This document shows positions 1 through 64,000 of a stretch of 64,000 nt of DNA, piece by piece. The first letter of the stretch is position 1. Each line of letters starts with the position of its first letter. The notes beneath the pieces were generated by a model. That model did not search any database. It saw only the letters and a list, made by a program, of their open reading frames with translations, and had not been told where the DNA came from. The DNA lies in the NCBI GenBank assembly GCA_032622095.1, contig CP136063.1:26166987-26230986 (forward strand), read 5' to 3'. Position numbers and translations under genes: made by a program. This DNA is from Siphonodentalium dalli (taxonomy: Eukaryota; Mollusca; Scaphopoda; Gadilida; Siphonodentaliidae).

Positions 1-99
1 CTCCAATGAATGGCAACAAGCCATATTTCTGACTAAATCCTGAAAAGTTACCCATAATACAGCTGTCATTAAGGGAGTCGATTACTTAAAGCATTACTG
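1..99. mobile_element. Hairpin MITE (CAGTAATG family), right half, cut by window edge
   Basis: This is the right arm of the hairpin MITE family that recurs about ten times in the window. The sequence runs from the family's central stem through GTTACCCATAAT to the terminus GCATTACTG followed by TA. The left arm lies outside the window. Confidence 0.85.
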
Positions 100-860
100 T
101 ACATGTGTAAAGTTGAGATCTGGTCGTGTTCCATCACAGAAGCAATTGGTACTTAATTGCGCACACACGTCATGGCTCGATATCAAGAACTCAGTGGGTG
201 ATCATTTTTTTGCCCTGCTATACGCTAGCTGCAGCGATGCATTCAACAAATACCCAGACAAATCTCTATTAAGATCGACATGAGACGATGATCAACAAAT
301 ACCCAGGCAAATCTCTATTAAGATCAACACGAGAATTTTATTTTAATAGTGGATTTTATCCATTGATTTCCTTCTTGGATCAAACATAACAGAATTTTCC
401 ATCCATACAAAAATATAGTATTGCCCCAGCTGTATTGCCCACTCTGTAAACTGAGTGTCAGGGTCATATGCCACTCTTGGCATTACACTTGTTAAGATTT
501 CTTAACATGCAATTTTTTCATTTTAATTTAAAGACACAGCATAGAGTAGGCATCTGCAGAGTGCACATGGTGGGGGGGGGGGGGGGGGTGTAATGTGATT
601 TGTGAACTAGCTTGCCAATGTCCATGACTTAATGAAGGTGAGTGACTTCTTTTATGCAGTGCAGTGATTTTTGAATAAAACAAATTTTGTATGGTTTCCT
701 TCCTGTACTAAAATGAATTGTGTTATTAAATATACTGGTGTGAGAAGCCCCCTCCTCTTTACATATTTTAATAATGTTGTTATTCACTTTTATTTCCAGG
801 AATTCCCATCAAGAGAAAAGCTCTAATTCAAAGAAAAAGTTAGTAATAAATTAATAATTG
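100..860. other. Gene-free stretch with poly-G tract
   Basis: I see no coding region here. There is a run of 17 G at 572-588 and a local near-duplication at about 241-330 in which AAATACCCAG and ATCTCTATTAAGATC each occur twice. The rest is AT-rich unique-looking sequence. Confidence 0.5.
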
Positions 861-864
861 TAGC

Positions 865-2732
865 AGGAGACGATGATTATTCCACCGTGGACGATTCTCA
901 AATGAGATGACTTTCCCACAAAAAATACACAAAAGCTACATCGATGTGGACAATTGGACATACAATGTACATGTACATGGAACCATCAGCAGCAGTCGAT
1001 GATAACTGATATGTCACATCCACCTACATGTAGTACTACTCGACAATGGGCAATGTGGAAATGCATTATTATTCCATGGTGGATGATTTTCATCAAAATA
1101 CAAATATGAAAACAATCTCACCTTCTACAACACTTATATTACCTGAACCATCAGTAGCAGTCGATTATAACTACATGGATATGTCACATCAGCCTACATT
1201 ACTCGATGGTGGACAAATTCAGAATCATCAGCAGAAGTCGATTATAGCTAAATATATATGTCACTCCCTCCTACACTCCTTGGTGGAGAATGTGGAAATG
1301 AACTACTGTACAACAGTGGACGATTTTCAGATGAGATATGATGTTCACGCAATAACTAATGGAGGATACATTGATATATTGCCTCAACCATCAGCAGCAG
1401 TCGATTATAACTACATGGATATGTCACATCCTCCTACATTACTCAACAGTGGACGATGTGGAAACAAACTACTATGCACCGGTGGACGATTTTCAAATGG
1501 GATGACGTTTGCAACAATTACTACACAAACGCTACATCAATGTATTAGAACAGACTACAACAACAGTGTCTGCACTGAACCATCAGCAGCAGTTGATTGT
1601 AGCTACGTAGATATGTCACACCATCCTACACTCCTCTGGACGATGTGGAAATGAACTACTTGTGCAAGAGTGGACGATTTTCAGATGAGATACGATGTTC
1701 ACGCAATAACTAATGGAGGATACATCGATATATTGCCTGAACCATCAGCAGCAGTCGATTATAACTTCATAGATATGTCACATCCTCCTACATTACTCAA
1801 CAGTGGATGATGTGGAAACGAACTACTATGCACCGGTGGACGATTTTCAAATGGGATGACGTACTACACAAACGCTACATCAATGTATTAGAACAGACTA
1901 CAACTAGTATCTACACTGAACCATCAGCAGCAGTTGATTGTAGCTACGTAGATGTGTCACATCCTCCTACACTCCTCGGTGGACGATGTGGAAATGAACT
2001 ACTATGCACCAGTGGACGATTTTCAGATGAGATATGATGTTCACGCAATTACTAATGGAGGATACATCGATATATTGCCTGAACCATCAGCAGCAGTCGA
2101 TTATAACTTCATAGATATGTCACATCCTCCTACATTACTCAACAGTGGATGATGTTGAAACGAACTACTATGCACTGGTGGACGATTTTCAAATGGGATG
2201 ACGTACTACACAAACGCTACATCAATGTATTAGAACAGACTACAACTAGTATCTACACTGAACCATCAGCAGCAGTTGATTGTAGCTACGTAGATGTGTC
2301 ACATCCTCCTACACTCCTCGGTGGACGATGTGGAAATGAACTACTATGCACCAGTGGACGATTTTCAGATGAGATATGATGTTCACGCAATTACTAATGG
2401 ACGATACATTGATATATTGCCTGAACCATCAGCAGCAGTCGATTATAACTTCATAGATATGTCACATCCTCCTACATTACTCAACAGTGGACGATGTGGA
2501 AATGAACTACTATTCCACGGTGGAAGATTATCTACAACTGGTATTCCTGAACAATCAACAGCAGTCAATAATAGCTACATATCCTCCTACACTACTTCAC
2601 TCTGGACGATGTGGAAATGCACTATTGTGCACTACAAAAGCTACATGGATGTATTAGAACCTTCTACATCTAGTAACACTCACCTTATGCAATGCTTGTA
2701 TTACAATACACATCAGCAGCAGTTGATAACTT
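865..2732. repeat. Degenerate satellite-like array, first block
   Basis: Repeated motifs CAGCAGCAGTCGATTATAAC, ATGTCACATCCTCCTAC and GTGGACGATTTTCAAATGAG recur throughout. Between about 1670 and 2500 the array has a regular higher-order unit of 342 bp made of alternating subunits of 164 and 178 bp. For example, CAGCAGCAG is found at 1746, 1924, 2088 and 2266. Because 342 is a multiple of three, short frames stay open across units and give look-alike peptides containing MSHPPTLL. All three forward frames are open in places, so I read this as DNA repetition rather than a protein gene. Confidence 0.8.
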
Positions 2733-3352
2733 AATTGTGACCCGCCATATAAAATCCAGTTGGAAGTCGGGATTTTTTTACCCTGTGCCAATATTATTTG
2801 GTGTGGCTAATGTTGATAAATGACCCAGACAAAGGGACAATAAAGTCAGTCTATAGATTTTTTACCCTGTGCCAATGCATTCTCTTATATATGCGAGTCG
2901 ACCATAGGTCGCCTCGCATATATAAGAGAATGCATTGGCCTAACAATTTTTTATCATGTTTTTTAAATAAATGTTTCTTACAATTTTTAGGACATACAAT
3001 AAAAAAACATCCATTACCCTGCAGGGAGCCCCACACATATATAGAAGCACCCTTGCTCATGTTAGTCTGGGGCTCTGTATGGGTGAAATAATAAAATTGT
3101 CAAAGAATACAAGAACAAATTATTAAAATTGTAAAAAATTGTCAGGCCAATGCATTCTCTTATATATGCGAGGCGACCTATGGTCGACTCGCATATATAA
3201 GAGAATGCATTGGCACAGGGTAAAAAATCTATAGACTGACTTTATTGTCCCTTTGTCTGGGTCATTTATCAACATTAGCCACACCAAATAATATTGGCAC
3301 AGGGTAAAAAAATCCCGACTTCCAACTGGATTTGATATGGCGGGTCACAATT
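2733..3352. mobile_element. 620-bp long-inverted-repeat DNA element
   Basis: The termini AATTGTGACCCGCC and GGCGGGTCACAATT begin arms of about 200 bp that are almost identical in reverse complement; I found one mismatch near the outer end. Each arm carries ACCCTGTGCCAAT twice. The centre is a double-hairpin element (2864-3221). The element interrupts a satellite unit, which continues on both sides with GATAAC on the left and GATATGTC on the right. No clean target duplication was found and no transposase is encoded. Superfamily unknown. Confidence 0.75.
2864..3221. repeat. Double-hairpin element, copy 1
   Basis: The element starts ACCCTGTGCC and ends GGCACAGGGT. Each end holds a 69-bp palindrome with 27-bp arms starting GCCAATGCATTCTC around a 15-bp core, TCGACCATAGGTCGC or its reverse complement. 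The two palindromes face each other across about 200 bp of AT-rich spacer. Related copies lie at 9093-9463 and 40069-40297, with single hairpins at about 20902-20980 and 62419-62478. Confidence 0.8.
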
Positions 3353-5330
3353 GATATGTCGACATCCACCTACACTACCCGATGGTGGACAATGCGGAAA
3401 TGCACTATTATGCACTACAAATACTACACACAACAGCTACATCAATGAGCCGACTACAACTAGTATCACTGAACCAGCAGCAGTTGATGGTAGCTACATA
3501 GTGTCGCATCCGCCTAACCCAATCCTAGGTGGACGAGTTCAAAATCCATTATTATTCCACAGTGGACGAGTTCAAAATCAATTATTATTCAATGGTGGAA
3601 GAGTTCAAAATATATTATTATTCCACGGTGGACGAGTTCAAAATCCATTATTATTCCACGGTGGACGAGTTCAAACTCTATTTTTATTCCACGGTAGACG
3701 AGTTCAAAATCCATTATTATTCCACGGTGGATGAGTTCAAAATCCATTATTATTCCATAGTGGACGAGTTCAAAATATTATAATTCCACGGTGGACGAGT
3801 TCAAAATCCATTATTATTCCACAGTGGACGAGTTCAAAATCATTATTATTCCACGGTGGATCTGACTGATACGTCACATTTTCCTGACCCACTCCACGAT
3901 CTGGAAATGCACTGTTACTCCACGGTGGATGATTGTCAAATGAGATATGATGTTCACACAATTATTGATGGAGGTTACATTGAACGGTCAGGTCAGCAGC
4001 AGTCGATTATAACTACATGCATGTCACATCCGCTTATACTACTCTGGACGATGTGGAAATGCACTACATTGCAACAGTGTACAATTTTCAAATGAGACGA
4101 CATTCACACCAATACTACAAACAGCTACATCGATGTAATTGAGCCGACTACAACTAGCACTAGTATCACTGAACCATCAGCAGCAGTCGATTATAACTAC
4201 ATGCATGTCACATCCGCTTATACTACTCTGGACGATGTGGAAATGCACTACATTGCAACAGTGTACAATTTTCAAATGAGATGACTTTCACACAAATACT
4301 TATAAAAGAGCTACATCAATGTAATAGAACCGACAACAACTAGCACTGAACTACACGATGGTGGACGATGTAGAATTACAATATTATGCAACAGTGGACG
4401 ATTTTCAAATGAGATGACTTTCACACAAATAATATACAAAAGATACATCGATGTATTAGAACTGACTACAACTAGTATCACTGAACCATCAGTAGCAGTC
4501 GATGGTAGATACATGGTGTCGCGTATTACTAACCCAGTTCAAGGTGGACGATTTCAAAATCTATTATTATTCCATGGTGGACGATTCTCAAATGAGATGA
4601 CTTTCTCGATTTAGACAATGTGGACATACAATGTACATGTACATGGAACCATCAGCAGCAGTCGATGATAACTGATATTCACATCCACCTACATGTAGTA
4701 CTACTCGATGATGGGCGATGTAGAAATGCATTATTATCCCATGGTGGATGATTTTCATCAAAAAAGCAAATATGAAAACAATCTCACCTTCTACAACACT
4801 TATATTACCTGACCAATCAGCAGCAGTCGATTATAACTACATGGATATGTCACATCCTTCTTCACTACTCGACGGTAGACGATGTGCACTACAAATACTA
4901 CACAAAAGCTACATCTATGTATCAGAACCTTCTACAACGATGGTAGCTACATATACATGGTGTTGCATCCTTCTACACCACTCCAAGGTGGACGAGTTCA
5001 AAATCTATAAGGAATATGGTCCCATAATAACAGTCGATGATAACTACAGAGATACATGTATGTCACATCCTCCAACACTACTCAATGGTGGACGATGTGG
5101 AAATGCACTACTATGCAACGGTGGACAATTTTGAGATGAGGTACATGTATGACGATCACACAATTCCTGATGGAAGCTACATCGATTTATTGCTACAATC
5201 GTCAACAGTAGTCGATGATAACTACATGGATATGTCACATTCCCCTGACCACTCCACTCTGGACGATGTTGGAATGCACTATTACTCTACACAGGACGAT
5301 TTTTAAATGAGATATGACATTCACACTAAT
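3353..5330. repeat. Degenerate satellite-like array, second block
   Basis: The array continues after the inserted element, with the same CAGCAGCAGTCGAT, CTACATGGATATGTCACATC and GTGGACGAT words at irregular spacing. A segment around 4020-4110 is repeated almost exactly around 4196-4280. The stretch near 4560-4860 strongly resembles 880-1180, so parts of the array have been duplicated over long distance. Confidence 0.75.
3529..3860. repeat. 33-bp minisatellite within the array
   Basis: About ten tandem copies of a 33-bp unit built on GGACGAGTTCAAAATCC plus ATTATTATTCCACGG. The unit length is a multiple of three, so two frames stay open and yield repeats such as GRVQNPLLFHG. The unit looks like a local amplification of the GTGGACGA motif of the surrounding satellite. 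Confidence 0.85.
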
Positions 5331-5760
5331 ACTATAATGGGGGTTACATTACCAGAATGTTCATCAATACATTTACTCGCAGGGTCCAAATATAAAGCAT
5401 ACAGTACGGAATAAGAGTACAGAGTGGACAATTATGCTAAATGGAAGCAAGACTATTTGAAATGCTATAAGGTCAATCATATATATTTCTAAAATTTTGC
5501 ACTGTTTGTTGTCATAGGAGTTACCAAACAGACTTCAAGAAACATGTTTGGACTATCTGTTTCTGATCTGAATAAAGGCTCCAGCAATTCTGATAGGCCT
5601 GTAGCATAAATTTCTTGACAATTCCACTTTTTAAATAAACATAGACCCATATAAGCACCATACAAGGTGGTAACTTAACCAAAAATTAATAAGCATACAG
5701 GTAGGCTTATTTGGATCCCAAGAGTATTACCTATTCCAGATGAGGTGATGTGGGCCGTTG
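5331..5760. other. Gene-free gap in the array
   Basis: No gene and no clear repeat is visible. This AT-rich stretch separates the main satellite block from a short remnant after 5760. Confidence 0.4.
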
Positions 5761-6450
5761 ATAACTACAAAAATATGCCGCATCCTTCTAACCTACACCA
5801 CCCTGGACGATGGTTGAAATCCACTACTATGAAACGGTGGACAATTTTCGAATGAGATGACGGTCACACAAATACTAATGGAGGATACATGTAGATCGAT
5901 GTATTGTCTGAACCTTCTACAAAGAGTATCACTGAACCATCAACGGCAGTCGATCACTACATGTACATGGTATCACATCTCTCTAACCCACTCCAATGTG
6001 GACGAGTTAAAAATCCATTATTATTCTACAGTGGATGATTTTCATCATAATATCAGTGAATATGGAAGATATCTCACCTTCTGCAATACTTATATTATAT
6101 AACACATCAGCAGCGGTCGATGGCAACTACAGTAATGCTCTAATTAATCGACCTCTTAACGACGGCAGAATTATGGGTAACTTTTCACCGAGAGCTTTCC
6201 GATGAATGGCAACAAGCCATATTTCTGACTAAATCCTGAAAAGTTACCCATAATTCTGCCGTCGTTAAGAGGTTGATTAATTAGAGCATTACTGTACATG
6301 TACATGGATGTGTCACATTCACATCCTTCTAACCTAATCCACTCAGGAAGATGTTGAAATCCACTACTAGGTAACGGTGGACGATTTGCAAATGAGATGA
6401 CGTTCACACTAATATTAATGATTGCTAGATCGATGTATTCCCAAAAACAA
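5761..6450. repeat. Satellite-array remnant, interrupted by a MITE
   Basis: Degraded copies of the array motifs (ACGGTGGACAATTTTC, GATACATG, AATCCATTATTATTC) continue to about 6450. A hairpin MITE lies inside at 6130-6294, and array motifs resume after it (GGTGGACGATTTGCAAATGA). Confidence 0.65.
6130..6294. mobile_element. Hairpin MITE (CAGTAATG family)
   Basis: The element begins CAGTAATGCTCTAATTAATC after a TA and ends GCATTACTG before a TA. The left arm is shortened inside GTAACTTTTC, so the copy is 165 bp instead of about 213 bp. The TA duplication and CAGT start suggest mobilisation by a Tc1/mariner-like transposase. Confidence 0.85.
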
Positions 6451-6465
6451 CTTTTGGGCATAAAA

Positions 6466-6600
6466 ACAGGGGGGGGGGGGGGTCTGCAAAAAAATTCCGT
6501 ATATAGGGCCGGGGTGGGTGGGTGGTCCAGAGGCGGAAAAAATGGTGCTTGTAAATTTTTTCCAAAATGGTTTTTTTTCAAACAATTTACAAGTACTGAC
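6466..6600. repeat. G-rich dispersed repeat
   Basis: A run of G followed by GTCTGCAAAAAAATTCCG and GGGGTGGGTGGGTGGTCC. Similar G-run, GGTGGGT and GGAAAAAA combinations occur at 7985-8120, 46170-46250 and 46549-46702, so this is a dispersed family of unknown class. Confidence 0.5.
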
Positions 6601-7980
6601 CATGTAATGTTGTTTGTAAGCATGTTAGTACCATGCTTGTTGGTATAGGGCTATATAGGCAGCTAAAGTGACTCTTTTAGCCTCAGATTTAGCAACATTC
6701 TGGATTTCACAGTATCCCGGACCACTTCAAAGTGGACCACCGTATTAACGTTCAGGAAACTTATGATCAACGGAAGAAATATTTAGTAACAAAATTAATA
6801 TATTACCCAGTTGTATTATCTGAATAAAAGTAATAAAACAAAAAAACTCTATTACAAATTGGATACTACATGGTGAATACTCAATGATGACTACTAGTAG
6901 ATATCATTAACCTGATTGTTGCATAACATGAAATTGAAAAGGGTATCTCATAGATTTCTAATGTCTGAAATACTGTCTTGTTCTGGCATGTAGTCAAATT
7001 CATTCCTTCTGCTTATTTCTCATCTTGAATGATTGCAAGTAATGTTAATTTGCAACAATTATCCAAATAAAACTGAATTGGTTATGATGAATGACATTAC
7101 TGTTTACTGCTCAGACAATCCCAAATGAAGGTGACGCTATTCTCATTGAATTTCCGAACTTAATACATCTGGGAGCTTTACTGCTCAACAAGACGAAACT
7201 AAAATACTAATTGTATACTGTTATCACTTACAAATAGATGAACTGAAATAATGTGATGCATTCAGATGCATTGAGAAATGACATTCAATTCTTCATTCTG
7301 GTCTATCACCATACCAAACCACATCAAAATTTGACAACCGACACTTAACTTATATTGCAAAAACTTTGTATGGACTGAATTTCATAAAGTCGAACAGGGC
7401 CCATAACTCTGGTAGGCATTGGTGGTCACAAGCCGCGATATTATGCATATTCGTCCCCAATTTCTGGTCCGTCACCATGCCATAGGGCATCAAATATGAC
7501 AACTGACTCTTGAGTTAAAATTCAAAATGTTTGTACGGACAGACGGCTCGAGACGTCAACTATATACCCGCCGACTAATATCGGGCAGTATAATAACCAT
7601 ATATCTATGTGTATACATAACCAAAAAACAATTCCCCTCCCCACCCCATCCCGTTGGATAAGACTAAAGAGTTCTTTGATCATGCACATATAATTGTGGA
7701 ACCCCTGACCTGTTTACCACTATTTACACTGGCCAGTGTTCTCTGTCAGACACAACACACTCGATATATTAAGGCTATAATGGGGTCTAGGGCAATTTGT
7801 GACATATAGTGTACCTACACAATGCTTAATTAATATTGTTAGATACTGAAAACACCAGGAAACACATGGAAATACAGTATATTTTTCATTTTTCTGATCT
7901 GTGTTTAACAATTAGTAAGGCAGTTAACACAGTTATTGAAGAACGGCTAAAAAAAAACCTCTGAAATTTTGATAAAAACA
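6601..7980. other. Gene-free stretch
   Basis: No convincing gene. The part from about 7300 to 7570 has the phrasing of a dispersed repeat (AGTCGAACAGGGCCCATAAC, then ACGGACAGACGG). The remainder is AT-rich. Confidence 0.35.
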
Positions 7981-7984
7981 TGAG

Positions 7985-8125
7985 AAACGGGGGGTGGGTC
8001 CCCAAAATTTTGGAGGAAAAAAATATTTTTTTTGCAAAAATGGGGTGGTGGGTCCCTCGAGGTCGGAAAAAACCTTTTTGGGCCCTATATGTGCAATTTT
8101 TTTCCAGACCCCCCCCCCCTGATAA
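7985..8125. repeat. G-rich dispersed repeat, ending in C-run
   Basis: GGGGGGTGGGTCCCC near the start, GGGGTGGTGGGTCCC in the middle and a run of C at the end. The same layout is seen at 46549-46702. No coding content. Confidence 0.5.
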
Positions 8126-9092
8126 AAATGCCATTAATTTATAGCAGGATTAAAGAGAAAATCAAGTGGCTTGAGAATTCATATGGAAAGCGTCCTCGAA
8201 AACATGGAAGAACAAACAACCAGGATGTATATAAGCTACATCCTGGTTAGTACTAGCTACATCCTGGTCAGGTGGTGGCAAATTGTTTGTTAAATGTACA
8301 GACAAATTGTAAAAGATCAAACAAATATAAAAATTCAGCGATATATATAAGCCTTCAAATATTCTCATTTTACATATAAATTTATATTGATTTTATATTG
8401 TCAGAATAAAATGTGTACATACGTGTTCCTTGATTTCCTTACTCCTTAGATATAATGGATAGTTATGATTGGATTGAATATATTTTATTGTAGTGACATG
8501 TGTATAAATAGAATACAAGAGTTATGTTACATGTCCAATACACCCAGCTGTTAAGGCCTGTAAGTCACTTTAAGTCCAATATTTACATTAAATTGCATTG
8601 CGTAGTGTCGAAACTATGGACTGTCTCCTCGAATGCTTTATGTACAAATTTTGATGTCTGACATCATTAAATAGCCAGCCATGAAACTAAGAAGTCAACT
8701 CTGATATCAGTCATTGTACGCTTTACATGACAAAATGAAATGTAGTTCATCTTCAACACTGTTCCTGTTGCAAAATACACAAAACCGTTCTCTTCCACCT
8801 GCCGGTTTCAACACGCAATGGTAGTATTCCACACCTTAACTATGAGACTTCTTGAAAGCTAAATATGATCGCCCAATAAGAAAGTCAAACTCAGTTCAAT
8901 ACACCACATTTATAAGTATGTCATACTGACCTCTATATATATTAAATGTCGTTATACTACACCCTCTCTGTAACAATGATGCTGCCACTTCAACAGCTTG
9001 ACATTATGCCAACCAGAAGGCAATTCTATATATAAACATAGAATGGCAGTTAAGTACATGAATTTTAACCTTTTACTTTAATTATTTTTTTT
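8126..9092. other. Gene-free stretch
   Basis: A small repeat of GCTACATCCTGGT occurs at about 8232-8272, with its inverse ACCAGGATG just before it. I see nothing else of note. Confidence 0.35.
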
Positions 9093-9463
9093 ACCCTGTG
9101 CCAATGCATTCTCTTATATATGCAAGTCGACCATAGGTCACCTTGCATATATAAGAGAATGCATTGGCCTAACAATATTTTATCATGTTTTTTAAATAAA
9201 TGTTTCTTACAATTTTTAGGACATAAAATAAAAAAACATCCATTACCCTGCAGGGAGCCCCACACATATATAGAAGCATATAGAAGAGTGTCGTCTGCTC
9301 ATGTTTGTCTGGGGCTCTGTATGGGTGAAATTATAAGATTGTTAAAGAATACAATTTTTTTTTTATTAAAATTGTAAAAATTGTTAGGCCAATGCATTCT
9401 CTTATATATGCGAGGCGACCTATGGTCGACTCGCATATATAAGAGAATGCATTGGCACAGGGT
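9093..9463. repeat. Double-hairpin element, copy 2
   Basis: Starts ACCCTGTGCC and ends GGCACAGGGT, with a 69-bp palindrome at each end as in copy 1 and the spacer words TTTTTAAATAAATG and CTGCAGGGAGCCCC. It is followed by AAAAAAATCCCGACTT, which also follows copy 1, so this is a truncated remnant of the same 620-bp outer element. Confidence 0.8.
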
Positions 9464-9489
9464 AAAAAAATCCCGACTTATATAGTATG

Positions 9490-9545
9490 TCGCACATTGG
9501 CTGAATGAAGCCCCCTGACAGTGAATTCACCCGCTGGGGACACCA
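9490..9545. repeat. Fragment of the CCCAGAGGG foldback family
   Basis: GCTGAATGAAGCCCC and GGGGACACCATTC resemble the stem of the foldback elements at 37733 and 53336. A second fragment lies at about 10128-10205 (GAATGAAGTCCCCAGAGGGT and CTCTGGGGACATCATT). Confidence 0.5.
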
Positions 9546-9579
9546 TTCTTCTTAGGCCTCAACTGCTAAGAGAGACCTA

Positions 9580-10073
9580 CAGTCATGCCCTAAATAATCA
9601 GCTCCTCAACCACGGCAGAATTATGGGTAATTTTTCAGGATTTAGTCAGAAATATGGCTTGTTGCCACCCACCCCCCCCCATCCCGCCACCCATAGTATC
9701 TTATGCGCCACAGGCGCCCGTATAGAGGCTACTGCCCACATAAATAAGTAGTATGTTGTGAGCCCACCCACCCCCCCCCCCCCCCATCCCGCCACCCATA
9801 GTATCTTATGCGCCACAGGCGCCCGTATAGAGGCTACTGCCCACATAAATAAGTAGTATGATGTGAGCCCACCCACCCCCCCCATCCCGCCACCCATAGT
9901 ATCTTATGCGCCACAGGCGCCCGTATAGAGGCTACTGCCCACATAAATAAGTAGTACTCACTGAGAGCTTTCGAATGAGTGGCAACAAGCCATAAATGTA
10001 TTTCCAACTAAATCCTGAAAAGTTACCCACAATTATGCTGTGGTTAAGGAGTCGATTATTTAGGGCATTACGG
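9580..10073. mobile_element. Hairpin MITE carrying an internal tandem repeat
   Basis: The left arm begins CAGTCATGCCC after TA and the right arm ends GGGCATTACGG before TA. Between the arms, 9665-9955 holds three tandem units of about 100 bp. Each has CCCACCC, a C-run, CATCCCGCCACCCATAG and GCGCCACAGGCGCCCGTATAG. The hairpin loop has therefore been expanded by foreign or amplified sequence. Confidence 0.8.
9665..9955. repeat. Three-unit minisatellite inside the MITE loop
   Basis: Units are separated by C-runs of different length. Each includes the perfect hairpin GGCGCCxGTGGCGCC-like core (GCGCCACAGGCGC) and ends in AAATAAGTAGTA. The units are nearly identical, which suggests recent amplification. 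Confidence 0.8.
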
Positions 10074-10463
10074 TAATAAACTATATACATTAATTTTAAC
10101 CTTTTACATTGGTATCAAGTCTGAATATATAGCATGTCTGACATTTGCTGAATGAAGTCCCCAGAGGGTGAATTTATTGACGCTATCCCTCTGGGGACAT
10201 CATTTTAATTAATAAGAAACTTTTCTGGACTCGTATCCATTATTTGATACCCACAAAAACTCTTACATGTAAGTAATTCTAAGTAATCTAGGATAGGACA
10301 CGATTTATAGATACATGTATATCATACTATATGGAACTACATGTACATTTAGTGAATTGTAGTCAAATATGAAACTGGTAGCATCACAAACAGAACCAGC
10401 TCTTAATTGTGAGATAAACACAGCCATATCCATCATAACTACAGTTTCAATCCTCATACCATA

Positions 10464-10922
10464 CCGCCCTGGGAATTAGCCTAGGCAATAGGCAATGCCT
10501 AGGTAAAAGCAGAGGCAAAATCAGTTTGGCAATATAATTGCCTCGGTAAAACAAGTTCATTGGGTTACTAAAATTGATTTGTGTCTATCAGAAATAGAAC
10601 CTCTTTAGCCAAAATGACTTCCTTAAATCACTCTTTACATATAATGTCCTAAAATTGTTTCCATGGCACTGGGCCATTAACTAGCTACTAAAGGGCACTA
10701 GTTTTGGAGATGATTTGTGGAATGTATATATATGATGAGTATAGTGGCCTGGAAATGTTCTCCAAAATAACTAAGAATTTCAGGTTATTATTGAATCATA
10801 TTGATTTGAGATGGCAATATTGTTGCAAAATTGCCTAGGTAAAATCTGTTTTTGCCTAGGCTGATTTCTTTCACCTAGGCAAAAATATTTCCTAGGCAAA
10901 TTTTCCTTAATTCCCAGGGCGG
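10464..10922. mobile_element. 459-bp TIR element (CCGCCCTGGGAATT)
   Basis: Terminal inverted repeats CCGCCCTGGGAATTA and TTAATTCCCAGGGCGG are flanked by the direct repeat CCATA on both sides. The interior is rich in CCTAGGC and GCCTAGG words, which add self-complementarity. No coding capacity. The apparent 5-bp duplication does not settle the superfamily. Confidence 0.65.
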
Positions 10923-11187
10923 CCATAAACAGTGGTGATGTTAATGAACTTAAGGAATCTGTTAATAACAGGAAGATTTTCATCAATGAATGAGAGGATG
11001 AGTTCCCTGTCTGACCACATAAGAGAACTAACCGGTTTACTAGAGACATGAGGTCAATAGATTCTGCTTAGATAATGTAAAGGATAACGATTTGGCCATA
11101 CTTTTCTATAAGGCCAAAATAAAAAAGACCTGTTTCTGGTGACCCGCCCGCGGCTGCAGAGACTCCAGACAAGATGGCGTCCAGGTA
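10923..11187. other. Gene-free spacer
   Basis: No gene, splice-framed exon or repeat recognised between the two elements. Confidence 0.3.
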
Positions 11188-11399
11188 TAGTAATGCCCTA
11201 AATAATTGACTCCTTAACCACAGCAGAATTATGGGTAATCTTTCAGGATTTAGTCGGAAATATGGCTTGTTGCCATTCATTGGAAAGCTTGCAGTGAGAG
11301 CTTTCCGATGAATGGCAACAAGCCATATTTCCGACTAAATCCTGAAAAATTACCCAAAATTCTGCTGTGGTTAAGGAGTCAATTATTTGGGCATTACTG
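11188..11399. mobile_element. Hairpin MITE (CAGTAATG family)
   Basis: A full-length copy of about 212 bp with TAGTAATGCCC at the left after TA and GGGCATTACTG at the right before TA. The arms are near-perfect reverse complements through GGCAACAAGCC and AGAGCTTTCC at the hairpin tip. Confidence 0.9.
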
Positions 11400-11689
11400 T
11401 ATATGCAGCAGACCTCGACAAAGATTGGGGTTTATATCAAATATCAAATACTGTAAGTTACAATTGCATTAGCATCCAATGAATAACCTTCGGGGGTTTC
11501 AATTTTGTGTGCACAGGTGACCATCTGTAACACGTGTTTTTCTTGATTAGTTGCACGGTCATGATGATCAAAGACATCTGCCGATGAAGCTTTGCGCTTT
11601 GATGTACAACATGTTTGTGAGCAATGGTACTGATTCGATACATTGTGTTATCATAATTATTATCCGATTCACATGCCCCCTTCCCTACC

Positions 11690-11945
11690 CCAAGTGTCCA
11701 TTAGCATCGCGGTGTATTTGCCGTTCGGGGCGCGATGTCAGAGTTTGTAACTGCAGTTGAGCACCGCAGCGTAACGGCAAGTACACCGCAGCCAAACGGC
11801 AAATACACTGCAGCCGAACAGCAAGTACACCGTGGCCGAAAGGCAACTACAACACGGCCGAATGGCATGTACACTGTGGTTAGATTTCTGGTTTGTATTG
11901 TAAATTGTCTTTTTTCATTTTAATGAACGTACACCGCAGCAACTA
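11690..11945. mobile_element. Partial copy of the CCCYGCTGGAC element
   Basis: AAGTGTCCATTAGCATCGCG, the repeated AAGTACACCG and CGGCCGAA words, and GATTTCTGGTTTGTATTG match the interiors of the complete elements at 15248-15571 and 37055-37373. Both termini are missing or degraded here. Confidence 0.6.
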
Positions 11946-12139
11946 AATAAATAAACTTCAGTGGTCAGATAAATTTCAGTGGTCAGTGGTAGCGAGCAGA
12001 CGTGTTCTGATTCTTGCCAAGTTATTCATGCATAACTAACAGGCTACTGGTGCCTGGAGCTAGCATTTTAACATGTAGAATTTGTTTATAAACTTGGATA
12101 ATCTTCGAATATTGATGGATATAATTTAAATATTTTGTT

Positions 12140-13020
12140 ATGGATACGGATATGGATACTGACTTTATTGACTATGAGGAAGCTCTTGAAACTCTCGAGG
12201 ACACAGTGTCTTCTTCAAACGATAAAACTGCCCCGTCACGAGTTAACAAGAAGAATTATGTACTAAACCAAGATAAATTAACGCAAAGGAGGCAAACAGA
12301 ACTAGAGGAAGATGTGTGTGAGACAGACGTCAAGGATGATAGAGAAATGAATTACTATAAAATTGGACCAGACTAATATGTGTTATACTATGAAGGTTTT
12401 TGTGAGAAATATTGGGATGCGGATACGAAAACAGAAATAAACTAAGTGAGATGGATACAAGGACGAGACCAGAATTCAATCGTAGTAGACGATAAGGTCG
12501 AGGTTAACCATAACCAATCAGGAAAAACTGGTAAAGTTACCGTGTATCATACAAGAGACAAATTCATGATTCAAGGATCAAAAAGAAATCGTAAATAGTG
12601 GCTGAACAAAGAGCTCCCAGTCATTCGGAACTTTGCATTTAATAAGGACCTTGAGACCAAATTTGACACCCAAGTAGCTTAAACTCTACACACAACAGTG
12701 ACGTTCAAATGACATCGACCCCAGTTCCCCCAATCACTCAGATACAGAAAACTTCTACACAGCTGTACACAGCTATTTGTTCCCCATCACGCAAATAGAT
12801 AGAACACCAAAACATGTTGTATCATTTCAAACACCAATCTTGAAAGACAATGTTTCCACTGGTTCCTGGCATTTTAAAGAAAAACTTTCAAAGTTCAATA
12901 TGAAAATGACTATCTCAGAACTACAAGATATGATAGAATCAATAAAGAGCAAACAAAAAACAGGGAAATAGAGGCTGATAAAAGGTTTGGAAAACTGGAA
13001 GCTGGACTGGGGCATCACGA
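12140..13020 (+). pseudogene. Decayed LINE ORF1-like gene (tentative)
   Basis: The first 78 codons (12140-12376) form an acidic, polar, open stretch starting MDTDMDTDFIDYEEALETL. Downstream, other frames keep coding character: GKVTVYHTRDKFMIQGS lies near 12530-12580, followed by basic residues and a tryptophan, and a coiled-coil-like tail with KRFGKLEAGLGHHEE lies near 12975-13020. The TVY-HT-IQG pattern followed by a helical tail resembles ORF1 proteins of some invertebrate LINEs. Several stops and frame changes separate the pieces, so it cannot encode one protein now. The family call is from memory of the pattern and is uncertain; a decayed host gene is the alternative. Confidence 0.35.
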
Positions 13021-13065
13021 GGAATGAATGTTACCACTAGTCAACGCGGATAGTTGGGTACTATA

Positions 13066-13158
13066 CAGTAATGCTCTAAGTAATCGACTCCTTAACCACA
13101 GCAAAGTTACACCATAATTCTGCTGTGGTTAAGGAGTCGATTACTTAGAGCATTATTG
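13066..13158. mobile_element. Miniature hairpin MITE (internally deleted)
   Basis: Both ends of the family are present, CAGTAATGCTCTAAG after TA and GAGCATTATTG before TA. Only about 35 bp remain between the two CCTTAACCACAG boundaries. At 93 bp this is the smallest copy in the window. Confidence 0.85.
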
Positions 13159-13740
13159 TACATACACCATTTTATATACAAATCTGACCTTCTTCGGTGA
13201 GAGTAATCCTGTGAATAACCAGTTTAATTATTGAGGATGCTATCTACTGAAGCAATGTTTTGTGATGTTCAGGCATGTTTGGATAGTCACTACAATACAT
13301 GGACATAAACTAACAATGCTATATTATTGCTATAGCTATACATATACAAATATCCCAAATTGAATGGGCACACTAAAATGTGCAGATGACACCTCAAAGA
13401 TACGCTCGGGACATAAACTAACAATGCTATATTATTCTTATAGGTATATACATTAAATATACATATGAAGTTTCAAGGACCTGCTTGCCATCGGACTTGT
13501 GCCAGACTTGGTGTCAGAATTTTCTAAATGAATAAGTTACCGGTATACAGAAATGAATAGTTTCAAATAACTGTATATACATGTACAAATCATACATGGA
13601 CATATACTATCAATGCTATATTATTGCTATAGATATACATATAAATATCCCAAATGAATGGACGCACTAAGATATGCAGATGACACTTAATGGACACGCT
13701 AGCCTTGATTTCTGGATAATACACAAGAATAAATTCGCAT
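13159..13740. other. Gene-free stretch with local duplications
   Basis: ACATGGACATAAACTAACAATGCTATATTATTGCTATAG-type sentences recur at about 13300, 13412 and 13598, each followed by a run of ATATACAT. These are three diverged copies of an 80-120 bp segment. No gene. Confidence 0.5.
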
Positions 13741-13744
13741 CCAT

Positions 13745-13920
13745 TGCATTGTACCCACATCACCATCATCTATATACATCGAAGCTGTGTATGTTCAGCA
13801 GGAAATTCTCTATCGTAGTGACAAGGATGAACATCATACAATAATGTAGGAAATATGTATATCTCTCTACAGAGAGAACTTGTGGCAGCACAGTACAGAT
13901 GTTGCAGTCTTGCAGAGTGT
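13745..13920. repeat. Segmental repeat, copy 1 of 3
   Basis: ATGTTCAGCAGGAAATTCTC, AATAATGTAGGAAATATGTA and CTTGTGGCAGCACAGT occur in this order here, again at about 14917-15118, and in part at about 16100-16250. The copies border the pogo-like fragment and the 47-bp minisatellite, so a roughly 200-bp segment was duplicated around them. Confidence 0.75.
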
Positions 13921-14068
13921 GTTATTTGGGATGTGGAACCAAATAAAGATGGCTATGGTTATTACAACCTCACCTATATCTGGTTGGTGCATGTAATATC
14001 TACTGGAGCGTATTCCAGTTGGCAAGGGGTTGAATTGCTGGCAGAATTATCTGTAACCAATTTGGAAG

Positions 14069-14700
14069 ATGACAGCTTTTTATTTCAGCAACAAATGCTG
14101 GATGATTTGGAAGTCGTTAAGGGCTGGATTGTCAATTAGAAATGCAGCTCAGAAGTATGGGGTACCAAAGTCTACACTGGGCGATCATGCAAGCGGGAGG
14201 TTGACCCTGAGACAAAACCGGAAAATGCTCCAGTTATACAGTAATGCCCTAATTAATCAACTTCTTAACCACAGCAGAATTATGGGTAACTTTTCAGGAT
14301 TTAGTCGGAAATATGGCCTGTTGCCATTCATCGGAAAGCTCTCCGAGAGTTTTCCGATGAATGGCAACAAGCCATATTTCCGACTAAATCCTGAAAAGTT
14401 ACCCATAATTCTGCTGTGGTTATGGAGTCGATTAATTAGGGCATTACTATACCACTGGATCCAGAGGAGCAGATGGTGACCAAAACTATCGAGTTGGCAG
14501 ATAAGGGCTTTGGGATGTCAAAGCGGGCTTTCCTGTCCAGGACAGCGACTGTGCAGAACACTTCAACTGCACAACAATTTCACTAAAGGAATACCGGGAA
14601 AGGCGTGGTGGGCCAGCATGAAGAAACGGTAATCGGCGATAGCAATCAGGATACCGGAGCCCCTAACTACAACTGATCAACCGAGTCACAGCGGCTTGGG
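14069..14700 (+). pseudogene. Pipsqueak/CENP-B-type transposase fragment, split by a MITE
   Basis: The peptide SLRAGLSIRNAAQKYGVPKS followed by TLGDHASG is a pipsqueak-type helix-turn-helix, the DNA-binding end of pogo/CENP-B-related transposases. After the MITE at 14239-14449, coding character resumes with PLDPEEQMVTKTIELADKGF and GMSKRAFL, then GIPGKAWWASMKKR and IAIRIPEPLTT at about 14590-14670. These match the second DNA-binding domain (CENPB type) of the same family. The pieces lie in more than one frame and no DDE catalytic domain follows, so this is a dead N-terminal fragment of a plain DNA transposon. The MITE inserted at a TA between the two DNA-binding domains. Confidence 0.7.
14239..14449. 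mobile_element. Hairpin MITE inserted in the pogo-like fragment
   Basis: Full-length copy: CAGTAATGCCC after TA at the left, GGGCATTACTA before TA at the right. It separates two parts of a transposase-like coding sequence, so it is younger than that gene fragment. Confidence 0.9.
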
Positions 14701-14916
14701 TATCTCGGCACTTAAGCTACCCCAACCACAATTGGTCGTAACAAAGAGCTCCGGAGGCACGGCTAAATGCCCCCACCCATCAGTAAACACTGCACAAAAG
14801 AGAAGAAGTCAACACGAACACCTAATATTATGATCCCGGCTCCTGAGCTAGTGGTGGCGCAGATCGACGTTCATACTAAGAATTGAAGGTTGAGCACCAT
14901 ACTAGTACCCACAGGT

Positions 14917-15118
14917 TACCCACATCACCAGTGTATATATATACATGTACATCGAAGATGTGTATGTTCAGCAGGAAATTCTCTATCGTGATGATAAGGA
15001 TGAACATGATACAATAATGTAGGAAATATGTATTATCTCTCCACAGAGGTACTTGTGGCAGCACAGTTCAGATGTTGCAGATTGTGTTATTTGGGACGGG
15101 GAACCAAATAAAGATAGT
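14917..15118. repeat. Segmental repeat, copy 2 of 3
   Basis: Shares ATGTTCAGCAGGAAATTCTC and TAGGAAATATGTATTATCTC with copy 1 and runs directly into the 47-bp minisatellite through GAACCAAATAAAGATAG. Confidence 0.75.
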
Positions 15119-15119
15119 T

Positions 15120-16085
15120 ATGGTTATTACAACCTCCCCTATATGGAAAGTGGTACACAAGTTATATGGTTATTACAACCTCACCTATAAGGATAGCGGT
15201 ACACAAGTTATATGATTATTACAACCTCACCTATATGGATAGTGGTACCCCCGCTGGACAAAACAAGTGTCCATTGGCACCGCGGTGTATTTGTAACTGC
15301 AGTTGAGCACCGCGGCCAAACGACAAGTACACTGGCCGAACGCCAAGTACACCATGGCCGAAAGGCAACTACACCGCGGCCGAACAGCATGTACACCGTG
15401 GTTATATTTCTGGTTTGTATCGTCTTTTTTCAGTTTAATGAACGTACACTGCGGCAACTACACCATGGCCAAACGGCAAGTACACCGCGGCCGCGGTGTA
15501 GTTGCATTTCAGCCGCGGTGGCAACGCTAACCGCGCCGCGGTTAAGTGGACGCTTGTTTTGTCCAGCAGGGTACACAAGTTATATGGTTATTACAACCTC
15601 ACCTATAAGGATAGTGGTACACAAGTTATATGGTTATTACAACCTCACCTATAAGTATAGTGGTACACAAGTTATGATTATTACAACCTCACCTATATGG
15701 ATAGTGGTACACAAGTTATATGGATATTACAACCTCACCTATATGGATAGTGGTACACAAGTTATATGGTTAGTACAACCTCACCTATAAGGATAGTGGT
15801 ACACAAGTTATATGGTTATTACAACCTCCCCTATATGGATAGTGGTACACAAGTTATATGGTTATTACAACCTCACCTATATGGATAGTGGTACACAAGT
15901 TATATGGTTATTACAACCTCACCTATATGGATAGTGGTACACAAGTTATATGATTATTACAACCTCACCTACAAGGCTACATGTACATGTATATGGATAG
16001 TGGTACACAAGTTATATCGTTATTATAACCTCCCCTATATGGATAGTGGTAAACAAGTTATATGGTAATTGCAATCTCACTTATA
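15120..16085. repeat. About 47-bp minisatellite, about 14 units
   Basis: The unit is built from GTGGTACACAAGTTATATGG, TTATTACAACCTCACCTATA and a short link ending GATA. Units differ mainly by ATGG versus AAGG and CACC versus CCCC. A TIR element (15248-15571) interrupts it. Small open frames through the array are by-products of the repeat. Confidence 0.9.
15248..15571. mobile_element. CCCYGCTGGAC TIR element, copy A
   Basis: Termini CCCCGCTGGACAAAACAAG and CTTGTTTTGTCCAGCAGGG are inverted repeats. The insertion splits a minisatellite unit: GTGGTA on the left and TACACAAG on the right indicate a TA (or TAC) duplication. The interior holds repeated CGGCCGAA, AAGTACACCG and CCGCGG words, making it unusually GC- and CpG-rich for the window. 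About 324 bp, non-coding. Confidence 0.8.
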
Positions 16086-16094
16086 TGTACATGT

Positions 16095-16250
16095 ATATCT
16101 CTCTACAGAGGTGACGAGGATGAATATCATACAATAATGTAGGAAATATGTATATCTCTCTACAGAGGTACTTGTGGCAGCACAGTACAGATGTTGCAGA
16201 TTGTGTTATTTGGGATGTGGAACCAAATAAAGATGGTTATGGTTAAGTGG
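16095..16250. repeat. Segmental repeat, copy 3 of 3
   Basis: ATAATGTAGGAAATATGTAT, CTCTACAGAGGTACTTGTGG and GGATGTGGAACCAAATAAAG match copies 1 and 2. Confidence 0.7.
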
Positions 16251-16824
16251 AGGTGGTAGAAGAACGAGGAGCGGAGGACAGTGTAATGCAACGTATCATA
16301 AAATTTCTGGCGATGGCCAGAAAAGAAACACCAGATATTCTACAAAACGAAGAATATCATGAAAGGGATTACAACTCCAGACTTGGTCAACAGCAGAGGA
16401 ATGTATTGAGTTGGTGAACCGATACATTGAGTTGTAATTTGAACCGATACATAATACATTTGAGTTGTAATTTGATTTGTTGCCCCATTTTTTTTTAAAT
16501 GTGGAAGTGGGCCAAAGTCACCCTGACCTATGAGGAGACTTTGGCCAATAACTCTTAACACAATTATAATATATAAAATTTAGTATAATTATGTAGATAT
16601 CTATGAAAAATATTGTCAATGCCACATTAAACAAAAATCTATATAATATAATTCCAAATATTTACCTGTAATAAAAATAACTGAAAATAATTTTGAAAAA
16701 TGGGTCAAACTGGGCCAAAGTCACCCCGTTCTACGGTACACAAGTTAAAAAGGTCTTGTTACAGCGGTTAGCTTATTATTTGCACGACAACCAGCTGCCG
16801 TTACGTGATGAGCAGCATGTTTCC
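16251..16824. other. Gene-free stretch, possible decayed coding
   Basis: The words GGGCCAAAGTCACCC occur twice in the same orientation (about 16510 and 16710). The part at 16255-16400 has weak coding texture but no open frame of useful length. I recognise nothing. Confidence 0.3.
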
Positions 16825-17590
16825 CAGACTTTCATTTTTAGAAAATGTAGGTGCGCTGAGTCCCGCTCTCTGGGTTTTGGCCAGGTGCGCGGTTTCTATC
16901 AAGATAAAATAAACCGCGGAAATACATTCATAAATGCCGCGTAAATTGAATTAGTTTACTCACGATCGATGTCCAGTGAATCTCTTTGATGGTTTAACAC
17001 TGCTTAATCCACTATCCATAAGCACAAGTGAATGTTACACACTATGTTTTTATATTGTACACGCTCCTATATTAATTGTAATTCATAATTATTAATATGG
17101 AATCATTTTAATACTCCCGATTCCATGCTGACAAAATAAATATCAACATCTCCCAAATGGTCTCGCTTTGATTTTCCAGGAATTTATGTGACGTCATAAG
17201 CCATACATAGAACTCATTCAGATGTATTTTTAGCTTTGAATCATTCAGACAGATAGTGCATTCGACACCGTGTGACCTCAAATAATTTACTGGTGATCAA
17301 ACGTCGGGCGGGTTGATTGACACCGCACTGTGAATGGAAAGTTGTGGAATTGGTAACTAGGTCGCGGCACCTTTGATCTCGCGACACATCATACAGGCAT
17401 TCTCACAATGCAGTAATAAAACGGAAAATGGGACACATTATTAACCAATCTCGTCTGGGTAGACACTGAGAATACCGTTATCAGGTACGCTCTCTGTATT
17501 TGGCCTAGGTGCGCGATCGATCGCTGGTTTTCAATTTTAGCCGCGCGATGGTGCGCAAGAGCGGTCGCACGCATCAAAAATGAAAGTCTG
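16825..17590. mobile_element. 766-bp TIR element (CAGACTTTCATTTTT)
   Basis: CAGACTTTCATTTTT at the left and AAAAATGAAAGTCTG at the right form inverted termini, with a further GGTGCGC and GCGCACC inside. The direct repeat GTTTCC flanks both sides. No transposase is encoded. The 6-bp duplication is short for hAT (8 bp), so the superfamily stays open. Confidence 0.65.
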
Positions 17591-17617
17591 GTTTCCCATC
17601 TCTGCCATTAAAAGAAA

Positions 17618-17800
17618 TGCATCAATGTTTATCACCTGAGCTTAGAAACGAGGAGAGTAAATGGGAAGAGACAAGAACTGCATCAATGTTTATCACCTGA
17701 GCTTAGAAACGGGGAGAGTAAATGGAAAGAGACAAGAAGTGCATCAATGTTTATCACCTAAGCTTAGAAACAGGGAGAGTAAATGGGAAGAGACAGGACT
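17618..17800. repeat. 61-bp tandem repeat, three units
   Basis: TGCATCAATGTTTATCACCT starts units at 17618, 17679 and 17740. Each unit continues GCTTAGAAAC and GGGAGAGTAAATGG. Confidence 0.9.
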
Positions 17801-17919
17801 GCTAGAATAAAAAACTATGTAACAAATAATGTCCTTGAGCAATCGACAGAGCAGCTGTTTATTTATAAGTTATTGTTAATCCAAACATAAAGTTGTCTGA
17901 TATACTTTTTTAACAGTTA

Positions 17920-18134
17920 CAGTAATGCTCTAAGTAATCGACTTCTTAACTACAGCATAATTATGGTTAACTTTTCAGGATTCAGTCGGAAATATGGCTT
18001 GTTGCGATTCATCGGAAAGCTCTCGGCTAGAGCTTTCCGATGAATGGCAACAAGCCATATTTCCGACTAAATCCTGAAAAGTTACCCATAATTCTGCAGT
18101 GGTTAGTTAGGGAGTAGAATATTAGGACATTACT
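17920..18134. mobile_element. Hairpin MITE (CAGTAATG family)
   Basis: CAGTAATGCTCTAAG after TA, GACATTACTG before TA, with full arms meeting at GAAAGCTCTCGGCTAGAGC. Confidence 0.9.
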
Positions 18135-18723
18135 GTATTTCATTAAATTTATGCCATTAAATATGTCAGAGTCTTTATCTATCTGGGACTTGTTCTTTAC
18201 GCAGGCAAACAATGCATAGTTAAATGTAACAGCATCGCAGGCCTCATATAAGCAGATGTTAGTTTCACATTCCATTTATACCTATATTTTGATATACCTG
18301 TAAAACACAATAAATATGCCCACCTTGCTTTATTACACACAATAAATTTCATTCCAATTCATATCCTTGATTGAGATCTAATCTCGTTTTCTGTATTCAA
18401 TGCAATTTTGTTTCCATTTAAATGGTTTGATTGCAAAAATAAAAAAAGTTTGAGGTGTCCGAAGGTACCTTCACCTATCAAATACAAAGAGGGGTACATT
18501 CAGACAGGTAGTTGCTCACAATTATTAACCCTCAAGATGCAAATGAATCTATGTCTATAGGCTATCCCAACACCCACACATATACAACAGGTTCGTAAAA
18601 CATATATAATGTCACTTTCATCATTTATTAATGTAATTTATCGTAGAAACTGTAATCATTACATAAATTAGTAAATTGGAAAAATTATCAGTTTAATTGG
18701 CTTTACATCATTTTTTTTTTCAG
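18135..18723. other. Gene-free stretch ending in a polypyrimidine tract
   Basis: AT-rich sequence with no gene. It ends in a T-run and CAG, a strong 3' splice site for the exon that follows. Confidence 0.4.
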
Positions 18724-18945
18724 GTGCTAATGAAAACCATCGCTATGGTACTCAACTGTCCTTGACAAGAAAAAATGTGTCTGATGCTTATTTCAATGGT
18801 GAGTTAGCGAACGAAATTGTGGAGAACAAGCTCGAGATTAAGCAGTCCAAAAGTGATAGTCGCGAAGATGTGATGCGACAAGTAGACAAACTCCGAAGAC
18901 ACGACATATATGATCATGACTGCTCGTCAAATTGTGAATCAAAAG
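18724..18945 (+). CDS. Probable internal coding exon, product not recognised
   Basis: The exon is bounded by a T-run plus CAG acceptor and an AAAAG/GTGAGT donor. It is open throughout in one frame, entering and leaving in the same phase (222 nt). The peptide begins ANENHRYGTQLSLTRKNVSD and later has LRRHDIYDHDCSSNCESK, so it is hydrophilic with two cysteines near the end. No partner exons could be placed; the next coding sequence downstream (19493) starts with its own ATG. It may belong to a host gene whose other exons are outside the window, or be an exon of a mobile element. Confidence 0.45.
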
Positions 18946-19492
18946 GTGAGTGGTTATCAATGCCCAACACCCATGTGAATCATGACCCCCCCCCCCCCCC
19001 CCCCCCCCCATATCACTTACAGCTAGTATCGGGCAATCTTATATTATCAATATTAGTTCAATAGCATACCAGTAATGTTCTTCAGTGAATATTTTTATAG
19101 AAATTAAGATTGTGAGTCACTTAAATGGACCATGGTAATGAGCAGGGGGCATGCAGCGACGGCGTTGGGCCAGGGGCAACGTTTTTTTTTTACTTTAACT
19201 TGTTCCAACATTTTCAACAGTTGGAATTTTAATTGCCTCTTATAATGAACCTTGACTACAATAAACAGACATATAATATAACATTTCCCAGGGAACTAGC
19301 ACAAAGGAAAATGGGAATGGTGATTACGTGTAAGATGCAACTCAATGGAATAGATGCTATTCAATGACTTCACGATAGCAGACAAATTTTACTTCCGGTC
19401 GCCATTTTGTAGGTAAAAAAAAGCAAGCATATTTTATTCACAAACAATTTTACTTTTCAATGTTATATTAGTTAATATAAACTTAATTAAAT
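18946..19492. other. Intergenic or intronic stretch with poly-C tract
   Basis: A run of about 20 C lies at 18987-19009. No gene. The end of the stretch is the apparent 5' leader of the SWIM-YqaJ locus. Confidence 0.35.
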
Positions 19493-21180
19493 ATGGCATC
19501 TAAACTTCGGAAAGGAGAACTGTATGCCGACACACTCGACGCCGTATCGAGACAAAGATACAACATAAAGCTGGACATGATTGGTGGAATTGATCCGTAT
19601 TTACAGTCAAAAGATAAGTGGAAGTTTGACAACAAAGGATTACCCGACGTGACTTATCCGGACATCGTAAATTATCTCGTATTCACAGTCAGCGCTTACA
19701 CTCTTGAGCAAATAAAGAATTCAAATCTTTGGAAGCGCTTGCTTATATCGCAAGCGGTTTTGTTTCTGATTTGAAATATATGTCTGCAGGAAACAAAATT
19801 CTTCTGGCAGCTAAAGTGAAACACTCACAAAGAATGAATCCATGGGTCATAGCAGAGAAATGTGGCACAAATCTCGCTGCACATTGTAACTGCATGGCAG
19901 GACTAGGTGAGTCATGCAGTCATGTTGGTGCCACATTATTTGCAGCGAAGGCCGCTGTGGAGATAAGAAAGTCATGCACAGTAACGCAGGAGCCTGCATA
20001 TTGGTTACTGCCAAGCAAAATTACCAAAATGAACTATGACAGGGTCCGTGATATTGATTTCACGTCTGTCAAATCCTTGAAACGGAAACAAGAAAATATG
20101 ATGTCACCATGTGTAACCCCAAAGAGGACACCGACACCACATCCAACAGTTCGACCACCGACAACGACTGAATAAACCACATTATTCAACAGACTCCATG
20201 CATCAAGAGCAAAGCCAGCTATTTTAACGGTTACTCCAGGATATGCACACCATTACACTCCTTCATGTTTAAGTGATACATATCCAATCATTCTATCACA
20301 CTTGTATGATGAGCTGCATCTAGGAAATTCCATGGAGGAGATAAGTGAACATGCAAATAATGTTTTTACAAACCTTACTGTTACAGAAGACCAGACTCGT
20401 AAGGTGGAACGAAACACACGGATGCAGGCTGACAGTAAGCTCTGGTTTAAGTTTAGAACGGGGCGGTAAACTTCCTCGTGAGTGAAAGCAGTCTGCAGGA
20501 CCAATATCGACAAACCATCATTAAGTTTGTTGAAGGTGATATGCTATCCACTGGAATCAAAGTTTTCAACAAAGGCGACTCTGTGGGGATGTGACCATGA
20601 GAAATCAGCAATCCAACAATACACGGAACTCATGACAAAGGCACATTGTAATTTCCCTGTGAGCGACAGTGGGTTTGTTGTAAATCCAGAGTTCCCTTAC
20701 CTCGGTGCATCACCAGACTCCTTTGTGTCTTGTGATTGCTGCAGGCAAGGCATTGTTGAAGTTAAATGCCCTTTTTGTGTCAAAGATGGAATTTTAGCCG
20801 AGACACTTGATAAAAAATCATGTTTGGAACATATCGATGGGAAATTAACCCTTTTTGTGCCAGGGGCCGATCTCATCGGCCCTAATTTATGGCCTGGGTC
20901 AGGCCAATGCATTCTCTTATATATGCGATGCGACCTATGGTCGACTGGCATATATAAGAGAATGCATTGGCACAGGGTATATGGGTTGATACAAAAATCG
21001 GACCTGGCACTCAAAGGGTTAAGGCTGAAAAGGACTCATGCATACTATTATCAAGTGCAAACTCAGTTATTTGTATGTAGACTTCAATTGAGGGAACTAA
21101 GTTCATATGAGTGCATTTGGGACCGCGACGATCTGGTTGGTGACATCTACTGGAGCGTATTCCAGTTGGCAAGGGATTGA
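19493..21180 (+). pseudogene. SWIM zinc-finger and YqaJ-nuclease gene, broken
   Basis: The reading starts at an ATG with a purine at -3 and gives MASKLRKGELYADTL, then VTYPDIVNYLVF. The SWIM finger is at about 19880-19935 (CNCMAGLGESCSHVGA: C-x-C...C-x-H). The YqaJ domain starts near 20500, with LGASPDSFVSCDCC and GIVEVKCPF carrying the metal-binding D and E-x-K, then THAYYYQVQTQLFV near 21030. This order matches the SWIM plus YqaJ proteins that are multi-copy in molluscs, cnidarians and fish; YqaJ is a lambda-exonuclease-like fold. The locus is dead: one frame change near 19720, stops at about 20173 and 20467, and a 170-bp MITE between GKLTL and the THAYYY motif. The end after 21060 diverges from the family. 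Confidence 0.85.
20849..21018. mobile_element. piggyBac-like MITE inside the YqaJ domain
   Basis: The termini CCCTTTTTGTGCCAGG and CCTGGCACTCAAAGGG are flanked by TTAA at 20845-20848 and 21019-21022. The element splits a conserved YqaJ segment exactly at TTAA. It contains one 27-bp-arm palindrome of the double-hairpin family (about 20902-20980). By chance the frame stays open across it, so the YqaJ frame contains an extra 58 codons. Related copies lie at 21703-21927 and 62294-62517. Confidence 0.9.
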
Positions 21181-21698
21181 ATTCCTGGCAAAATTATCTG
21201 TAACCCCGGCATCTTCTGACGTCCGATATAAATAACGCAGATTAATCGACGACGGAAATGGTAATCGATTATCGGCTTTATCAACAGTTCATCGATTATA
21301 CAATTAATCGTGGCACCCCTACATAAAATTAGGGTATCATTGCGGAAGGTTCGCATTTCCCTAGAGCTCGCAATTCGCGGTGGTTCTGTGCGTGATCACG
21401 CCAGTTGTACATGTAGAGGGAGGGAAATGACAGTTATTACAACATAAAGCTTCTGGAGAAGCAAATGAATTACTGACAATATATTTACAACATTCTAGAG
21501 CATACATTAAATGCCTCACATGGACCACTGTCCCCATTCAAGTAAAGCATAAAATAATTGGTTCACACGCATTACGATTGCGGTAACAGTGCAGTTGGAG
21601 ACGTGAAGTTGTCTATCGTTAATAGTATTCTAAATCGTGCAATCAGTATTGAATTGTTCATGATGTCGGCTCAGAGATCAGACTAAATTCCAGCATGT
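21023..21698. other. Gene-free after the YqaJ end; short repeat at start
   Basis: ATCTACTGGAGCGTATTCCA and TTGGCAAGGG at about 21147-21175 recur at about 13999-14030, continuing ATTATCTGTAACC in both places. A small AATCGATTATCGG hairpin-like stretch follows. No gene after 21180. Confidence 0.5.
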
Positions 21699-21702
21699 TT
21701 AA

Positions 21703-21927
21703 CTCTTTCGGTGCCAGCGGCCGATTTCATTGGCTCTAATTTACGGTCTGTAGTGTGCCAGGGGCCGATAAAATCGGCTCTAAAAAACTTTTTTAAATTT
21801 TAAGTCCTTAGGGGCATGTTATAACTCAAAACGATCACCAAGTATTCATACTAATAATTTTGATGACCATGAAAAATGTAAGATTCCCTGGTACTAAACC
21901 TACAAAATAAGCCTGGCACTGAAAGAG
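21703..21927. mobile_element. piggyBac-like MITE, same family
   Basis: CTCTTTCGGTGCCAGCGG at the left and CTGGCACTGAAAGAG at the right are inverted termini between two TTAA sites (21699-21702 and 21928-21931). The inner words GGCCGATTTCATTGGC and GTGCCAGGGGCCGAT match the other copies. It lacks the inserted palindrome and so may show the state before that insertion. Confidence 0.85.
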
Positions 21928-22162
21928 TTAATAAAATGTTTTGCTCATTTGTACAGGTGATGACCATAACACCAACGACTATCACTGATGAAACCTTGGA
22001 CACCAATCAGGACTATTTATGGTTACGTGATTAAACAACATCGCCTCAAATATTTCTTCACCAGTGCTCCATGCACCTGAAGACATAAAGTATGGTGTAC
22101 AGGGTTCGCGCTGCCACTTGCCAAATTTGCCAATGACAAAAACTATTTTCATTTGGCAAGTA

Positions 22163-22184
22163 ACCCTGTGCCAATACATTCTCT
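22163..22184. repeat. Fragment of a double-hairpin arm
   Basis: ACCCTGTGCCAATACATTCT is the first 20 bp of the double-hairpin element with one change. The rest is absent. Confidence 0.6.
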
Positions 22185-22186
22185 GA

Positions 22187-22970
22187 CTAGAGGTGTGACT
22201 GTCCCAATGGGACTACGGATACCCCCCTGTTTTTAAAATACTAAGATGTTTCACATGTCAGTAAACATTTAGTTAAAATAATAAAATAACAGTTCCCATT
22301 GCAGGTGTACAACCATAACCCTAATCTTAAACCTATTGACCAAAAAATGTAGGAATAAAAGCTTGGACAAAATTATGTATGTTGCGAAACAAATTCTAAG
22401 TCGAAAAAGGGGAATAACTCCACACAAAATATGTCGGACAGACGTCATAATCGCAGGTGCACAGGTTCCCATGGTACTAAATATCAGTGCCAAGATTAAA
22501 AAACATTGACCGAAAAATGTAGGAATAAAAGCTCGGACAAAATTATGCATGTTGCAAAAAAAGTTTCTAAGTCGAAAAAGGGGGATAACTCCACCAAAAA
22601 ATGTCGGACAGACGTCATAATCGCAGGTGCACAAGTTCCCATGGTACTAAATATCAGTGCCAAGATTAAAAAACATTGACCGAAAAATGTAGGAATAAAA
22701 GCTCGGACAAAATTATGCATGTTGCAAAAAAAGTTTCTAAGTCGAAAAAGGGGGGATAACTCCAGCAAAAAAAGTCCGACAGACGTCATAATCGCAGGTG
22801 CACAGGTTCCCATGGTGGTTGATGTCTGTGCCAAGTTTCACGGAAATTGATCAAAAAACGACTGAGAAAAACTCTGGACAAATTTGTGTCCACGGACGGA
22901 CGACGGACAGACGGACGGACGAGCTGACTCCAGTATACCCCCCCTAACTTCGTTGCGGGGGGGTATAATA
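22187..22970. repeat. CTAGAGGTGTGACTG dispersed repeat, copy 1
   Basis: The copy begins CTAGAGGTGTGACTGTCCCA and ends in a short hairpin, CCCCCCTAACTTCG then GGGGGGGTATAAT. Inside are three tandem units of about 180 bp (GACAGACGTCATAATCGCAG, GGTTCCCATGGTACTAAA). It carries no conserved protein; open frames on the minus strand follow the 180-bp periodicity. Reverse-oriented copies lie at 43494-44760 (interrupted) and 44952-45468. Class unknown. Confidence 0.75.
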
Positions 22971-23079
22971 ATATATGTAATTTGTGAGCATCGTACATGT
23001 ATATATTAGAGAATACACTGGTTATATGATCTTTAATGCTGCACTAGCATAGATCCCGCCATGAATTGAATTGTATTGT

Positions 23080-24511
23080 TAGGCCAAAACGAAGAATACC
23101 TGTGTTAGGGTAACCCGCCCGCCCCTACTCAAAACCTGCCGCCAAATTCCATTTTATCGTTTTTCAAAAATTTCCTCCAACTTCATTTTATTTTTTTTAT
23201 AATTAGGAATTCGCGACTACGGAATTAGCTTAAACAAGTAAACCATTTCCTTGCAAATATTGTCAATTCTCGAAAAACGGAAGTGCCGCCATTGTTGTCG
23301 AAGTATATTCGTATTCCCTCGTCATTGTTCGGCAAACCTCGCCAATTTCTCGAAAGCAGAAACCAGAAAACACGCGATACTTGTGCCGGAATATGTATTA
23401 ACTAGCAAATCGAAAGTAACCGGATATTTTGCCGATTGCACATGGCGATTGAATCTGGCGGAATCACTTCCGTGTGCGGATAGATCCTGCATTTTAGCCA
23501 TTAAACTTCACAAATGCGTTCATATGAATCAGAATAGAAACATCATGGCGCCTGTCGACTATATACTGTTATCGTGCGTGAACCGGTACCACACGGATTC
23601 TGAACTGACAGAAAAGGACAGTAATAAAATGTCAGATTTAAAAATAATTCTGACACTTTTGAAATCGACCCAAAGCTCAAAATTCCTGGCATTATTATAG
23701 TTTATCCACCTCTCACCGCATCCACCCTGAAAATTGTAAGCCTGTCGTAACATGAGTGTGTGTACCGATGCAGTAGGAGTGGTATGTGCCTGGTAGAACT
23801 TATTTTTTCCTAGTAGAATTATTTCTCATTAAATATTCATTAGTTCTACAGAAAACCCGACCGATTAATCAACATCTTCTGTGTCGCAATGATCCGAATG
23901 CAACATCAGTCATAGGGTAATCAATGCACATATATTGTTCTTGGTGCTTACTTTGTTTTACATGTGTGAATGCCACCACCGCTTTGCATATTGATTATGT
24001 TATGTACATCACGTTGGCGTTGCCGCATGTATGTGCCATTTCCAATGGAGGAACTCTTGTTAAATTCACCTTCTGAGTTGAATATTTCGCAAAATTTCTT
24101 AGTATTCGAGTCGGTGGATAAACAAAATATCATTTTAAAGTGTCTTGTGTGGGAAATTGAACAGTAATATGTCCACTCGTATGATTTGGCCTGTAATATC
24201 CGAGCTTCAGCGTGAACATAAACCGTTTAATTTTCAACACTAGACACTTATTCTATATATAATATCATTTAATATCATGCTGTATACATGTCATTGAACT
24301 TCTGCAACACCATTAAACTGATTAAAGCTACCATGGCATTGATTAGTGTGACAATGACTTGCCCAAGCTATATACGAGTGACACTGGCAGACGATTAGAA
24401 GGCACGGATACTTAAATATTATTCCCCGTGAAAAATAAAAGTACCGCCCGCCCGCCCCTGTTTTTTTCCCTCATGTTACCCTAAACTCAGGTATTCTTCC
24501 TTTTGGCCTTA
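23080..24511. mobile_element. 1.4-kb TIR element (TAGGCCAAAA)
   Basis: TAGGCCAAAACGAAGAATAC and GTATTCTTCCTTTTGGCCTTA form inverted termini, followed inwards by GGGTAACCCGCCCGCCC on the left and GGGCGGGCGGGCGG read inwards from the right. No target duplication was identified. An open frame of 149 codons at 23251-23700 has no recognised domain and I do not claim it as a gene. Confidence 0.65.
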
Positions 24512-24633
24512 CCAAAAGTCCTTCAAATATCGATTTGTCAATCAAAAGAGCCTAATATTACCCTGATAGCATTTGGCAAAATAAAATTTGTTCCAGCGCG
24601 GACCCTGATGCCACTCCCAAATACACAATGCTC

Positions 24634-25110
24634 TAGAGCTGGGACGGTTATGCGGTTAACCACCAACTATGGCCGTGACCGGTCACGGATTTGCCGTGGT
24701 CGGTTAACCGTAACATCACTATTATAGTGTATGATCACTGTGATGGTCAGCTATAACTGGCTATAAGAGGGTTAATCTGTCTCCGTCAATTAAAATGAAT
24801 CTGAGATTGACGGAACAACATCAAACGCGGTGTGTCGGCTCTTTGAAGGCTACATTTAACAGCCTGCCGACGTCAAAACGAAACATCAAAGGGTCAGCAC
24901 ACGTGTGATCTTACAACATTGTCACATCGCATGACTCGTATTCAGTGCCGTTCTCAAACTTACCATGTCAGTGAGCATCACAATCATTGCCGTTCTGCAT
25001 ACTGGGCTTACCCACCCATAATAGTACCTATAATATGTGGTTAACCGGTTAATCGCGGTTTTTTGCCGTTCATAACCGGTCACGAAAAACCCATAACCGT
25101 CCCAGCTCTA
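24634..25110. mobile_element. hAT-type non-autonomous element, 477 bp
   Basis: 19-bp TIRs, TAGAGCTGGGACGGTTATG and its reverse complement, are flanked by a perfect 8-bp duplication CAATGCTC at 24626-24633 and 25111-25118. Subterminal GGTTAACCG words are repeated in both orientations. No coding capacity. Confidence 0.9.
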
Positions 25111-25231
25111 CAATGCTCACCATGCCAGCACCACAACAAATTACATCATCAGGTGACCAATGAATTCTGAAGGGCAGGCATAAATTCATGGCATCGTTTA
25201 AATCGTATTTAAATCAATTTACGACCGTATA

Positions 25232-25801
25232 TACTGTACCAGTCGACATAAATTTCGACTCAGTATATCATATACATTCATCTGAGTCGAACAGGACTGG
25301 CCGGAAAGCTATTTCCAGACTTGGGGATATACCAGGAAATTCCTTGTTTTGATTGGAAGCGGTACCAGAAACCGCTAACCCCGATTGGCTAATCGATAAC
25401 AGCTGCGCGTGTCTCGTAAAAATAGCTCAGGCGTCATCTGTATACGGCGAACGCAATAGTCGTTTAACTCGGTCATGTGGCACTGATTTAAAGTTAGTTT
25501 TAATAGTCGTATTGATTTTGACCAGCTGCTTTATTAAAGAAAAACACTTTTGACGAATGGCATGATTCTGATCGGCGGCGAAATATAACCGATTCCGATA
25601 TTCAGTGTTCTGTAAATATCTGCCTCTCGTAACATTCCAATACAACCGCATAAATTATTCCTTATTTGGAATGTCTGTGACATCAGTATGACGTCACGAT
25701 ATTGGGGGAAGCCCATTGTTCTGGAAATGGGTTTTTACATGAATTCGTGTTGACGTAATATTATAATTATTACGGAGATGTTTATGTCGACTGATACTGT
25801 A
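25232..25801. mobile_element. 570-bp TIR element (CAGTCGACATAAA)
   Basis: TACTGTACCAGTCGACATAA on the left pairs with TTATGTCGACTGATACTGTA on the right, with AT-rich flanks and a possible TA duplication. No domain was recognised in the short open frames inside. Confidence 0.6.
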
Positions 25802-26609
25802 CATACTGTATAGTATGATATTCCCCAATATGCTATATTTACTTGAATGTGTCTTCGTATACATGTGTTTTGCATGTGGAATTTTCATAATACATTGCTA
25901 CCACACAAAACATGTGTGCGTTATTTATTTTTCAAATACATTATTGGTTACACTTTATTTTAAAACCCAAATGAGCTTATTCAATTATTTGAATAGGGCC
26001 AACCGGTACCTAAATAAGTATGCAACAAAACCTAAACGAGCCCATGTAAACCTAAACGAGCCCATGTAAACCTAAACGAGCCCATGTAAACCTAAACGAG
26101 CCCATGTAAACATAAACGAGCCCATGCAAATAATTTTCAGGCTATGGCTCTTGATGAGTTATGAATAGTATGCAATGAAGCAGAATTGTTTGGTGAAATA
26201 ACGTGTTCGCATTTTAGATAGCATCTTGTGGGTTGTGGCATTTCCGAAAATCAGCCTGTTAGCTGCACTGACTTGTAATCACATATCATACAAATGTGGG
26301 TTCGACGATGCCTGAAGGTGATGAGGAAAACTTTGGACCCTCATCACTTCTTGGCTAACCTGCCCCTCAGCTCAGTTCGGATATCAAGAAAAAGAATTAA
26401 TAGAGAGGAAACTGAAAGATTTATGCTTAAAGTTACTTACCGAGTGCCCATGCTTAAAGTTACTTACTAGTACAGAGTACCCATGCTGAAAGCTTGGTTC
26501 CATTAAACACCTTAAGCCTTAGATTCTTCGTCGCCGTAAGATGAAAATAAAAAAAATCTTGTCCACTCGATCCAAATGTCTGAAAAACAGACAATGAAAT
26601 ATATAGTGC
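25802..26609. other. Gene-free stretch with a 20-bp minisatellite
   Basis: The minisatellite at about 26029-26128 has five copies of CCTAAACGAGCCCATGTAAA. Around 26430-26480, GCTTAAAGTTACTTAC is repeated twice. No gene. Confidence 0.7.
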
Positions 26610-26617
26610 ATGGTATT

Positions 26618-27443
26618 AGTGCTGGGCGGTTTCCTGATTAATCGACAATACCCGGTTAAATATCGTCAGTAATATCGTTTAAACTAAAATAATCGTAATA
26701 TCATCGGCTATCAGTGGGTGCCAGCCAATCATAAGCGTATACACATGCATCGTCTATCAAAATAATAAATGGGCGAAGATACCGCCCTCTTCTCGTTTAG
26801 AAGAAACCACTCACTGCGATTGGTTAAAACCAATTATTAGAATTAGGACTTCAAACCCATCCAAAAATACATGGAGTCCTTGCTTGGCCGAATTTCAAAA
26901 GTTCTATGTCATGTGTGTTTGGATTTGGCTAAAATACTGAACCTCATTGTCAAATTTGTCTTGACCACATTTCCAATCGTCAAGCGACACATTTGTCATC
27001 GGGGAATAACATATATATTTACTCAACAAGTCAACATAGTTTAACATACTGAGTTAGAAAAGGATACTATAGTATTGAACACTTTTAATTTTGGCACAGA
27101 CGAGATAATGGTTTTATTAATTACCGGTTGGCCTATACATTGTATACCAGAATTTGTCAAGTGACCGGAACAAAATTGTCCAAATAGCGGAATTTAACCA
27201 GTGAATTTAATTTTCATATCCGAATATCGATCGAGCATGAGGTTGTCACTGGTGGAGACGTTGTATATGTTATTCCCAACTTGACGAAATTAATGACAAT
27301 GATGTGATTCTAGCGAATAGTGAGAAATTGTTTTAAGTTTCTAGCATCTGTTTTTTAAAAAAAACACGCGATTATATCGTTAACCGTGGTTCGAATTTCC
27401 AAAAAGCACGTTTTTTATTTTCGTTAATATCGTCCAGCCCTAT
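26618..27443. mobile_element. hAT-type non-autonomous element, 826 bp
   Basis: AGTGCTGGGCGGTTT at the left and ATCGTCCAGCCCTAT at the right lie inside a perfect 8-bp duplication ATGGTATT (26610-26617 and 27444-27451). Subterminal AATATCGT words are present at both ends. No coding capacity. Confidence 0.85.
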
Positions 27444-27451
27444 ATGGTATT

Positions 27452-29451
27452 GTAATTAACCAAGGGCCCAACCCCATCAGCTACATGTTACATTATTGAA
27501 AGTGATAAACATAATTTGTTGTTCAAAATAAGACCATACCAATGGTACAGCTTGCACTGTGAGTCAGCCGATGAAAAAACAAAACAAAAACTGTACATCT
27601 GCATAACACAAATAGGACATCAATCCTTGAGTCATGTGTTTTTAATTTTAGCAATTTTAACTTAGAAGCAGCGATCAATTCAAGTATATATTGAATCGTG
27701 ACCATTTTGCTTCCCGACAAAACCAATGATAATATGCATGTCATGAATATCAGCGGTTCTTTGTTTATTTTGACAACACACTTGCATGAAATTTATGTCG
27801 ATTTAAAAACTACCCGGTATGAATTTTTTCAGAATTTCTTCCGCTAAATCTCCAACTAACACCCTTAACTTGTGGAATATATTACACTTGTGCTGATTTA
27901 ACTTGTGACATCTCCGTGTATCTTACGTCAAACGAGAAAAACACGACGAAGTGTATTTCTTGGTTGGAGTTTCCCCCCAGTGGCAGCCATTTTTTCTGGG
28001 TTTTTCACGTTCTAAAGTTAGAAAGTCCTGTATATGGAATGGATCATTAACATGTTTTCGGTAAAACGCGTTGTATTGGTGGGGGGATTTGATATTTAGT
28101 GCACATTAGTGGTAATTGAATGTCTTTGCCGCGGATAATACATCTACTTGTTGTTTTCCCCTTAATTATATATTTTTTGTGAAGATAATGGGCGCCGGAC
28201 AAACTGACGGACGATAATAAGGCGGCGCCGGTCATCGGTGTATTTGGCTCGGTCAATGACCGTGTCCGACCTCTTATATCCAGGCTTGATGAAAACTTAT
28301 TTTTTTTGAAGGTCGGCGTACGAATACCGGTATTTTTGGAATACCGAATACCTCCTAACAGAAGGGCCGGAATATGGCGTACCTCATAACAGGGCATGGA
28401 ATACGGCGTACGAAAAAGGGGGGTACTCAGGTATGGGCGCCCAAATTCCAGACGCCCAAAAAAAACAGACTGAAAGAAAATAAATGCTCAAATAATCTGT
28501 GATTAACCATTACTACTAGAAAACAATCACAACTAACACTAAATCATCAAATAAAGCCATAAATTGTCATTTTATGGCAGTACATAGTTCCAGGGGGGGG
28601 GGGTCACCCCTCCCATACCCTCCCAGAACTTAGGGCTTGCTGTGGCCTTCGGATATGACTTTGGCATATAAAACAGGTGTCCCCAAAAAATTACTGGAAA
28701 CTACACTGCCCCTGTGGAACGAAATTGTGCGCATATTTTGGAAATTTCATTTAAACAACCAACCACTTGTTTTACAAATAAGCACAATACTGCCATTTGA
28801 GACTGATATAATATAAAACATTGTGGCTGAATGTTAGAAGGAGTAGACAGCATATGTTTTTCATACTAGCTATATATGCCAAGCTATGCAAAGCCGTGCT
28901 AATGTCAATGTTGCTACATGTAGTTTTGTGATAGTTTTGCTTATTTTAATCAAATTCATTTGGGAAACAAGAATGCACGCACCATTTGACTCGTTCCTAG
29001 TGCTCAGCTTCCTCTATGTTAAAGTGCATGTAGCAACTAGTAGTAGTAAGTGCCGACATACATGTAGCTTTTCAGGGGATTACGACTTACGTCGAGTCGT
29101 CGTATAAATAGCGTTGCCAGAAATCCCCCAGGTAACCAGCGCCCAAGTGTACTGGAGCATACATGTATAGGAAAACAGTATACCTACTAGACTACGACAG
29201 TAGCTCATGACATCATATCCGAAAATAGTAGGGGGTGGAATTCCGGTGTTCCTAGTGACCTACATGTACGGTAGGTAAGGATGTGGTGGCACTTAATAGT
29301 GCCCAGACAGTCTGACCGCGGAAGCGCTGCGTCGTTTAGTTGGGAGGAACAGCGAGCTTTTCTCACCTTGGTTTTGCTTGAGTGTCAATATACTACCACA
29401 ACATGCCAACATTTTCCAGACTTTTACGAAATTTCGAAAAAGGTGTGATCA
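27452..29451. other. Two kilobases without a recognised gene
   Basis: A CpG-richer patch lies at 28190-28440 (GGCGCCGG, GGCGGCGCCGG, AATACCGGTATTTTTGGAATA). A G-run is at 28594. Otherwise there are AT-rich sequence and short frames with no coding character. Confidence 0.35.
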
Positions 29452-30162
29452 GTGATTCCCGGTCGCTCTAATAGAAGTCCGGCGAAGGCCGGCGGGTGAA
29501 AAGAAGTCCGGCGGGTTAAAAATAAGAATAATGGCAAATGGAGAGGGTGTTATGCCATTTAATCATGTATACTATGTTGTGTACGTATAACATTGTTCAA
29601 TAAAATATTTGAAAATTTCAGTTAAATTAAGTTTTATATTATTTGACGGGAGAGCGCCGGACTTGTTCATAGCGTGTCTGGCGTAAAGCTTCTCTCATTA
29701 CAATAAACTCCTCTCATCCTTTATCCGGGCTTGAGACCGGCAGTCTAATAAGACAGGCGGATTTAAAGTTGTTTTTTTTTTTGCGCAGATCAGTTTTTCT
29801 GCTATTTCTTGCCATTCAGTTGGCATTGCAGTGCATATTTTTACAACTGCTTGCGGTTATTTTAGTTACCGCTGTGGTGCATTGTAGCTTCCACTGGCAG
29901 TGCACTCTTGGCTACTGCCTCTACAGTGCCATTTCGGCTACTGTTTTCACAGTGCACTCTTGGCTACTGCCTCTACAGTGCCATTTCGGCTACTGTTTTC
30001 ACTGTCATTGTCAATTTTAATTTTTTGTTGTTGAAATTACTGTAGCCTTACAGCTCTTCGTCCGTTTTCGTTGTCCAGGTTTTCTGGCAACTTTACCAAC
30101 TGTTGGTATCGTCAAGCGTCCGTCTGTTGATTCTATCACAGTCTCACTCGTCTGCAAAAATG

Positions 30163-30920
30163 TCAATTGTTTCTACGCCTTACATACAAACCATTTCTTT
30201 TTTCCACGTATGTGAGACCCGAATTAGATTTAATATAATGATGGGCTTTGGTAGAGTTACTACTAGATTTCCAATTACCACAGTCATCAACATACTCACT
30301 CTGCTTTCGTTTGGCCCGCAGTTGTTTATTCCTTGCATCATTAATTACAAAGAACACATTTTGTTTTACACCTACCGGTATGTTGGCATGTACTTCCTCG
30401 GTCGTGGTAACCAAACCTAATACCTCCTCCACTGATTGCACGAATCTGCCATTTAGTGCATTTTTGGACGGATTTTTGTAAGGCTGGTTAACTACCATTG
30501 ACAAATCCGTTACATTATTTGCATCAAGCTGTGATGTGTCCTGAGATTCATCCATGTCTAGACATGTGTCATTCGATTCATGTTGTTCGTCAGTTTCATT
30601 TATTATGTCAGCAGTCAAATTGTCAGTTGAGTTAAGTTTATCATCATTGTCGGCAGATTTACTGTCATGTTGTGCGTCACCGTTGTCTTTGTCTTTGGCA
30701 TCGTCAGTTTCATTTAATTTGTCATTTGAGTCATTTTGTTCGTCACTATTGTCATCGGATATTTCATTTATGTCAGTCGGCAAAGGACGAGTTGGTAGAA
30801 GAGGTACAAAATGATTAGGTGTCCAAACACCACATGCATAGCCAGTGCCAGTGGAACCAGCCCATAATATTTCTATGTTGGCCTTTTTACCTTTTGACGA
30901 CACCCTTGGTTTGAACACAG
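30163..30920 (-). pseudogene. C-terminal part of an OTU/vertnin-like protein
   Basis: The peptide after the inner element starts RVSSKGKKANIEILWAGSTG and continues YACGVWTPNHFVPLLP. The pattern of a beta strand, then W-x-PNHFVPL is what I recall from OTU-protease-like/vertnin-like proteins of transposon origin in animals, where the histidine is the catalytic position. A long acidic low-complexity stretch follows (DDNSDEQNDSNDKLNETDD), then a basic tail ending YVRRRNN. The N-terminal continuation is at 34044-34168. Family assignment is by pattern only. Confidence 0.5.
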
Positions 30921-33900
30921 GAGTTTGTCAGAATGATAATAAATAATAATAATAATAAATATATACAAATAATAATAAATAGTAGTAATAAGAAATAGTA
31001 ATAAAAGTATAGGAATGAAACTAGGGGATTAGTGCTTTGACCTACAAATTTTTATTTATAAATTTTTAGCCTCTAAAAAAGGAAAGCCAAAACGTTATCG
31101 ATTGTAGCGATCTTCATACAGATTGCTATTATGACTATTATACATCAAAATGACCGTATGTGGCTGAAATTTAACTTCGCATTAACTACATCACCTATTT
31201 TCTCTTCATATCTCCGCAACGGCAAGTTTCATTATCGAAGCGTTGGCTGCCCTCTGCGACGCGATGGTATGATGCGGTGCCCTGTACAACTGTATCCGGT
31301 AGTGTACGCAGTCGTTTGCAGCAGTGGTCCGAATATTTCGACCTAAATCTTGAATATGTTAGTGACACTGTTGCTCGTTTTCTCATCCCGATATAACAGT
31401 GTTGTATTACCAAGTAATTTAACACATACGTCAATGGTTATACATATAACATAAATAAAGTAATATTGTCTGTATCATTCAACTTCTATAAAAGGTTAAA
31501 AAAAAAAATTCCCAATCAATTGGTGCACAACAAGGACATTATATACGGAGAAGGATATTTTAAAACGTGTGTCGTTAAAACTATACACAGCGGTAAAAAT
31601 AATTAAAACTCAAATAAACGTCATTGCACTTAAATGTCTGATTTGAACATAGGAAGTAGGTGTATGATTGCAACAGACATATCAAAAACAGTCGAATACC
31701 GGTACTGGTTTTTATTTGTCAGTTGTCACAGACGGAAATAGTTGCGTATAGAATTATATGCACAAATAGTTTTGTTTAAGTCATATTTTGTTCATAATGA
31801 AATAGATGTGATAACACAGAAGTCAACAATTTAAAAAGGAAATCACATATTGAAATAGCTACAACGTTAATAACATTAAAATGCCCTGGAAATATTCGGA
31901 CAGATTATGCGGCCCTTTTATTATGTGTACAATTTTGCGGGACACCGCCAAATAATTACAACGGATGAGAATGGCCGTGCGTCGGTGAGCTCAGCGGACG
32001 GTTCGAAAATGAAACCTGGCGTTGCGGTGATATAAAGAGAACATAAGGTGATATTGCCAGTGCCATGCTAAATGTAAATCACAGCGGTCACGTTGATGTA
32101 TAACAGTCATAATAACAATGAATATGGAGAGCGCCACGAGCGAAACGTTTTTTCATGTTTCTAATTTTCGTGATACTAGGGGTTTTAGGTGAAAATTTCT
32201 AAGTGGACTATGGTAACTGATTTTAGACTTATATTTAAGAGAAATGATTATCATGAAGAATGCTTTTTACAGAATTAAAAAATTCCAAGTATTACCAGAG
32301 TTATAAGCGATTTTTTACATAAAAAAGGGTGATTTTTTGGTATATGGGCTTCCAGTGCTTTATCTGTATTTCAGGTAACTACAAACGGCCCCAAAAATGG
32401 CCCTTTTGTACAATTTTTAACAAGTTTTCTACATGATAATTTTGGATAATTTTGGATAAATCCAAAAATTCTCAATCAATCGCTTCGAAACTTGCCATAT
32501 ATATTTAGTGATTTAGTCCGAATCTATTCGTGCATAAATTACCGAACCCACTTCAGTATCATCGCTTCTAATTTGCATATAATTTGCATACACGATATTC
32601 ATAATTAGGCCGAAATCATTTTATGTTATAATTCCACACAAGGAATAGTTGTTTATTGTAGATTTAGATCACCAATTAGCTAAGATTTCAATGTATATCA
32701 ATTACATGTTCTAACTAATACTATAAGGGTGTCAGTATTGTGGCTGTGGTACATTTATAACTAATTTGCATAATAGCCCGGCCCATGGCCACACCGGCTT
32801 ATTGCATACTAATTATCCATGCATTCCACTACTGATAAAAATGCTGTGCAACCTCCCTTAGCAGTGGCATATGACCCCAAAATATAATTGATATATTATT
32901 CTATGATGTATATTATAATGAATAAAAAGAGTCAAGAGAAATATTATTCACTGTATATATCACTAATAGAGATGTGGGAACCCTTGATGGGGACACATTA
33001 AGGTCGGACACGCCCACTTTTCAGACATCAAACAAGACTCAAGAGGAGACCAGATCAAGAATCAACAGCACACCCCACCCACATGTGCCATTGTCATTAT
33101 ATATGAAGTACATGTATTCATTATTTGCATTATTATATCTCAAATAATTCATGAAATTTATATATTCAGATTATAGTATTTGATTTTATATTAGTCATTC
33201 ATTCGAAAAAAGTTACAGATCAATAGATTTTCAGTCTATTTCACTATTTGACACGTAAAATTACCACGACGTCATGAACAATTCTTGCGACGTCTCCTTT
33301 ATTTACACTGCATCCTATGGGAACTTGAATGTGTGTGTCAACTTTGAAGCAATTTCCGCTGGCCATTTCACTATTAAATAAAATAAAATTGTGATATTTA
33401 GATATATCAGGTCTAATGTTGTCTAATTTCGAGGTATACTTTTTTAATTAGGTCGATTTTCCCCTAAAAAACGGCAAATAAAAACTTCAAAAATGCCGAA
33501 AATAGGGTAAAACTCAATTGTGTGAAAGTATCACCCATCATTCGAAAGATTATAGTCTCTAGATTACCATTATATAAATATCCACCAATGAAATTGAGTC
33601 ATCTCCAGCGGAAACCAATTCTCACCAGAGGGGGGTAAAAACAATAACATTGAAAAACACGTTCCGCGCTAAACAAAATGGCGAAATTGCCGACGACGCA
33701 CTTCGGCTGCTTATAACTCTGTCAATACTCACCCAATTGAGCTGAAATTTTGAACAGTTATCAAATGATATCTAAGCTAAAACATGACATTAAATCTATA
33801 ACAATAGGTGGTGAATTTAAAGCACAAGAAAAACATTTATGCGCAAAATGCTCGAATTACGCTCAAAACAACAGATTACGTCGCCGACTAAACACCCTAG

Positions 33901-34043
33901 TGATACAAAAAAAACAAACAAAAATGACGTCATTCGCTAATCCCCTAGTTGCAATCCTATTCTTTATTTATTACTTATATATCTATATATATCTATATAT
34001 CTCTTATATTTTTTATTTACTATCATTCTGACAAACTCCTGTG
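30921..34043. mobile_element. 3.1-kb TIR element interrupting the OTU/vertnin-like gene
   Basis: CACAGGAGTTTGTCAGAATG at 30921 and CATTCTGACAAACTCCTGTG ending at 34043 are perfect inverted termini. GTTTGAA is directly repeated at both flanks. The coding sequence of the surrounding gene is cut exactly at these points. Subterminal CTAGGGGATTAG and CTAATCCCCTAG add to the symmetry. The 3.1 kb holds no frame with a recognisable domain, so it is non-autonomous or fully decayed. Duplication of 7-8 bp would fit hAT loosely. Confidence 0.8.
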
Positions 34044-34168
34044 GTTTGAACGTCGTATTGAGCACCGATATTAGCTTATCTCCGGGTCCGTTCAGCACGG
34101 GATAATCTGACCTGATTGGTCTGGCAATAACTGTGCTGGCTGCATGTATCGTCCAGCCCAAATATCAT
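34044..34168 (-). pseudogene. N-terminal piece of the OTU/vertnin-like protein
   Basis: The peptide GWTIHAASTVIARPIRSDYP then VLNGPGDKLISVLNTTFKP ends where the 3.1-kb element begins. The combination IARPI-S-YP and LN-TFKPR is a hallmark of the vertnin/OTU-like group as I remember it. The true start of the gene is missing: an in-frame stop lies just upstream, close to the element terminus. Confidence 0.5.
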
Positions 34169-34271
34169 ATTTTATTCATTATATTATGACATATAACGCG
34201 CCGGACTTCTTTTCACCCGCCGGTCTTCGCCGGTCTTCGCCGGTCTTCTTTTAGGGCGACCCGTGATTCCC

Positions 34272-35097
34272 ACCCTTTCCTCTTGAACTTGGATTTGAGA
34301 AGCGCACGTGTTTCCGGTCAAAAGAAAATTCAGTCACTTGGAAATTACATGAACACAACTCTAACCCTGGAGTAGGCTATACGGATATGAAATAAAATGA
34401 AACTTTAATTATATTTCAAAATATTTCCGCGTTTACAATTTAGCTAGCCGCCTTAGGTAGAATAAAGACAAACCCACATGGTACGAATTAACTAACTGTA
34501 CGAAAAATAATTTGCACGAAAATAGGATATCGCTTCCATTTTGTTTTCATAATGTTCTGGGGACGTTTTATTTTTTTCTACAAGTTATTCGGACGCATTC
34601 AAGATCAATTTACTGAAGATTATGTTAAGGTCCAGGTAGCTATCATGGTCGAGTAACTTTATAAGTGTTTGTTGACAGTGAGTGACGTTGTCATGATACT
34701 GTCATCAGTGTTTGTTGACAGTGAGTTAGTCCAACAAATTAGATCAATCGTAAATGTCCAAATATTAAAATATGTATTAATCCGAATAGTCTAATTTGTT
34801 GGACGAACAGTGAGTGAGTGACGGTGTCATCCGACAAGCAGTTCACTAAATTCTAAAATGACATCGGGACAAAAAACAACTCCAGGAGCCCATAAATTAG
34901 TGTACGTTCAGACGACCACCATTCAATCTAGTCCGTAAACCTGACTTTTATTATTCGAGAGCGTCTAGCTCTGTTTGAATAGTTGGGTCCACCAACTACA
35001 TTCAATCCTAAGTGGAGCAATCGTGCTCGACGAGATCGTGGATAGTTTTTTCACACGATGTTGTCGGCCATTATGATATCGTAGGTTACCTTACCTT
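34272..35097. other. Gene-free stretch with a small hairpin
   Basis: TCCAACAAATTAGA and TCTAATTTGTTGGA at about 34730-34803 form a 74-bp hairpin. GTGTTTGTTGACAGTGAGT occurs twice just before it. No gene. Confidence 0.5.
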
Positions 35098-35119
35098 ACA
35101 TGTATGATACCTTATGCTG

Positions 35120-35990
35120 TTAGTGGACGCTGGCTTCTGCCACTATGTCCACGTCTTCTATGTCTGGCTCTCCGAATTCACCAAATTCAGGCCCTATAGG
35201 CTATAATGGCTATATTGTTAAGTCTATCTAACGCCCGACTCGTCTGAGAACTTGTCAAACCCAATTTGGCTTTGAAATAAAGTCTCACCTCCTGTTCCAT
35301 CCAATAATCATCTAGTCGATTTTTGAATTGGTTTAATTAAACTATCGGCGTTGACTACCTGTTCTGCTAATTGGTTCCAGGGCTCCACAACTCTTTGACT
35401 AAAAGTGTGTTTTCTTGTGTCTCTGGTTGCACCTTCTAGAAACAACTTGAAGTTGTGGCCTCTGGTTTTGGATTCGGAGTTCCGTGTCAGTATATTTGCT
35501 ACTTCCGGGTCATATGTATTGAAAATTTTGTAGCATTCTATCATATCTCTTCTATGTCGTCTATATTGCAGGGTGGGAATCTTTAGTTTTTCAAGTCTGT
35601 CTTCATATGGTAAATGTTTTAAAGTAGGAACTAGTTTTGTTGCTCTGCGTTGGACTTTCTCAAGTTGGGTGATGTGTTTGATCAAATATGGTTTCCATGC
35701 TGGCTGCGAATACTCTAATCTTGGTCGAACCAACCCTTTATACAGTTTCGTCATCATTTCTTCATCTAGATGTGTAAACGATCTTCTAATCATCCCCATC
35801 ACTGATTGAGCGCTCTGTTCTTTTTCATTTATATGTTGTTCAAAATTTAAGTTTTTATCTGTGGTGATGCCTATGTCCTTCTCGCTGTCGACCTGCTTCA
35901 GTGTATAGGTTGTTCCATCAACTCCCTTCAATGTATAATTTGGGGTATATACTTCTTTTCTAAACCATCCTTTGTTCCTAAACCATGTGA
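35120..35990 (-). pseudogene. LINE reverse transcriptase, 3' end (jockey/CR1-type)
   Basis: A 207-codon frame (35308-35931) encodes the thumb and C-terminal part of a non-LTR reverse transcriptase: DIGITTDKNLNFEQHI, then LYKGLVRPRLEYSQPAW, QRRATKLVP and YRRHRRDMIECYKI, ending RVVEPWNQLAEQVVNA. The last part, DDYWMEQEVRLYFKAK, is in a second frame near 35290, so there is at least one frame change. Everything upstream of the reverse-transcriptase C-terminus is missing, which is the usual 5' truncation of LINE copies. No target duplication or A-rich tail was identified with confidence. Confidence 0.9.
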
Positions 35991-37054
35991 TTGACTATCC
36001 TACAGTCATTTCCACGATTACTTCGCAAGTGGAGGTAACAGAGGATACGACACGATTTAGCATCTAAAATCAAACAGTACTTGATATGATTTTTTTACCT
36101 ATGATTTTGACGTGAGCATGCGCAATCGATCTACGGTAGTTACCGGTTACTTCATATGACGGATATCTTAATTTGCACTTACGATTGTATCGTGGTCATC
36201 TAAACATACACTTATTCTCCAATTTGACCGGATATCTGGAGAAGTCGGCCCCATACAAAGACGGCCCCACGCGAAGTCGACCCCAGAGAAGTCGGCCCCG
36301 TTAATATAGATGGGAGTTGATTGAAGCCTTAAGGCGGGATAACTCTCTGGGTTAGGAATATACCTTGTCGACGAGAATGGGTTAGGACCGGAGGCTCGTT
36401 CTCGACGAAAACTGCGAGTTCAGACTAAAATTATATGTCAAATTGTAGGTCTAGGTTTGAAGTATCAGAAACCAGTTGCATTTTTTGGGAAAATGTAAGC
36501 GAAGTGGCAGAAATTTGTCTTCGAAAGTAGCCTTTGGCATTCGTACGCAAACGAAAACCCCGATTTTACCCGAAAACATAACTTTGTGACATGTGGCCAC
36601 GTGTCCCTACTACAATTCCATTTGAAAATATTTAATGTTTCCCACATGGACTACACACAGAAACGAATTTACCAAGCCCACTAAACTGGTCTAAACACGT
36701 GGTTTCGGAATCCATTATGTCGATTTATTTGCCACCTGCACGCGTCAATCCTGTATCACTACATGTATGGAAGCCCATAGTTGTCACTTAACTTTTGTCT
36801 TTCCGTGCACGGCAACTGTGTCATGGTATCTATAAATTTCAAATATAGTGTTAGTCGTGTGGTTCCATATATATGGTTCATGGCAGACTTGTTAAAGATG
36901 AATTCAGGGTTCCAAACCTCCAGTTACAACAACAGCATACCGGTACACATATTAACCACTTTCGCGTTGTGTCACTGCAGTCAATTTTGAAAAAGAGTGG
37001 TTCCCCAAATGAAATTTCTTATGCATTTAGTGTTCCTCCAGACCATTTGACCTA
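35991..37054. other. Gene-free stretch
   Basis: GTCGGCCCC is repeated several times at 36243-36300. AACCTCCAGTTACAACAACA near 36915 is the reverse complement of a motif in the repeat at 38605-38880. No gene. Confidence 0.4.
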
Positions 37055-37373
37055 CCCCGCTGGACAAAACAAATGTCCATTGGCATCGCGGTGTATTTGC
37101 CGTTTGGCCGCGGTGTAACGGCAAGTTCACTGCGGCTGAAAGGCTACTACCCTCGCGGCCGAATGGCATGTACACTGTGGTTAGATTTCTGGTTTGTATT
37201 GTCTTTTTTCAGTTTGATGAAAGTACACCGTGGCAACTACACCATGCCGAATGGCAATTACATCGCGGCCCAACTGTAGTTAGCCGATGGAGCCGCGGTG
37301 TAGTTGCATTTCGGCCGCGGTGGCAACGCTAACCGCACCGCAGTTAAGTGGACACTTGTTTTGTCCAGCAGGG
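37055..37373. mobile_element. CCCYGCTGGAC TIR element, copy B
   Basis: CCCCGCTGGACAAAACAAAT and ACTTGTTTTGTCCAGCAGGG are inverted ends flanked by TA (possibly TAC) on both sides. Its interior matches copy A at 15248-15571, including GATTTCTGGTTTGTATTG and AGCCGCGGTGTAGTTGCATT. Confidence 0.85.
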
Positions 37374-37613
37374 TACATCTGCGATATCAAATTACAGCAT
37401 AATGGTTTTTAATTTATTTTCATTTATTATTATTTGGGGAGAGGTAGTGATGCTGTAAGGTGCGTAAACTGTCTTTGTTTCGGATAGGCATTATGTGGTT
37501 GGTTTTATTTTTCTCCATATACATGGAAGTTACATGTATATATGTGTACGAGCCCCGTGTCCATAACCTATAATTGTGATGGGTACCATGCAGTGTTTGA
37601 TTGTTATTATCAT

Positions 37614-38065
37614 AGGGGCCTGCAACGCGCTCCGCTGCCCACCCCCTTTTGCGCTTCCCATATACGCCGCTTCTATATACGCACCTGCTTCACGTCAATA
37701 GTATTATTATACTACCATTAACGTGAAGCAGGCAAGCCTTGAAATAGGGTGTCTGTCATTTGCAGAATGAGGCCCCCAGAGGGTGAATTTAGTTATGCTA
37801 CCCCGCATAGCGGGCTAGCATCACCAAAATCACCCTCTGGGGACCTCATTCTGCTTACACCTCAGCAGTATGAGGTTCCCAGAGGGTGAATTTGGTGATG
37901 CTAGCCTGCTATGCGGGGTAGCATCACTAAATTCCCCCTCTGGGGACCTCATTCTGCAAATGACAGACACCCTATTTCAAGGCTTGGAAGCAGGCATATA
38001 TATAGAGGCGGCGTATATGGGTAGTGCAAAAGGGAGGGCGGCAGCGGAGCGAGTTACAGGCCCCT
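37614..38065. mobile_element. Outer foldback element (AGGGGCCTG)
   Basis: AGGGGCCTGCAACGCGCTCC pairs with GGAGCGAGTTACAGGCCCCT. The inverted arms continue through CCATATACGCCGC and GCGGCGTATATGG to CCTGCTTC and GAAGCAGG. The centre is occupied by a second foldback element (37733-37986). Confidence 0.75.
37733..37986. mobile_element. Inner foldback element (CAAGCCTTGAAATAGGG)
   Basis: The ends CAAGCCTTGAAATAGGGTGT and ACACCCTATTTCAAGGCTTG are exact inverted repeats. The stem contains CCCAGAGGGTGAATTT and CACCCTCTGGGGACC in alternating orientation, with two stem-loops side by side. A shorter copy lies at 53336-53476 and a decayed one at about 51917-52190. Confidence 0.8.
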
Positions 38066-39945
38066 GTGGTTATTATTTTAGATATTGATATTATGATGTC
38101 TAATAATAAATCTATCAGAATATATTATTTAGCATTGACATTCATGGCCATTCATGTTTCGGTCGGAATGGTATATTGAGATTCTTCTCAACTCAGATAA
38201 AGCTATTCCGGGGAATAACAAAAGTTCAAAGGTCAGTGGATGGATGCGGACGGGTAAGCTGGTGGTGCATACACTATAGTACGACATGCCATATTATATT
38301 TTACATGCCATATTATATTTTGTGGTATTGAACCGACATACCATATTTCATTCCATTTAGTTCAGTAAAGTTATCCGTAAATGGCATATGAATAGAGATG
38401 ATGCAGACGGGCTCATTATATATACGGCACAATATGGATACGGACTGATCAAGAATGTAATAAAGATGCATTGAGGGTACCAGGCTATATTTAAATAAAT
38501 TGTTTTAATTTGTATTTAGGTTCAAGTGTATACAAGTAATATGTTAATAAAACTAGACATTTTTAGGTTTACTTTATATACATGTAATAATTACGAATAA
38601 TAATAACGAAGCAGCCAGAAAACATGGTAAATCACATTTGTTTCATGTTGTTGTTGTAACTGGAGGTCTGGCACCCTGAATACATTGTTTAATTGGGCGC
38701 ATAAAATTAGATATGTTTAGGTTTAGTTAAAAAGTAATATTTCATTTTCAACTTTTTTTCTTCAACACTATACGAAGCATGCCAGAAGAAAACGGCGTTA
38801 AACCACATTGTTTATGTTGTTGTTGTAACTGGAGGTCTGGAACTCTGGATACATTGTTTAAATGGGCGCACATAATGAGATTGCGTCATGCACATTGCGA
38901 ATAAAAGGCTCACACTAATATATTTGATGCCTGATTCATACTTAATGTACCGGTATGATATACATATTTTTCATAGAATTGCCACATGATCTTCATAAAT
39001 TTATATACTTATAAGAGTCAGTCCTTTTGTGGATTATCTAATCTTTGTATTATAAAGTAAGCTTTTGGATTGACGTGGTACATCACTGATTTATTTCGCT
39101 CAGCGAAATATCACAAGGACGTGTTCGTGTCGCTGCTTCAGATACATGTGTATGATTGCTAGATCTGCCTTACATAGAAAGTCACGTGTGTAATCTTCGT
39201 GACAATGATCGACCTCGTGTTCGTAAAAATGGCGACCCCCGAAACCACGTGTTTGGTACTATTTTTTTAGAGATATGATTATCATACCTCACTAATATGA
39301 GACTTTTATTCGATTCTGTTGATATAATCGGATACACACATTATATATAACACAGTTTTATATAATTAAAACTTTAGAATCTGTATACCGGTAGTATAAA
39401 AACTAAGTTTGGAGAAATTGTCCTAAAACTCCATTCAAATGCCGAAATAAGTAGAATGGTCTTGTCCTATGATATCTATCTAATATATTTAACCCATTCG
39501 GGTCGTTAAAATAATCAATAATGTATTATGAAGACTTTGACTGTTTTAAAAATATATACTAGTAGGTGTGAATTACATAATTTAGGGCAATCCCACCTTA
39601 AATCGGAGAATATTTATGTAATTTTTTTGTTTTGGATGTTGGAAGGCAGAACAAATCATTATCTCACTCAATACATGTAGTTTTGTGAATTATAACAGCG
39701 AATTATTCAAAAGTTGTAGTTCTGTAGTATAATACCGGTAGGTGTTGACTATATAATTAGAAGACATTTTTGTCAAATAAGCGTTTACAAATCCCCTAAT
39801 TAGGCCTACTGCACACACAATTGGCTATGTATGCGACCTTTTTCTCTTTCTTTTAGTTTGATTGGTTTATTGGTATTGTCACATTAAACTGACAGACCAA
39901 GGTATTACCACTATAGTACAGTTACATTAGAATATATCCCTCTGA
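38066..39945. other. Gene-free stretch with one tandem duplication
   Basis: At 38605-38880 a unit of about 166 bp occurs twice (GTTGTTGTAACTGGAGGTCT, then GATACATTGTTTAA or a close variant). The rest is AT-rich with no recognised gene. Confidence 0.5.
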
Positions 39946-40030
39946 TTCAAGGGGTATCCCAAAAACTCTGATTCAAGGGGTATCCCAAAAACTCTGATTC
40001 AAGGGGTATCCCAAAAACTCTGACAACAGA
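39946..40030. repeat. 26-bp tandem repeat, three units
   Basis: CTGATTCAAGGGGTATCCCA with AAAACT as link occurs three times, immediately left of a TTAA-flanked MITE. Confidence 0.85.
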
Positions 40031-40049
40031 AACTCTATCTCACCATTAA

Positions 40050-40438
40050 CCCTTTACCCAACAGAAGGCCCTGTGCCAATGCATTCTCTTATATATGCGA
40101 GTCGACCATAGGTCGCCTCGCATATATAAGAGAATGCATTGGCTTAACACATTAAAAATTATAAAATTATTAAAGAATGTAAGAAAAAATGGTAAAAAGT
40201 GTTAAAAAAAGATTTTTTTTAGGCCAATGCATTCTCTTATATATGCGAGGCGACCTATGGTCGACTCGCATATATAAGAGAATGCATTGGCACAGGGCAT
40301 AACTAACTATCACAATGTGGTCAAGGAGCCGGTTCCAATGATATCCATATTTGTATGGTTCTATTGAGACAGACCCAAGATAATTTAGGCTGTTGCAGCT
40401 TTATTTGGCCGTTTTTGGCCGGTTTGTTGGGTAAAGGG
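40050..40438. mobile_element. piggyBac-like MITE (CCCTTTACCCAACA)
   Basis: CCCTTTACCCAACA and TGTTGGGTAAAGGG are perfect inverted termini between TTAA at 40046-40049 and 40439-40442. The left half contains a complete double-hairpin element at 40069-40297. The CCC...GGG ends with TTAA are typical of piggyBac-mobilised elements. No coding capacity. Confidence 0.85.
40069..40297. repeat. Double-hairpin element, copy 3
   Basis: CCCTGTGCCAATGCATTCTC at the left, GAGAATGCATTGGCACAGGG at the right, with two 69-bp palindromes and a spacer of only about 80 bp. It lies within the TTAA-flanked MITE. Confidence 0.85.
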
Positions 40439-40442
40439 TTAA

Positions 40443-40985
40443 CCAAAAGCCATTTTAGTGATTATAATTAATTAGCTCATTACTGGTGCAAGACAACTGG
40501 GAGATGAATTACCATGAACTGTTACATTAATGTTGGTATTCAGGTCAGTCCACTTACCGTTAAGTTGGGAACAATAGGCGACAGTGTTAGAGATACCGAT
40601 ACATGTAGCTGGTAACCTGGGAGGCGACAGTGTTAGAGATACCGGTACATGTAGTTGGTAAGCTGGGAATTTGGCTATGGACTTGTCACCTTAAAGTGAG
40701 GCTAAAACTCATCTTACTAGTAGCCCAAAGTTTATAAAAATTCTTGCCAAATTGATGTTCACATGTTTGCAGCACACACCTAACATAATGTTGACATTCT
40801 TGAAGTAGTATTGAACTCAATTAAACTGCCATTCGACCGCTTTGCTAGTTCAGATCATGTTGATTTTGTAGCGGTTTTCATTTCATTTTAATTTGTATAT
40901 TTTCTGAGAATGTTGTTCTCAAAATGTCCCTTCTAAAACAATGATTTAATATAGTCATTGTTTTGACATTTTAATTGTTATATAA
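40443..40985. other. Gene-free stretch
   Basis: A duplicated sentence (GGCGACAGTGTTAGAGATAC with CGGTACATGTAG) occurs at about 40576 and 40622. No gene. Confidence 0.4.
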
Positions 40986-40989
40986 TATG

Positions 40990-41155
40990 CTTATGTGCTC
41001 TTCAGATAGCATAGATTCCTTCATGTGGTGCACTAGCTTATGTGCTCTTCAGATAGCATAGATTCCTTCATGTGGTGCACTAGCTTAGCATAGATTCCTT
41101 CATGTGGTGCACTAGCTTAGCATAGATTCCTTCATGTGGTGCACTAGCTTAAGGG
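40990..41155. repeat. Tandem repeat based on a 32-bp unit
   Basis: AGCATAGATTCCTTCATGTG and GTGCACTAGCTT recur four times. The first two are further apart because TATGTGCTCTTCAGAT is included. Confidence 0.85.
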
Positions 41156-41625
41156 AGAGGTCAAGTGACCAATTTTGAATGGGGATTTCCATGCAAATCT
41201 GCGGAGCAAAAGTTGCACATACTTCTGAGTGTGACTTGATGTCATATTGGAAACAAAAGGTAATTATCTGGAGGGTCCACTTGGAACTTGTTCCATCATA
41301 ATGTTGGTGTATTTATTTTTGAATTTTATATTGATTTTTCAAATGTAGGTCAAATGTTGTAACTCGAGAAAAAAATTCTCCCAAATATATTTATTGCAAA
41401 ATTGTTTAATTTACCAAGCGGAATCGCTAGATAAATACATGTTGTTACCAATATCATATCAAGTCGCACTCAGAAGTATATGCAATTCTGTAAATTGCAT
41501 GGAAATCCCCATTCAAAATTGTCCACTTGACCTCTCCCTTAAAGGCTTAATTTTCTGTGTATGTCCATCTGAACATTCCATCTCCTGACATAGCTCAATT
41601 GTGGAAACCCCTTAACAACTGAAAT
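41156..41625. other. Gene-free stretch with a large imperfect inverted pair
   Basis: AGGGAGAGGTCAAGTG and AATTTTGAATGGGGATTTCC at the left are mirrored by GGAAATCCCCATTCAAAATT and CACTTGACCTCTCCCT at 41500-41540. This delimits a roughly 390-bp inverted-repeat element from about 41152 to 41541. It contains no recognised gene. Confidence 0.65.
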
Positions 41626-41627
41626 AA

Positions 41628-42483
41628 ATTATTTGATTTAAATCAAGATTTTTTCGATTTAAATCTATTTATTTGATTTTTAAAAATAAATGTTATGAAA
41701 ATATGTAATTGTGCAATTTCTCTGATAAATGAAGGTTCTGAAAGGTGTTGCTTATTATATCCAAGGCTGGATTAATCATAATTCTGTTATTTTTGTTATT
41801 ATTTTTTGTATACCAATGAAACACATACATGTACATGTGTATATCACGGCAGTACAGATATAGCAACCATGTGCTTTATGCATACACTTGGGTCCATGTG
41901 GGTTCCAATGTTGTGATATCTGGAAAGGTAGACCTGTGCTTAAACTTTTACTAATAAATTTACTTAATTTAGATGAAAACTGAATATTTTATCAATCACG
42001 TTTGCTCTCAGTGACTTGAGGACATACGGTAATCACACTATGTATCAAGTATAGGCACTAGACAGCTAGAGTAGTTACATGTAGATGGCAGAGTATATGG
42101 TAGAGCTATACTTAGTTAGCATTTACATGTAGGCAATGAGAAAAGGGGGAAAGAAAATTAAACAATGTATAGTGAGGCGTGCTGAATCTGAGTGTATACA
42201 CTGTAGTTACAAACAATACGAACAATGATATAAGCGGAACAGGCCATTGCTGGAACAGTAAATACGGTACCATGCTGTATGCCTGTAATTACTGTACAGT
42301 TTCATATCTATTATCCAATTTGTATATTGTTTAATCATACTCATGTTTTAGTTTACAGAAAACCTGTTAAATATTGCATTTCTTGACTCTTTATCATTAT
42401 TTAAAAAAAATTGATTTAAATCAATGATTTTTTTCAAAAAAATCATTGATTTAAATCGTTTGATTTAAATCAGCCAACCCTGT
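41628..42483. mobile_element. AT-rich hAT-like element, left end degraded
   Basis: TGATTTAAATCAGCCAACCC followed by TG near 42482 is a typical hAT terminus (CAGGGTTGG read inwards). GATTTAAATC words are repeated at both ends in opposite orientation. The matching left terminus is not intact and no target duplication was found. Confidence 0.45.
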
Positions 42484-42663
42484 TTGGGTCTGTTCTTTTA
42501 TTCAATTTTGGTAAATTGCCACAATGTATTATGATTTAGTACTATCCTATCATTTGGGTCACAGGAGCAAATTAACTGGTAACAGGTATCGTATGATTCG
42601 TATCGCAATATGCTACCCAAAATTTGGATAATAGCTGTGCAATTTGATATGATTTTTGTTTAC

Positions 42664-42853
42664 CTTTAACTGCGTGTGCGACGTCATCCCCCATTCATTG
42701 TCCTTGTTCAATTCCAGCACCCTTGTCATATTGCTTGGTGGATCTCCTACAACAAACTGACCTACATGTACATTCATGCTCTGACCTGCTTGGCAAAAAC
42801 TCCAATTCATCACACCGTATTCACTCAGCCATGTCTTCAATGTGAACACTAAT
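42664..42853 (-). CDS. Probable host coding exon, product not recognised
   Basis: On the minus strand the exon is bounded by a TTTAGCAG acceptor and an AAAG/GTAAAC donor and is open throughout (one leading nucleotide plus 63 codons). The peptide includes TWLSEYGVMNWSFCQAGQSM, VHVGQFVVGDPPSNMT and VLELNKDNEWGMTSHTQLK. Its composition (W, C, G and P at regular places) looks like a real folded protein rather than a chance frame. I do not recognise the family. Partner exons were not found within the window. The acceptor and the first roughly 40 nt of the exon are also present in each unit of the adjoining 132-bp tandem repeat. Confidence 0.55.
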
Positions 42854-43240
42854 CTGCTAAATTTAATGCAGCTCTCTCACACAGAGTTCACTCAGTGCTG
42901 TCCCCAGTGTGACCACTGTAACATTAATCCCAGCATGTAACTCACTCACTATTCACTCAGCCATGTCTTCAATGTGAACACTAATCTGCTAAATTTAATG
43001 CAGCTCTCTCACACAGAGTTCACTCAGTGCTGTCCCCAGTGTGACCACTGTAACATTAATCCCAGCATGTAACTCACTCACTATTCACTCAGCCATGTCT
43101 TCAATGTGAACACTAATCTGCTAAATTTAATGCAGCTCTCTCACACAGAGTTCACTCAGTGCTGTCCCCAGTGTGACCACTGTAACATTAATCCCAGCAT
43201 GTAACTCACTCACTATTCACTCAGCCATGTCCTAGACCTG
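42815..43240. repeat. 132-bp tandem repeat, about three units
   Basis: CACTAATCTGCTAAATTTAA occurs at 42847, 42979 and 43111, a period of 132 bp with near-identical units. On the minus strand each unit carries TTTAGCAG followed by the start of the exon at 42853. Confidence 0.9.
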
Positions 43241-43493
43241 AACACTGCTTTTAATCCTCATGCTCTGGCTGTTTCTTACTTTATTTGGTCTCTTAGTTTC
43301 CTGGTCTGTCTGAAGCTGGCTGGTTGTCCACTCATGGCATTTGTCTGCCTCAGTTGGTTACCATGATTTTGAGCATTGTCTTGTCAAGATTTCCAGAAGT
43401 AACTTCAGCTAACTTTAGAATCAGGGGATGGGTACTGCTACTGTATTCATGTTGGGCACATCCTGATTTCAAGTTCAACTACATGTATTATAG
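43241..43493. other. Gene-free spacer
   Basis: No recognised gene. CACATCCTGATTTCAA near 43458 also occurs in the tandem repeat at 44770-44950. Confidence 0.35.
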
Positions 43494-44760
43494 TTATACC
43501 ACCACCCCCCCCCCCCCAACAATGGGTATACTGGAATCAGCTTGTCCATCCGGCCGTCGTCTGTTGTCCGTGGATACAAATTAGTATGGAGTTTTATTCG
43601 TGGAGCTATCCCCCTTTTTCAACATAAAATATTTTCGCAACATGTATAATTTTGTCCGAGGTTTTATTCCTGAATTTTTATACGCCCTTTTGAAAAAAAG
43701 GCCGTATTATAGTATTGGTCTGTCCGTCCGGGCGTCCGTCCGTCCGTTAACCTGTTGTCCGGATGATAACTTTAGTTAGAGTGAACCAAAATTAGTAAAA
43801 TTTGGTATGTGGGTTTATTAGCCGAAAAGTAAGTTCAAGTTCGAATTTGGGTTCCGCCCGCCAATTTTCACCGGAGTTATGCCCCTTATTTAACTTTTTT
43901 TTACTTAGAAAATCCTTGAAATTTGTTGTCCGGATGATAACTTTAGTATAGTTTATCGGAATGAATCCAAATTTGTTATATTACTTTCTCCCATCAAAAC
44001 ACAGGTCAAGTTCGAACTTGGGTTCTGTCCGACCATTTTTGGCAGAGTTATGCCCCTTTTTCGACTCAGAAAATTCAGTTTTTCTTATGTTTTTTGGTTT
44101 CCGGATGATAACTCGATTTTGGAATGTTTATACGCAAAACCCGTTTTTTTGTGGATTACATATATCGAAATACAGCTCAAGTCCGAATTTCGTTTTAATC
44201 CGATAATTTTTGCGAGAGTTATGGCCCCTTTTTTGACGTAATTTGACTTAGAAAATCCCTGAAATTTGTTGTCCGGATGATAACTTTAGTTAGAGTGAAC
44301 CGATTTCAATCAAATTTGGTATGTGGGTTTATTAGGAGAAAAGACAGCTCAAGTTCGAATTTGGGTTCCGTCCGCCAATTTTTACCGGAGTTATGCCCCT
44401 TATTTGACGTAATTTGACTTAGAAAATCCCTGAAATTTGTTGTCCGCATGATAACTTTACTAGAGCTTATCGGATTCAATGATAATTTGGTATATTACTT
44501 TCTCCCACCAAAACACAGGTCAAGTTCAAATTTGAGTTCCGTCCGCCAATTTTTATCAGAGTTATGCCCCTTTTTTACCAGTTTCCGCCGACCCAAGATA
44601 GGGCGTATATTGCACGCCCAGCGTAGCTCTTGTTTTTACTAAGTTTTTTTGCAACCTACATAATTTTGTCCGAGCTTTTATTTCATTATTCTAACTAAAT
44701 GTTTACTGACAGTGATATATGAAACATCTTAGTAATTAAAAAAATACTAGGGGTATCCTT
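43494..44760. repeat. CTAGAGGTGTGACTG dispersed repeat, copy 3, interrupted
   Basis: The reverse-oriented copy runs from GGGTATACTGGAATCAGC through TTTGTCCGAGGTTTTATTCC to about 43680. It resumes at about 44637 and ends with AATACTAGGGGTATCC. A second repeat (43681-44632) lies inside it. Confidence 0.7.
43681..44632. mobile_element. TACGCCC...GCTCTTG dispersed element
   Basis: The insert begins TACGCCCTTTTGAAAAAAAG and ends GGGCGTATATTGCACGCC then GCGTAGCTCTTG. TTTTTA flanks both sides. Inside, a unit with TTGTCCGGATGATAACTTTA and GAGTTATGCCCC is repeated about four times, and CCGTCCGTCCG occurs near the start. No protein is recognisable. Class unknown. Confidence 0.6.
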
Positions 44761-44769
44761 TGTCATATT

Positions 44770-44950
44770 AGTTATATCTAACTACATGTATTATCAGACA
44801 CATCCTGATTTCAACTATTAGTTTTATCTGACTACTTGTATTATCCGACACATCCTGATTTTCAACTATTATAGTTTTATCTGACTACTTGTATTATCCG
44901 ACACATCCTGATTTCAACTATTATAGTTTTATCTGACTACTTGTATTATC
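44770..44950. repeat. About 53-bp tandem repeat, three to four units
   Basis: GACACATCCTGATTTCAACT and TTTTATCTGACTACTTGTAT alternate. The array ends at the boundary of the next dispersed repeat. Confidence 0.85.
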
Positions 44951-44951
44951 A

Positions 44952-45468
44952 TTATACCCCCCGCAACGAAGTTAGGGGGGGGGGTATACTGGAGTCAGCT
45001 TGTCCGTCGTACGTGCGTGGTCCGTCCGTGGACACAAATTTGTCCGGACTTTTTCTCAGTCGTTTTTTTGATCAATTTCTGTGAAACTTGGCACAGACAT
45101 CAACCACCATGGGAACCTGTGCACCTGCGATTATGATGTCTGTCGGTCTTTTTTTATCCCACCTTTTTCGACTTAGAAAATTTTCGCAACATGTATAATT
45201 TTGGCTGAGCTTTTATTCCTACATTTTTAGGTGAATTCTTTTTAAACTTGGCACAGATTTTTAGTACCATGGGAACCTGTCCACCTGCAACTATGACGTC
45301 TGTCCGACATTTTCTGGTGGAGTTATCCCCCCTTTTCAACTTAGAAATTTTTTGCAACATGCATAATTTTGTCCGAGCTTTTATTCCTACATTTTTAGGT
45401 CAATGAAAAAACATTGACCTAGAAATGTATCCTTAGTACCGTACCATTGGGACAGTCACACCTCTAGT
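44952..45468. repeat. CTAGAGGTGTGACTG dispersed repeat, copy 2 (reverse)
   Basis: It begins TTATACCCCCCGCAACGAAG with the terminal hairpin and ends GGGACAGTCACACCTCTAG. It matches copy 1 (22187-22970) in reverse orientation but has fewer internal 180-bp units. Confidence 0.8.
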
Positions 45469-47045
45469 TATACATGTAGTTGAATTTGATGGTTCTATTT
45501 AAATCGTCAATTTCCTGGGGTTTTTTTGTGGAAACTGTGATCACGCATCCCAGTGCACAGCCAAATTTTATTAGTAGCAACTTTATAGAAAATGAACGGT
45601 CTCCGATTAAAATATCTTTTGCACTGGCTTATTTTAGTTGAGGGGGAATTTCCTTGCAAATCTGCGAAGCAAAAATTGTGCGTGAAGCAGCTGTTCAGGA
45701 ACCAAAACTGGCATATCATTGAACAGTCATAACATTTAAAGCATGTGCACCAGGTAAATTTTTGGGAATGTTTTTTCTGGAATTATATCACGTGTGTTGA
45801 AACGATAAGCGATTTTAAGGAATACATTTAGATAACGCCGACACATAAAGTTCATAAAATTACTGCGGTCGCCTTCGCCGGACGAAAATAGCGCTGTGAA
45901 GTACACATGCAGAATCATTTTTGACAACAATTAAAACACTACCGGTACTTATCTAGAATGCTAATTCCAACTTTAAGTCCCACTTTCGAATACGGGGCGC
46001 GGTCGCCACGCATTTTCAACCAATGTCATATTAATGTTCACGTTCATGTGTGTTCAACCCACATTGAAAGTTGCAGAGAAAAACTAGCATACAAGTGCAA
46101 TGTAACAGTACACCGGTGGTATTTTGTGACGTGTGTATACTAGTACTGTTACTGAGTACTACTTAGTCTATTCTACCGGGGGGGGGTGGAAAAAAAAATA
46201 ATTTGGGGTGGGTGGTCAAAGCCACCAACAACCAATTTTTTCCGCAACTAAAAAAAAAATTTCCTGCTTGTTTTTTTAGTGTTTTGGCAATGAGTTGGGC
46301 TTCAAAACCACTTTGAATGAGAGAAATAATGTAATTCTAACTGGTAAACTGACTGCAGGCAGTTATTGTATTTTGTTGCAAATTTTGAAATCCAAGATGG
46401 CCGCTGGCAGCCATGTTTTTTTGGCCGAATCACTTCAAAATGACTCATTCCTATTTACATGTCCATGTTAACATCCATGATAAACAGTATGCACAGAAAT
46501 TCATATACAGCTGTTTACAGTGAATTTCCCCCCGCAAATCTCGGTTTTAGTGGTAAAAGGGGGGGTGGGTGTCAAAAAAATGTTCGGAAAAAACTGCCGA
46601 AAACGGGAAAAAATTTGGGGGTGGGTGGGTACAAAAAATGATCGAAAGGGAAAAAATGCCATACGTGCCTGAAATTTTTTTCTGACCCCCCCCCCCCCCC
46701 CCACTGATTCTACTGGAAAAATTCACTCTTTTCAACCTGTGATGATATGGAAATGAATAGCTGATTGGAGACATTCAATGGGCCAGTGCACATGACAGAA
46801 ATGTACTCATTAATTAGATTAAAGCGCGTGTAAGCTAATCATTGACATAGACAATATTATTCTTGGGGCTCGCGAAAGGGGTAATATAATACATGTATAT
46901 AAATTAAATTTTTCAGAGTTTATATATTACATAATCAAATAACCGCGATCTTCTTCTTTCTGCATATCCAATACCAGTGCTGTGTATACCATGTATGTGA
47001 TATCGTTGCAGGGTCTACATGTACATTGTGTATATCTACAAAGAA
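45469..47045. other. Gene-free stretch with G-rich repeats
   Basis: G-rich dispersed repeats lie at about 46170-46250 and 46549-46702 (GGGGGGTGGGTGTC, GGGGGTGGGTGGGTAC, and a terminal C-run). No gene was recognised. Confidence 0.45.
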
Positions 47046-47048
47046 CAT

Positions 47049-47690
47049 GATTCAGACCACAATCACATGGAGACAGGCAGGTTATGGTGAAGAATCAAGT
47101 GAGTGTTCAGTGATTCAGTCCACAATCACGTGGTGACAGGCAGGTTATGGTGAAGAATCGAGTGAGTGTTCAGTGATTCAGACCACAATCACGTGGTGAC
47201 AGGCAGGTTATGGTGAAGAATCGAGCGAGTGTTCAGTGATTCAGACCACAATCACGTGGAGACAGGGAGGTTATGGTGATGAATCGAGTTAGTGTTCAGT
47301 GATTCACACCACAATCACATGGAGACAGGCAGGTTATGGTGAAGAATCAAGTGAGTGTTCTGTGATTCAGACCACAATCACATGGAGACAGGCAGGTTAT
47401 GGTGAAGAATCAAGTGAGTGTTCTGTGATTCAGACCACAATCACATGGAGACAGGCAGGTTATGGTGAAGAATCAAGTGAGTGTTCTGTGATTCAGACCA
47501 CAATCACATGGAGACAGGCAGGTTATGGTGAAGAATCAAGTGAGTGTTCAGTGATTCAGACCACAATCACATGGAGACAGGCAGGTTATGGTGAAGAATC
47601 AAGTGAGTGTTCTGTGATTCAGACCACAATCACATGGAGACAGGCAGGTTATGGTGAAGAATCAAGTGAGTGTTCTGTGATTGCAGCTCG
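47049..47690. repeat. 63-bp minisatellite, about ten units
   Basis: The unit contains GACCACAATCACATGGAGAC and AGGCAGGTTATGGTGAAGAA. The last six units are nearly identical and keep one frame open, giving a 21-residue repeat with TTITWRQAGYGEESSECSVI. Earlier units have a stop created by TGGTGA. No splice-framed exon or start supports a gene. Confidence 0.85.
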
Positions 47691-48420
47691 ATGTACCAGA
47701 TGCTGAATATTATCTCGCAAAGAGAGGTGAAGAGTATCAGGTATGCTTATAAATTATGTAGCTTATAGTTGTACCCTAAATTTTCGGAGGACAAATTGTT
47801 ATAAGCCAAGTGCATTCACCAGCGGCCATCTTGTATTTCAAAATTCAATCCATTAGCATTGGCTACAGTCCATTCTATTCACCTGATCATCATTGTATGG
47901 AACGTACATGAAGATGGGAACGAGCCATAAAACATGGCTGCTGGCAACCATCTTGGGTTTTGCTTTTTGCATGACTAAATCCTTTTGTCACACCCTACAG
48001 TTTACACCCTACAGTCTACTTCCCTCAGGCGTTCATCACTAAAAACTTCATATTAATCTTGATATTGGTCTACTAGATGGAGGCTATCAACTGTTTTTGA
48101 ATTTAATTCAAAAACATAGCGCCAGCAGCCATCTTGGATTTTACTTTATATGTATCTCTTCATGTTCGTGGGTGAACGCCTCTGAAACAACATTTCTGTT
48201 GTACTCATTTGTGAAATGTTCAAAACATATATTATCTTTGTTTTTTTTTCTAGTTTAGATAGGACTTATTCAGGGAACTGTTGTAAATTTTACCTCACGT
48301 TTGTTACGTCTGGCATAAGAAAGCAAGACCTCACTGGTTACCATGGTTACAAACATAATTCTGAGTCTGGAATGGGCCCCTTTTAAGTGAGTATTATTCC
48401 AGTTTTCTTTGGTTTTCAGC
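47691..48420. other. Gene-free stretch
   Basis: The motif GCxGCCATCTTG followed by T-rich sequence recurs at about 46395 (as its reverse complement), 47822, 47948, 48128 and 48832. This suggests pieces of one dispersed repeat. No gene. Confidence 0.35.
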
Positions 48421-48423
48421 AGA

Positions 48424-48620
48424 ACAGACACCAAAGTCAGATTATACTTGACTGTTGTGTGTACATCTCACATCAATCGTTACCATGGTTACCTGAGGAG
48501 TCGGTGCTATATTTAGCTAACAGACACCGAAGTCAGATTATACTTGACTGTTGTGTGTACATCTGACATCAATCGTTACCATGGTTATCCAAGGAATCAG
48601 TGCTATATTTAGCTCAACAT
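48424..48620. repeat. Two-unit tandem duplication, about 98 bp
   Basis: CAGATTATACTTGACTGTTG and TCAATCGTTACCATGGTTA occur twice in the same order, ending with TGCTATATTTAGCT in both units. Confidence 0.85.
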
Positions 48621-51600
48621 GACAATGTCATGTTTGAGCTCATGCCATAAGTTTGCATCCGTCGTATGTCTGTCCATCTGCATGTGTGCGTCAGTCATCA
48701 ACAATTTCGTTCGCACATCCCAAAGCTCACATCTCTCATCTGATAGTCACCAAACTTCATATAGATCTTCAGCGTGACATCTAGATAGGAGCTATTGATT
48801 CCACAATTTGATAAAAAACTATTCCATTGGTGGCCATCTTGTATTTCCAAATTTGAATCAATCGGCACACACTGCAGCCTGCATTTACAGTTAAACCTGT
48901 TGTGAAGGACCAAACATTTTGCTGAGCCAAAAAGGTTGTTATAACAGGTGGTCAATGACGACAGTTGGGGGCCAGTGAGTAGATTTTGAGCAGGTATACC
49001 CCCATTCCAAAAAGATGGTGGGCATACTGGATTACATGGATCCGTCTCTCCGTCTGCTCATATATCTCAATCATGGGTAATCGGATCCCAATGATATTTG
49101 GTATACAGGTTTATCAGACAGGCTTTCCAAAAAAGTTTTTTTCCATTCCAAGAGTTATCCCTATTTGTTGTCTGAAAATGTTTGATATCTGTCCGTCTGC
49201 TCATATATCTCAACCATAGATCATTGGACGTTATTCACATTTTCCGTATAAGAGTTATCCCTCTTTGTTAATCTGAAATTGTTTGATTTCTGTATGTTAT
49301 TTGTCAGAAATGTTAAGTGATTTGTTCATTCACCACATTTTTTTCACAATTTGGTTTCTGACCTGTCCTACTAGTATTTTTAATTTTCACCATGGAGGTA
49401 TCCCAGCACCCTTTTGTAACCTCTTGTTCTTTTTACTCAGGTTTGTTCTCAAATAAAAATAGAAAAAACAAACTAGTAACATTTATTAATAACAAATTTA
49501 ATAGACGTTTATACAAGCAACAGGTAAGGCTGAAAATATCTTCTCATTGTCTAAATTCTCTCTATTATGTACGCTTTTGATTCATTCCTGTCAAATCGGG
49601 GGAACGTAGAGGCATTGCTGACAGTTCCTGTTTGGGTGTGGAGTAGTGGACTTTAAGAATGGTCGGTGAAATATCATCTCTGGAGAAATAAAAAAATATC
49701 AAATATTTCAATATTGATACCACTGAGTTATGTAAATGGTGCCTGCCATAGTGACAGGCACACTTAAGGGAATTTAAAAAAATTATTTGCAGACTTGAAT
49801 TCGACTGGACTATCACTGGCCTGCATGCGTTGTATTCTACGTTATGTGGTCGAGATTGTCTGGTGTAAACCTTGCCGGTGCATCGCACATCTAGGAATTT
49901 CGAATCCGTCACGTTATCTTCGAAGGCCGTTGGATGACTGGTGTCGATGCTGCTGGTGATATCTCTTGTAATATATCGGGGTCGTCACTTCTGGCATTGT
50001 GGCTGGTGTTGGGTGGGCATATGTGCGTTGACCAGAGATGCTCCCAGGGTTCGCACGCATATACTGAAAACTTGAAGTTACTGGAGATAGGAAAATAATA
50101 CTGGAAAGTTATGGAAAAATCACTCCGCAATGTCTGAGTACTTGAATATACTGGAATCGGCCGATTTTAGGTAACACCGGTCATTGGCACCGGTTGTTAT
50201 TTTTCGTAACACCGGTAAACACAACGCTGTGCTTTCTGTTTGACCATTTATTTTCTTGTGTCTTAAGCCGCTTACACATGGAAGCGGCGCGGTTATCTAG
50301 CGAGTAAACTTTTTGTCATCACTGCGAGAGTGTGTCGCTTTCACATGGCCGCAGCAGAATAATTATAAACGCCCGAAGTATTGTGTTTCATAACATTAGT
50401 TTCTAAAATGGAGGCAGTGTCTGATGACACTTGTTATAATAGCACTGGCATATTTGTATCGACAACGAAAAAAGAAGAGAAATAGAAGGTTTTTGATGCA
50501 ACGGTAAGGGGACAATCGTCTGTGCTGGAAGATCTGGGTTCTCAGCATTGTAAAATATCTGGGAGATTCTTAACCCTCAGCTCACAACTTTCGAAAAATG
50601 TGGGAGATGTGGGAGCTTGAGTTGCCGGGTTATTTGCGCAACTTTTCTTCTTTTGAGCCTCTATTAATTCCGTAATTGCTTTTCCAACAGGATCATCTCG
50701 TTTTCCCCTTTTTCCTACCTTTGATGACAATACATATGGTATCCTTCTCTGTTTACACAATTAACATCGGGTTAAATTTTATTATGACGTTGTGCAGATG
50801 AGAGAACTGATGTGTAAGGGCTAAATTCGTAGAAGGTATTTATAGAATTTTTGGGGATTTTCCTTAAATTTGAGGTAGTACTACATGACCCGATGAATAT
50901 GTGTGGAATGCTTTGATCTGACAGTGATTAAAAATGTCACCGCGCGTCGATTGGCAAAGTAAACAATGACTATGTACATACAGGTTGTCTATCTGATTGC
51001 TTGTAGATACCACTTCCAGAAAATATGCCATACGATTTGCTAGGCGAATAGGGCGCACTTAGGTTTCACATTGGGCGCACCTACACATTAAAACAAATAT
51101 AGACAGAAAACCTAAATTGCCCCTTCACAAGAATATATTTATTGGCGGAAATCTGTGTGCGTTGGATAGTCGAATCTTTTCTGCAAACTTCCAGGGTAGG
51201 CTTTTTTGACGACCTGTCATCTAACAGGGGCAGTTCAACTTTGACCCGAATCTGGTCTTATTTTGCATCAAATTTTAGGGTATTGTCCATACTGACGTCA
51301 CGCTTTACTCTCATGTTGTGCCCAAACCCGACAAATCTGCCCTGGCGTTCATCTAGGTTGTTTGGCATTGACAAATATGGCCTCGCATTCATTAAAGGGG
51401 CATCATTGGGCCCAAAAATAGGTCGAAAATGGTAATTTCGGTTCTACAACGAGAAGCAGAAATGGCATCAGAGGGGTTAATTTGTAATTTTATTGGATGG
51501 CTCCGGTGCCAAATAAGCTGATGCATCGCGTGCTTTGTTTACAATTTGTTGAACAGAGCGAGTGACGTTATTATCCTGGAAAGCGATTCCCAAAATAGAC

Positions 51601-51910
51601 TAATTTATGCACGTCAATCATTTTGGTGCCAAGAAACGAAAGTAGGTTATGAAAGTCGTAAATACTTCCGCATAATCATGGAGTCCATGGCGACACCTGT
51701 AAAATCAATGTCTTCGCAAATTAAACATTTATTTAACGTATGCAATTGTGTGTATTATGTGGTTATTTGTTTGAAGGGACACGCATAACAAAAACGGGTT
51801 ATAAAGTTGAAACTGTTGCTTTCAGTGACTTTTTATTCGAACACAAACAGCTCACTGTTTGAGCCCATACACATGCAGGCCAAAACTCATATATATGTAC
51901 ACGAATAAAG
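48621..51910. other. 3.3 kb without a recognised gene
   Basis: Part of 48985-49270 repeats CCGTCTGCTCATATATCTCA and AGAGTTATCCCT in the style of the dispersed repeats elsewhere. A minus-strand frame at 50542-50760 (CELRVKNLPD near its end, basic start) is faintly like the BESS/MADF class, but I would not call it a gene. A minus-strand frame at 49565-49912 shows no domain. Confidence 0.3.
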
Positions 51911-51916
51911 TCCCAA

Positions 51917-52190
51917 AATAAGGTGTTTGCCATTTGCAGAGTGAGGTCCCCAGAGGATGAATTTAGATGCCAACCCTGCATAGTCGGTTAGCATCACCAA
52001 AATTAACCCCATGTGGACATCATTTTGAACCTAATTCTCCATGGTTGATACATGTAAAGGCCCAAACGGAATGGGGTTCCCAGAGGGTAAATTTGGTGAT
52101 TGTAGCCCACATTGCGAGGTAGTATCACTAAATTCACCATCTGAGGACCTCACTCTGCCAATGACGGTTACCTTATTTCGAGGCTTCCAT
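51917..52190. mobile_element. Decayed foldback element (CCCAGAGGG family)
   Basis: AAGGTGTTTGCCATTTGCAG with GAGGTCCCCAGAGG at the left and CTCTGCCAATGACGG at the right are diverged versions of the ends and stems of the elements at 37733 and 53336. Confidence 0.6.
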
Positions 52191-52232
52191 AGAATGCAGG
52201 TACATGTACTCATTATTCATTACCAGGTATGA

Positions 52233-52514
52233 TTAGTCACTTTCGTTGGAGTCCTCTGCAGAGTGAGAGTAGTCAGATTCTCCAGAAAGTACCAGCAGTC
52301 GTTGCTCAATCTCATTCATTTCATCACGACATAACCTACAATCACAAGATACCGCACATAAATCACAGCATGAATGCTTTCTTCCCTTCAACTGGGCACT
52401 GGAACGCCCGTCATCACTGAAGTATTGGAAGAGAATATTTCGTCGACACTGTCCTTCACATGGATTTTGGTGCCACTTTTCAAAAGTGCAATGATCTTGC
52501 CATCCAGTGTCCAT
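52233..52514 (-). pseudogene. RecQ-like helicase C-terminal fragment
   Basis: The peptide contains PCEGQCRRNILFQYFSDDGR and HSCCDLCAVSCDCRLC. A C-RR...L..YF segment followed by a paired-cysteine knuckle is the zinc-binding module that closes the helicase core of RecQ-family ATP-dependent DNA helicases. An acidic, serine-rich tail ends the frame. The helicase motor is not present upstream: the sequence there (52560-53120) is LINE ORF1 on the same strand. So this is either a terminal exon separated from its gene or, more likely, a fragment of the multi-copy RecQ-like genes seen in molluscs and cnidarians. Confidence 0.65.
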
Positions 52515-52559
52515 TTATTTTGTACACTATCGTGTGAGTTTAACTGATTTTAACAGTTC

Positions 52560-53120
52560 CATATTCCGTCCAGTTAAGCTTTCTGTGATCGCTAACTTGA
52601 TCGCACCATACAGGGTACAGTTCTTAAGTTTCCTCTCAGACATGAACAGATCATGTTTTACATCATGTCTGGTCAATCGCTCTATTTTGCTTAGCAAACC
52701 TGTGTTCTCCCGATTTCCTTGGGTTCTATCGGAACTTTGAGGGCGTCATGAAAGATGTCGAAGGCTATTTTGTTGGTGTTTCCATTTTCCTTTTCAGGCA
52801 CTCCATGAATTAACAAGCAGTTCCTTCTGCTGTATTGCTCTAGGTTATTAACCTCGTCTTTCAGCTTCCAAGTTGTCTACCCTCAACTTACACACTTCAT
52901 TGTCTAAGTCACTTAACCGTTGTGTTATAGAACTATCATTTGAACAATCTTCTACTGCTTTAATAAATTCATCATTCGTCACAATGGCTTGGATCAAGTT
53001 GGCTTTCGTATTGTCATCCGATAGAATTTGATTTACTATTTTGTCTGCCAAATTTTCGACCAGTTTTTTTCCTGCCGATCTGTTTACATTGACACTGGAA
53101 GCCCTGTCTACATATGTGGA
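52560..53120 (-). pseudogene. LINE ORF1 (coiled-coil RNA-binding type), partial
   Basis: On the minus strand the first part gives MADKIVNQILSDDNTKANLI and QRLSDLDNEVCKLRVDNLEA, a coiled-coil-like helix. The next frame gives NNLEQYSRRNCLLIHGVPEK, then FDIFHDALKVPIEPKEIGRT. The EQYSRRN...GVPE motif is the signature of ORF1 proteins of L1/Tx1-type LINEs. Frame changes after LEAE and beyond GRT show it is inactive. Its reverse-transcriptase ORF is not present downstream, where a RecQ-like fragment lies instead. Confidence 0.8.
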
Positions 53121-53335
53121 TCCACAGACTACAATGTGGTAGTTTTAGGAAGAATATCTGCGAATGAATAATAATCACAATATTAGTTGTTTAATTACAT
53201 AGTTTCAATTTGTGTAATGATTCAATTTGCCAGGGGTAATGTTTTAATCTGTGTAATGAAGTCATGAGGCGAACTTTGACTAAAAGGAAAACATAAGATG
53301 TGTGCATCACTTGGAGGAATGCTTTCAAGCCTTGA

Positions 53336-53476
53336 AATAGGGTGTCTGTCATTTGCAGAATGAGGTCCCCAGAGGGTGAATTTGGTGATGCTAGCCCGCT
53401 ATGTGGGGTAGCATCACTAAATTCACCCTCTGGGGACCTCATTCTGCAAATGACAGACACCCTAGTTCAAGGCTTG
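53336..53476. mobile_element. Compact foldback element (CAAGCCTTGAAATAGGG)
   Basis: A 141-bp near-perfect hairpin: CAAGCCTTGAAATAGGGTGT pairs with ACACCCTAGTTCAAGGCTTG and the stem continues through CCCAGAGGGTGAATTTGGTG. AATGCT flanks both sides, suggesting a 6-8 bp duplication. Confidence 0.85.
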
Positions 53477-53535
53477 AATGCTGTAAAGATGTATCCACTG
53501 GGATGGAATACAAAGTGATAGATTTAATTGAGGTA

Positions 53536-53749
53536 CAGTAATGCCCTAATTAATCGACTCCTTAACCACAGCAGAATTATGGTTAACTTTTCAGGATTCA
53601 GTCGGAAATATGGCTTGTTGCCATTCATCGGAAAGCTCTCCCCGAGAGCTTTCCGATGAATGGCAACAAACCATATTTCCGACTAAATCCTGAAAAGTTA
53701 CCCATAATTCTGCTGTGGTTAAAGGAGTCAATTAATTAGGGCATTACTG
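53536..53749. mobile_element. Hairpin MITE (CAGTAATG family), intact
   Basis: A complete 214-bp hairpin between TA dinucleotides. It gives the clearest consensus of the family: CAGTAATGCCCTAATTAATC, CTCCTTAACCACAGC, GGATTCAGTCGGAAATATGG and a tip of GAAAGCTCTC. Each arm contains one TTAA, at the CTCCTTAACC junction. Confidence 0.95.
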
Positions 53750-54033
53750 TAGTCCAAAGTGTACCCCGTCAGTTTTTCTTAGTATTCTCTGTCAGTTTGT
53801 CTGAAAGTTTTTGTGACAGGACATCTCGACACAGAAAGCATTTGTTTTCCCATGCAGTAATGTCCTAAATAATTGACTCCTTAACAAAAGCAGAATTATG
53901 GGTAACTTTTCAGGATTTAGACGGAAATATGGCCTGTTGCCATTCACACACATTCTCACAGAGCTTTCTGATGAATGGCAACAAGTCATATTTCCGACTA
54001 AATCCTGAAAAGTTACCAATAATTCTAATGTGG

Positions 54034-54059
54034 TTAAGGACTTTGCTAACCCATTTTGG
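54034..54059 (+). repeat. Left TTAA target site and terminal inverted repeat
   Basis: TTAA (54034-54037) is followed by GGACTTTGCTAACCCATTTTGG (54038-54059), which pairs with 60952-60973 with one mismatch. Confidence 0.9.
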
Positions 54060-54214
54060 ACAAAAATAAAGGGTCAAAAAAACACATTCAAACTCATTGC
54101 AAGCACATGAATTGACTTGCATACAGATCTATGAACATCTTTGACATGTTCAAACCATGTGTAACCTCACCTTCCATTAAAAATATGCTTTTATTCAGGG
54201 TTAAATTTTGCAAA

Positions 54215-54231
54215 TTTTCGAACCCAAAATC
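54215..54231 (+). repeat. Left subterminal inverted repeat
   Basis: TTTTCGAACCCAAAATC, 177 bp from the left end, is the exact reverse complement of 60768-60784. Symmetric placement suggests a transposase-binding site. Confidence 0.7.
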
Positions 54232-54239
54232 TAGAAAAT

Positions 54240-55120
54240 GGCGCAACCACTAAAATCATCATGGACACAGAAAGATGTAAAAATATGCCATTTGAGATAT
54301 CTGACGCATTGTCTGTTAATTGGCCGAAATCCCATATGTAAAAATCTGACTTGATTTCTCGGTTACGCGTGCAGTTACAACGAAGTTAGGTAAACAGACC
54401 GCGTTAACAACTAATTTCCAAGTGTATGAACAGCGATCGTGTAAATGCACAAATATATATATTGACTAAATGAAGCAGAACTCGGGGGCATAACTTACGA
54501 ATATGTACCAAGAGCGAGATCTTCAATTAGATGCTTGAAAATGTAATATTATTTTGATAACATTGCGATGGCGCAGCACAACCGTGTGATAACGAAACAA
54601 ATCGCCTCGATTTTCGAATTACAGGGAACTTGAAACTCGAATTTAATTATGCAATAGACAGAAGCGTAATTTAACATATTGCCATCATCAACTCACAACA
54701 AGAGTACGTAGAAGTAAAATTATATATACTAGAAACATGGAACTATATTGATTCACACAGTGCAAAATATCGCTACGCGGAGAACTGGTTTCAGGAATTG
54801 TCTGAGAAGTTCATGGCCAGAATTTCTTCCAATGAGATTCTAAATATACTGTTAGTGTGATTGCAGATGTTTTGCACATGATAAAAACATCGAGTAAGTA
54901 GAAAATACACATCCGATTATTATTCCTGATCGCTAATTGATTTAAGAAATAAAAGGTGAGTAACTTGACCGTTACAATTTCAGCACGTGTTTGTATATTG
55001 TTGTTGTTGTTTCCAGGTAAGAAATAACATTGTTTTATTACTAAAAATGTATTGTTTTTAGTCCTACTTGTTCAGTTGTGGTTTGTTTATGCACGAAATT
55101 AGGACAGGTAGGTTTAGAAA
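54240..55120. other. 5' leader and promoter region of the transposon gene
   Basis: No coding sequence. The pyrimidine-rich stretch ending TTGTTTCCAG at about 55017 could be a 3' splice site for a leader exon. No TATA box is placed with confidence. Confidence 0.4.
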
Positions 55121-58100
55121 ATGAAAAAAAATTATATTAGTAGAATAAAACGAAAATCCAGCGTGTTGGCACGAAATAAGGTTACCCACATCAGTATAGA
55201 CATGGGGTCCTCTCAAAGATACCAATATACTCGAAAAGGAAAGTTTGGAAAAAAAAGTGGTCGATTCAAGAAGAATGTAGTTAGATCAAATGTTCCATCA
55301 AGCCATAAATCATTTCATAAGTCCCACCATGAAAAAAGGTATACTATGACAAACATGAGTCAGGAATCACAGGATGCTCTTAAGTTTCGCATAAGCCGTG
55401 ATGTTGATGATGATATGCAGGTTGTGACTGACCGGAATGTGTATCATGTGAAAAAGACTGTTGACAATGACCAGAAGGTTACATTGATTCTGCAGAAGAA
55501 GAAAGCCATTGCATTAGAAGGTTACCGTGTTATTGACTTAACCAATCTCAATGTCCACATAAATAATATTGCCATACATGTAGCCGAGTGTCCTGCTGCA
55601 TTGTCCAGAATTGCTTCAAACAAACAACCATACCAGTTAATAACAGAATCTAAACGTTATGCCTTGGCCTCAATTCTACTAGCAAGATGCAATGGCTGTC
55701 TGCAGAGCTTTTACTTTCATACAAGTAAAACAACTGATTTCCAGACCAAAAAGTTCTATGATGTTAATGCCAGGGCAGTTTGGGGGCAAATGGTGACAGG
55801 AGGTGGTGCGAGTTGTCTCAATGAGCTTTCCGCAACGTTCGACATGCCAGGTATGAGCAGGTCTACATTCACCAAGATAGAGACTGGCATTGGTCATATT
55901 TGGGAAGAAAGTATACAGAAAGAAATGTTGCAGGCAGGTTGTGAGGAACGACAGATTGCAATAGAGAGTGGGAAGTTCTGTGATGGAATACCAGCAATTA
56001 CAGTCATCTGCGATGGAGGTTGGAGTAAGCGATCGCACAAACATTCGTACAATGCGGCTGGTGGGGTTGCCATCATCATCGGTGCTGCCACTAAGAAGAT
56101 TCTCTACATGGGCATCCGCAACAAAAACTGTTCTATATGTATTAAACATGAAAATCTCAACACCAATCCTCCTGATCATGAGTGCTATCGGAATCATACC
56201 ACTAGCAGCCAATCGATGGAAGCAGACATAATTGTTGAGGGATTTCTTGCTGCGGAAAAGATGCACGGTGTTCGGTTCAAATGGATGGTTGGCGATGGCG
56301 ATAGTTCTGTCTTTGCAAGAATTCAAGAAGAGGTTCCAATCTGGGGAGTGAAAGTTGTAAAGATTGAATGCGCTAACCACATGACAAAATGTTTACGAAC
56401 CAGATTAGAGCAGCTAGTGGAAGACAATCCCCATTATAAAGGAAAGAATAATCTGACCAAAGTGAAAAGAGTGAAGATCGTATCATGCGTCAGATCATCT
56501 ATCAAATACAGATGTGATAATCCATCCACTGATTCTGCATCTACAATCTTAAAGCTAAAAAATGACATCATGAATTCAGCTTCTCATGTTTTCGGGATCC
56601 ATGATAAGTGCTCGGACTTCTGCAAGGCAAAGGCAAATGAACAAAAAGAGATTGGTTCAACTCACGGTAACAAATCTAACAATGAAGAGCAGGGAAATAA
56701 AGCAGACAGCAGTGACACGGAACCGGTTGAACAGGAAATTCTGAAGGAGATGGAAGATTATTGGACAGAAGGGATGTCACCAACAGAACTGACTGAGGTG
56801 AGATCCCTTGATGCCGATGCTATTGATATAGATCCATCACTTCATAATGATATCCGCTTCCATCTGAATCGTCTAGCTGAAAAGGCCGACAAACTTGTTG
56901 GAAATGCCACAACCAACCTTGCAGAAAGCTGGATGAACGTGCGAATGAAATTTGATGGTGGAAAGGTAAGAAATCGATGTAACAGAGGCTCATGGAATTT
57001 CCGCTGCTATGGCGCACTGCTACGAAGTAACATGGGACCAAATTGGGCACCGATTGCATGGGAACAGGCGACAGGTACTCGAGCTGGAAGAGCCTTCAAA
57101 GATGAGTACTCTAAGAGGAGAAAGATGATTAAACAGGCAGCAGTGTACCAGAAGAAGAAAGATTATAAAGTGAAGCGGTGGAAAAGAAAGATAAGAGCAC
57201 TGAAAACCAACATGACGAAGAAGGCTAGACTGGAATATGGTCCTGAATCCATCCAAGTGTCCAATGATTTAACACCAGAACAACTGCAAGACAAGATCAA
57301 ATGGTACTACGAGAAAGAAATCAATGTGTCTGAAACAATTTTAAAGCATGTCGAAGAACAAACAGTGGAACAGTCATTGTCCGGTTATTGGCTAGCTGAG
57401 AGAAAGAAGAGAATAACAGCATCCAATTTTTCAAGTATCGTCAAGCGTCGGAATACCATCCCTGTGAAGAAACTTGTAGAAAAGCTCTTGTACTCAACAT
57501 TTGCAGGAACAAGACTTACTAGACGAGGGCTTAGACTTGAAAAATTTGCCATTAAGGAATACATCCAATTTAAGAAGGACAACAGTGAAGATGTAAGGGT
57601 TAAGAAAATGGGACTGTTCATTGATAGGGCTCATCCTTTCCTTGGTGCCAGCGTTGATGGTCATGTGACAAGTAGCACACATGGTGAAGGCGTGCTTGAA
57701 ATTAAACATGTTCTTCTGAACAAGGGTTTCATGTTCCAAGAAGCTGCTTTGAAATCAAAGGTCTTCTGTTTACAATATGTCAATGGAGAACTCTCACTGA
57801 AGAAAACACATGCTTTCTACCATCAAATTCAAGGTCAACTCAATGTTTTGAATCTTGAATGGGCTGATCTTGTTGTGCGGCGGGTGGATCCCCATCAACT
57901 TCACGTTGAAAGAATCAATCGAGACCCCATCTTGTGGAAGGACACTATGCTACCAAAACTTGAAGCATTCTACCATAAGGCTATACTTCCTGAGTTGGCA
58001 GCTCCACGTAATGGCAAGAAGCCTGGCATCCGGGAGCCAGGAAATTGGGTAATTAATTCACCTTACTCCTAGCAACCAATCAAATACTAACACAAATGCT

Positions 58101-60272
58101 TAAAACTTGTAGCATGTTGCATGCATAAACTATTTTCAGTTATATGAACTAGTATCATGATGAATGTTTGAACCAAGTAAAAGGTCAATAACCACGAACA
58201 TACCGTTATTACATGAGCTGCTGCAACAATGTTACAATGTAGTTTCACTACATATATATTGATTTTTCTTGCTTTCTTGAATTAAATGTGTGTATTATGC
58301 CGTATCATCACAAGACGAAAATCCATATTATCATACATACATGTACATACATACATGTAGAATAAATGGTTTTCACACTTTTCAAATTAATTTATTCAAT
58401 GTGTAAAGGTCAAAACCTATGTATTTTATGTATACCACACTTCAGACTTCTACACCATATCTTGTAATATTATTACTACCAGGGGTGCCCAGCTTGCTTA
58501 CATGTAGGTAATGAATGAGCAAATTATTAGTGTTCCTTCAAGTTATTTCAATCAATGATTGGTCACCTGCAGTCGATATCACCTGTTGCATGAAGATCTC
58601 TACATGTAGCTACATAACATGTAACCTCTATCTTTTAAGTTGTGACTAAACGCTCTTTAGTGTTCATTATCACTGCCTTCATATATGTTATTATGATTTA
58701 TTTGTTTCCCTTTGAGTCAACTGAGGTATAATGCACCTATTTACTAATATTCCCCTGGTTAGTTGACCCCTGTGGAACAATGTTCCTACATGTGTACATA
58801 CCATCTTCAGCTGATAATGAACACTCATTATTGCTCATGTGCAGTATATGATCATTCTCATTTAGTGTCAACTGCAGCTAACTAACTGTATGGTACTGGT
58901 GGGTCAATTTACCGGTACCTGTGTTTACCAATATTATGTACCAAAGGCAGCCGTTTACATTATAAAAATCAGGAGTGGCTCTTCAAATCATCTGAGGTCA
59001 AAAGCACATATCCCATGACACAGTCCTGGTCAATTTACCCCTGTGTAAAAATTTGCAGCTCTGATGGTCTATTCGTTGCCCATAGACATAGTCACGCAGA
59101 CAAACAAACAACCAAATGAAGTTTTATTAGTATAGATCAATGTACATGCTGTTACAATTCCATTTGATATACATACTTATCTTCACTTTTCTTACAGTAC
59201 CCTGTAACGGCAGTCAGCTTGGCAAAAAAAACTCCAGCTCCAAAGAAGTTCAGACCTCCTGCAGGACACCCAAAGACCAAAGTCAAAGATCCCCTGGTAA
59301 ATGTAACAGCACAAGAAAGCCCTATCATCAAACACATCAAAATCGGCTACAGCCATATCACCCACGACGAAGGTATCAACAGGAAAGAGGGCACGGACAA
59401 AAAAGACACAGGTTATTGCCAGCACCACAAGTGAAAGTGCAACACCCTCTGACATTGTGTTGTCAGACTCTGACTTCAGTGAAGAAAGATCTTTATTATT
59501 CGTGCACAAGCATATTCTTCATGAATGGGAGGATGAGTATGGCAGAACAAAATGGTACAGTGGGATTGTTAGTGATGTCTTAGATGGTGAAGATGGAGAT
59601 GAGGATGCTGTATATGAGGTAAGTTGTCTGTATATTGTTGAAAGTGTTGAAATAACAGTGGTGGTGTTGTGGTGTAGTATGTTCACCGATTTTCTGCCCG
59701 ATATTTCATCAACTGCGACTCAGAGTGTATCATAAATATATATTTTTAATCAATGTTTCAGAAGTATACTGGTAGTATTTTTAGATATAAATTTGTCGAC
59801 TACATGCATGATTAATATTGTTACATAAAGTTCAGAATTCATCTAGTCATTTCAGGTGCCTGATAATGGTGTCAGCACAATTATTCATTAAATATAAAAT
59901 GCCCAAACCTGGCCCAACAACCATTATTTGGTAATGAGACATAGAGTGAAATTGCTATCACTACTATTAATTTAAGCCTAAATCTCCAATCATCACAGAA
60001 TTCGGCCATCACAATTATTAGGCATCTTGAGAGTAAGAATATTGCATTTTCATTTTTTGTTGGTGGCAATATATCGCTTCAAAGTGTGAGAAAATGTGCT
60101 GCATGTATTACACAATGTTTCCTCATTTAACGTGTGCTTCAACGATTGGTGATTCTCTAACTTTCAGGTGATGTACGATGAAACTGGTGAAGATGACAAA
60201 TATGAAGTAGACTACAGTGAGTTGGTGGATGACTATCTAGCTGGATCACTGAAGTGTGTTGATGATTTGTGA
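55121..60272 (+). CDS. Mutator-like transposase fused to YqaJ nuclease and Tudor-like tail
   Basis: Exon 1 (55121-58048) codes 976 residues and ends at a TGG/GTAATT donor. Residues 1-80 are basic (KGKFGKKSGRFKKN). A Mutator-like transposase domain spans about 190-610: D298 in CDGGW, D392 in VGDGDSS and E602 in NLAESW are the likely DDE triad. A Cys/His insert (NCSICIKHEN...DHECYRNH) and SMEADII lie between the acidic residues, as in that family. A basic linker follows. The YqaJ (lambda-exonuclease-like) domain spans about 760-945, with LGASVDG (D846), GVLEIKH (E860, K862) and HAFYHQIQGQL. Downstream exons (59198-59618 and 60168-60272) add a disordered linker and a Tudor-like module ending VDDYLAGSLKCVDDL. 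The product should bind the element ends and cut at TTAA; the nuclease may process DNA ends. A second ATG at codon 28 has the better +4 G and may be the real start. Confidence 0.85.
58049..59197 (+). other. Intron 1 of the transposase gene
   Basis: It starts GTAATTAATTC directly after the last in-frame TGG and ends CTTTTCTTACAG, a good acceptor. If unspliced, translation ends after seven more codons at 58072, giving a 983-residue protein with no Tudor-like tail. No other gene is visible inside. Confidence 0.7.
59198..59618 (+). CDS. Transposase gene, downstream coding block (linker and first half of Tudor-like domain)
   Basis: From the acceptor at 59197 the frame of exon 1 continues YPVTAVSLAKKTPAPKKFRP but stops at 59434. 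The Tudor-like half (LHEWEDEYGRTKWYSGIVSD, then GEDGDEDAVYE) is in another frame and ends at a GAG/GTAAGT donor at 59618. A 115-nt intron at 59297-59411 (GTAAATG to GACACAG) would join the frames in phase 0, but its acceptor lacks a pyrimidine tract. The alternative is a single frame change. The block is lysine- and serine-rich before the W-Y-x-G core. Confidence 0.6.
60168..60272 (+). CDS. Transposase gene, last exon (end of Tudor-like domain)
   Basis: After the acceptor TAACTTTCAG the frame reads VMYDETGEDDKYEVDYSELV then DDYLAGSLKCVDDL and stop. Together with WYSGIVSDV in the previous exon this gives the alternating strand pattern (W-Y-x-G-x-V, then Y-E-V-D-Y) of Tudor-like chromatin-binding barrels. 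The phase-0 junctions on both sides agree. Confidence 0.65.
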   Translation: MMYDETGEDDKYEVDYSELVDDYLAGSLKCVDDL

Positions 60273-60767
60273 ATTTGCCTGCACCTGCTCCCCTACTATA
60301 CATGTGCCATACCATTCATACCGTGAGTATTCATATGCTACGCTTTACTTGTGGATTCTATTATTTGTTGGTTGATTGGTAAAATATTTCTTTGTATGGG
60401 CAAAGTAATATCTTGTTTGTCTGCAACATTGTGATGATTTGGCAAGCATGGGGTTAACATGATGACAAATACATGTTAATAATGCTAAATTGATCTTTTA
60501 GTTAGCAGGACATGCAAATGTCCTCTGTTTGTATTAATTGTTTTGTGTTCTGAATGTCATGACTTTTTATACAATTGGGCCTCCATACCTTTGCTGTTGA
60601 AATAGTTCCAGCATTTGATATCTATTTCAAAATGCATACAAGTGTTACAACTTCAATTTTAGTCAAGTTTAATCCTAAGTTCTACATGTCTCAATTGTAC
60701 ATCGTTCATGGATATTTAATTCAACTATTCCCTTACACTGTTTTCAGGTTTGATGTTGGACTTTGGT

Positions 60768-60784
60768 GATTTTGGGTTCGAAAA
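60768..60784 (-). repeat. Right subterminal inverted repeat
   Basis: GATTTTGGGTTCGAAAA is the exact reverse complement of 54215-54231 and lies 189 bp from the right end. Confidence 0.7.
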
Positions 60785-60951
60785 CTTCACTTCAAATAAT
60801 TGTGTTCAAAGACAACATTTTGATAATTTGGGTAAGATATTCCATTAAATAACATCTATTTCACTTCACAGAACATATTGGAACTGAGTTTGGGTTATAT
60901 GGTAGTTGAAATCAGCCGGAATCACTTCATAATCGACCTATGAAATTTTTT

Positions 60952-60977
60952 CCAAATTGGGTTAGCAAAGTCCTTAA
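60952..60977 (-). repeat. Right terminal inverted repeat and TTAA target site
   Basis: CCAAATTGGGTTAGCAAAGTCC (60952-60973) mirrors the left end with one mismatch and is followed by TTAA (60974-60977), after which the host MITE resumes. Confidence 0.9.
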
Positions 60978-61011
60978 GGAGTTGATTATTTAGGGCATTA
61001 ATGTACTAATA

Positions 61012-61260
61012 AATGCCAATAGATGTAACATCTGTATGGTCGGCTACTTGTTAACTCAAAGCGTGGGTCCGTGAGTCATTATGATTATCGAAAGGCATGT
61101 CAATAGATGTAACATCTGTATGGTCTGCAACTTGTTAACTCAAAGCGTGGGTCCGTGAGTCATTATGATTATCGAAAGGCATGTCAATAGATGTAACATC
61201 TGTATGGTCTGCAACTTGTTGACTCAAAGCATGGGTCTGTGAGTCGTTACGATGATCGGT
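61012..61260. repeat. About 85-bp tandem repeat, three units
   Basis: AATAGATGTAACATCTGTAT and GGGTCCGTGAGTCATTATGA recur three times; the third unit is diverged (GGGTCTGTGAGTCGTTACGA). Confidence 0.85.
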
Positions 61261-62200
61261 GGGTGTGTCTATGGCAGCTTTTAACCTCCCAATCAGGGGT
61301 CAGCACGTCGTTATGAATCGGTGGGTGTGTCTGTGGCAGCTTTTAACCTCCCAATCATGGGTCAGCACATCGTTACGATGATGAGTGTACATCAAAGTAT
61401 ATAGTTGTAACTCCCGCGGAGGGATATGTATAGTGTCTGCTAGTGAAAACCAAACTTGGTTACCTCCCCTCAATGATTCAGGTGTATAGAGTGTCTGCTA
61501 GTAACAACCAGCACCTCCCCTTCACAGTGAATCAGGTGTACAGTGTCTATCAGTAACAAATAGGCTGGGTTACCTCCCCTCACAGTGAATAAAGTGTACA
61601 GGTTACAAGCAACTAATTATATAGAGTTACGCTTCTTGAATTTGTGTAGGGAAACACGAGTCAGCATAAACAAAAATTCTGGCTGCTGATTGGTTGATTA
61701 TCATTGAGGGAAATATCCCTAATCGGGAACAGAAAATCATAGCCTACGTAAATATGGCGATTGTGTATGTTTAGATGTCCAGGAAGAGTCTGGTTGTGTC
61801 CAGAAGTTACGGAAGGGGTCTGGGTATTTTTATGCTGCTGATTTTTGTGCAGTAAATGGGGTAGTTGTGGAAATGCAAGATTATCGTTTGAAAAAAATAC
61901 CGAAAAGGGCCCGTTTGTTGTCACATACTGGTGCAGAGGATGACCACTTGATGTTCAAATAGGCCAAACCCATGGCCGGCGAGACGTTTAGTTAACACTG
62001 TCGCCTGTGGAAAATAATTAGGTGTTTGTAACCTATAGTCTGTAACGACTAGGCTGTGTTATCTCCCCTCATAGATTCAGGTGTATAGAGTGTCTGCTAG
62101 TAACAACCAGGCTGGGTTACCTCCCTTAATTTGCCTGTGGACGACACATATAACTGAATCTCTTATCAGGGGTTACCTCCCTTGATCTGCCTGTGGACGA
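61255..62200. repeat. Loose repeats without a gene
   Basis: GGCAGCTTTTAACCTCCCAA occurs twice (61272 and 61335). GGTTACCTCCC and AGAGTGTCTGCTAGTAACAA recur from 61450 to 62130, interrupted by unrelated sequence at 61630-62030. No gene. Confidence 0.6.
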
Positions 62201-62293
62201 CAGATATAACTGAGTCTCATCAGTAAAAGAAAGCTGTATTAACTATAATAACTGATAGATCTGAGTTGGTCATTAGCAAGAAATGTAGCTAAA

Positions 62294-62517
62294 CCCTTTC
62301 AGTGCCAGGGGCCGATCTCATCGGCCCTAATTTACGGTCTGTAAAATCGGACCAAAAAAAAAAAAAAAAACATGTAAAAAATTGTAAAAAAATAATAACA
62401 AATGATGAAAAATTGTTAGGCCAATGCATTCTCTTATTTATGCGAGGCATATATAAGAGAATGCATTGGCACAGGGTATATGGGTTGATACAAAAATCGG
62501 ACCTGGCACTCAAAGGG
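62294..62517. mobile_element. piggyBac-like MITE, same family as 20849
   Basis: CCCTTTCAGTGCCAGGGGCC at the left and CCTGGCACTCAAAGGG at the right are inverted ends. TTAA follows on the right (62518-62521); the left flank reads TAAA, a one-base change. It contains a shortened palindrome of the double-hairpin family whose central 15-bp core is lost. Confidence 0.85.
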
Positions 62518-62769
62518 TTAAAGGTGGATTATCTCTTTGTAAACATGTATTATATAGTTACCGTGGTATAAAATATTAGATCTGAATCGAAGACTCCTGT
62601 CCGGAAATAATTCTATCGATTAATATTCATTTTATTTAGAATATTTTCGGGTCTAAAAAAAAGTGGTTGTTTACATGTAGCTGGTTACATGTAGTGGTTA
62701 CTGAGACCAGAAATTTTATTGTGAATTTTGTGACAAATAAACTAATTATCCTCGTTATCGCTTATAACT

Positions 62770-62940
62770 ATGGAACAAAACAATACAAACAATCAATCTG
62801 GGACTTTGGATGTTCGGTTTGTAAACATAGAAACAGCCGAGTGCTCTATATCACTATATGATATCATCCGAATGGTCTGTTCTGAAAATAGACAAATAAA
62901 CGGGCCAAATAAAATATTCAGAATAAAATTAATATTAATT
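62770..62940 (+). other. Short open frame of unknown nature before a hAT element
   Basis: The frame starts MEQNNTNNQSGTLDVRFVNI and continues ETAECSISLYDIIRMVCSEN; it was continuous to the hAT insertion site. The ATG has a good context and the first 40 residues look protein-like, but no family is recognised and there is no splice signal to support an exon. Confidence 0.25.
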
Positions 62941-62948
62941 GATAGAAG

Positions 62949-63983
62949 TAGGCTCCTGCGAATATTCGATATTCGATTTGAGATTCAATTCGAAAGTCAA
63001 ATTCGAGTCGAAATTGCCAACTCGAAATTTCAAATATACTATGATGGAAAAGTAGGCTGTTTCAGGACAAGTACACATGTCGATCTTAGCTGTTTGTGGC
63101 ATTTAATTCCAGAAAATTATGTATATATGCACATATAATTCTTATTGTACATAGCCAACAATTAGCCATGATAGGACGTCTGAATTATATAGCTTTAAAA
63201 TGGTAGCAAAAGCTAGCAGATGTCCAATGGACAGACGACGCGGTGAATTATAATAGCTATGAGACTGGTCTACCGATAGCGTTATCCATCGTCTATTTGA
63301 TTCCGCGTTATGTAATATGGGTGAGAATGTAAACAATACATGTTCCTGGTGTCGAAAAGTGCATTTTGGCACTGTTCTCTTTTGAAGTTGACTTTCAGTT
63401 TCGGAGTTTTCTTTTACAATGGACAAAATGTCGTCCATCATTCATGTTTATTTTAAACATGATAAAGCTGCAGGCACGTGTGAGGGACAATGACCCATCT
63501 GGAATCATCTGTTCAAGAAGCATCAACCAATACATGAAGAGGCTACACTGAGACTGTTGTTGCGTCTTCAAGTTTATAACAACGGGTGTTTCCGAATGCC
63601 GATTTGCAATTTTGCATGTACATGCAAACTGTATAAATTTCGTTTGATAATCTGTTTAGTGGTAATATATTAATCGTTGTGATGGCGCATGGACATTTTA
63701 ATCTGCTTTGTTTTCTTGACAATTATAAATTGAAGTTAATAGTATATCAAACGACAGTTTATCGCCACATAAGTTCTGATGGAACTTCATGCATGTAGTT
63801 CATAGAACGTTTCACAAATAATCTAATCGTTGACAAATCATACCTAATTGAGAATGCAACACAAAGATATGATTCGATTCGATATTCGATTCGATTTCGT
63901 GAATTCGATTCGATATTCGATTCGATTTCGTGAATTCGATTCGATATTCGATTCGATCAAAATATCCAATTCGCAGGACCCTA
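62949..63983 (+). mobile_element. hAT-type element, 1035 bp, with a possible BED-finger remnant
   Basis: TAGGCTCCTGCGAATATTCG at the left and ATTCGCAGGACCCTA at the right are imperfect inverted ends. The 8-bp duplication GATAGAAG is perfect (62941-62948 and 63984-63991). Both ends are lined with TTCGATATTCGATTCGA-type words. At about 63420-63550 a frame with MSSIIHVYFKHDK, AGTCEG and HLFKKHQPIHEEA resembles the BED zinc finger that opens hAT transposases, but it is broken and no catalytic domain follows. Confidence 0.8.
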
Positions 63984-64000
63984 GATAGAAGCTTTTCCAG

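Follow-up and report, generated by a model that had tools for sequence, protein, structure and literature searches.

The element, its copies and its insertion site

The stretch of DNA analysed here (the window) comprises 64,000 nt of the forward strand of contig CP136063.1 (26,166,987-26,230,986) from the Siphonodentalium dalli assembly GCA_032622095.1, and the genome searched amounts to 2.23 Gb in nine contigs. The window carries an element of 6,936 bp (54038-60973) with a copy of TTAA at each border (54034-54037 and 60974-60977). Its 22-bp terminal inverted repeats (54038-54059 on the plus strand and 60952-60973 on the minus strand) differ at one position, and the arms including TTAA reach 32 nt at 94% complementarity. 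The terminal bases are GG..CC, which is the RR/YY form, both in this element and in its two-ended copies. A further inverted pair of 20 nt (54212-54231 and 60768-60787; 95%) is located approximately 175-190 bp inside the ends. It includes the subterminal motif TTTCGAACCCAAAA at 54216-54229 (plus strand) and the inverted copy paired with it at 60770-60783 (minus strand), placing the motif at base 183 counted from the left and at base 195 counted from the right. The TTAA flanks, the ends with a single mismatch and the subterminal repeats had all been described in an initial annotation, and each is present in the window sequence. Directly to the right of the insertion, short tandem repeats with units of 84 and 62 bp occupy positions 61013-61378.

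The host of the element is a fold-back repeat with many copies; an intact repeat of this kind lies just upstream (53533-53752), with the same TTAA region and no insertion. When the two flanks were joined at one TTAA and employed as a 106-base query, 40 scored places matched nearly the whole query, 39 of them at 92-95% and one at 100% (C3:26515906-26516011). The latter place is inside an inverted duplicate of the window surroundings, approximately 290 kb away on the same contig, which matches the window at 51078-54043 and 60974-62772 (long pieces at 95.6-98.4%) and does not contain the element. Across the empty junction, 14 of 1,129 aligned bases differ. Since the empty duplicate has one TTAA and the window two, with the element between them, the 4-bp TTAA duplication is shown directly, and this duplicate is the decisive evidence for insertion at TTAA. 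It could have never been occupied, could have lost the element exactly, or could represent a misplaced haplotype.

The copy nearest to that of the window, L018, is separated from it by 38 substitutions in 6,910 aligned bases and six gaps. Set against the 14 differences in 1,129 bases at the site, this fits an insertion after the duplication, if the rates were alike. The insertion of the window copy looks recent, as previously inferred, the signs being the short distance to L018 and the empty site; a search for empty sites had been recommended, and it yielded this paralogous one with its single TTAA.

The copy set consists of 13 members, the window copy and 12 others (L031, which aligns in pieces of 64-82% identity, was left out); genome searches score the best candidates, and copy counts are lower bounds. 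Both ends are preserved in seven of the 13, each copy having TTAA on either side; five possess the left end only, again with TTAA, and L029 has neither by the pattern used. In the seven two-ended copies, homology to the window ends at TTAA or within nine bases of it. These copies and the single TTAA of the empty site confirm that the limits of the element are known to the base. The initial annotation had also staked its reading on a second copy with the same ends existing and on such ends being flanked by TTAA; this search was run, and same-end copies with TTAA were found. The subterminal motif is present on the left in all seven two-ended copies, albeit displaced by inserted sequence in L024, and on the right in six (not in L023). 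L023 and L028 share a left flank and count as one duplicated locus, not as independent insertions, and L025 holds 2,755 N. One sibling copy (L021-L022; G000:C1:82033216-82044353) contains four tandem repeats of a segment of approximately 1,136 bp from the transposase region.

The ends themselves are far more numerous. The exact 16-bp core of the left end has 1,052 matches in the genome (531+521), mostly after TTAA, against 0+1 for the reversed control; with TTAA included, 980 exact matches (504+476) are obtained, against 0+0 for the reversed pattern. The TTAA-plus-end matches thus exceed chance. Thirty loci were sampled (the first 30 listed ends, all on C1), and most of these ends belong to small non-autonomous elements. 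They include 12 different elements with both ends, 238-1,366 bp long, seven of which measure 941-961 bp; TTAA is found on both sides in 11, the remaining one having TTTA at the right. What they have in common with the large element is chiefly the outermost 20-24 bp together with the subterminal motif, and little else is shared. The motif occurs at both ends in nine of the 12 (up to two mismatches), at one end in another, and was not found in the two shortest; its position is 182-185 bases from the first base of the left TTAA. This pattern suggests that end and subterminal motif together form a bipartite recognition site. The small elements would use the transposase of the window family. At G000:C1:218805627, 218809240 and 218812853 (minus), three element ends of the same orientation are spaced twice by 3,613 bp.

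The transposase-nuclease gene and its C-terminal tail

The main coding exon (55202-58048, plus strand) encodes a DDE transposase (PF20700) and a nuclease of the YqaJ/lambda-exonuclease type. It is part of an open reading frame of 983 aa (55121-58072), the stop of which falls 24 bases beyond the likely splice donor at 58049; the ATG at 55202 probably represents the conserved start. A Pfam scan taken to an E value of 10 returned three matches in all: PF20700 at residues 166-498 (E=1.8e-82) and YqaJ at residues 757-909 (E=2.8e-13), both over the cut-offs, and Viral_alk_exo (E=8.1e-8), which also passes. YqaJ is a nuclease of the lambda-exonuclease kind, and a weak lambda-exonuclease match in NCBIfam that falls below the cut-off is in line with this. 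Against solved structures, the nuclease gave a weak match (E=0.23) and the transposase part had none in the PDB up to E=10; the fold predicted from the nuclease sequence alone had a mean pLDDT of 38.7 and was not used.

The window family was aligned with three other families (L062, L064 and L065) at 44-49% identity. The residues D298, the GDGD motif (D392/D394), C417/H420 and E602 are invariant in all four, as are a CCHC finger (C337, C340, H353 and C355), an HHCC finger (489/494/497/501) and, in the nuclease, E807, D846, E860 and K862 (E, D, E-x-K). By motif, the DDE residues are present, with a C/DxxH signature between the second D and the last E. The window copy and L018 differ by five synonymous and four non-synonymous changes in 964 codons. 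For pairs of the window copy with L023, L027, L028 and L029 (dS 0.27-0.57), dN/dS is 0.23-0.30, and the gene was therefore under selection; values for L026 and L030 are 0.32-0.37, and those of close pairs range over 0.21-0.76. The pattern fits past selection, followed by decay of single copies.

Two further coding exons are predicted on the plus strand, at 59198-59618 and 60168-60272, the latter ending a conserved, weakly Tudor-like tail; the exon at 59198-59618 is out of frame in the window copy. The tail stays open in L018, L019, L020 and L023, four of the seven parsed copies, whereas the window copy, L021/22 and L030 have it out of frame, the last two being parsed in part only. An open main exon is present in the window copy and L020; in the others it is interrupted or partly N, and L020 has no sequence around the splice donor. 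Consequently, main exon and tail are both whole in none of the 13 copies (one of them partly N).

It is unlikely, in our estimation, that the main reading frame alone makes up the gene, in which case the window copy would be fully intact and the downstream tail would lie outside the protein. The frame does contain both enzyme domains, its stop follows the predicted donor by only 24 bases, the tail is open in only four of seven parsed copies, and the splice signals of the second intron are changed in L023. Against this, the tail is kept in four other KolobokE-type families at 38-66% identity and with similar exon borders. The Tudor likeness is weak: the match of the L062 tail is below the cut-off (E=0.13) and two other tails have no match. 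We favor the longer gene with a spliced tail. The long intact gene of the initial annotation is accordingly upheld for the transposase-nuclease exon, which is open, and does not extend to the C-terminal exon; for the window copy, the suggestion that a single gene is intact and possibly active does not hold up. As the tail exon is out of frame, this copy probably makes no complete protein, and its present activity is unproven.

Placement in the KolobokE lineage and proposed mechanism

The element is very probably a KolobokE-lineage DNA transposon whose target was a TTAA within an older fold-back repeat. In the portion of Kojima and Bao (2022, PMC9587614) used here, KolobokE is a cut-and-paste transposase joined to a lambda-exonuclease-like nuclease, and a CCHC finger past the first D is common to KolobokE, KolobokP, KolobokD and Kolobok5. 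The window element displays the features of the superfamily, namely a TTAA-specific 4-bp duplication, 5'-RR/YY-3' termini and a DDE transposase with C/DxxH, and those of the lineage, with YqaJ after PF20700 and the CCHC finger downstream of the first D. The earlier proposal of a TTAA transposon with a transposase-nuclease gene is supported, and the transposon is of Kolobok type. The sister family L062 has TTAA and GG..CC ends as well. By the published description, the window element represents a new family within an already known lineage.

The transposase domain is named Mutator-like transposase in Pfam (PF20700), which hints at a Mutator/MuDR element, an assignment that we consider very improbable. 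MuDR elements duplicate about 9 bp of their target; the duplication here is the 4-bp TTAA, and the assignment is rejected on this point despite the Pfam name. The C/DxxH signature, while in keeping with MuDR, is shared by MuDR and Kolobok, and the element has Kolobok-type zinc fingers, one of which is absent from MuDR according to the same portion of PMC9587614. A piggyBac element, of the other TTAA superfamily, would account for the 4-bp TTAA duplication but has next to no probability, being refuted by domain content and termini: there is no such transposase domain among the three Pfam matches (E up to 10), and GG..CC ends are of the RR/YY form which, in that portion of Kojima and Bao's work (PMC9587614), separates Kolobok from piggyBac.

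Our literature search found no paper linking Kolobok with YqaJ, nor one on PF20700, and a search for YqaJ with a TTAA transposon found only bacterial-element work.

DDE transposases perform cut-and-paste transposition. The TTAA duplication against an empty site, the common ends, the domain composition and the conserved residues of catalytic type are observed; beyond these, the following course may be envisaged. The transposase would recognise the 20-24-bp ends and probably also the subterminal TTTCGAACCCAAAA site some 180-190 bp inside each end, cut the element out and join it to TTAA. The lambda-exonuclease-type nuclease probably trims DNA ends, either where the donor site has been cut or on intermediates of transposition, and the C-terminal tail may bind chromatin in copies that keep it in frame. 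The many small non-autonomous elements would rely on these ends as well. The window copy would have arrived recently, and would probably no longer give rise to a complete protein.

Sister families and comparison with known Kolobok elements

In all four other KolobokE-type families that were read (L062-L065), an SGNH/GDSL-like ORF is located upstream of the transposase-nuclease gene (L062:2227-2940; L064:1465-2181; L065:964-1728; and L063, reverse complement 1-510, truncated where the fetched stretch ends). These ORFs encode approximately 240-260 aa (170 in the cut L063), have 25-52% mutual identity and show GDSL/SGNH motifs by eye; the Pfam GDSL match of L062 is below the cut-off (E=0.014), and L064 and L065 have none. 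In the window family, the search for such an ORF gave no significant match (best E ~0.1). At 25 of 62 PF20700 places, an SGNH-like ORF is located upstream on the same strand, at a distance of no more than 6 kb, a figure which is no genome-wide rate, as 62 of 115 PF20700 places were compared with 33 of 150 SGNH places picked as seemingly near. A script search found no TTAA ends for L063, L064 and L065, the fetched stretches of which may stop short.

Two further observations concern relatives of the window family. A sister KolobokE-type family has open frames of 1,017 aa with equal scores at three places (G000:C1:177539428, C6:65067765 and C9:20782169), and may have been active more recently than the window family. 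L066 (G000:C2:178172000-178178500) is a tandem array with a period of 4,495 bp, a PF20700 ORF of 603 aa and eight evenly spaced matches on C2; on its opposite strand, an ORF of 134 aa resembles a His-Me finger nuclease by eye. This array resembles the published KolobokP multimers.

We tentatively propose, at slightly less than even odds, that the fuller KolobokE is a two-gene transposon, combining an SGNH-hydrolase-like gene with a transposase/lambda-exonuclease/Tudor-like fusion and a bipartite site, and that the window family is an SGNH-less branch that has nonetheless spread with a large non-autonomous following. The words SGNH, esterase, hydrolase and GDSL are absent from the text of PMC9587614, and in the portion used here the accessory parts of KolobokE do not include an SGNH-like ORF. 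A literature search for SGNH with transposase in DNA transposons gave reviews by title only, and in a broader search none of the ten matches listed contained the word Kolobok, which does not imply absence from print.

The site evidence for this KolobokE family is unusually clear. With limits exact to the base, one occupied and one empty site, a candidate recognition architecture for its transposase and abundant non-autonomous followers, the family opens the function of the attached nuclease to testing. The parts list described for KolobokE would grow by the conserved tail and by the SGNH-like partner seen in sister families. The portion of PMC9587614 used here does not mention the tail, the subterminal motif or the SGNH-like ORF of the sister families. 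Xenopus Kolobok, in the part of PMC6004289 drawn on, has the same TTAA target, RR terminal bases and a DDE transposase; it usually carries a THAP domain, with no nuclease mentioned, whereas the window element has no THAP in the Pfam scan. The window element does not fit KolobokP, since no long direct repeats occur at the element ends (among the 20 of 29 repeat families shown) and the nuclease matches are of the YqaJ type only. In the portion of PMC9587614 used here, KolobokP shares superfamily, TTAA and CCHC finger with the window element; it has long direct repeats at its termini and a nuclease of the His-Me finger kind, whereas the ends of the window element are short and inverted and its nuclease is of the YqaJ type.
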